In this document: one piece after another, positions 1 through 26,948 of the stretch | How positions within the stretch are numbered: position 1 is the first letter of the stretch | How the letters are laid out: every line of letters starts with the position of its first letter | IMG/VR virus record: IMGVR_UViG_3300010354_000514 | Coordinates: 1-26,948 of that record | Reading direction: 5' to 3' (one strand) | DNA length: 26,948 nt | Source: a virus | Made by a program: the position numbers and the translations under genes | Notes under the pieces: model-generated | Database searches by the model: none | Seen by the model: the letters and a program-made list of their open reading frames with translations, nothing else | What the model was told of the DNA's origin: nothing

Positions 1-69
1 GGAATAGAAGACTTAAAAAAAGCACAAGAATACTTAACTCAATTGATTGACTATGAAACTAACAGATAA
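1..69 (+). CDS. C-terminal end of a small protein (partial)
   Basis: An open frame enters at the left edge and ends with TAA at 67-69, giving 22 residues that start GIEDLKKAQEY and end YETNR. It looks like an amphipathic helix. The next gene's ATG at 53 overlaps its end, the usual arrangement in this genome. No function is recognised. The partial gene at the right edge (from 26923) would continue into it with one extra base at the junction. Confidence 0.5.
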   Translation, partial: GIEDLKKAQEYLTQLIDYETNR

Positions 70-292
70 ATTAAGAACCGAAGGATGGAAAGATATTAAC
101 AACGGTATATTTGCAAATACTTTTGATTATTTATTTTTAGAAAAAGGTAATTTTAGGTTTGAATATGATGGGGACTTACATATTATGTATGCTGATTTAA
201 AAAAATACCACAATGATGCTAATACTTCTACTAAAATTATAAGCGTTACATATAATCAAATACAACAAATTTTAAGATTATGCGAAGAATAA
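53..292 (+). CDS. hypothetical protein, 79 aa
   Basis: I start at the ATG at 53; an in-frame TTG at 47 is possible but less likely. The protein begins MKLTDKLRTEGWKD, is rich in aromatic and charged residues, and has no signal peptide or membrane segment. It overlaps the preceding frame by 17 bases and the following spanin-like gene by 13 bases, so the three are probably cotranscribed. It is not a family I recognise. The coding call rests on length and tight packing. Confidence 0.6.
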   Translation: MKLTDKLRTEGWKDINNGIFANTFDYLFLEKGNFRFEYDGDLHIMYADLKKYHNDANTSTKIISVTYNQIQQILRLCEE

Positions 293-642
293 CATATATA
301 TTCTTATTTCTTATTTTAAGCGGTTGTAAGGCAAAGAAGTTTCAAAAAATAGAAACAATAACCCAAGAGGTTTTTATTGACACAGGAAGCGTTAAAACAA
401 TAACCAGGACTGAATATGTACATTATTACGACACAATTACTAAAATGCTTTACGTTTACCCAAAATTCAAGGTTGAAAACAAAGAGGAAAAAAAAGGAAT
501 AACACAAGAAAAGAAAGAAGAAAAAAAAGAAACTAAACGCGAAGTTGAGCATAAAGCTGTAAATAACTTAAAACTAATATTTTGGCTTATTTTTGCATTA
601 ATTGTGTCAATTTTTATAAATATTTGGAAGTTTATTAAATAG
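280..642 (+). CDS. Putative unimolecular spanin (lipoprotein with C-terminal membrane anchor)
   Basis: The 120-residue protein has a short basic start (MRR), a hydrophobic signal segment and a lipobox LSGC with the lipidated cysteine at residue 16. A periplasmic stretch follows that is strongly charged with Glu and Lys at about residues 66-92. A hydrophobic helix spans about residues 97-117 and the protein ends in basic KFIK, consistent with a cytoplasmic C-terminus. One chain tethered to the outer membrane by lipid and to the inner membrane by a C-terminal helix is the layout of u-spanins such as phage T1 gp11, which fuse the membranes at the last lysis step. Holin and endolysin genes lie near the other end of the window, so it would be linked to them only if the genome is circular. 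Function is inferred from architecture; a different phage lipoprotein is possible. Confidence 0.65.
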   Translation: MRRITYIFLFLILSGCKAKKFQKIETITQEVFIDTGSVKTITRTEYVHYYDTITKMLYVYPKFKVENKEEKKGITQEKKEEKKETKREVEHKAVNNLKLIFWLIFALIVSIFINIWKFIK

Positions 643-654
643 TTGTTACTTTTG
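623..654 (+). promoter_or_regulatory. Bacteroidota-type promoter (TTTG-N20-TACTTTTG)
   Basis: TTTG at 623-626 is followed after 20 bases by TACTTTTG at 647-654, a good match to TTTG-N19/20-TAnnTTTG. It overlaps the end of the spanin-like gene and points into the gene-free stretch. Transcription would begin at about 657-662, just before the structured leader. Confidence 0.6.
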
Positions 655-657
655 CTT

Positions 658-757
658 TACGATTTCCGAAAATAATGTGAGAGGTTAATTTCGGGAACGG
701 TTCAAGAATAAACCCTTTTACCCGACCCTTGCAACTCTCACTTGTAGGGGTTTTTTT
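658..757 (+). ncRNA. Short structured leader or small RNA ending in an intrinsic terminator
   Basis: From the promoter at 623-654 the transcript would be about 95-100 nt with no credible reading frame. It can form a nested fold: GTGAGAG (677-683) with CTCTCAC (735-741), inside it TCGGG (691-695) with CCCGA (721-725), and inside that GGTT (699-702) with AACC (711-714). The CTCTCAC strand is exactly the loop of the terminator hairpin 725-751, so the outer pairing is either a pseudoknot with the terminator loop or an alternative to it. That is the architecture of an attenuator or a compact phage small RNA. No known family is recognised. Confidence 0.4.
725..757 (+). terminator. Intrinsic terminator after the spanin-like operon and leader
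   Basis: ACCCTTGCAA (725-734) pairs over ten positions, including G-U pairs, with TTGTAGGGGT (742-751) around the loop CTCTCAC. Seven T residues follow at 751-757. It would end transcripts from the spanin-like operon and from the promoter at 623-654. Confidence 0.75.
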
Positions 758-774
758 ATGCCTTTATATTTTTG
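742..774 (+). promoter_or_regulatory. Possible promoter for the 775-1010 RNA
   Basis: TATTTTTG at 767-774 matches the TAnnTTTG box. A TTG lies at 742-744 with a rather long 22-base spacer, inside the terminator hairpin. It sits directly before the first strong stem of the downstream structured region. The match is reasonable, but T-rich DNA here makes chance hits likely. Confidence 0.35.
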
Positions 775-1010
775 GTGCAGATAGTTAGCTTTAAGCATAA
801 GCCTACTGACTTATTTAAGTGGACAGGGTGAGGCTAACGCCATCTGTACTACCAGTATGTAGAGTATGCTTTTAAATCTTGTGTATGGGCTGTCAAACAC
901 CTTCCCTGCAAGAGCCGAAACGTTCCGATTCCTATTTGACGAGTTATTTGAGTAAGTGAATAGTGTTTATATCCTTTAGGGGTAGGGGTATAAACACCTT
1001 TTGCTTACCT
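775..1010 (+). ncRNA. Candidate structured noncoding RNA with a possible pseudoknot
   Basis: About 235 bases without a credible gene, less AT-rich than the surroundings and full of complementary segments in order. GTGCAGAT (775-782) pairs with ATCTGTAC (842-849), and GTTAGC (784-789) with GCTAAC (833-838), enclosing a small hairpin at 806-826. AAGCATA (793-799) in the enclosed loop is perfectly complementary to TATGCTT (865-871) outside the stem, a pseudoknot candidate. GTCAAA (892-897) pairs with TTTGAC (935-940). GTAAG (952-956) with CTTAC (1004-1008) encloses the nine-pair GTGTTTATA (963-971) with TATAAACAC (989-997). I see no tRNA, tmRNA or hammerhead core. A replication origin or packaging site could also explain clustered dyads. 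Confidence 0.42.
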
Positions 1011-1037
1011 ACATACCTTAAACCTTTTTCGGAGTTA

Positions 1038-1097
1038 TTTAGAATCATTATAAATTACAAATAATACTTGACAAAAGTAAAAAGCGTTGTATATTTG
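1038..1097 (+). promoter_or_regulatory. Early-type promoter 1 with upstream dyad
   Basis: The dyad TTTAGAATCATTATAAA at 1038-1054 (one mismatch) is followed after 13 bases by TTG at 1068-1070 and after 19 more by TATATTTG at 1090-1097. The same elements with the same spacings occur at 2531-2590 and 5921-5980. It would drive the genes from 1117 to about 2546, with a leader of about 15-20 bases that ends in an A-rich stretch and ACAATT before the ATG. Confidence 0.78.
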
Positions 1098-1116
1098 AAT
1101 TATAAAAAAAACAATT

Positions 1117-1224
1117 ATGAAAACAGAAACAAAACAATTAATCAAAAATGCAGCATTAGACTTATTATGTTTAGTGTTATTATTAACATCATTAGTAATT
1201 ACTTTAACATTAGCAATTTTATAA
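1117..1224 (+). CDS. Small single-span membrane protein, 35 aa
   Basis: The first frame after early promoter 1 begins MKTETKQLIKNAALDLL. Residues about 14-35 are almost entirely hydrophobic, giving one transmembrane helix with an N-terminal polar tail. The start follows the A-rich leader and the stop lies two bases before the next gene's ATG. Being first in the operon, it may be made in quantity. It could be a membrane-targeted takeover or superinfection factor, but no family is recognised. Confidence 0.6.
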   Translation: MKTETKQLIKNAALDLLCLVLLLTSLVITLTLAIL

Positions 1225-1226
1225 TT

Positions 1227-1424
1227 ATGAAAACACAATTAGAACAAATCCAAAAACACCTAAAAGGTAAAAAGAAAATCACAAGCTGGGAAGCTATCGA
1301 AAAGTATCGTATTACAAGACTTGCACATTACATTTATGTATTGAGGTCAATGGGATGGGATATAGAAAGTAAAAAAGTAATGAAAAACGGTAAAAACTTT
1401 GTTAAATATGAATATAAAAACTAA
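1227..1424 (+). CDS. Winged helix-turn-helix protein (HTH_39-like), 65 aa
   Basis: The start is the ATG at 1227, two bases after the previous stop; the longer frame upstream runs through the small membrane gene and is discarded. The protein begins MKTQLEQIQKHLKGKKKI. The segment SWEAIEKYRITRLAHYIYVLRSMGWDI (written here in full only as its position, residues 20-46) fits the small phage HTH family with an I(S/T)xxEAxxxYxITRL pattern. Binding to DNA is inferred from that pattern. It is a candidate regulator for the dyad upstream of its own promoter, though this link is only positional. Confidence 0.7.
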   Translation: MKTQLEQIQKHLKGKKKITSWEAIEKYRITRLAHYIYVLRSMGWDIESKKVMKNGKNFVKYEYKN

Positions 1425-1425
1425 T

Positions 1426-1692
1426 ATGACACAAGAACAATTTAACGAAGCTATTTATAAAATAGAATCAGACGCAACACGACAAAAAGTAGAACTTATG
1501 AAACAATATCAAAAGTTTAAAGAAGGTCAAGTAATATTTGATGAATACGATAAAATGCTTATCGAACGAGTAGAATATAACACACATTACAACGATATTG
1601 CCTATTATGGGAAAAGGTACACTAAAACAGGGTTAAGCAAACAAAAAAGGGAAACATATATATGGCAGCGCAATAGCAAATTATTAAAATAA
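1426..1692 (+). CDS. hypothetical protein, 88 aa
   Basis: I start at the ATG at 1426, immediately after the stop of the HTH gene (1422-1424); an in-frame ATG at 1408 would overlap that gene. The protein begins MTQEQFNEAIYKIESDATRQ and is mostly charged helix, with a basic C-terminal part containing YYGKRYTKTGLSKQKRETY. No membrane segment or catalytic motif is visible. It lies in the operon of early promoter 1, and no function is recognised. Confidence 0.65.
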   Translation: MTQEQFNEAIYKIESDATRQKVELMKQYQKFKEGQVIFDEYDKMLIERVEYNTHYNDIAYYGKRYTKTGLSKQKRETYIWQRNSKLLK

Positions 1693-1694
1693 TT

Positions 1695-2162
1695 ATGGAT
1701 AGCAAATTTAAAAAATTGAATTTTACCAATGATTATTTAATTTCAGAGGATGGTGAGATTTATAGCAAAAAAACTAATAAAGTTTTAAGAAAATTAAATG
1801 ATTTTTATGGTTACCATATAATAACATTAAGAGTAAATAATAAATCTAAATGTTTTAAATTGCATAGGTTAGTAGCATTAACATTTGTACCAAATCCTGA
1901 AAATAAACCTCAAGTAAATCACAAAAACGGGATTAAAACTGATAATAGAATAGAAAATTTAGAATGGTGCAATAATTCTGAAAATCAAAAACACGCTTAT
2001 TATATGCAATTAAAAAAATCTATTAAAGTTACAAATACAATTACAAATGTAACATATTATAGTATTAAAGAAGCATCTAAACATAGTATTTATTGTTATA
2101 GTCATTTTAGAGATATGTTAATTGGTAGAAGAAAAAATAAAACAAATTTTAAATTAGCATAA
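1695..2162 (+). CDS. HNH homing endonuclease with NUMOD4-like N-terminus
   Basis: A 155-residue free-standing endonuclease. Residues about 10-50 (NDYLISEDGEIYS, then LNDFYGYHIITLRVN) match a NUMOD4-type DNA-binding module. The HNH_3-type core follows with H57 (KLHRLVA), H76 in QVNHKNG and NRIENLEW with N84 and N93. The C-terminal SIKEASKHS segment resembles a NUMOD1 helix-turn-helix. Such enzymes cut a specific site and spread by copying themselves into cut genomes. The gene sits between operon genes, overlapping the next start by one base, and is not inside an intron that I can detect. Its target is unknown. Confidence 0.9.
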   Translation: MDSKFKKLNFTNDYLISEDGEIYSKKTNKVLRKLNDFYGYHIITLRVNNKSKCFKLHRLVALTFVPNPENKPQVNHKNGIKTDNRIENLEWCNNSENQKHAYYMQLKKSIKVTNTITNVTYYSIKEASKHSIYCYSHFRDMLIGRRKNKTNFKLA

Positions 2163-2413
2163 TGGAAGAACGAAATTATGGCAAACGTCCAAACACAGTC
2201 AGAATAATAGAAGAAACAAAAGAGTTAAGAGAAAAACAAGGCTATCAATATGTATCAGTAGTAATATTAAGGTCAGGTAAAAAATGCTACAAAACAGAAT
2301 ATAAAGAAAGTTTATATTTTGATACAGCAAAAGAAGCCGCCAAACACGTTGATATCCAGTTTATAAAAGATGGCAAAAAACCAATAAATGGAACACTTAA
2401 AAGAAAAAGTTAA
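2162..2413 (+). CDS. hypothetical protein, 83 aa
   Basis: The ATG overlaps the last base of the HNH endonuclease stop. The protein begins MEERNYGKRPNTVRIIEE, is basic, and contains a YVSVVILRSGKKCYKT segment followed by FDTAKEAAKHVD, perhaps a small alpha-beta or AP2/NUMOD-like DNA-binding fold. It has no membrane segment. It overlaps the next small gene by 26 bases. No function is assigned. Confidence 0.6.
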   Translation: MEERNYGKRPNTVRIIEETKELREKQGYQYVSVVILRSGKKCYKTEYKESLYFDTAKEAAKHVDIQFIKDGKKPINGTLKRKS

Positions 2414-2546
2414 AGAGTTAAAGGCTGGAGAAAGTTTAATTTTTGAACGTGAGTATTTACGAAAAATAAGGTCTTTGATTCAAAAAAAACAAGGTTATAT
2501 AATAGTTGCAGCGCCAGATGAAAAGTATAAATTAGAACGATTCTAA
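2388..2546 (+). CDS. hypothetical small protein, 52 aa
   Basis: This frame begins MEHLKEKVKELKAGESLIFE and ends KYKLERF with TAA at 2544-2546. The pattern (short helix, then KAGESLIFEREYLRKIRSLIQKK) resembles small phage proteins with a beta turn and helix; no domain is firmly recognised. It overlaps the previous gene by 26 bases, and its last codons coincide with the dyad of early promoter 2, so coding and control sequences overlap. Confidence 0.6.
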   Translation: MEHLKEKVKELKAGESLIFEREYLRKIRSLIQKKQGYIIVAAPDEKYKLERF

Positions 2547-2590
2547 ATTAAAAATAATACTTGACAATAGTAAATAAATACCTATATTAG
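2531..2590 (+). promoter_or_regulatory. Early-type promoter 2 with upstream dyad
   Basis: The dyad ATTAGAACGATTCTAAA (2531-2547) is followed after 13 bases by TTG (2561-2563) and after 19 more by TATATTAG (2583-2590), a slight variant of TAnnTTTG. The leader ends TAAAAAAAACAATTATG, identical over 17 bases to the leader of early promoter 1. It would drive the recombination and replication genes from 2605 to 5925. Confidence 0.75.
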
Positions 2591-2604
2591 TAAAAAAAAC
2601 AATT

Positions 2605-2817
2605 ATGCTAAACGTAACCGAAATACAATTAAAACTTAAACGATTAGAAATGTACATAAATATGTACAACAAAGCTAAAATTATCAGCATTGATAACTTT
2701 AATTGGTTTAATGAATACAATGATAAATATTCTCTAAAATCTTATAAAAAACACCAAAAAATTATGAACAGATTAGAAAAATCAATTATTAACCAAACAA
2801 AAACATTATGCGAGTAA
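2605..2817 (+). CDS. hypothetical protein, 70 aa
   Basis: The ATG follows the conserved A-rich leader. The protein begins MLNVTEIQLKLKRLEMYINM and is lysine-, asparagine- and tyrosine-rich, mostly helical, without membrane segments or motifs. It is first in the second early operon and overlaps the next gene by ten bases. No function is recognised. Confidence 0.6.
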   Translation: MLNVTEIQLKLKRLEMYINMYNKAKIISIDNFNWFNEYNDKYSLKSYKKHQKIMNRLEKSIINQTKTLCE

Positions 2818-2981
2818 ACGACCTACACAAAAGAGAACGCAAGGTAATTAGATTAATTGACCAAGCTATTGAAGACAAACAAAGTCATAAAATGATGCAG
2901 GGTTATAACATCCTTACAAACATTGGCAAACGATATGACGAAATAATACAAAGAAGGTTAAAATTATTGCAAAAGATATGA
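2808..2981 (+). CDS. hypothetical small basic protein, 57 aa
   Basis: The frame begins MRVNDLHKRERKVIRLIDQA and ends RLKLLQKI with TGA at 2979-2981. It is basic and probably two helices. It overlaps the upstream gene by ten bases and the downstream zinc-ribbon gene by four (ATGA), a typical translationally coupled junction that supports it as a real gene. Function is unknown; small basic helical proteins of this type can bind nucleic acid. Confidence 0.6.
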   Translation: MRVNDLHKRERKVIRLIDQAIEDKQSHKMMQGYNILTNIGKRYDEIIQRRLKLLQKI

Positions 2982-3169
2982 GCCTATATAAAGAATGTTG
3001 CAATTGCGAAGGTACTGGAGTTGCAATACTATCAAATTGCTGTAATGCATTATTTGACCAAGACTATATGTTATGCTCTGAATGTTTAGAAAACATTGGA
3101 GATAATGACTGTTTAGAATGCAATGGTCAAGGTAAAATACTTAAACACAAAGAACACGACGAATATTAA
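2978..3169 (+). CDS. Cysteine-rich zinc-ribbon protein (DnaJ-type CxxCxGxG motifs)
   Basis: The 63-residue protein has CCNCEGTG near the start and CLECNGQG near the end, both of the CxxCxGxG kind found in the DnaJ central zinc domain. Between them are SNCCNA and CSEC. The cysteine pairs would bind one or two zinc ions. There is no J-domain or other catalytic region. It is coupled to the previous gene by an ATGA overlap and lies one base before the ERF gene. A role as a small adaptor or nucleic-acid binding protein is possible but not shown. Confidence 0.7.
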   Translation: MSLYKECCNCEGTGVAILSNCCNALFDQDYMLCSECLENIGDNDCLECNGQGKILKHKEHDEY

Positions 3170-3170
3170 T

Positions 3171-3698
3171 ATGAAAACAAGCGAATCAATAACGGAATTA
3201 GCTAAAAGTTTAATAGAATTCCAAAAAGAAGTCGGAAAGATTATTAAAACCGACAACAATCCATTTTTTAAAAGTAAGTACGCTTCATTGGCTACTATTT
3301 TAGATGTAATTTCAGAGCCTTTGACAAAACAAGGTTTAGTGATTATACAGTTTCCTACGGAACAATATAAGCTAACTACAAGGCTACAACACGTTTCAGG
3401 GGAGTATATGGAAGATACTTATGAAATGCAACCGACTAAACATAGTCCACAGGATGCTGGTAGTGTTATAACTTACCAACGCAGATATGCCATAGGTGCA
3501 ATACTAAATCTTAACATTGACGAAGATGACGATGGCAACAAAGGTAGTGAGCCAGTTAAATTAGATAAAAATGTTATAGACGAAATTGCTAAAACAGGCA
3601 CACAAGAAGAGTTAAAACAAGTATTTGAAAAGTATAAAAATTTGCATAGAAATAACGAGTTTATTAAATTAGTAAAAGAAAAGAAAGAACTTTTATGA
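3171..3698 (+). CDS. erf: ERF family single-strand annealing protein
   Basis: The true start is the ATG at 3171, just after the preceding stop; a longer frame from 3123 overlaps the zinc-ribbon gene. The 175-residue protein begins MKTSESITELAKSLIEFQ. It carries the ERF signature: NPFFKSKYASLATILDVI near residues 31-48, then LTKQGLVIIQFP, and SVITYQRRYAIGAILNL before an acidic DEDDDG segment. ERF proteins anneal complementary single strands and promote recombination-dependent replication and genome circularisation in phages. The SSB-like gene two positions downstream is a natural partner. No exonuclease partner is visible in the window. Confidence 0.92.
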   Translation: MKTSESITELAKSLIEFQKEVGKIIKTDNNPFFKSKYASLATILDVISEPLTKQGLVIIQFPTEQYKLTTRLQHVSGEYMEDTYEMQPTKHSPQDAGSVITYQRRYAIGAILNLNIDEDDDGNKGSEPVKLDKNVIDEIAKTGTQEELKQVFEKYKNLHRNNEFIKLVKEKKELL

Positions 3699-3952
3699 AC
3701 TTTGACAATTTAGAATACGAAAAAGTAACTGATGAAAAGGTAGAATTTTTACTATCATTAGTTAATACTTCGAGTTATTCAAATGAGCAAAAAGATATTT
3801 ATATTAGTGAATTAGAGACTTTTGATATAACACCCGAAAGATACGAAGAATTATCAAAGCAAATTTTTAACAATCAATTAGATAGAATAAATGCAGGACT
3901 TAACTATTCTGCAAGTGATATTAACCGAAAAATAAAAAAAGAAATATTATGA
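3695..3952 (+). CDS. hypothetical protein, 85 aa
   Basis: The ATG overlaps the ERF stop by four bases (ATGA), and the stop overlaps the next start the same way. The protein begins MNFDNLEYEKVTDEKVEFL, is acidic and helical, and has a basic end (NRKIKKEIL). Its place between ERF and the SSB-like gene suggests a role in recombination or replication, but no domain is recognised. Confidence 0.65.
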   Translation: MNFDNLEYEKVTDEKVEFLLSLVNTSSYSNEQKDIYISELETFDITPERYEELSKQIFNNQLDRINAGLNYSASDINRKIKKEIL

Positions 3953-4200
3953 GTAAAGAAAAAAAATATGTCGGCAATGGCAAGGCTATAGAGGGCAAAT
4001 TTGGAACATTTTTTAACCTATCGTTGAATATAAACGATTTAAACAAAATTGAACCTAACGATAAAGGCTACATTAAAATCAGTATGAGCCAATTGAAACA
4101 ACCCGATAAGTATGGCAATACGCATACTGTTTATGAAAATGACTATAAACCAGTGGCAAATGTAAATGATGTTGCAAACGATAAAGATTTACCTTTTTAA
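3949..4200 (+). CDS. Small SSB-like protein with acidic DLPF tail
   Basis: The 83-residue protein begins MSKEKKYVGNGKAIEGKFG. It contains short beta-like stretches (FFNLSLNINDL, GYIKISMSQL) and ends NDKDLPF. An acidic tail ending in (D/I/L)PF is the protein-docking tip of bacterial single-stranded DNA-binding proteins, and small proteins of this look often follow ERF or RecT genes in Bacteroidota phages. The protein is shorter than a classical OB-fold SSB, so single-strand binding is inferred from tail and context rather than from a complete domain. Confidence 0.6.
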   Translation: MSKEKKYVGNGKAIEGKFGTFFNLSLNINDLNKIEPNDKGYIKISMSQLKQPDKYGNTHTVYENDYKPVANVNDVANDKDLPF

Positions 4201-4593
4201 ATGAAACTACTCGAAGAAATAAAGTCAGCAATTACCCAAGCTAATAAAACAGACGATTTAGAAACTTTAATAGATATAAATGTTAAGTTAGCAGGGTACT
4301 TGTTTCTTTTATCAGAAATAGAAACATCTGCTCACAAAGGATATACAGATGCTTACACAGCACGAAAAGTAGAGGAAGCGAAGGCAAAGTTAAGCAATGA
4401 AGGAAGTTTAGGCGATAGAGAAGCAAAAGCATTAATTAACTGCGAGGAATTTCGCAAAACGGAGGGTAAATTTGAAGTATTATGGCAAAATATGAAAAAC
4501 ACACGATTTGCCACTACTGAATTTATAGACGTATTAAAACAAAAAATAGCATATTTAAGAAAGATATATGAACTCGAAAGTTCCAATAGATAA
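4201..4593 (+). CDS. hypothetical helical protein, 130 aa
   Basis: The ATG directly abuts the previous stop. The protein begins MKLLEEIKSAITQANKTDDL and is nearly all helix with heptad-like Leu/Ile spacing, including a KVEEAKAKLSNEGSLGDREAKAL segment in the middle. Small phage proteins with this outline occur in replication modules, but no family is firmly recognised. It overlaps the next small gene by 26 bases. Confidence 0.65.
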   Translation: MKLLEEIKSAITQANKTDDLETLIDINVKLAGYLFLLSEIETSAHKGYTDAYTARKVEEAKAKLSNEGSLGDREAKALINCEEFRKTEGKFEVLWQNMKNTRFATTEFIDVLKQKIAYLRKIYELESSNR

Positions 4594-4723
4594 ACAAAAA
4601 AAAATATACGAAGACTACTTAAAAGGATTTCAAATAAAAAATTTAATGTATATACATAATTTAAGCAGTTATACAATAAGTAAAATAATTTCAAAAGGTT
4701 TAAAAAAAGAATATGATAATTGA
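4568..4723 (+). CDS. Small helix-turn-helix protein, 51 aa
   Basis: The frame begins MNSKVPIDKQKKIYEDYLKG and ends KKEYDN. YLKGFQIKNLMYIHNLSS followed by YTISKIISKGL has the layout of a resolvase/Hin-type helix-turn-helix: a first helix, a turn around MYIHNLS, then a recognition helix. It overlaps both neighbours by 11-26 bases. It is a candidate small phage regulator for one of the dyads described here, by fold pattern only. Confidence 0.6.
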   Translation: MNSKVPIDKQKKIYEDYLKGFQIKNLMYIHNLSSYTISKIISKGLKKEYDN

Positions 4724-4907
4724 CGCAAACAAATATTTATCAGTAAATGAGTTTATGCTACTCTATAACTACAACTCACGTCAAAGAGCGTGGCAGGTTA
4801 TAAAACAGCATAAAATACCAACAAAAGATTTTAAAGGTTTGACCTTAATTCCAATAGAATGCATACCATATCAAATAATCAAACGCAGTGGTTCGGATGC
4901 GGAATAG
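4713..4907 (+). CDS. Small putative DNA-binding protein, 64 aa
   Basis: It begins MIIDANKYLSVNEFMLLYNY and contains NSRQRAWQVIKQHKIPTKDF, a helix-turn-helix-like region of the excisionase/MerR type in which YLSVNEF starts the first helix. There is no membrane segment. It overlaps the preceding small HTH gene by 11 bases and the following gene by 49. DNA binding is an inference from the pattern; it could equally be an accessory replication protein. Confidence 0.55.
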   Translation: MIIDANKYLSVNEFMLLYNYNSRQRAWQVIKQHKIPTKDFKGLTLIPIECIPYQIIKRSGSDAE

Positions 4908-5176
4908 CACCCGAAAACGAAGAAATATGGCAGGAACTATTAAAGATGCCTAAATGGAGGAAAAAACCAAAAACAGCCATAGAATTAAGTATAAAAAAAT
5001 TATCTATTTTTGAACCAGCATTCCAAAGGGAATTAATCGAAAGAGCAATAGCAGGAAATTATCAGGGAGTTGTTTTTTCAAACACCATAAAGGAATACCA
5101 AAATTATAAGAAAAATGTCGGAGTTAGTAAAATTTCAAGGCTCGAACGAATTATCGGCAGTAATTCAATCGGATAA
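4859..5176 (+). CDS. hypothetical protein, possible replication accessory factor
   Basis: The 105-residue protein begins MHTISNNQTQWFGCGIAPEN. Its middle (KTAIELSIKKLS, then FQRELIERAIAGNYQGVVF) resembles the C-terminal part of phage replisome organisers, where similar helices follow a winged-helix domain. That N-terminal domain is absent here, so it may be a split or reduced form working with the neighbouring small HTH proteins. It overlaps the previous gene by 49 bases and the next by 62, unusually large overlaps for this window. Function is uncertain. Confidence 0.55.
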   Translation: MHTISNNQTQWFGCGIAPENEEIWQELLKMPKWRKKPKTAIELSIKKLSIFEPAFQRELIERAIAGNYQGVVFSNTIKEYQNYKKNVGVSKISRLERIIGSNSIG

Positions 5177-5756
5177 GTTAACTATTTACCAAGCGTACAA
5201 AGCAAAACCGCAGGTAGTAACTACTTTTTTGACTGCTTTTATGATAGAGTTTTGTTCTATTTACAAAATAGACGATAATAAAAGCCTTTCAGATGACGAA
5301 ATAAAAGAATGCGTACAAATACTTATAAATGATTATAAGTTTCTTAAAAAGGATGATTTTTTAGTATTTCAGCGCAGAGCAAAAAGAGGTTTATATGGTA
5401 ATTTATTTGGATACTTTGATATGCCTACATTTTTTCAGATGTTAGAAAGTTATTGCCAAAGCCGAGTGGAAGAAGCTACAAAGATTAATAAGGTTAAAGT
5501 AGCTGAATTAAATAGAGAGCCTATTTCAGAAAAAACACAAAAGCTAATAAAGGAAACCATTGAAAAACTAAAACCCAAAAAAGTAATTCAAGAAAGCAAT
5601 TATAAACAAACAGAAGAAGAAAAACTACATTCTGAATGGCATAGAGAGTTCTATAAACTTTCAAACGGTAGGCAATTTTTAGAAATTGAAGGCAAAAAAA
5701 TGAATGTAAATGAGTACATCAATCATAAATTTATATCTAATCAAGCTCAAAGTTAA
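5115..5756 (+). CDS. hypothetical protein, probable replication-associated, 213 aa
   Basis: It begins MSELVKFQGSNELSAVIQSD. Conserved-looking features are a helical core with SLSDDEIKECVQILIND, then FLVFQRRAKRGLYGNLFGYF followed by a helix ending in YCQSRVEEA, and a charged coiled region with KLKPKK. I recall this kind of protein from Bacteroidota phage replication modules, where its biochemical role is undefined; it could be a helicase loader or initiator-like factor. It has no Walker or polymerase motif. The start overlaps the preceding gene by 62 bases; the next methionine in frame is at about residue 43, so the given start is preferred. Confidence 0.65.
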   Translation: MSELVKFQGSNELSAVIQSDKLTIYQAYKAKPQVVTTFLTAFMIEFCSIYKIDDNKSLSDDEIKECVQILINDYKFLKKDDFLVFQRRAKRGLYGNLFGYFDMPTFFQMLESYCQSRVEEATKINKVKVAELNREPISEKTQKLIKETIEKLKPKKVIQESNYKQTEEEKLHSEWHREFYKLSNGRQFLEIEGKKMNVNEYINHKFISNQAQS

Positions 5757-5925
5757 CGGGTTTAAAACAGCTTGTTCAATAGTAGGCAAAGAACCCTTTA
5801 ACGTGAAAGACTACGAAATGAGAATTAAAGCGTCTTATTATCAGGGTAGGAAAAATATCCGAGAAAGAGATAAATTTGAGGTTATAGGCTTTGAAATTAT
5901 AAAAGCTAATATAGGACTTATTTAG
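5710..5925 (+). CDS. hypothetical protein, 71 aa
   Basis: The only early start is the ATG at 5710, inside the previous gene; the next ATG is about 36 codons in. The protein begins MSTSIINLYLIKLKVNGFKT and ends with IGFEIIKANIGLI-like hydrophobic residues. Its end lies just short of early promoter 3 (the dyad begins at 5921 and overlaps the last codons). No domain is recognised. The large overlap makes the exact start uncertain. Confidence 0.5.
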   Translation: MSTSIINLYLIKLKVNGFKTACSIVGKEPFNVKDYEMRIKASYYQGRKNIRERDKFEVIGFEIIKANIGLI

Positions 5926-5980
5926 AATTATTCTAAATTGCAAATAAGTATTGACAAGTGTAAATAAATACCTAAATTTG
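5921..5980 (+). promoter_or_regulatory. Early-type promoter 3 with perfect upstream dyad
   Basis: TTTAGAATTATTCTAAA at 5921-5937 is a perfect inverted repeat with 7-base arms and a 3-base centre. After 13 bases comes TTG (5951-5953), then 19 bases, then TAAATTTG (5973-5980). This is the best copy of the three early sites. It would drive 6009-7132. Confidence 0.8.
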
Positions 5981-6008
5981 AATTATAAACTTAAAAAAAA
6001 TAAAAATT

Positions 6009-6290
6009 ATGAAAAAAGTAATTGTAAGAGCCAATGGCGCAGGTGTATTTTTTGGCGAATTAAAAGAAAAAAATGGTACAGAAGTTACAATGTGTAATGT
6101 GCGTAAATTATTTTATTGGGATGGTGCAGCAGCTATCGAGCAGTTGGCAGTAGATGGTACATCAAATCCTGATGGTTGCAAGTTTACAATTATTGTCGAT
6201 GAGATGACAATTACCAATGTATTACAAATTATTCCTTGCACAGAGAAAGCTATTAAATCACTTACAAGCGTAAAAGTATGGAAAAGATAG
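6009..6290 (+). CDS. Phage protein of unknown function (DUF6948-like), 93 aa
   Basis: It begins MKKVIVRANGAGVFFGELKE and contains LFYWDGAAAIEQLAVDG and IIPCTEKAIKSL near the end. This sequence of motifs (VIVR..AGVFFGEL, a W.GA..L.QLA centre, IIPCTEKA) matches a small family widespread in phages that I recall as DUF6948; its function is unknown. It is the first gene after early promoter 3 and overlaps the repeat-protein gene by 13 bases. Confidence 0.7.
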   Translation: MKKVIVRANGAGVFFGELKEKNGTEVTMCNVRKLFYWDGAAAIEQLAVDGTSNPDGCKFTIIVDEMTITNVLQIIPCTEKAIKSLTSVKVWKR

Positions 6291-6883
6291 ATAGATTTTT
6301 AGCAATAAGCGATGGCTCTGGCGATGGCTCTGGCTCTGGCTATGGCGATGGCTCTGGCTATGGCTATGGCTCTGGCGATGGCTATGGCGATGGCTCTGGC
6401 TCTGGCTATGGCGATGGCTCTGGCTCTGGCTATGGCTTATTAACCTACAATTGCCAAAAAGTATATAAAATTGATGGTATTGAAACTATTGTGACTTTTA
6501 TTAAAGGAAATGTAGCAAAAGGTTTTATAGTTAATGGTGATTTAACTTTAACTGATACTTATATAGTTAAAATAGGTAATTACTTTGCTCACGGTAAAAC
6601 TATTCGAGAAGCTCAAAGAGATGCGGAAAACAAGCATTTTGACAATATTGATGTAGATGAAAAGATTAAGTTATTTAAAGAGGTTTACCCAGATAATAAC
6701 GCTAAAATAAAAGCCATTGAGTTATTTAATTGGCACGCTAAACTAACTGGCAGCTGTGAGCAAGGTAGATTATCTTTTTGTAAAGATAGAGCAATTGATA
6801 TTAATACAGATAGTTTTACTATTGAAGAATTTAAAACTTTAGTAAATGGACAATATGGTAGTGATATTATAAATAAATTATGA
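6278..6883 (+). CDS. Repeat protein: Gly-Ser/Asp/Tyr tract plus DUF7666-like domain
   Basis: After MEKIDRFLAIS, residues 12-53 are 21 uninterrupted dipeptides, each Ser, Asp or Tyr followed by Gly. The rest is a globular domain starting YNCQKVYKIDGIETIVTFIK and including GNVAKGFIVNGDLTLTDTYI and YFAHGKTIREAQ, which I recall as DUF7666, a phage and Bacteroidota domain of unknown function. A second helical part follows, with INTDSFTIEEFKTLV near the end. The repeat is encoded by nearly pure GGC-NNT hexanucleotides, so its length can probably change by slippage. Role unknown. Confidence 0.75.
   Translation: MEKIDRFLAISDGSGDGSGSGYGDGSGYGYGSGDGYGDGSGSGYGDGSGSGYGLLTYNCQKVYKIDGIETIVTFIKGNVAKGFIVNGDLTLTDTYIVKIGNYFAHGKTIREAQRDAENKHFDNIDVDEKIKLFKEVYPDNNAKIKAIELFNWHAKLTGSCEQGRLSFCKDRAIDINTDSFTIEEFKTLVNGQYGSDIINKL
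6311..6436 (+). repeat. Hexanucleotide repeat tract encoding (S/D/Y)G dipeptides
   Basis: Twenty-one consecutive six-base units of the form TCT, GAT or TAT followed by GGC. Every glycine codon is GGC except where the tract ends, so the DNA is far more uniform than the protein requires. The tract has a higher G+C content than the surrounding DNA and lies inside the 6278-6883 gene. Confidence 0.95.
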
Positions 6884-7038
6884 AACGAACCCTTAACCAC
6901 CGAGCCTTAACACCTATCAAAACAGATAGCTTAATACAGGCAAAGAAGCAGTGCCGAGCAAAAGGTATAAAGTACCGAGTAATAGAAAATATTTTATTTA
7001 TAGAACAATCAAAACAAAAACGTTATGAAACTACTTAA
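6880..7038 (+). CDS. hypothetical small basic protein, 52 aa
   Basis: It begins MKRTLNHRALTPIKTDSLIQ and ends EQSKQKRYETT. It is strongly basic, with a central QAKKQCRAKGIKYRVIEN-like helix-strand segment, perhaps RNA- or DNA-binding. The start overlaps the previous stop by four bases and the end overlaps the next gene by 14. Function not recognised. Confidence 0.6.
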   Translation: MKRTLNHRALTPIKTDSLIQAKKQCRAKGIKYRVIENILFIEQSKQKRYETT

Positions 7039-7132
7039 AATAACTTTATACCCTATTTTAACTCTTTTAGGAATATACATAGGGACAATAACAGCGTGTT
7101 ATTTATTTTCACTTTTTAGCGATAAGTTTTAA
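7025..7132 (+). CDS. Small single-span membrane protein, 35 aa
   Basis: It begins MKLLKITLYPILTLLGIYIG; residues about 5-31 are hydrophobic, then the chain ends LFSDKF. It would form one membrane helix with a basic N-terminus. It overlaps the previous gene by 14 bases, and the operon ends here, two bases before the dyad of the terminase promoter. Equal in length to the membrane peptide at 1117-1224 but without clear similarity. Could be a small inhibitor of host membrane functions; this is a guess. Confidence 0.55.
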   Translation: MKLLKITLYPILTLLGIYIGTITACYLFSLFSDKF

Positions 7133-7134
7133 AA

Positions 7135-7166
7135 TTTAGATTAGTCTAAAAAAAATGTTACCTTTG
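7135..7166 (+). promoter_or_regulatory. Promoter of the packaging operon with overlapping dyad
   Basis: TACCTTTG at 7159-7166 is the TAnnTTTG box, with TTTA (7135-7138) 20 bases upstream. The perfect dyad TTTAGATTAGTCTAAA (7135-7150) covers that upstream box, a position that would suit repression. Its half-sites resemble those of the early dyads but the centre is 4 bases between TTTAGA arms instead of 5. Confidence 0.65.
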
Positions 7167-7188
7167 TTGAAAATATCAATTGAAATCA

Positions 7189-7488
7189 ATGCCATTTGTA
7201 AAAGGTAAAAGCGGAAACGAAAAAGGAAAACCAAAGGGAGTAAAGTCGGGTAAGACTTTGATACTTGATACTTTTTGTCAGGACATCATTGAGGGCGGTA
7301 TAGAGCGTTTTAATGATTCAATGAACAAGTTAGCCGAAAAGAATCCTAAAATGTATGTAGACGCTTATTTGAGCTTATTAGAATATGTTAAACCAAAATT
7401 AGCACGACACGATACAACGGTTGATACTAAAGGCGAATTGACTATTAAGTGGGAAGAAACAAAAACTTACGAGAAAGAAAAAGAATAA
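7189..7488 (+). CDS. terS: Terminase small subunit, putative
   Basis: I start at the ATG at 7189; an in-frame TTG at 7180 is possible. The 99-residue protein begins MPFVKGKSGNEKGKPKGVKS, the GKSGNxxGxPKG motif shared by DUF5681-type phage proteins that precede large terminases. A helical middle (MYVDAYLSLLEYVKPKLA) follows, and the C-terminus is acidic and basic (KWEETKTYEKEKE). It would recognise the packaging site and load the large subunit encoded directly downstream. Assignment rests on the motif and position. Confidence 0.7.
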   Translation: MPFVKGKSGNEKGKPKGVKSGKTLILDTFCQDIIEGGIERFNDSMNKLAEKNPKMYVDAYLSLLEYVKPKLARHDTTVDTKGELTIKWEETKTYEKEKE

Positions 7489-7514
7489 TTTTCTAAACGA
7501 TACCGAGAAAACAA

Positions 7515-8815
7515 GTGATTTTAACTAAAAAGCAAACAATAGCCCTCGATTTACTTGAAGACAAAAATACACGTCAGATAGTATTCGGGGGCGGCTAAAT
7601 GGGGCAGGTTCAGCTAAATCCTTTTTAGGATGTTATTGGATTTTAAAAAGTGCTATTCGTTACCCAAAAACACGTTGGCTTATAGGGCGTGCTGTTTTAA
7701 AAACTTTAAAAGATACTACATTGAACTCTTTTTTTGACGTTTGCACGCTTCAAGGCTTAAAAGCAGGGGAACACTATACATACAACGCTCAATCGAACAT
7801 TATAACGATGTTTAACGGTTCTACAATTCTTTTAAAGGATTTAGAGCAATATCCAAGCGATCCTAATTTTGACGAGTTGGGATCATTAGAGATAACTGGT
7901 GCTTTTGTCGATGAAGTTAATCAGATAACCGAAAAGGCTTGGAATATAGTAAGGTCAAGGATAAGATACAAGTTAGACGATTATGACTTAATACCTAAAA
8001 TGTTAGGCACTTGTAACCCTGATAAAGGATTTATATACCAAAATTTCTATAAACCGTTTAAAGATGGCACGCTTGACAATGATAAGGCGTTTGTTCAAGC
8101 ATTAGTAACGGATAATCCATTTATAAGTGAATATTACATAGAAAACTTAAAGTCTTTAGACAAAATAAGCAAAGAGCGTTTACTATTTGGTAATTGGGAA
8201 TATAATAACAACGACCTTGCATTGATTGAATACGACGCTATTACAGACCTTTATACAAACGAACAAGCAAAAGGTGGGAATTTGTACATTACTGCAGATA
8301 TTGCACGATATGGGGCGGATACAAGTGTAATATGCATATGGAATGGTTTTAAGTGTGAGCAAATTATAGTTAGAAGTAAAGAAAATGTTAAAGAAATAGC
8401 AGATTTAATAAAAGGATTAGCAAGTGTTAAAGCAATACCAATGAGCAGGATAGTTGTGGATTCCGATGGTGTAGGCGGTGGCGTAGCGGACATATTAGTT
8501 TGTAAAAACTTTATTAATAATTCAAAAGCACTTAAAGGTAATTATGTTAATTTAAAATCAGAGTGTTATTATATGCTATCTGAAAAAATTAATAAGAGAG
8601 AGATATACGTTAAATGCGATGACATTGAAATTAGAAAGAAACTCAATGAAGAACTTGAATACGTTTGGAGACATAACCCTGATAAAGATACAAAGTTGGC
8701 TGTAATGCCTAAAGAAAAAGTAAAAGAAAAGTTAGGTAGAAGCCCTGACATATCAGACGCTCTTATGATGAGAATGTACTTTGAACTAAACAGTCAGGAC
8801 TTTTTCGTGATATAG
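7515..8815 (+). CDS. terL: Terminase large subunit, reading frame interrupted in Walker A
   Basis: The product couples ATP hydrolysis to DNA packaging and cuts concatemers. The upstream frame (GTG at 7515) reads ILTKKQTIALDLLEDKN, then RQIVFGGG, and meets TAA at 7596-7598. The rest continues in the -1 frame from about 7598 as NGAGSAKSFLGCYWILK, completing the P-loop. Downstream are Walker B (GAFVDEV), the CNPDKGFIY coupling region and an RNase H-like nuclease with Asp motifs in YITADIARYGADTS, VVDSDGVGGG and SPDISDALMMRMYFE. Everything except the frame is intact. Without the break the protein would be about 430 residues, normal for the family. Read alone, the downstream part has its first start (TTG) at 7721 and lacks the P-loop. 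Explanations are a sequencing or assembly error, a mutant, or recoding. Confidence 0.85.
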
Positions 8816-8816
8816 A

Positions 8817-8851
8817 TTTGCTAAAAATTTTAGTAAAAATTAGTATATTTG
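8817..8851 (+). promoter_or_regulatory. Late-type promoter before the portal gene
   Basis: TTTG (8817-8820) is followed by the dyad CTAAAAATTTTAG (8821-8833), a partial second copy TAAAAATTAG (8834-8843) and TATATTTG (8844-8851). The spacer is 23 bases here, longer than at the other late sites, because the element is partly duplicated. The portal ATG is 16 bases downstream. Confidence 0.65.
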
Positions 8852-8867
8852 TTGTAAATTCTTATAT

Positions 8868-10145
8868 ATGAATATATTTCAAAAGGCTTTCAATGCAATA
8901 TTTGGCGAAACAGTAGCTAATAAATTAAACCAAGCTATATATCAATTATTTAACGGATATTTTTTTACACTATCGAGAAACAAAGAAACATTTGTAAAAG
9001 AAGGGTATCAAAAAAATATATCTGTATATTCAGCAATTAAGTTAATAGCAGGTAAGGCAGCAAACGCAGAATTTTACGCTTATACTTATAAAGGCGATAA
9101 AAAGGAAAAACTTCCTGCTATTCATTACGCTAATAAGATTTTAAAAAAGCCGAATGAATTACAACGTATGCAGCAATTTATTGAAGCCGGTGTAAGTTGG
9201 TTGCAAATAACAGGCGATGTATATATATATAAATTACCTTTTGTTACAGGGCAGGACAAAGGAAAAGTTAATAAACTTTATTATCTACCTGCTCAATATG
9301 TAGAAATTATTGGAGGTGGAATAGCAGAGCCAGTAACAGGCTACAAAATGACAATAGGTGACCAAACTGTATTTTTCAAAAAAGATGAGGTTGTACATTT
9401 GTCTTATTTCAACCCGAATTATGGAATTGATGGACAACAATTATACGGGCAAAGTCCATTAGAAGCTGCCTTAAATACTGTTCAATCAAGTAACGAGGGA
9501 ATGAATACTAAAATTAAATCATTCTTAAATGGCGGTGTACACGGCTTATTAACAAGTGCTGACAAAGACCAAACTATATCGGTAGAGCAAATGAGCCAAG
9601 TACAAGAAATGATTCATCAAAAGATTACAGGTTCTGCAAATGCAAAAGGTATTACTGCAACGCCTGCAATGTTAAACTACCAACAAATAGGAATGTCACC
9701 CGCTGATTTAGAAGTTATTAAATCTATTCAGTTTGACGAGGAAATGATATTAAAGGCTTTTGGAATTGACCCTATTTTATTTTCAAAAGATTCTGCAAGT
9801 TATAACAACAAAAAAGAAGCCTCTAAAACTTTGGTTTATAACGTAATTGTTCCGATACTTAATTTAATGTGTGAACTTTATACAGATTGTTTTAATGACC
9901 CGAATGTATTTATAGGTTATGATATTTCACACTTTGAGGAAACACAACAAGACTTAAAAACACAAGTCGAAATGCTTGACAAGGCGTGGTGGATAAGTCC
10001 GAATGAAAAACGTGAAATGATGGCAAAAGAGAAAAGTTTAGATATTTTAATGGATAAAATATACATTCCGAGTTCTTATGTTCCAATTGATGAGGTTTCA
10101 GTACCATTAGATGCTAATTTGAAAAACTTTGATTACAAAGACTAA
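8868..10145 (+). CDS. Portal protein (HK97-like family)
   Basis: The 425-residue protein forms the dodecameric ring at the capsid vertex through which DNA passes. Family features are SVYSAIKLIAGKAANAEFY near residue 52, a HYANKILKKPNELQRMQQF segment, SWLQITGDVYIY, and YGQSPLEAALNTVQSSNEG before the long pore-forming helices. The C-terminal region includes LKAFGIDPILFSKD. Length suits the family. It is directly preceded by a late-type promoter and overlaps the next head gene by one base. Confidence 0.93.
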   Translation: MNIFQKAFNAIFGETVANKLNQAIYQLFNGYFFTLSRNKETFVKEGYQKNISVYSAIKLIAGKAANAEFYAYTYKGDKKEKLPAIHYANKILKKPNELQRMQQFIEAGVSWLQITGDVYIYKLPFVTGQDKGKVNKLYYLPAQYVEIIGGGIAEPVTGYKMTIGDQTVFFKKDEVVHLSYFNPNYGIDGQQLYGQSPLEAALNTVQSSNEGMNTKIKSFLNGGVHGLLTSADKDQTISVEQMSQVQEMIHQKITGSANAKGITATPAMLNYQQIGMSPADLEVIKSIQFDEEMILKAFGIDPILFSKDSASYNNKKEASKTLVYNVIVPILNLMCELYTDCFNDPNVFIGYDISHFEETQQDLKTQVEMLDKAWWISPNEKREMMAKEKSLDILMDKIYIPSSYVPIDEVSVPLDANLKNFDYKD

Positions 10146-10945
10146 TGACCGACAAAGACATAACCAAACTGTCAAAAGAATGGGAAACTTTAGCCGAAAA
10201 ACTTTATTTATTAGGCTATAAGAAGTTTTCAGTAGCTTTAAGAAAGTCCATTGAGCCTTTGATTAATTATATTGAAACCACAGGAGTATATCCTATTGAA
10301 TTGGCTAATCTTTTAGTTACTCAAATACCTATAAGCACAGCGATGAATGAGTTTGTACCATTGGTGGCAGATAGGACAGCTAAAAACTTCTATAAAAGTT
10401 ATCTTAAATTTTTGCCCGAAAGCGCAGGTATAGCAGTTGGGTTTTCAAGTGAAGCGTTTACGGCAGGAATGACAGAATACTTAAACACAGTAGGTTTAAA
10501 GCATATAACAGAAATCACAGATACTACTCGTAAATTGGTTAACCAAGCGTTTAGAGATTCATTAGAAAATGGCGAAACTACTGCGCAATTAGTTAAAAGG
10601 ATTGAGAAGTACACAGGAATGGGAAAGTCAAGGGCGATGCTAATTGCAAGGACTGAAACTTTAATGAGTAGTGCAAAGGCAAAGGAACTACAAGAACAAG
10701 AATATACTTTTGAAATGGATGTTTTGTGGATTCACGACGCACCAAACGAACCGAGAAGTTGGCACGTTAATTTAAATAGACAAGTAAGACAAGGCGATAA
10801 ATTTAAAGTAGTAAGTCCCGATGGTGTTACGTTTATGAAATATCCGGGAGACCCTGCGGGTGGAATTATAAATAATGCCAATTGCAAATGTACCCATATA
10901 TACAAGGTAAAACGAGATAAAGAAGGCAATCCTATAAATAAATGA
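10145..10945 (+). CDS. SPP1 gp7 / Mu F-like head morphogenesis protein
   Basis: The 266-residue protein begins MTDKDITKLSKEWETLAEKL. Its C-terminal half holds the family core: KSRAMLIARTETLMSSAKAK, then MDVLWIHDAPNEPRSWHVNL with RQV, and a closing NNANCKCTHIYKV with paired cysteines. In SPP1 and Mu the homologue is a minor capsid protein bound to the portal and needed for assembly or early ejection. The gene lies immediately after the portal, its canonical place, with a one-base overlap. Confidence 0.9.
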   Translation: MTDKDITKLSKEWETLAEKLYLLGYKKFSVALRKSIEPLINYIETTGVYPIELANLLVTQIPISTAMNEFVPLVADRTAKNFYKSYLKFLPESAGIAVGFSSEAFTAGMTEYLNTVGLKHITEITDTTRKLVNQAFRDSLENGETTAQLVKRIEKYTGMGKSRAMLIARTETLMSSAKAKELQEQEYTFEMDVLWIHDAPNEPRSWHVNLNRQVRQGDKFKVVSPDGVTFMKYPGDPAGGIINNANCKCTHIYKVKRDKEGNPINK

Positions 10946-11757
10946 AAATCCTATTTATAACCTGTTTTTACAACCGACCGCAAATAAGTAAACTTTATTT
11001 GTTAGGACTTGAACGATTAAAAAAGGTACACGATTTAGATGTACTTGTTTATTGTTCAGATGAGGAAAGTTTAAGGTTATGCGAAAATGAGGGAATAACA
11101 CACTATTATTATGAGAATTTGCCATTAGGTAAAAAGCACAACGAGTTATACAATGAAGCGATAAAAAAAGATTACGATTATATTATACATTCAGGCGACG
11201 ACAATGTAATGAGCGATAATTTGTTTAGTCTTTATATTAATGAGTTTAAAAAAGGTAGCGAATACATTAAAACAAAAGGACTTTATTTTTACAAAGATGG
11301 CAGGGTATTAGAATTTCAACCTGAAAATACATTTGGTGCTTTTAGAGCGTTTAAAGTTTCAATGTTAAATGATTTAGTTAGCTGTATAGTTACCTTTACT
11401 GAAACCTTATGCGTTGCCGGTAGAACTTATGAACAAGGGGGTAAGTATAAAATGCCTAAATACCAAGCCGAATATTATGTAAAGAAAAACAAGGCAAACA
11501 ATTTAATTGAAACAGAATTAGAATTGTACGATGATAATATTAATTTTGGTTTAGACTTTTCGAGTGAAAGCACAATATTAGAAGCGAGGGTAAAAGAAAC
11601 AATAGTATCTACCATTAAGCCTGAAATTATAGACTTTAAAAGCAGTCAAAATATATGGAAGTTTGAAAAGTATTACACAATGTGTAAGGATGCTAAAAAA
11701 GAAGAAATATATCGGATAATAGGCGAAGCCGAAAAGGAATATTTACATAGTTTGTAG
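10942..11757 (+). CDS. Glycosyltransferase-like protein in the head module
   Basis: The 271-residue protein begins MKILFITCFYNRPQISKLYL, the start of a GT-A type Rossmann-like fold (FITCFYNRP, then a conserved helix). DYDYIIHSGDDNVMSDNLF (residues 78-96) carries a DDN stretch at 86-88 in the position of the metal-binding DxD motif. There is no membrane segment. It overlaps the preceding head gene by four bases and is followed by a strong terminator, so it is expressed with portal and head proteins. It could glycosylate virion proteins such as capsid or fibres. Sugar donor and acceptor are unknown. Confidence 0.7.
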   Translation: MKILFITCFYNRPQISKLYLLGLERLKKVHDLDVLVYCSDEESLRLCENEGITHYYYENLPLGKKHNELYNEAIKKDYDYIIHSGDDNVMSDNLFSLYINEFKKGSEYIKTKGLYFYKDGRVLEFQPENTFGAFRAFKVSMLNDLVSCIVTFTETLCVAGRTYEQGGKYKMPKYQAEYYVKKNKANNLIETELELYDDNINFGLDFSSESTILEARVKETIVSTIKPEIIDFKSSQNIWKFEKYYTMCKDAKKEEIYRIIGEAEKEYLHSL

Positions 11758-11774
11758 TTTTAAGTTTGTTTTAA

Positions 11775-11802
11775 GCCTTACAGAAATGTAGGGCATTTTT
11801 TT
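11775..11802 (+). terminator. Intrinsic terminator after the glycosyltransferase-like gene
   Basis: GCCTTACA (775-782 of this kilobase) pairs over eight positions with TGTAGGGC (787-794) around a GAAA tetraloop, followed by A and seven T residues. It is one of the cleanest terminators in the window and separates the portal operon from the protease-capsid operon. Confidence 0.88.
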
Positions 11803-11807
11803 GCTAT

Positions 11808-11839
11808 TTTGATAATTGCTAAAATTTTTAGTAAATTTG
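11808..11839 (+). promoter_or_regulatory. Late-type promoter of the protease-capsid operon
   Basis: TTTG (11808-11811), 20 bases, then TAAATTTG (11832-11839). The 13-base dyad CTAAAATTTTTAG (11819-11831) abuts the TAAATTTG box. The protease ATG follows 13 bases later. Confidence 0.75.
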
Positions 11840-11852
11840 TTTAAAAATATGT

Positions 11853-12536
11853 ATGCAGTTTAAACAAGTTTCACACGAGATAAAAGAGTTAGACGATGCC
11901 AAAGGTATTGTAGTGGCTTACGCAAGTGTATATAACAACATCGATTCAGATGGAGAAGTTATTATGCAGGGTGCTTTTACTAAAACGGTTAACGAAAATT
12001 TTAAAAGAATTAGAGTATTAAAAGACCACGACCCTCGTATTGGTTTAGGCGTTCCTTTAAGTTTAAACACAGCAGACCCTTATGGCTTATTAACTACTAC
12101 TCAATTTAACCTTAAAAAAGAGGTTTCAAGGGATATGTACGAAGATATCAAATTGTTTTTGGCTAATGGGTTAAATGCAGAGTTAAGCATAGGATTTCAA
12201 ACAATAAAAAGCACAGAAGAGCAAAACGAAGAAATGGAAGTGGAAAAGATTACAGAGGTTAAACTTTGGGAATACTCGTTTTTATCTAACTGGGCAGCAA
12301 ACGAAAAAGCCATAGTGCAAAATGTAAAATCGAAGGATAAGTTTATGGAGTTATTGGTAGAGATGTACAATTTACCGTATTCAGATAGTAGACTTATTCA
12401 AGTTGAAAATATATTAAAATCACTTGATAAAAATGAGCCGTTAGAAGATAACACTCAAATTTTAGAGCCGATTGACCAAGTAAAAGAATTGTATAATCAT
12501 TTAAAATTAAGAGGAATTATTAAAAATGGAAATTAA
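11853..12536 (+). CDS. HK97-type prohead protease
   Basis: A 227-residue serine protease that cleaves the capsid protein's scaffolding domain during maturation. It begins MQFKQVSHEIKELDDAKGIV and has the family pattern YASVYNNIDSDGEVIMQGAF, a catalytic histidine in KDHDPRIGLG (H59), a catalytic serine in NAELSIGF (S112) and LWEYSFLSNWAAN. The C-terminal third beyond about residue 160 is a helical extension that may be a scaffold-interacting tail. It directly precedes the major capsid gene with an 11-base overlap, the canonical order. Confidence 0.93.
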   Translation: MQFKQVSHEIKELDDAKGIVVAYASVYNNIDSDGEVIMQGAFTKTVNENFKRIRVLKDHDPRIGLGVPLSLNTADPYGLLTTTQFNLKKEVSRDMYEDIKLFLANGLNAELSIGFQTIKSTEEQNEEMEVEKITEVKLWEYSFLSNWAANEKAIVQNVKSKDKFMELLVEMYNLPYSDSRLIQVENILKSLDKNEPLEDNTQILEPIDQVKELYNHLKLRGIIKNGN

Positions 12537-13710
12537 AGACGTAGTAGATGCAGTAGCATCACAAATTGAAACAAAATCAGTAGAATTTGATTCAAAAGTA
12601 AACGCAGTAAAATCTGACGTTGAAGCAAAATTAAACGAAAAATCAGTAGAAATTGAAAACCTTAAAGGTCAAATAACTGCCATCACAGAAAGAGCAAACG
12701 AGTTAGATGCTTTAGTAGCTAAAAAAGCAAAAGAAGAAGCAGAAAAAGCACCTAAATCAGTTGGAGAAGCATTAGCTCAATCAGTTAAAGAAGTAGGTGG
12801 TGGAAACTATGAAAAAGGTGTTAAAGAAATTGAATTAGCATTAAAATCTGCAAATGGTTCATTTTCTATTCCTTTGAACTTAAAAGCGGTTGGCGATATG
12901 ACTACTTCAGGTAGCTTAACTGGCGACCCTGTAAGAACTTACAACACTCGTCAAGGGTTAGTGCCTTTTCAAAAGGTTAATATGCGTGACTTAATGCCAA
13001 CTGTTATTTCTTCAACTGGTACATTTGTAACTTACAGAGAAACAGGTTCAGAGGGTTCTATCTCAACTCAAACAGAGGGTTCAAGCAAATCACAAATTGA
13101 TTACGATTTAACAGAGATTGTAACTGTTAATTCATACATTGCAGGTTTTGCTCGTTTCTCAAAGCAATTAATGAAAAACTTACCTTTCTTGGAAGGTACA
13201 CTTTCTCGTATGTTGTTAAGAGATTTCTACAAAGCAGAAAACAGTGCTTTCTTTACAACTGTTTCAGGTGCTGCAACTGGTTCAGGTACTACAAGTTCAA
13301 CTACTTCGGATATCGAAGCTATAATTGACTTAATTGGTAACCAATTAGCTGCTAACTTCAATCCATCATACGCATTAGTAAATCCAAAGCAATTAGCTAA
13401 ATTGATGAAAGAAACTTTCACAACTGGTTATTATGCAGGTGCGGGTGCTGTTACATTAACTCCAACAGGTATGAACATCTTTGGTGTTCCGGTAGTTCCT
13501 GCGTCGTTTGTAACTGACAACTATGTATTAATTGCTGACGCTGATTACCTTGAGAGAGTAGAAGTTGAAGGTGTTAACGTTGTATTCTCATACGAAGATG
13601 CAACTAATTTTACAACCAACAAAGTAACTGCTCGTATCGAGTGCCAAGAAGCGGTAAATACATTAAGAGTAGATTCATTAATTTACAAAAATTTAGCGCC
13701 TATTAGCTAA
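12526..13710 (+). CDS. Major capsid protein (HK97 fold)
   Basis: The 394-residue protein begins MEIKDVVDAVASQIETKSVE. Residues about 1-90 are charged coiled coil, the delta-domain that acts as an internal scaffold and is usually removed by the prohead protease. The HK97-fold part includes FQKVNMRDLMPTVISSTGTF, a SYIAGFARFSKQLMKNLPFL spine-helix region and a C-terminal domain with FGVPVVPASFVTDNYVLIAD. Length and gene order match the family. A terminator follows at 13735-13767, and codon choice is more uniform than in neighbouring genes, suggesting high expression. Confidence 0.95.
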   Translation: MEIKDVVDAVASQIETKSVEFDSKVNAVKSDVEAKLNEKSVEIENLKGQITAITERANELDALVAKKAKEEAEKAPKSVGEALAQSVKEVGGGNYEKGVKEIELALKSANGSFSIPLNLKAVGDMTTSGSLTGDPVRTYNTRQGLVPFQKVNMRDLMPTVISSTGTFVTYRETGSEGSISTQTEGSSKSQIDYDLTEIVTVNSYIAGFARFSKQLMKNLPFLEGTLSRMLLRDFYKAENSAFFTTVSGAATGSGTTSSTTSDIEAIIDLIGNQLAANFNPSYALVNPKQLAKLMKETFTTGYYAGAGAVTLTPTGMNIFGVPVVPASFVTDNYVLIADADYLERVEVEGVNVVFSYEDATNFTTNKVTARIECQEAVNTLRVDSLIYKNLAPIS

Positions 13711-13734
13711 TTTTAAGTATAAGTATAAAAATAT

Positions 13735-13767
13735 GGCAGGTATTTAATTATATCTGCCTATTTTTTT
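13735..13767 (+). terminator. Intrinsic terminator after the capsid gene
   Basis: GGCAG (13735-13739) pairs with CTGCC (13754-13758), extended inward by TAT/ATA, and is followed by TA and seven T residues (13761-13767). Confidence 0.75.
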
Positions 13768-13768
13768 G

Positions 13769-13776
13769 TATTTTTG
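13769..13776 (+). promoter_or_regulatory. Possible promoter box between two terminators
   Basis: TATTTTTG at 13769-13776 fits TAnnTTTG, but no TTTG is seen at the expected distance upstream. If active it would give a transcript of about 55 bases that ends at the next terminator. It may be only the T tract of the capsid terminator. Confidence 0.25.
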
Positions 13777-13802
13777 TGCGGTTCGTAATTGTTTTTTCAT
13801 AT

Positions 13803-13836
13803 AAAAGGGTCGACTTTAATTAGTCGCCCTTTTTTT
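13803..13836 (+). terminator. Second intrinsic terminator before the fibre and connector operon
   Basis: AAAAGGG (13803-13809) pairs with CCCTTTT (13827-13833), and CGACT (13811-13815) with AGTCG (13822-13826), with one unpaired T (13810) on the left arm and loop TTAATT. A T run (13830-13836) closes it. Because it lies between the start of the longer open frame at 13789 and the ATG at 13849, it argues for the later start. Confidence 0.78.
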
Positions 13837-13845
13837 GTATCTTTG
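13815..13845 (+). promoter_or_regulatory. Promoter giving a near-leaderless transcript
   Basis: TATCTTTG at 13838-13845 fits TAnnTTTG, with TTTA (13815-13818) 19 bases upstream inside the terminator hairpin. The ATG of the next gene begins three bases after the box, so transcription would start at or within a few bases of the start codon. Confidence 0.5.
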
Positions 13846-13848
13846 AAT

Positions 13849-14085
13849 ATGAAATTTATAGCAACCATAGACTTTTCAGGCATTGAGGGAATGCCTTTTA
13901 GGTATTACAAAGGTCACATTTACGAATTAGAAAATAACGATGTAGTTAAGAAATTAGTTAAAGTTGGCTATTTGCAAGAATTTGAAGGCTTTAAAGAGGT
14001 TAAAAAATTTAAAGAAATAATTGAAACTCCAAAAAAAAGAGGTAGAAAAACAAAGGAATCAAAGATAGATTTAGATACTAAATGA
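13849..14085 (+). CDS. hypothetical protein, 78 aa, between capsid and head-fibre genes
   Basis: I start at the ATG at 13849; the frame can be extended to 13789, but that would read through a terminator. The protein begins MKFIATIDFSGIEGMPFRYY. The first 50 residues look like a small beta fold (GHIYELENNDVVKKLVKVGYL), similar to short proteins next to capsid genes that bind or decorate the head. The basic end (KKRGRKTKESK) may bind DNA or protein. It overlaps the next gene by four bases. Confidence 0.65.
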   Translation: MKFIATIDFSGIEGMPFRYYKGHIYELENNDVVKKLVKVGYLQEFEGFKEVKKFKEIIETPKKRGRKTKESKIDLDTK

Positions 14086-15803
14086 TTAAGACGGAAGCAT
14101 ATAACGAAAGCAAGCAGTTTTTAGGTTTAACGAAAAAAAATGGTGTTAAGGCAAGTAAATTGTACACTCAAAAGCCGTTGGGTTTTTTTAGTGTTACAAG
14201 AAATTTGCCAGCATATAGAACAAACCAAGAGGGTGTTTTAGAATTAATGGGTGCTAATGTTCCAAGAATAGATTACCCGATTACAATATTAGAGCCTTCA
14301 CGAACTAACTTAATTTTATATAGTCAGGAGTTTAACAATGCAGCGTGGGGTAAAAGTACTACAACGGTAACAGCAAACGCAGCAATTGCGCCTGATGGCA
14401 CATTAACAGCAGATAGAGTTCAAGGTGTTGGAGCAAGTGCAATAGACCAAACAATTACTACAACTGTTACAAATTATGTTTATTCTTTTTGGGTTAAATC
14501 TTATTCAGGAATTAATCAAACATTTAGAGCAAGAATAAATGGTGGTGTAACAGGTAACTTAACAGCTACAAGTATATGGCAAAGAATGGAAATATCTGCA
14601 ACAGGTGGTGGTGCTAATACTTGGGGATTTTTACGAGATTCATCAGATAATAATTATGATGTACTTATTTGGGGCGCACAATTAGAAACAGGAAACACTG
14701 CTACTGCCTATATTCCAACAACAAACGCACCTGTAACTGTTCCTGATGTAATTGAGGCAGGATGCCCCGAATTATTAGTAGAAAATGAAGCTACAAATAG
14801 AATATTACAAAGTCAAACAGCAGATAATGCTTCGTGGTTTAAAGATAGAATTTCTATAAGTGCAAATACAATTAATGCTCCTGATGATACATTAACTGCT
14901 GATACAATTGTAGAAAATACTGCAAATGGGCAACACGGTCTTTCACAGTTTAATGTAAATATAACTAATGGTGATATTTTAACAATGAGCATATATGTTA
15001 AATTTAATGGAAGACGTTATATTTTATTACAAGACCCTTATAGTGGAAATGGTGCTTTTTTTGATATATTAAATGGTGTAGTTTTAGGAACAGTTGTAAG
15101 TGCATTAGATAAAAAAATTGAATATATAAGAAATGGATGGTATAGATGTTCTGTAACTCATATTGGAGTTGGTGCAACCAGTGGTTTACAAACTGTATTG
15201 TCTCAAAATGGTATAAGTGTTTTATATACAGGAGATGGTTCAAGTGGTGTTTATATTTGGGGCGCACAATTAGAAAAAAGCAACAAAGCTACTTCATACA
15301 TACCTACAACAACAACAGTAGTAACACGCCCTGCTGATAATGTACGAAATAACACAATAGGATATGACAACGAAGAAAGCACTATTTTTGTCAGGGCAAA
15401 ATTAAACTTTACAACTGATTATCAGGGAATAGCTACTTTGTGGGATGGCGATGATATATACAATGGCTATATAACTATGTATTACTATATAAGCGGAGGA
15501 GTTAGATATATAGCTTTTGATACTTATAATGGTTTTGACACAAATCAATATTTATATACAGCACCAAGCGACGGAGTTTATAGTATTGCTTTTGCATATC
15601 ATACAGATGAGGGCAGTTATAAAATAGCTATCAATGGCGTTTTAATAACTGATGACGCATTTCCTAACGATTTACCAAGTTATACATTATTAACTCAAAT
15701 GACATTAGGTTCTTTTTCAACTTATTTTAATTCAAGAACAAAAGGCTTTATGTATTTTGACACTTTATTAGACAATGATAGTTTAGAAAATTTAACAGCA
15801 TAA
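14082..15803 (+). CDS. Head-fibre or decoration-like protein with two repeated beta domains and a LamG-like end
   Basis: The 573-residue protein has two related segments, about residues 74-214 and 238-410, each ending in an almost identical block: IWGAQLE, then about eight residues, then SYIPTT or AYIPTT (WGAQLE at 197-202 and 393-398). Each block also contains an APDGTLTADRV-like or APDDTLTADTI stretch. This is the outline of carbohydrate-binding-like domains called phage head spike fibre domains. Residues about 420-573 resemble a LamG/concanavalin fold (TIFVRAKLNFTTDYQGIAT). The gene lies between capsid and connector genes, where head-attached proteins are expected. A role in adhesion to host or surface polysaccharide is inferred. 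Confidence 0.75.
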   Translation: MIKTEAYNESKQFLGLTKKNGVKASKLYTQKPLGFFSVTRNLPAYRTNQEGVLELMGANVPRIDYPITILEPSRTNLILYSQEFNNAAWGKSTTTVTANAAIAPDGTLTADRVQGVGASAIDQTITTTVTNYVYSFWVKSYSGINQTFRARINGGVTGNLTATSIWQRMEISATGGGANTWGFLRDSSDNNYDVLIWGAQLETGNTATAYIPTTNAPVTVPDVIEAGCPELLVENEATNRILQSQTADNASWFKDRISISANTINAPDDTLTADTIVENTANGQHGLSQFNVNITNGDILTMSIYVKFNGRRYILLQDPYSGNGAFFDILNGVVLGTVVSALDKKIEYIRNGWYRCSVTHIGVGATSGLQTVLSQNGISVLYTGDGSSGVYIWGAQLEKSNKATSYIPTTTTVVTRPADNVRNNTIGYDNEESTIFVRAKLNFTTDYQGIATLWDGDDIYNGYITMYYYISGGVRYIAFDTYNGFDTNQYLYTAPSDGVYSIAFAYHTDEGSYKIAINGVLITDDAFPNDLPSYTLLTQMTLGSFSTYFNSRTKGFMYFDTLLDNDSLENLTA

Positions 15804-16327
15804 TGGAAGTACAAATATTACAAGATTTGGCAAGTGAGCCAGTAACTTTACAGGAAGTTAGAGATTATTTAAGAATAACCACAACGGCAGAAGACGATAC
15901 CTTAAACATTTTAATAGCTTCGGCAAGGGAAAGATTAGAAAAATACACTTGTTTAAGTTTTGGCGAAAAAGAGTTAAAAGTACGTTGGGATGCGTTGGAT
16001 TCAACAGTTAATGGTAAGGAATTGCCTTATCAACCAAACGCAGACGTTACAGAATGCGAAAATGACAATGGTGATACTATATCTTACGAATTAAAAGGAC
16101 TTGAATACAAAAAGATTTATTTATACGGAAGTGCAGGGGTTAATGTTACTTATACCGCAGGTTTTCAAACATTGCCTAACGGCTTAAAAAATGCTTTGTT
16201 AAAAGAAATAGCTACGGAATACGAACAAAGGGAGAATTTTATTTTAGATGCAAGTGGAGAGCCTTTAAGTAACGATGCAAAAAGATTGTGTTCATCATAT
16301 ACGAGAAACTTATGGTTGGGAAATTAA
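15803..16327 (+). CDS. Head-tail connector (gp6-like)
   Basis: The 174-residue protein begins MEVQILQDLASEPVTLQEVR and shows the HK97 gp6 / SPP1 gp15 pattern: DYLRITTTAEDDTLNILIAS, then ARERLEKYT near residue 50, and LKNALLKEIATEYEQRENF near the end. These proteins form a ring beneath the portal and are also called phage QLRG or DNA-packaging connector proteins. It overlaps the fibre-like gene by one base and the next adaptor gene by 16. Confidence 0.88.
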   Translation: MEVQILQDLASEPVTLQEVRDYLRITTTAEDDTLNILIASARERLEKYTCLSFGEKELKVRWDALDSTVNGKELPYQPNADVTECENDNGDTISYELKGLEYKKIYLYGSAGVNVTYTAGFQTLPNGLKNALLKEIATEYEQRENFILDASGEPLSNDAKRLCSSYTRNLWLGN

Positions 16328-16701
16328 GACATAAAATAGACATTTTAAACTTTAGTACAACTTCTAATGGTTCAGGAGGCTTAATAGAGACGTGGAGTGT
16401 AGTTGAAAGTCTTTTTGCTATGGTTACTCCCACAAGTGGATTTCGTTCATTAGAAGCGTCTCAAATTAGCTTAAATCAAACATATAAGGTAATAATAAGA
16501 TACGAAGACTATCCTGTTTTAAGTAAGACTAATAAAATTAGATACGAAGGCAAATATTTAATTATACACGAATTTAGAATATTAGAAGAAAAACGTAAAT
16601 GGATAGAAATTAAATGTGAAGCGGATAGTAGTGATATTTTAATATACGATGAAAATTACCAACCAATAACAGACGAAAACGGAAACTTTATAACAACATA
16701 A
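16312..16701 (+). CDS. Head-tail adaptor / stopper protein
   Basis: I choose the ATG at 16312 (MVGKLRHKIDILNFSTTSNG) because family members begin with (M)xxGKLRHRI; the longer frame from 16288 would overlap the previous gene by 40 bases. Residues about 1-100 form the small beta barrel of phage head-tail joining proteins (GLIETWSVVESLFAMVTPTS, then a WIEIKCE strand). It sits after the connector and would close the head and provide the tail docking surface. The last 20 residues with YDENYQPITDENG are an extra tail. Confidence 0.85.
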   Translation: MVGKLRHKIDILNFSTTSNGSGGLIETWSVVESLFAMVTPTSGFRSLEASQISLNQTYKVIIRYEDYPVLSKTNKIRYEGKYLIIHEFRILEEKRKWIEIKCEADSSDILIYDENYQPITDENGNFITT

Positions 16702-16703
16702 TT

Positions 16704-17177
16704 ATGCCAATATTTAACGAAGGAGAAGAACTAAACTATTTAGAAAAGGATGACATTCTAATGAGTGGCAGTCCGGATAATTTTAGCAAAGTAAAAGCTC
16801 AGAATTTATATAACAGAACCTTAACAAGAACGCAGTTACAGGCTTTAATAAGTGCAAATGCCTTAAACATAGGGCAACAATACACTATAAGCAATGCTGT
16901 AAATAATACAATGGCTTTAAAAGTTATAGCAACAGGAATTAACATTTTAGATAATGTTGCAGTTAGAGTATCAAATGGTGTTAATTACATTTATAACATT
17001 ACTACAGACCAAGTTGCTACAGTGTTTAATGGCGAAGTAATTTTGCAAAGCCTTACAACTTCACAAATAAACGCTTTAACTCCTGTAGAAGGAATGTTGG
17101 TTTATAACAGCACAATAGACCATTTTTGTGGATATCAAAACGGTCAATGGGTTAAGTTTAGTCATAGTCCGATGTAA
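16704..17177 (+). CDS. Fibre-like virion protein, 157 aa
   Basis: It begins MPIFNEGEELNYLEKDDILM. The middle (LTRTQLQALISANALNIGQQ, then YTISNAV) and the end (SQINALTPVEGMLVYNSTID, then YQNGQWVKF) match motifs common in phage and Bacteroidota tail-fibre or appendage proteins, in which a VEGMLVYN strand precedes a small beta domain. The gene lies between head-tail adaptor and lipase-like genes. It is probably a minor virion appendage; which structure it decorates is unclear. Confidence 0.6.
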   Translation: MPIFNEGEELNYLEKDDILMSGSPDNFSKVKAQNLYNRTLTRTQLQALISANALNIGQQYTISNAVNNTMALKVIATGINILDNVAVRVSNGVNYIYNITTDQVATVFNGEVILQSLTTSQINALTPVEGMLVYNSTIDHFCGYQNGQWVKFSHSPM

Positions 17178-17179
17178 TA

Positions 17180-17818
17180 ATGATAAAAAAGTTAGCTAAA
17201 ATATGCCAAGAATGTTATAGGGGTAATTTTACAAATACTCCCATATTTTCTATTGATGTAAAAGGTGTACAGGCTTACATATTAGACGAGGGCGAATATT
17301 GTATTTTGGTTTTTAGGGGAAGTGATGAAAAAGAAGACTGGAAACAAGATTTTAAAATAGGCTTTGTCAATACTGTTTATGGTAAAATGCACAAAGGATT
17401 CAAAGAGAGTTGGGATTTAGTGGCTTCTAAAATTAGGGCAAATTTGCCTAATAAACCATTATATATCACAGGTCATTCATACGGTGGTGCATTAGCATTT
17501 ATAAGTGGTATTTATATTCCACACGTTGAGGTGGTAACTTTTGGATGTCCGAGAGTAGTACACAAAAACTATTTTAATTATTTGAAAGTTAACCATATAA
17601 GAGTAAGAAACAATAACGATATAGTTACAATGTTACCGCCGAAATCATTAGGCTATACACACATTGGACAGTTATTGTATTTAGATTACGAGGGTAACAA
17701 GGCTATTAAAGTAAATATTTTAGATAGAATCAAGTCACATATTAAAGCGTGGAAAAAAGGGCAAAAGTTTAATCCATTTTACGACCACGATATAAATAAA
17801 TACATTGAAAAGTTGTGA
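17180..17818 (+). CDS. Lipase class 3-like alpha/beta hydrolase
   Basis: The 212-residue protein carries the complete class 3 lipase outline: LVFRGSDEKEDWKQDFKI oxyanion-hole region, the nucleophile elbow GHSYGG with Ser100, NNNDIVTMLPP with Asp147 as acid, and a C-terminal DHDINKY with His203. There is no signal peptide. It is encoded among head-tail joining genes, three bases after a fibre-like gene and overlapping a tail gene by four bases, so it may be part of the virion or act inside the cell at lysis. Lipid, glycerophospholipid or other ester substrates are possible. Confidence 0.85.
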   Translation: MIKKLAKICQECYRGNFTNTPIFSIDVKGVQAYILDEGEYCILVFRGSDEKEDWKQDFKIGFVNTVYGKMHKGFKESWDLVASKIRANLPNKPLYITGHSYGGALAFISGIYIPHVEVVTFGCPRVVHKNYFNYLKVNHIRVRNNNDIVTMLPPKSLGYTHIGQLLYLDYEGNKAIKVNILDRIKSHIKAWKKGQKFNPFYDHDINKYIEKL

Positions 17819-18246
17819 AAATTAAGGGAATACAAGCGGTTACAAAAGAACTTGAAAAGAAAGCCAAGCAAATAGAAAATAAAATAGCAGCGCAGGTTTT
17901 TGATACAGGGCAGGAAATTATTGCCAAAGCTAATGATAATGCACCTACTTATACTTGGGGGGTTATTTCGATTTTGCAAGGTGGGGATAAAAGCGATAAG
18001 TTTTCTTTTGTTGTAGAAGCGACTGATTTTGGTAATCCTCCAATGGCTGCATACTGGGAATTTGGAACTGGAAAGAACTTTTTAGAAAATATGAGCGGGT
18101 ATACAAGAGAACAAATAAATTTTGCAAAAAAGTTTTATGTAGATGGCAAAGGTACTATAAAGGCGCATCCATATCTTTTCCCTGCTTATTACACAGAAAG
18201 AAAGAATTTTATTAAAGAAATAAAAAAGATAATTAAAAATATATGA
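17815..18246 (+). CDS. HK97 gp10-like tail protein
   Basis: It starts with GTG at 17815, overlapping the lipase-like stop. The 143-residue protein begins MKIKGIQAVTKELEKKAKQI and has the family layout: an N-terminal helix, TGQEIIAKANDNAPTYTWGV (the A..NAP.TG pattern), AAYWEFGTG near residue 80, and HPYLFPAYYTERKNFI near the C-terminus. HK97 gp10-type proteins act in head-tail joining or tail completion. Order after the adaptor fits this. Confidence 0.85.
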   Translation: MKIKGIQAVTKELEKKAKQIENKIAAQVFDTGQEIIAKANDNAPTYTWGVISILQGGDKSDKFSFVVEATDFGNPPMAAYWEFGTGKNFLENMSGYTREQINFAKKFYVDGKGTIKAHPYLFPAYYTERKNFIKEIKKIIKNI

Positions 18247-18683
18247 AAGATTTAGGCTTAATCATAAGGACAAAATTTTGGGAAAGGTTAAACGGAGTGG
18301 CTTATTCAGGTGGCACGTTAAAAGTGTACGATTCTGCAAGTGTACCTGCTAATATTAATCCTCCTTATGTTACTTTAGGTACGTTTTTAAGTACAGAGTT
18401 AGGCGAAGGCTCAAAACAGTCTTATGGTCAAGAATGTATCCTTTTATTAGAAGTAATAACAAAGGCATCTAATAGTTACGGAGGTAAGGCACTATCTGAC
18501 GAGATTTCCAATATAGTTATTGAAGAATGCAGAACACGACAAGCGGGTTATTTTGATTTAAGTCCTAATTTTCAGTTAATTTCAATAATATTAGAAAATA
18601 CCCAAACAATTGAGGATTTAGTAGAAAGTGGGTTAATTTCACGCAGGTTAATAAGATTCAGGATAAAAGTACATCAATTATAA
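18243..18683 (+). CDS. Tail terminator-like protein (DUF3168-like)
   Basis: The 146-residue protein begins MKDLGLIIRTKFWERLNGVA and has PPYVTLGTFLSTELGEGSKQ followed by a strand and ALSDEISNIVIEE, resembling tail terminator proteins that cap the tail tube and join it to the head. The family is diverse, so this rests on fold-like pattern and position between a gp10-like gene and the tube genes. It overlaps the previous gene by four bases, and a late-type promoter follows. Confidence 0.7.
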   Translation: MKDLGLIIRTKFWERLNGVAYSGGTLKVYDSASVPANINPPYVTLGTFLSTELGEGSKQSYGQECILLLEVITKASNSYGGKALSDEISNIVIEECRTRQAGYFDLSPNFQLISIILENTQTIEDLVESGLISRRLIRFRIKVHQL

Positions 18684-18685
18684 TG

Positions 18686-18706
18686 CTAAAAATTTTAGTA
18701 TATTTG
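18686..18706 (+). promoter_or_regulatory. Late-type promoter before tail tube gene 1
   Basis: The perfect dyad CTAAAAATTTTAG (18686-18698) abuts TATATTTG (18699-18706). No clear TTTG lies 20 bases upstream, so the dyad rather than a -33 box may carry the specificity. The ATG is 14 bases downstream. Confidence 0.65.
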
Positions 18707-18719
18707 TAAATAAAAAGAT

Positions 18720-19130
18720 ATGAGTATTTTAAACGGAAGTGATTTATTATTATTTATAAATGATGGCATTGACGACTATGCAGTAGCTTGTCAAAGAGGT
18801 GTAACCGTTACAATAAATTCAGATAACCCTGATGCGACCTGTAAGCAAGATGATGGCTACACTCATTTATTATATGGCAAACGTAGCTTTGAAATTTCAG
18901 CGGATGCTTTGCAGTCTTTTAACGAAAATATGGATTTAGAGCTTTTATTTGATTATTACAAAAATAGAACTCCTATAAACTTTTCAGTAGCAAATCCATT
19001 ATTTACAGATGTTTATTTCACTGGGGAGGCTTTAATAACTTCAATTGAAGCAAATAGTCCAATGGAAGACGTTGCAACTTATTCAATTACTTTGCAAGGG
19101 GATGGAGTTTTACAGAGCCTTGTTTCTTAA
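18720..19130 (+). CDS. Tail tube protein 1
   Basis: The 136-residue protein begins MSILNGSDLLLFINDGIDDY and contains YGKRSFEISADALQSFNENM and SPMEDVATYSITLQGDGVLQ. The same layout (YGKRS, then an F-containing helix, then PMEDV.TYS at the end) occurs in the next gene, so the two are paralogues. This is the TP901-1-type major tail protein pattern. It has its own late-type promoter. It might form the tube alone, alternate with its paralogue, or be a decorated minor form. Confidence 0.82.
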   Translation: MSILNGSDLLLFINDGIDDYAVACQRGVTVTINSDNPDATCKQDDGYTHLLYGKRSFEISADALQSFNENMDLELLFDYYKNRTPINFSVANPLFTDVYFTGEALITSIEANSPMEDVATYSITLQGDGVLQSLVS

Positions 19131-19162
19131 TTTGTTAATTGCTAAAAAAATTAGTATTTTTG
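19131..19162 (+). promoter_or_regulatory. Late-type promoter before tail tube gene 2
   Basis: TTTG (19131-19134), 20 bases, TATTTTTG (19155-19162); CTAAAAAAATTAG (19142-19154), a partly degenerate dyad, abuts the box. This is the standard late layout seen at 11808-11839. The ATG is 23 bases downstream. Confidence 0.75.
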
Positions 19163-19184
19163 AATAACATTAAAATATAAAAAA

Positions 19185-19586
19185 ATGGCAGTATTTAACG
19201 GAACTTTAACAGTTTTAAAAATGGATGGTACGCAGTTAGCAGAACTAACTAACGTTACTATGTCTATGACTTCAGATAATTTTGAAACTACGTCAAAAGA
19301 AAGTGGCGGATATGCAGAATTTGCTTATGGCAAAAGAAGTGTAACATATTCAGTTGAGGGATTGGCTGACTTCCAAGCATCAAACAAAGATTTAGCAGAT
19401 TTATTTTCTGCGTGGACTTCAAGAACAGTTGTATCATTAGAGTGGACAAATGCAGTTTCAGGCGATAAGAAAGTAACTCAGAGTGCTTTAATTTCAAGCA
19501 TTGATGTAGACGCACCGATGGAAGATGTAGTTACTTATTCAGTAGAATTTCAAGGAACAGGAACTCCAACTATTGCAACTATCTAA
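19185..19586 (+). CDS. Tail tube protein 2 (paralogue of 18720-19130)
   Basis: The 133-residue protein begins MAVFNGTLTVLKMDGTQLAE. It shares YGKRS (YGKRSVTYSVEGLADFQASN) and a final DAPMEDVVTYSVEFQGTGTP with tail tube protein 1, over nearly the same length. Its own late-type promoter and A-rich leader suggest strong, separately tuned expression; it may be the major tube subunit. It overlaps the tail chaperone gene by one base. Confidence 0.85.
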   Translation: MAVFNGTLTVLKMDGTQLAELTNVTMSMTSDNFETTSKESGGYAEFAYGKRSVTYSVEGLADFQASNKDLADLFSAWTSRTVVSLEWTNAVSGDKKVTQSALISSIDVDAPMEDVVTYSVEFQGTGTPTIATI

Positions 19587-19942
19587 TGATTGAAATAAAA
19601 CTAAATAACGAACTAAAAAGCCTAAAATTCAGTAATTACGCATTGGAGTGTTTTACTAAAATAACAGGCAGTGAGATTGGAGAGATTAAAGAAATATCGG
19701 AAGATTATACTCAATTAGATTTAATTGCCGATATTATTTATTCGGGGTTGATTGGTAATTGTAGAGCGACAAACACAAAGATTGATTTTACAAAAGAGGA
19801 TGTTGTTTGTTGGGTGGATGATTTAAGCTATACAGATCAATTATTAGTTATTAAGGATTTTACAGAAAGTTGCTTAAAATTTACAAATCAAATGTTAGAC
19901 GCATTTAAAGCAATGCAGGCAGAGGGCGAAAAAAAAAAGTAG
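19586..19942 (+). CDS. Tail assembly chaperone, short form (gpG-like)
   Basis: The 118-residue protein begins MIEIKLNNELKSLKFSNYAL and ends in a run of lysines after AEGE, just before TAG at 19940-19942. It lies between tube and tape measure genes, where lambda gpG-type chaperones are found. It would bind the tape measure protein and deliver tube subunits. Its last codons form a slippery site that lets ribosomes continue into the downstream frame. Confidence 0.85.
   Translation: MIEIKLNNELKSLKFSNYALECFTKITGSEIGEIKEISEDYTQLDLIADIIYSGLIGNCRATNTKIDFTKEDVVCWVDDLSYTDQLLVIKDFTESCLKFTNQMLDAFKAMQAEGEKKK
19933..19939 (+). other. Slippery heptamer A_AAA_AAG for -1 frameshifting
   Basis: Ten A residues (19929-19938) followed by G give A_AAA_AAG in the reading frame of the chaperone, the same heptamer as in E. 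coli dnaX. One codon later the zero frame stops. The -1 frame is open from here to 20241. A hairpin downstream was not identified. Confidence 0.85.
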
Positions 19943-20241
19943 ATTTTAATGACTTGTTAGATATTGCGGTAATGGATTTAGGTCTGCTACCGCATTTTTT
20001 TTGGGAAATGACTTTAGTGGATTTTTACCGATATTATGTTTATAAGCAAAAAGAACAAGCGGAAGAGTGGAATAGAACGAGGGTGTTAATGAGTTATATC
20101 CTTAACACACAAGTAGAGAAAAAACATCAAAAGAAACCAAAGCAAATTTTGCCTTTATGGATTGATAATATTGAAAAAGCTAAAAAGGTAAGAGAATTTA
20201 AAGAGGAAGAAAAAGAAAAACTTAAGAAAATGATGCGATGA
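19939..20241 (+). CDS. Tail assembly chaperone C-terminal extension (made by -1 frameshift)
   Basis: After slippage the ribosome reads VDFNDLLDIAVMDLGLLPHF and continues FWEMTLVDFYRYYVYKQKEQ to a lysine-rich end, giving a gpGT-like fusion of about 218 residues (19586-20241). The region lacks a suitable start of its own: the only upstream candidate is a TTG at 19954, inside a conserved-looking segment, so separate initiation is unlikely. The fusion, made in small amounts, would recruit the tape measure protein, whose gene overlaps by four bases. Confidence 0.82.
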   Translation, partial: VDFNDLLDIAVMDLGLLPHFFWEMTLVDFYRYYVYKQKEQAEEWNRTRVLMSYILNTQVEKKHQKKPKQILPLWIDNIEKAKKVREFKEEEKEKLKKMMR

Positions 20242-22109
20242 ATGAAAAATTAAGTGTAGAAATAAGTGCTGATATTAAGTCATTAAAAAAAGAACTTGAA
20301 AAAGCAGGTTTAGAGTTAAAAAAATTTAACAATACAACCGCACAGGCTTCTACGGATTCAGTAAAAAATTTAAACAATATTAGTACAGCCGCTAAAAATT
20401 TAGGAGGTATTTTAGCAGGTGCTTTTGCAGTTAGTAATATATTAAGTTTTGGCAAATCTGTTGTAAATACAACGGCAGAATTTCAAAAACTTGAAGCTGT
20501 ATTAAGCAATACACTTGGTTCTTCTTCAGCCGCACAATTAGCAATGCAAAGTATTGTAGATTTTGCATCAAAAACTCCATTTTCAGTAAATGAGTTGACA
20601 GATTCATTTGTAAAACTTGCAAATCAAGGTTTTACTCCTACTGTTAATGAAATGCGCTCTTTAGGCGATTTAGCATCCTCTACAGGTAAATCTTTCAATC
20701 AATTAGCAGAAGCTATTTTAGACGCTCAAACAGGCGAATTTGAAAGATTAAAAGAATTTGGTATTAGAGCATCAGCTGAGGGAGATAAAGTAAAATTTAC
20801 CTTTAAAGGTGTTACAACCGAAGTGCAAAAAACTTCCGAAGCTATGAGAGGTTATATTTTGTCATTAGGTAATGCAGAGGGTGTAACCGGTGCAATGGAT
20901 AAAATATCTAAAACGTTAGGCGGTCAATTATCAAATTTAGGGGATAATTGGACTACTTTAATGAAAAACATTGGAGACGCTAACGATGGTATTTTAAGTA
21001 AAACCGTTACTATATTAAACGATATTTTATCAGCTTGGAATAAAATAGGGCAAGCGGATAATATAACTCTAAAATTGGGAATAGACCAAAGAGGTCAGGA
21101 TTTAATTGATAAATTGCCATTTGCAGAATTTTTCCAAAACTTAACTGGAGGTGTAACTTATGGTCAATCTGCAAATTTAATGTTAGCAGATACCTATAAT
21201 AAAATAGGCAAGCAAATATCTGATGCAAAAACAGTAAAAGAATTAGAAAATCTAAAAACTGTTTTAAGAAATACAAGAAATGAACTTGAATTTGGAAGTC
21301 CACAATGGACAATATATAATCAAAGATTAATAGACGCTTCAAATGCTTTAATACAATTAAAGAAAAACAAAAAGTCTTCAGTAGTGACAACTCCTACAGA
21401 AAGACCATTTGAAGAACCAATGGCTTTGAAAAAGTCTTCAGTAGTGACAACTCCTACAGAAAGACCATTTGAAGAACCAATGGCTTTGATGTCTGGTGCA
21501 AGTGAATTAAAAAAAGAAGCCAAAGAATTATTTGATTTATATAAAGAAAATCCTGAAACTTTAAAAACAATGGGCAATGTTTATGCAAGTAATCCATTTT
21601 TTAGAGATTTAATAAACGGAGATATATCCCAACAAACACAAAAACTTACAGAAGACTTAAAAGGGTTAAAACAAACAAAAGATACTTTTGGAGATAATAC
21701 AATAAAATTAGTTAGTCCTGAACAATTAGCAAACATTGAGAATATGGTTCAATTACTTGGTGGTGCTTTAACTTCTGCTTTTGATGCTGCTTTAATAAAT
21801 GGGCAAAACTTTGCACAAGTATTGATGAAAGCTATAGGGGACTTAATAAAAAGATTAATAGCTGCGGTTGCAACGGCTGCAATTTTAAGTGCTGCATTAA
21901 GTATATTTAGTGGAGGAAGTTTTACATTTTTAAGTGCTTTTCAAAAGTTTTTACCACAATTAACAGGCTTTAACATTGGAGGAAAATCTGACAAAATAGT
22001 TTCTCCTGTTCCTACTACAAACAGCGGTTCGGTTTCATTTGAAATTAGGGGTGATAAATTATATGGCGTATTACAAAATTATCAAGGTAGATTAAGCAGA
22101 TTATCATAA
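20238..22109 (+). CDS. Tape measure protein
   Basis: The 623-residue protein begins MNEKLSVEISADIKSLKKEL with a coiled-coil N-terminus. Residues about 65-250 include AEFQKLEAVLSNTLGSSSAA, VDFASKTPFSVNELTDSFVK and SFNQLAEAILDAQTGEFERL, typical of phage tape measure N-terminal domains. A membrane-like Ala/Ile-rich segment (LIKRLIAAVATAAILSAALS) lies near residue 540. It sets tail length and enters the host envelope during ejection. By the usual 1.5 angstrom per residue it would give a tail of roughly 90 nm. A 20-residue stretch near residues 378-417 is perfectly duplicated. Confidence 0.92.
   Translation: MNEKLSVEISADIKSLKKELEKAGLELKKFNNTTAQASTDSVKNLNNISTAAKNLGGILAGAFAVSNILSFGKSVVNTTAEFQKLEAVLSNTLGSSSAAQLAMQSIVDFASKTPFSVNELTDSFVKLANQGFTPTVNEMRSLGDLASSTGKSFNQLAEAILDAQTGEFERLKEFGIRASAEGDKVKFTFKGVTTEVQKTSEAMRGYILSLGNAEGVTGAMDKISKTLGGQLSNLGDNWTTLMKNIGDANDGILSKTVTILNDILSAWNKIGQADNITLKLGIDQRGQDLIDKLPFAEFFQNLTGGVTYGQSANLMLADTYNKIGKQISDAKTVKELENLKTVLRNTRNELEFGSPQWTIYNQRLIDASNALIQLKKNKKSSVVTTPTERPFEEPMALKKSSVVTTPTERPFEEPMALMSGASELKKEAKELFDLYKENPETLKTMGNVYASNPFFRDLINGDISQQTQKLTEDLKGLKQTKDTFGDNTIKLVSPEQLANIENMVQLLGGALTSAFDAALINGQNFAQVLMKAIGDLIKRLIAAVATAAILSAALSIFSGGSFTFLSAFQKFLPQLTGFNIGGKSDKIVSPVPTTNSGSVSFEIRGDKLYGVLQNYQGRLSRLS
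21369..21488 (+). repeat. Perfect 60-bp tandem duplication in the tape measure gene
   Basis: The 60 bases at 21369-21428 are repeated without change at 21429-21488, coding for two identical 20-residue copies beginning KSSVVTTPTERPF and differing only in the final K or M. The unit keeps the frame. Identity at all third positions points to a very recent event or an assembly artefact. Confidence 0.95.
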
Positions 22110-24400
22110 TGGCGTACAATTACAAATACAAAATGGAATGGGTTGGCTTAAAACAAGCTAATGGGAATGCCTATTATTATCGTTTAGAATTTTATAGAAA
22201 AGAAGAAACAGAAATTGAATACAATGTAATTTCATTAACAGCTTCAAATACTCCTTTTATTTTAAATTACAATGCTAAATCAGATTTTGTATTTGAGCCG
22301 TTTAGATATTCAAGTGCGGAAATTAATTTTTTTTTAAAGGGTGAAAGCGCTGTAATTCCTGAAGATTTTTTTCAAGACATAGACAATAAAAGTTATAAGG
22401 TAATATTAAAATTAATTGATGTTGCAAATAATACAGAAACTTCATTGTGGAGTGGGTTTTTATTAAATGATGATATTGAATATGAATACCAATATGATAC
22501 TTATTTAAGACTTACAGCAACGGACAATTTAGCTATATTGAAAGAATATAAATATAGCGAAGACAACAAATTTTCTATGTACACATCACAAGATGTTTAT
22601 ACTGGTATAAGTATAAAAGATTTTGTTATTAGATGTTTAAACTATATAGGTTTAGATTTAGATGTAAAATTTGCGTTTAATTTATATGAAGAGGAAGAAA
22701 TAAGAAACGAAACAAATATGTATATAAGCGAATATGCTTGTATAGACTGGTCAAAAAAATATCCTTATGATATTGAATATTTATTGTCTTCATTATTAAA
22801 ATCATTAGGTTTAATTTTATATCAGGACAATAGAGATAATACTTGGGTAATTCTTAATATAAATGAAATAGGAACAAGTGTAAATAATACAGTAACCTAT
22901 AGAAAATACGATTATTTAGGTAATTATATAGAAAGTTCAAATTATGATATTAGTGGTAAAATTAATACTAATATTGATGATTTTAAATTTAGTGACACTA
23001 ATCAAATTGTTACTTTAAGAAAAAGATATGATGAAGTTAAATTAAAATATCCATTTATAAGAAAAAACATTTGTCAAAATTATTCTTTTTTCAAAGAAAT
23101 TGCTGGGGTGCCTGATAATTGGAGTTTAATAAGTACAATTGATGCACAAGTTCAAGACATACTATATAACTATCCTTATGATAGCAATGTTTTAAATATA
23201 AGTGCAGAAGACAATGATGCAAACCCTGTTGATGGAACAATATATGCTGAAATGTCTTTTGATTTTAGTAGATATAAAGTTTCTCAAAATACAATTTTTT
23301 CTCCAGTACAATTTTTAATAAAATTTGATTATCAATTTTTAAACGCAGACCCAATTGATGGTTTTAACGTCAGTTTTTATGCTACAAGACCAGGAACAGG
23401 GGATTTAGTTACTTTTGATGAAAATGGGAATTGGAGTTTAAATTCAATTTCAGATAAAACAAGAAACAACCCAGTAAGAATACCAGTATTTAATGGGAAT
23501 CAATTAACATCATCATCAAAAATAACTAAATGGAACTCGTTTAGGGTATTAAGTAAAGGAATTTATAATGGTAATTTTCCTGAATTAGAAATAGTAGATT
23601 TATTATTTAGACCATTAAGAACTTCAAGTGTAAGTGGGATAAAATCTTATAATATAGATAACATTGTTGTAAATATAAATATTTTTTCTTCTGATTTATT
23701 ATTAAAAAATATAAGTTATATATCATCGCAACGATATAATATTTCAGAAATATCTCCATCATATCAAAGAAATACTAAAATTATAGAATCAAAATTTCAT
23801 ATAAAAGATGAGTATTCTTCTATAATTGAAGAAGATTGTATTTGGACTTTATATAATGATGGAATAAATGATTATATACAAACTACTAACAATTGGACAA
23901 GAAAATGGGAAACGCATACAGAAAACAATTATAAGTTTTTAAATTGTTTAACTACATCATCAATTCTTTCATTTTATAGAAATGTTGGGCATATAATTGA
24001 TGGAAATGTGTATGCAGAACAAACTCCTATAATTGCAAAACCATTTGCTTTTCCAATGTATTTAGGTATTAGTTCTATTGATAATAAACAGGCTTCTATT
24101 GATGTTACAAATTCTTTTGAAACTTATGTTTTAAATGATAGTGGTACAATAGAAAATACAACTTGTGATGAAGATTTTGTTTATGAATTTAATAGACCAT
24201 TAAGTAATTTTTTTATGCACGAAGCATCATTTGATTATTATACAAATAAAACAAATTGTAATTTACAAGAAGATTTTACATCTACAGATGAAACTAATTT
24301 TTTAGCAGATTTAGGAGAATCAGAGCAATTAGACAATAGTAATATGGGTACAATTGGAAGTAACACAGGAGATACGCAGGTAGATGTAACAGGAGGTTAA
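22109..24400 (+). CDS. Large tail-tip (baseplate) protein, putative
   Basis: The 763-residue protein begins MAYNYKYKMEWVGLKQANGN. The N-terminal 200 residues resemble a distal-tail or hub domain (YRLEFYRKE, then FEPFRYSSAEINFFLKGES and SLWSGFLLNDDIEYEYQYDT). The middle is helical and beta-rich, and the C-terminus ends in a short Gly/Asp/Thr-rich tail. It directly follows the tape measure gene, where Dit/Tal or hub proteins lie. Enzymatic motifs are not seen. It probably caps the tail and helps bind the host; exact family is unresolved. Confidence 0.65.
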   Translation: MAYNYKYKMEWVGLKQANGNAYYYRLEFYRKEETEIEYNVISLTASNTPFILNYNAKSDFVFEPFRYSSAEINFFLKGESAVIPEDFFQDIDNKSYKVILKLIDVANNTETSLWSGFLLNDDIEYEYQYDTYLRLTATDNLAILKEYKYSEDNKFSMYTSQDVYTGISIKDFVIRCLNYIGLDLDVKFAFNLYEEEEIRNETNMYISEYACIDWSKKYPYDIEYLLSSLLKSLGLILYQDNRDNTWVILNINEIGTSVNNTVTYRKYDYLGNYIESSNYDISGKINTNIDDFKFSDTNQIVTLRKRYDEVKLKYPFIRKNICQNYSFFKEIAGVPDNWSLISTIDAQVQDILYNYPYDSNVLNISAEDNDANPVDGTIYAEMSFDFSRYKVSQNTIFSPVQFLIKFDYQFLNADPIDGFNVSFYATRPGTGDLVTFDENGNWSLNSISDKTRNNPVRIPVFNGNQLTSSSKITKWNSFRVLSKGIYNGNFPELEIVDLLFRPLRTSSVSGIKSYNIDNIVVNINIFSSDLLLKNISYISSQRYNISEISPSYQRNTKIIESKFHIKDEYSSIIEEDCIWTLYNDGINDYIQTTNNWTRKWETHTENNYKFLNCLTTSSILSFYRNVGHIIDGNVYAEQTPIIAKPFAFPMYLGISSIDNKQASIDVTNSFETYVLNDSGTIENTTCDEDFVYEFNRPLSNFFMHEASFDYYTNKTNCNLQEDFTSTDETNFLADLGESEQLDNSNMGTIGSNTGDTQVDVTGG

Positions 24401-24402
24401 AA

Positions 24403-24645
24403 ATGAAAGATATTGAAGAATTAAATAAACAAATGGCTAAATGTTTGTTAGCTATTGAAAGAATAGAGGAAGCGTTATTAGGCAACGAATTTAACGATAA
24501 CGGAATAGTTAAACGTATTAATCAAATGGAAGCTAAATTAAAACGATTAGATAGGGCGTTTTACATTCTTTTGGGTATTGTAACTTGTGGTGCTTACCCA
24601 GTGGCTTTAAAATTTTTACCAGTTATTAAAGAATATTTAAAATGA
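24403..24645 (+). CDS. XhlA-like membrane protein of the lysis module
   Basis: The 80-residue protein begins MKDIEELNKQMAKCLLAIER. Residues about 1-48 form a charged coiled coil and residues about 52-72 a hydrophobic segment (AFYILLGIVTCGAYPVALKF). This is the haemolysin XhlA outline, in which a coiled coil precedes a C-terminal membrane anchor next to holin and lysin genes. It lies two bases after the tail-tip gene and overlaps the holin by four. It may assist holin function; that role is by context. Confidence 0.65.
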   Translation: MKDIEELNKQMAKCLLAIERIEEALLGNEFNDNGIVKRINQMEAKLKRLDRAFYILLGIVTCGAYPVALKFLPVIKEYLK

Positions 24646-24833
24646 ACAAGAAACTTACAACAAATTACAAAACAACCATTTTGGGTATTACATTGGCTAT
24701 TTTAATGAGTTGGCAAAATTTAGATATAGAGCATCCATTTTCGCCAAAAAGTATATTTTCATTAACCGTATCGGCTGCGGTTGCAACATTAGGGTTTTTA
24801 CTAAAAGATGATATTTTAAATGGTAGTAAATAA
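24642..24833 (+). CDS. Holin, putative
   Basis: The 63-residue protein begins MNKKLTTNYKTTILGITLAI. Two hydrophobic segments (about residues 11-24 and 38-54, with SLTVSAAVATLGFLLKDD) flank a polar loop, and the C-terminus is polar. This matches small Bacteroidota phage holins encoded before GH24 lysins. Holins permeabilise the inner membrane and release the endolysin on schedule. It overlaps the endolysin start by 14 bases. Confidence 0.75.
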   Translation: MNKKLTTNYKTTILGITLAILMSWQNLDIEHPFSPKSIFSLTVSAAVATLGFLLKDDILNGSK

Positions 24834-25263
24834 AAAAGGGATCAACCTAATTAAGCAATTTGAGGGTTTTAGAAGTGATGCCTATTTATGCCCTGCTAAC
24901 ATTTGGACAATTGGATACGGCAATACAAGGGGTTTAGATGGCAAACCAATAAAAAAAGGCGATAAGATAATCAAAGAAGATGCCGAAAAACTATTAATAA
25001 AAGAAATTGAGGAATTTGCTAATGGCGTTAAAAAACTCTTAAAGGTTAAACTAAACGAAAATCAATTTAGTGCGCTGGTTTCTTTTGCTTATAATGTTGG
25101 ATTAGGCAATTTAAAGGCTTCTACGCTATTAAAATTGGTTAATTTAATGCCGACATCAGATGCTATTTATACGCAGTTTTTACGATGGACAAAGGCAAAT
25201 GGCAAAGAATTAGCAGGTTTAAAAACGAGAAGAGTGGCAGAAGCTAATTTATATTTTTTCTAA
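24820..25263 (+). CDS. Endolysin, GH24 lysozyme
   Basis: The 147-residue enzyme cleaves the glycan backbone of peptidoglycan. Catalytic residues fit the T4/P21 pattern E-8aa-D/C-5aa-T: Glu15 in IKQFEGF, Cys24 in AYLCPANIW, Thr30 in WTIGYGN. The rest of the fold is present (FSALVSFAYNVGLGNL, then a C-terminal LAGLKTRRVAEANLYF). The N-terminus has no signal or SAR segment, so export relies on the holin. The start is the ATG at 24820, overlapping the holin gene. Confidence 0.95.
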   Translation: MVVNKKGINLIKQFEGFRSDAYLCPANIWTIGYGNTRGLDGKPIKKGDKIIKEDAEKLLIKEIEEFANGVKKLLKVKLNENQFSALVSFAYNVGLGNLKASTLLKLVNLMPTSDAIYTQFLRWTKANGKELAGLKTRRVAEANLYFF

Positions 25264-25311
25264 ATATAAAATAAATTACTTAATTTAGCGATAAGTGCTT
25301 AATTTTAAGTT

Positions 25312-25443
25312 ATGTTTCGTAACGAAGACTTATTAAATTGGAACGGAATAATTACATATTGGCAAATTATTAAAGATTTTGCTGATCCGAAAGAATGTAT
25401 GTTTGCTACGGAAGAAGAAATTTTATTATATAACTCTATATGA
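25312..25443 (+). CDS. hypothetical small protein, 43 aa
   Basis: It begins MFRNEDLLNWNGIITYWQII and ends EEEILLYNSI. It is acidic and helical, without membrane segments. A weak TAATTTAG box lies about 25 bases upstream of its ATG. The stop overlaps the metallophosphoesterase start by four bases (ATGA), supporting it as a real gene. Function unknown. Confidence 0.55.
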   Translation: MFRNEDLLNWNGIITYWQIIKDFADPKECMFATEEEILLYNSI

Positions 25444-26285
25444 TACCAAGAATCAGACTAAAAGAAAAAGAATATAATTACCTAATGAATAGGAGGTTAT
25501 ATGATAAAAAACTATACAAAGTTTTGATTTTTTCTGATGTTCACGGTTGGTTGGCTGACTTAAAAGCATTACGAGCAATAAACCAAGTATTACAAAACAA
25601 CGATTTTGACGAAGTATGTATTAATGGCGATTTGGTAGATATGCCTTATCTTTCAAAACATACCCAAAAATTATACCCTGATGGAATCCTTAACGGATAT
25701 ACAGAGATTGAAGAAATTAATTACACTTATGAGCAAATTTTAAAGCCTTTAAGATTAAGCACAAATGCAAACATAAGGGTAAGAATTGGTAACCACGATG
25801 AACGAATAACAAAGCCGAATTTATTAGGCGATAAACAATTAAAAAACCTTGCAATTCTTTATAAAAATTTTGAAACTACAAAGTTTGAAGAAATGCTAAA
25901 ATTTAAAGATTTAGACATGATTTACGATCCAAGTGATGTATTTACCTATTTTGATAAATTTGACGTTGTACACGGTCTTAAATTAGCTAAAAATGCAGCA
26001 GAGCAAAACATTAAAGATTATATGAGTTCGGGAAGTTCGGGACATACACATAGGCTAAATTCTAAATTTTTAACTAATCGAAAAGCACCTTATGTATGGT
26101 TTGAAAGTGGATGTACAAGAATTAAAGAACAAGTTGAATATTTGCCTACTGGAGTAGTCGCAGATTGGCAACAAGGATTTGTAACTGTTCATTTTATGGT
26201 TGATGGCGATAGTGTAAGATTTTACGGACAGCCGACAATAATTTTAGATGGTAAATGTTATTATAACGGAGTAATATATGGTTGA
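25440..26285 (+). CDS. Calcineurin-like metallophosphoesterase
   Basis: The 281-residue protein carries all core motifs of the family: VLIFSDVHGW with D33 and H35, INGDLVD with D64, RIGNHDERIT (residues 116-125), VVHGL at about 176-180 and SGHTHRL with the HxH pair at 202-204. Two metal ions would be bound. Substrates could be nucleic acid, cyclic nucleotide or phosphoprotein. It is encoded after the lysis genes and before a NinG-like gene, so a nucleic-acid role late in infection, such as DNA processing, is plausible. It overlaps the next small gene by eight bases. Confidence 0.9.
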   Translation: MIPRIRLKEKEYNYLMNRRLYDKKLYKVLIFSDVHGWLADLKALRAINQVLQNNDFDEVCINGDLVDMPYLSKHTQKLYPDGILNGYTEIEEINYTYEQILKPLRLSTNANIRVRIGNHDERITKPNLLGDKQLKNLAILYKNFETTKFEEMLKFKDLDMIYDPSDVFTYFDKFDVVHGLKLAKNAAEQNIKDYMSSGSSGHTHRLNSKFLTNRKAPYVWFESGCTRIKEQVEYLPTGVVADWQQGFVTVHFMVDGDSVRFYGQPTIILDGKCYYNGVIYG

Positions 26286-26469
26286 GGATGAAGAAAAAGA
26301 AATAGAAGACAGTCAGTTAAGTTTAGAATTAACTACTTTTGTGGATTGTTTAGCAGCATTGGAAAACTGCGATTTTAACTTATTCCCAATGGATAAGCAG
26401 GCTATACAAACTAAATTAATAAAATTGATTAAACAACGTTTAGAATTTTTGGACTTTGAAGAAGATTGA
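26278..26469 (+). CDS. hypothetical acidic protein, 63 aa
   Basis: It begins MVEDEEKEIEDSQLSLELTT and is strongly acidic at the start, with a helical middle (MDKQAIQTKLIKLIKQRLEF). It overlaps the phosphoesterase gene by eight bases. No domain or membrane segment is recognised. Confidence 0.6.
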   Translation: MVEDEEKEIEDSQLSLELTTFVDCLAALENCDFNLFPMDKQAIQTKLIKLIKQRLEFLDFEED

Positions 26470-26572
26470 CGAATTAATTAAAAAAAAACTGCTTTTAGAA
26501 TTAGAAATTAAAAAAATAAAACATCAAATAAGGCTTTTACAGAATGAAAAAATCAACAAATTTAAAAGATAA
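26456..26572 (+). CDS. Possible small basic coiled-coil protein, 38 aa
   Basis: A TTG start at 26456 opens a frame (MKKIDELIKKKLLLELEIKK, ending NKFKR) that fills the gap before the NinG-like gene. The sequence is a regular amphipathic helix with Leu/Ile at heptad positions. It overlaps the previous gene by 14 bases and the next by 29. The non-ATG start and composition leave real doubt. Confidence 0.3.
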   Translation: MKKIDELIKKKLLLELEIKKIKHQIRLLQNEKINKFKR

Positions 26573-26933
26573 GCTGGATAAGGTTTTTTCTTTGTATATT
26601 CGCCTGCGTGATTCAGATGAAAATGGTTTTTGCACTTGTTACACTTGTGGCAAAGTAGCACATTATAAAGAAATGCAAAATGGTCACTTTTGGAGTAGAA
26701 CTCATTTATCAACAAGATTTAATGAAGATAACTGCAAAATACAGTGTGTAGGATGCAATATTTTCAAAAAAGGTAATTACATTGAGTACACAAAAAGATT
26801 ACTTAAGGAATTAGGGGAAGAAAAATTTAACGAATTAGAACAATTAAAAAACTCTACTGTAAAAATCAGTAAAGCAGAATACGAACAAATGATAGAACAT
26901 TATAACCAAAAAATTAAAGAATATGGAGTATAA
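26544..26933 (+). CDS. ninG: NinG-like (Rap) recombination protein
   Basis: The 129-residue protein begins MKKSTNLKDKLDKVFSLYIR. It shows the Lambda NinG/Rap pattern: LRDSDENGFCTCYTCGKVAH with a CxCxxC zinc ligand group, ENCKIQCVGCN-like NCKIQCVGCNIFKKGN with CxxC, and HFWSRTHLSTRF with HFxSR between them. NinG/Rap cuts branched DNA and aids recombination with ERF or Red-type proteins. Here it could work with the ERF protein at 3171-3698, although on a linear reading they are far apart; circularity would bring them within a few kilobases. The start overlaps a possible small frame upstream. Confidence 0.88.
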   Translation: MKKSTNLKDKLDKVFSLYIRLRDSDENGFCTCYTCGKVAHYKEMQNGHFWSRTHLSTRFNEDNCKIQCVGCNIFKKGNYIEYTKRLLKELGEEKFNELEQLKNSTVKISKAEYEQMIEHYNQKIKEYGV

Positions 26934-26948
26934 AAGTGACGCAACAAA
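26923..26948 (+). CDS. Start of a small protein (partial)
   Basis: An ATG at 26923 overlaps the NinG-like stop by 11 bases and reads MEYKSDAT before the right edge. Overlaps of this type are normal here. The left-edge partial gene would continue it with one added base, giving MEYKSDATKGIEDLKKAQEY and then the rest. Too short for a function. Confidence 0.4.

What the first reader, a model, noticed from the sequence alone, without database searches (positions are those of the whole stretch)
775..1010. Roughly 235-base structured RNA candidate with pseudoknot between an early operon and the spanin-like gene
Seen: four sets of complementary segments in order, including an 8-pair stem 775-782/842-849, 6-pair 784-789/833-838, 6-pair 892-897/935-940 and 9-pair 963-971/989-997, plus AAGCATA (793-799) complementary to TATGCTT (865-871) across the first stem. 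Promoter-like TATTTTTG lies right before it. No reading frame of note. In a densely packed phage genome, 235 free bases with this much structure is unusual. Inferred: a phage noncoding RNA (regulatory or structural) not belonging to a family I recognise; alternatively a replication origin or packaging site.
Basis: partly seen in the sequence, partly recalled or inferred. Interest (0 to 1): 0.78.

Follow-up and report, generated by a model that had tools for sequence, protein, structure and literature searches.

The report
Phage RNA carrying its own address
The stretch is part of a previously undescribed structured RNA gene carried by some viruses of Bacteroidota bacteria; it has a leader with two interlocking, fast-changing RNA loops and a body with a short internal copy of the DNA just downstream of it, which hints at an RNA that recognises its own position in the viral genome.

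Summary
The region encodes a real, conserved structured RNA absent from Rfam 15. The unit runs from about 660 to at least 1034: a Bacteroidota-type promoter (623-654), a ~105-nt leader of two hairpins whose loops pair with each other, ending in a U-run (663-757), then a ~250-nt body (784-1034). I found it in 26 other IMG/VR contigs (groups A, B, C), at several sites and in both orientations. It is optional: a close relative lacks it, and in one phage group 49 of 78 genomes have an empty site. The leader loops change completely yet stay complementary (0 of 50,000 permutations). The body shows compensatory changes and GNRA/UAAC loop swaps. A segment after 'GAG' in the body copies the 3' flank and tracks it between phages (mean match 6.2 nt against 0.8; 2 of 3.6 million permutations). 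Best reading: an accessory trans-acting phage RNA, gated by a kissing-loop attenuator and recognising its own site. The RNA is well supported; the mechanism is inferred. Of five claimed pairings only 963-971/989-997 holds family-wide.

The parts
623..654 (+). Promoter of the Bacteroidota type: upstream TTTG 623-626, spacer 20, TACTTTTG 647-654
   Evidence: TAnnTTTG box in 23 of the 25 members examined (TTACTTTG in L199/L200); TTG/TTTG 18-21 nt upstream in 22 of 25; 101-110 nt from box to U-run in all. Activity not tested.
663..697 (+). Leader hairpin 1 (663-671/689-697 and 673-676/684-687) with loop GUGAGAG 677-683
   Evidence: Folding; loop covaries with the loop at 735-741 in all members
724..757 (+). 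Terminator-like hairpin 724-734/742-752 with loop CUCUCAC 735-741, U-run 751-757
   Evidence: Terminator scan; loop complementary to 677-683; present at constant distance from the promoter in all members. Termination or regulated read-through not tested.
767..774 (+).
   Evidence: Present in the window and L164, absent in L004, L165, L168 and L174 types
784..1034 (+). Body of the RNA (RNA2)
   Evidence: Conserved in 26 further IMG/VR contigs
809..820 (+). Hairpin ACUU/AAGU 809-812/817-820
   Evidence: 100% of cells paired, one-sided changes only in the count
832..841 (+). Hairpin GGC-UAAC-GCC; loop is UAAC, GAAA or GUGA in homologues
   Evidence: Alignment; stem itself invariant
849..862 (+). 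Hairpin CUAC-CAGUAU-GUAG 849-852/859-862
   Evidence: Two pairs with compensatory changes, CG/AU and CG/GC
887..916 (+). GGGCUG..AAACACCUUCCC..AGCC hairpin, stem 888-891/913-916
   Evidence: Invariant in groups A and B, so no covariation information; weaker in group C
941..949 (+). Copy 1: GAG + TTATTT, internal segment equal to the 3' flank
   Evidence: Tracks the flank across members
952..1008 (+). 3' stem-loop: outer stem GUAAG/CUUAC 952-956/1004-1008, inner stem 963-971/989-997, G-rich loop
   Evidence: Inner stem with changes on both sides and further changes in group B; outer stem invariant but for one GU
1032..1040 (+). Copy 2: GAG end of the conserved part + flank TTATTT
   Evidence: Flank TTATTTAG is present in relatives lacking this RNA
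1035..1056 (.). Palindrome-like operator candidate TTATTTAGAATCATTATAAATT in front of the early promoter (TTG 1068-1070, TATATTTG 1090-1097)
   Evidence: Similar copies several times per related phage genome

Best explanation
An accessory phage noncoding-RNA gene. From its own Bacteroidota-type promoter it makes a ~105-nt leader of two hairpins whose loops kiss, ending in a U-run; by read-through of that hairpin (or by processing) it makes a ~370-nt RNA whose body folds into several conserved helices. The body acts in trans, whatever its orientation to the phage genes. Its 3' part holds a 6-11-nt segment identical to the DNA just beyond the element. I infer that this segment lets the RNA, presumably with a protein encoded elsewhere, recognise the minus strand of its own 3' junction or an equivalent site, and so serves movement between, or persistence at, phage cargo sites. 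Shown: promoter pattern, conserved RNA structure, kissing loops, optional and relocated cassette, tracking of the flank. Inferred: transcription, attenuation, trans action, RNA-DNA recognition, mobility.
For: Conserved promoter and leader spacing. Kissing loops: mean 6.9 nt within members, 4.25 between, 0 of 50,000 permutations, and again in L078, which was found without using the leader. Body helices: 17 double-changed cells against 5.7 in shuffles, 99.7% paired. Tetraloop swaps. Inverted in L004, antisense between other genes in group B, replaced in L003, 49 of 78 sites empty. Copy 1 tracks the flank: 6.2 against 0.80 nt, 0 of 20,000 permutations; 2 of 3,628,800 on ten representatives. The two copies change together at orthologous sites (L165 against L188; L201 against L203). 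No complementary partner for the copies found in the 5' part of the body.
Against: No transcript data. No protein partner is linked to it. The match is short, only 2-3 nt from the first base in L163, L164, L199, L200 and L202, and within a single sequence not longer than in shuffles. One copy per phage record, not the many copies typical of transposons. No clean pair of filled and empty site with exact boundaries was resolved. Members are not phylogenetically independent, so permutation counts overstate significance somewhat.
Confidence: 0.42

Rival explanations
1. A plain accessory regulatory, superinfection-exclusion or counter-defence RNA that binds a host or phage RNA or protein. Copy 1 and copy 2 both bind the same external partner, and no DNA recognition or mobility is involved.
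For: Accessory distribution in cargo sites that also hold small ORFs; own promoter; both copies co-vary.
Against: In the window copy 2 is sequence that relatives have without this RNA, so the RNA follows the flank and not the reverse; the flanks have nothing else in common.
Confidence: 0.3
2. A scaffold-type RNA like GOLLD and ROOL: an RNA particle held together by kissing loops between molecules, the leader loops serving homo-oligomerisation.
For: Phage setting, large size, kissing loops conserved by complementarity; one member lies next to a phage-type tmRNA; GOLLD and ROOL are phage RNAs near tRNA genes with quaternary kissing loops (PMC12286853).
Against: Half the length of those RNAs, no Rfam match, a U-run between the kissing part and the body, and the flank-tracking segment has no counterpart that I know of.
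Confidence: 0.12
3. A replication pre-primer like ColE1 RNA II: the kissing domain controls it, the G-rich loop and the 3' part hybridise to DNA at the flank and prime replication.
For: Hypervariable complementary loops, G-rich loop and a segment matching downstream DNA; ColE1 comparison is from memory.
Against: Most relatives lack it and have no replacement (49 of 78 empty), so it cannot be an essential origin.
Confidence: 0.06
4. A cis DNA element (origin, packaging site, operator or attachment site) or a chance arrangement, not an RNA.
For: Intergenic position, inverted and direct repeats; adjacent operator-like repeat.
Against: GNRA/UAAC loop swaps, G-U compensations and kissing-loop covariation act at RNA level; conserved promoter and no conserved frame; site and orientation not fixed.
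Confidence: 0.04

Closest known systems
GOLLD and ROOL RNAs (large ornate phage RNAs, PMC12286853)
   Same: Phage-borne, noncoding, large, of unknown function, built with kissing loops, sometimes beside tRNA-like genes
   Different: No sequence or Rfam match; ~370 nt rather than 580-800; kissing module is a leader ending in a U-run; flank-tracking segment
HOLDH RNA (RF02997)
   Same: Not this RNA itself; a different cargo RNA at the group-B site matches the HOLDH 5' hairpin (E 0.0023, far below gathering) and has a kissing leader and an 11-nt repeat around its 3' hairpin
   Different: No HOLDH match in the window or in the RNA2 bodies tested
IS110-family bridge RNA / seekRNA and TnpB/IscB omega RNAs (from memory)
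   Same: A structured RNA with a short guide that matches the DNA flanking its own insertion
   Different: No transposase or nuclease linked; guide is internal and a direct copy of the 3' flank; kissing leader; no match to the Rfam models of HEARO or RAGATH-18
ColE1 RNA I/RNA II and P4 CI-type immunity RNAs (from memory)
   Same: Hypervariable loops kept complementary, linked to control of transcript fate
   Different: Both loops are in one transcript and match each other in cis; no antisense promoter identified

Membership tests
Any Rfam 15 family (incl. GOLLD, ROOL, raiA, HEARO, 6S, tmRNA, group I/II introns) | Covariance-model score at or above the family gathering score | tested here: not met
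   Window 0 hits; 600-1120 only chance-level hits at E up to 10; nine related contigs only a separate tmRNA in L166
tmRNA | tRNA-like domain and tag reading frame | tested here: not met
   ARAGORN finds none in the window or in nine member contigs
GOLLD/ROOL | RNA-only oligomeric cage with intermolecular kissing loops | not testable with these tools
   Needs native gels or cryo-EM; sequence membership not met
HOLDH | Score above 319.4 bits over 391 positions | tested here: not met
   No hit in the L078 record or the window; only a partial 22.6-bit hit in a different cargo RNA
IS110 bridge RNA / omega RNA (RNA-guided mobile elements) | Guide that matches the DNA at the insertion site | tested here: inconclusive
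   Internal 6-11-nt copy of the 3' flank tracks it; no matching left-side guide was identified
IS110 bridge RNA / omega RNA (RNA-guided mobile elements) | Linked transposase or RNA-guided nuclease | tested here: not met
   No protein cluster is shared by all members within 4 kb. A trans-acting enzyme is not excluded.
Transcription attenuator | Hairpin with U-run upstream of the product | tested here: met
   Terminator-like hairpin 724-757, present in all members with a leader
Transcription attenuator | Termination that changes with an alternative pairing or signal | not testable with these tools
   Needs in vitro transcription; kissing loops conserved by complementarity

The most novel reading that the evidence does not exclude
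An RNA-only mobile cassette of phages: a noncoding RNA that carries an internal address matching its own genomic junction and moves between phage cargo sites with enzymes supplied in trans, its dose set by a self-kissing attenuator with allele-specific loops. The same leader type heads unrelated large RNAs and small ORFs in the same sites, so this would be a general platform for RNA cargo in phages.
Probability: 0.22. Interest if true: 0.93.

Novelty: new variant of a known kind. Interest (0 to 1): 0.74.

Why it matters
If right, tailed phages of Bacteroidota carry optional RNA genes as cargo in the way they carry accessory protein genes. The hypervariable but always self-complementary leader loops are a natural mutant series for loop-loop control of termination. 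The internal segment that follows the genomic flank makes RNA-guided placement of an element without any protein gene a directly testable idea.

Tried and rejected
(2) The box at 767-774 as the main start: not conserved. (3) Coding: stop-free frames differ between members. (4) A pairing switch between the two copies and the 5' part of the body: no more complementary within members than between them. (5) tmRNA, HOLDH, GOLLD, ROOL or any Rfam family: no match. (6) Members in cellular genomes: the motif scan of 84,980 genomes gave 18 hits; the three that I read (the Bacteroidota-like ones) are unrelated sequence; a model search of 395 genomes of the phylum of one Sphingobacteriaceae bin found none, while the same search finds the members in phage records. 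(7) Named phages and plasmids: no homologue by blastn. (8) A further motif scan, AAACAYCTTTTNCTTACC, gave no new member. (9) Literature searches found no description of this RNA. (10) Repeats inside single RNAs are not longer than in shuffles, so the repeat claim rests on covariation between phages. (11) A linked protein partner: none common to all members.

Full report
SETTING. The window is a virus record of 26,948 bases. Among named phages its terminase is closest to Flavobacterium phage 11b and Cellulophaga phage phi10:1, so the host is taken to be in Bacteroidota. Relative L003, 89-97% identical over most of the genome, has its contig opened at another point, so the window is close to a whole genome. 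The stretch lies between a 120-aa lipoprotein with a C-terminal membrane segment (280-642, spanin-like by eye, no Pfam or PHROG hit) and the early operon (small ORF 1117-1224, winged-helix protein 1227-1424, later an ERF recombinase).

CHECK OF THE OBSERVATION. The complementary segments exist, but folding energy alone is weak evidence (z -1.72; 12 of 200 shuffles as good). Rfam gives nothing at gathering score and only chance-level hits below it. Against 12 homologues only the stem 963-971/989-997 holds throughout.

A FAMILY. Blastn against phage relatives found one homologue, 80% identical, in L004, on the opposite strand relative to the neighbouring genes. IMG/VR scans with separate motifs from the body gave 24 further contigs (read). 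A covariance model of the 3' part found a much more diverged one, L078 (40.7 bits, E 0.0003 in 1.3 Mb). That makes 26 contigs besides the window, some of them near-identical. Group A: L004 (= L163), L162, L164-L170, L174, L175, L180, L188, L189, L196, L198. Group B: L199-L207, antisense between a 90-aa gene and a capsid-like gene of another phage lineage. Group C: L078. L078 was found without the leader and without the repeat, yet reading it shows both: promoter TATCTTTG, kissing loops GGGGAU/AUCCCC, and the copies CATCGGTATGAAT/TATCGGTATAAAT.

ANATOMY. (i) A promoter of the TAnnTTTG type with TTG/TTTG 18-21 nt upstream in most members; this consensus is discussed for Flavobacterium in PMC6847099 and PMC2483708 (not read in full). 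(ii) A leader of constant length, 101-110 nt from box to U-run. The loop of its first hairpin and the loop of the terminator-like hairpin are complementary in every case although the letters differ: GUGAGAG/CUCUCAC in the window, then GGCACA/UGUGCC, GUCGCAG/CUGCGAC, AGUCGCAU/AUGCGACU, UGUAGGG/CCCUACA, UCCGAACA/UGUUCGGA, CGACACA/UGUGUCG, CGAGCGG/CCGCUCG, CGGGCGG/CCGCCCG and others. Mean 6.9 nt within members against 4.25 between them, 0 of 50,000 permutations (the set includes two leader modules of the same type in front of other cargo, L003 and L011). (iii) A body whose hairpins 849-862 and 963-997 have compensatory changes; 17 double-changed cells against 5.7 in shuffles and 99.7% of cells paired. 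The hairpin at 832-841 swaps UAAC, GAAA and GUGA loops. Compensations such as GC to GU are pairs only on the + strand. The 3' stem changes further in group B (for example GUUUCUAA/UUAGAAAC and GUGUUUACAA/UUGUAAACAC); the automatic count on the joint alignment is weakened by three misaligned rows.

THE INTERNAL COPY. After a conserved ...GAG (941-943) comes a variable segment that equals the sequence following the conserved 3' end ...GAG (1032-1034): window TTATTT, L165 TATTAG, L168 TTAAATAAAAA, L174 CTAATAATT, L175 CTAATA, L188 CATTAA, L201 AATGTTTTG, L203 GATACTT; weak in L163, L164, L199, L200 and L202. Over 17 distinct pairs the mean run of identity from the first base is 6.2 nt against 0.80 for mismatched pairs; 0 of 20,000 permutations, and 2 of 3,628,800 on ten representatives. 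Members are related, so these are not strict probabilities. In the window the flank is the start of an operator-like repeat that related phages without this RNA also have, so the RNA follows the flank. At orthologous sites both copies change together (L165 against L188, L174 against L175, L201 against L203), so the match seems to be kept and not only left over from insertion. A test for a complementary partner of the copies in the 5' part of the body was negative. Within one sequence such repeats are not longer than chance.

OPTIONAL CARGO. L003 has another cassette at the same site: a kissing leader (GUAGACAG/CUGUCUAC), a 102-aa ORF and ~300 nt of other noncoding sequence. At the group-B site, of 78 complete intergenic intervals 49 are empty (186-263 nt), 7 hold this RNA and 22 hold other cargo; contigs are partly redundant. 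Other cargo includes a different large RNA in front of a GIY-YIG endonuclease (Pfam E 9e-10), with a HOLDH-like 5' end, and a third large RNA on the other strand; both have leaders of the kissing type by eye. The leader type is thus shared by several unrelated cargoes. Members occur once per phage record.

MECHANISM. Shown: promoter pattern, conserved RNA structure, kissing loops, optional and relocated cassette, flank tracking. Inferred: the U-run hairpin of the leader terminates part of the transcripts and loop kissing modulates read-through into the body; the body works in trans; the internal copy recognises DNA at the 3' junction, where it could pair with the minus strand. I favour a site-recognising accessory RNA, possibly mobile with enzymes supplied in trans, over a plain regulatory or counter-defence RNA. 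I put the RNA gene itself at about 0.93 and the site-recognition step at about 0.4; the confidence given is for the whole statement.

NOVELTY. No Rfam family; no homologue in INPHARED or PLSDB by blastn; no member seen in cellular genomes within the limits of the searches; nothing found in the open papers searched. As a kind, large structured phage RNAs of unknown function are known (GOLLD, ROOL; PMC12286853). The allele-specific kissing leader and the flank-tracking segment are the new features, hence 'new variant of a known kind'.

Noticed in passing
L241 (minus strand, about 4640-5130), L239, L242-L244: A different ~330-nt structured RNA with a kissing leader in front of a GIY-YIG endonuclease ORF; its 5' hairpin matches HOLDH (E 0.0023, below gathering) and Betaproteobacteria-1, and AAAAGCTATAC occurs before and after its 3' hairpin, 90 nt apart. 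A similar 34-nt stretch lies between genes of Vibrio phage D81.
   Followed up: partly
L255, L312, L315, L238, L290, L245, L310, L283, intergenic before the capsid gene: A third large noncoding RNA candidate (~450 nt) with a kissing leader (GGGGG/CCCCC type), on the strand opposite to the group-B RNA.
   Followed up: no
L003 6755-7520 and L011 about 5110-5210: Leader modules of the same kissing type (GUAGACAG/CUGUCUAC; GUCGUAAG/CUUACGAC) in front of small ORFs, in L003 followed by another ~300-nt noncoding stretch.
   Followed up: partly
L005, L006, L007, L008, L011, L170, downstream of the spanin-like gene: A repeated ~230-nt noncoding block (CCCGACAAGGAAGCGTTCTTTATACCC ... GGGGGACA ... TCCCCCATTAAA), looks structured.
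   Followed up: no
L166 465-758: Diverged phage-borne tmRNA (48.4 bits, gathering 47) directly upstream of the leader of this RNA; ARAGORN does not call it.
   Followed up: no
window 1035-1056 and about 5914-5943: Operator-like palindrome TTATTTAGAATNATTCTAAATT in front of TTG-N19-TATATTTG promoters, several copies per related genome.
   Followed up: partly
window 1695-2162: NUMOD4/HNH endonuclease gene inserted between two genes that are adjacent in L003 and L004.
   Followed up: no
window 6278-6883: Protein with a repetitive N-terminal GDGSGSGYGDGSGYGYG stretch, no family match.
   Followed up: no
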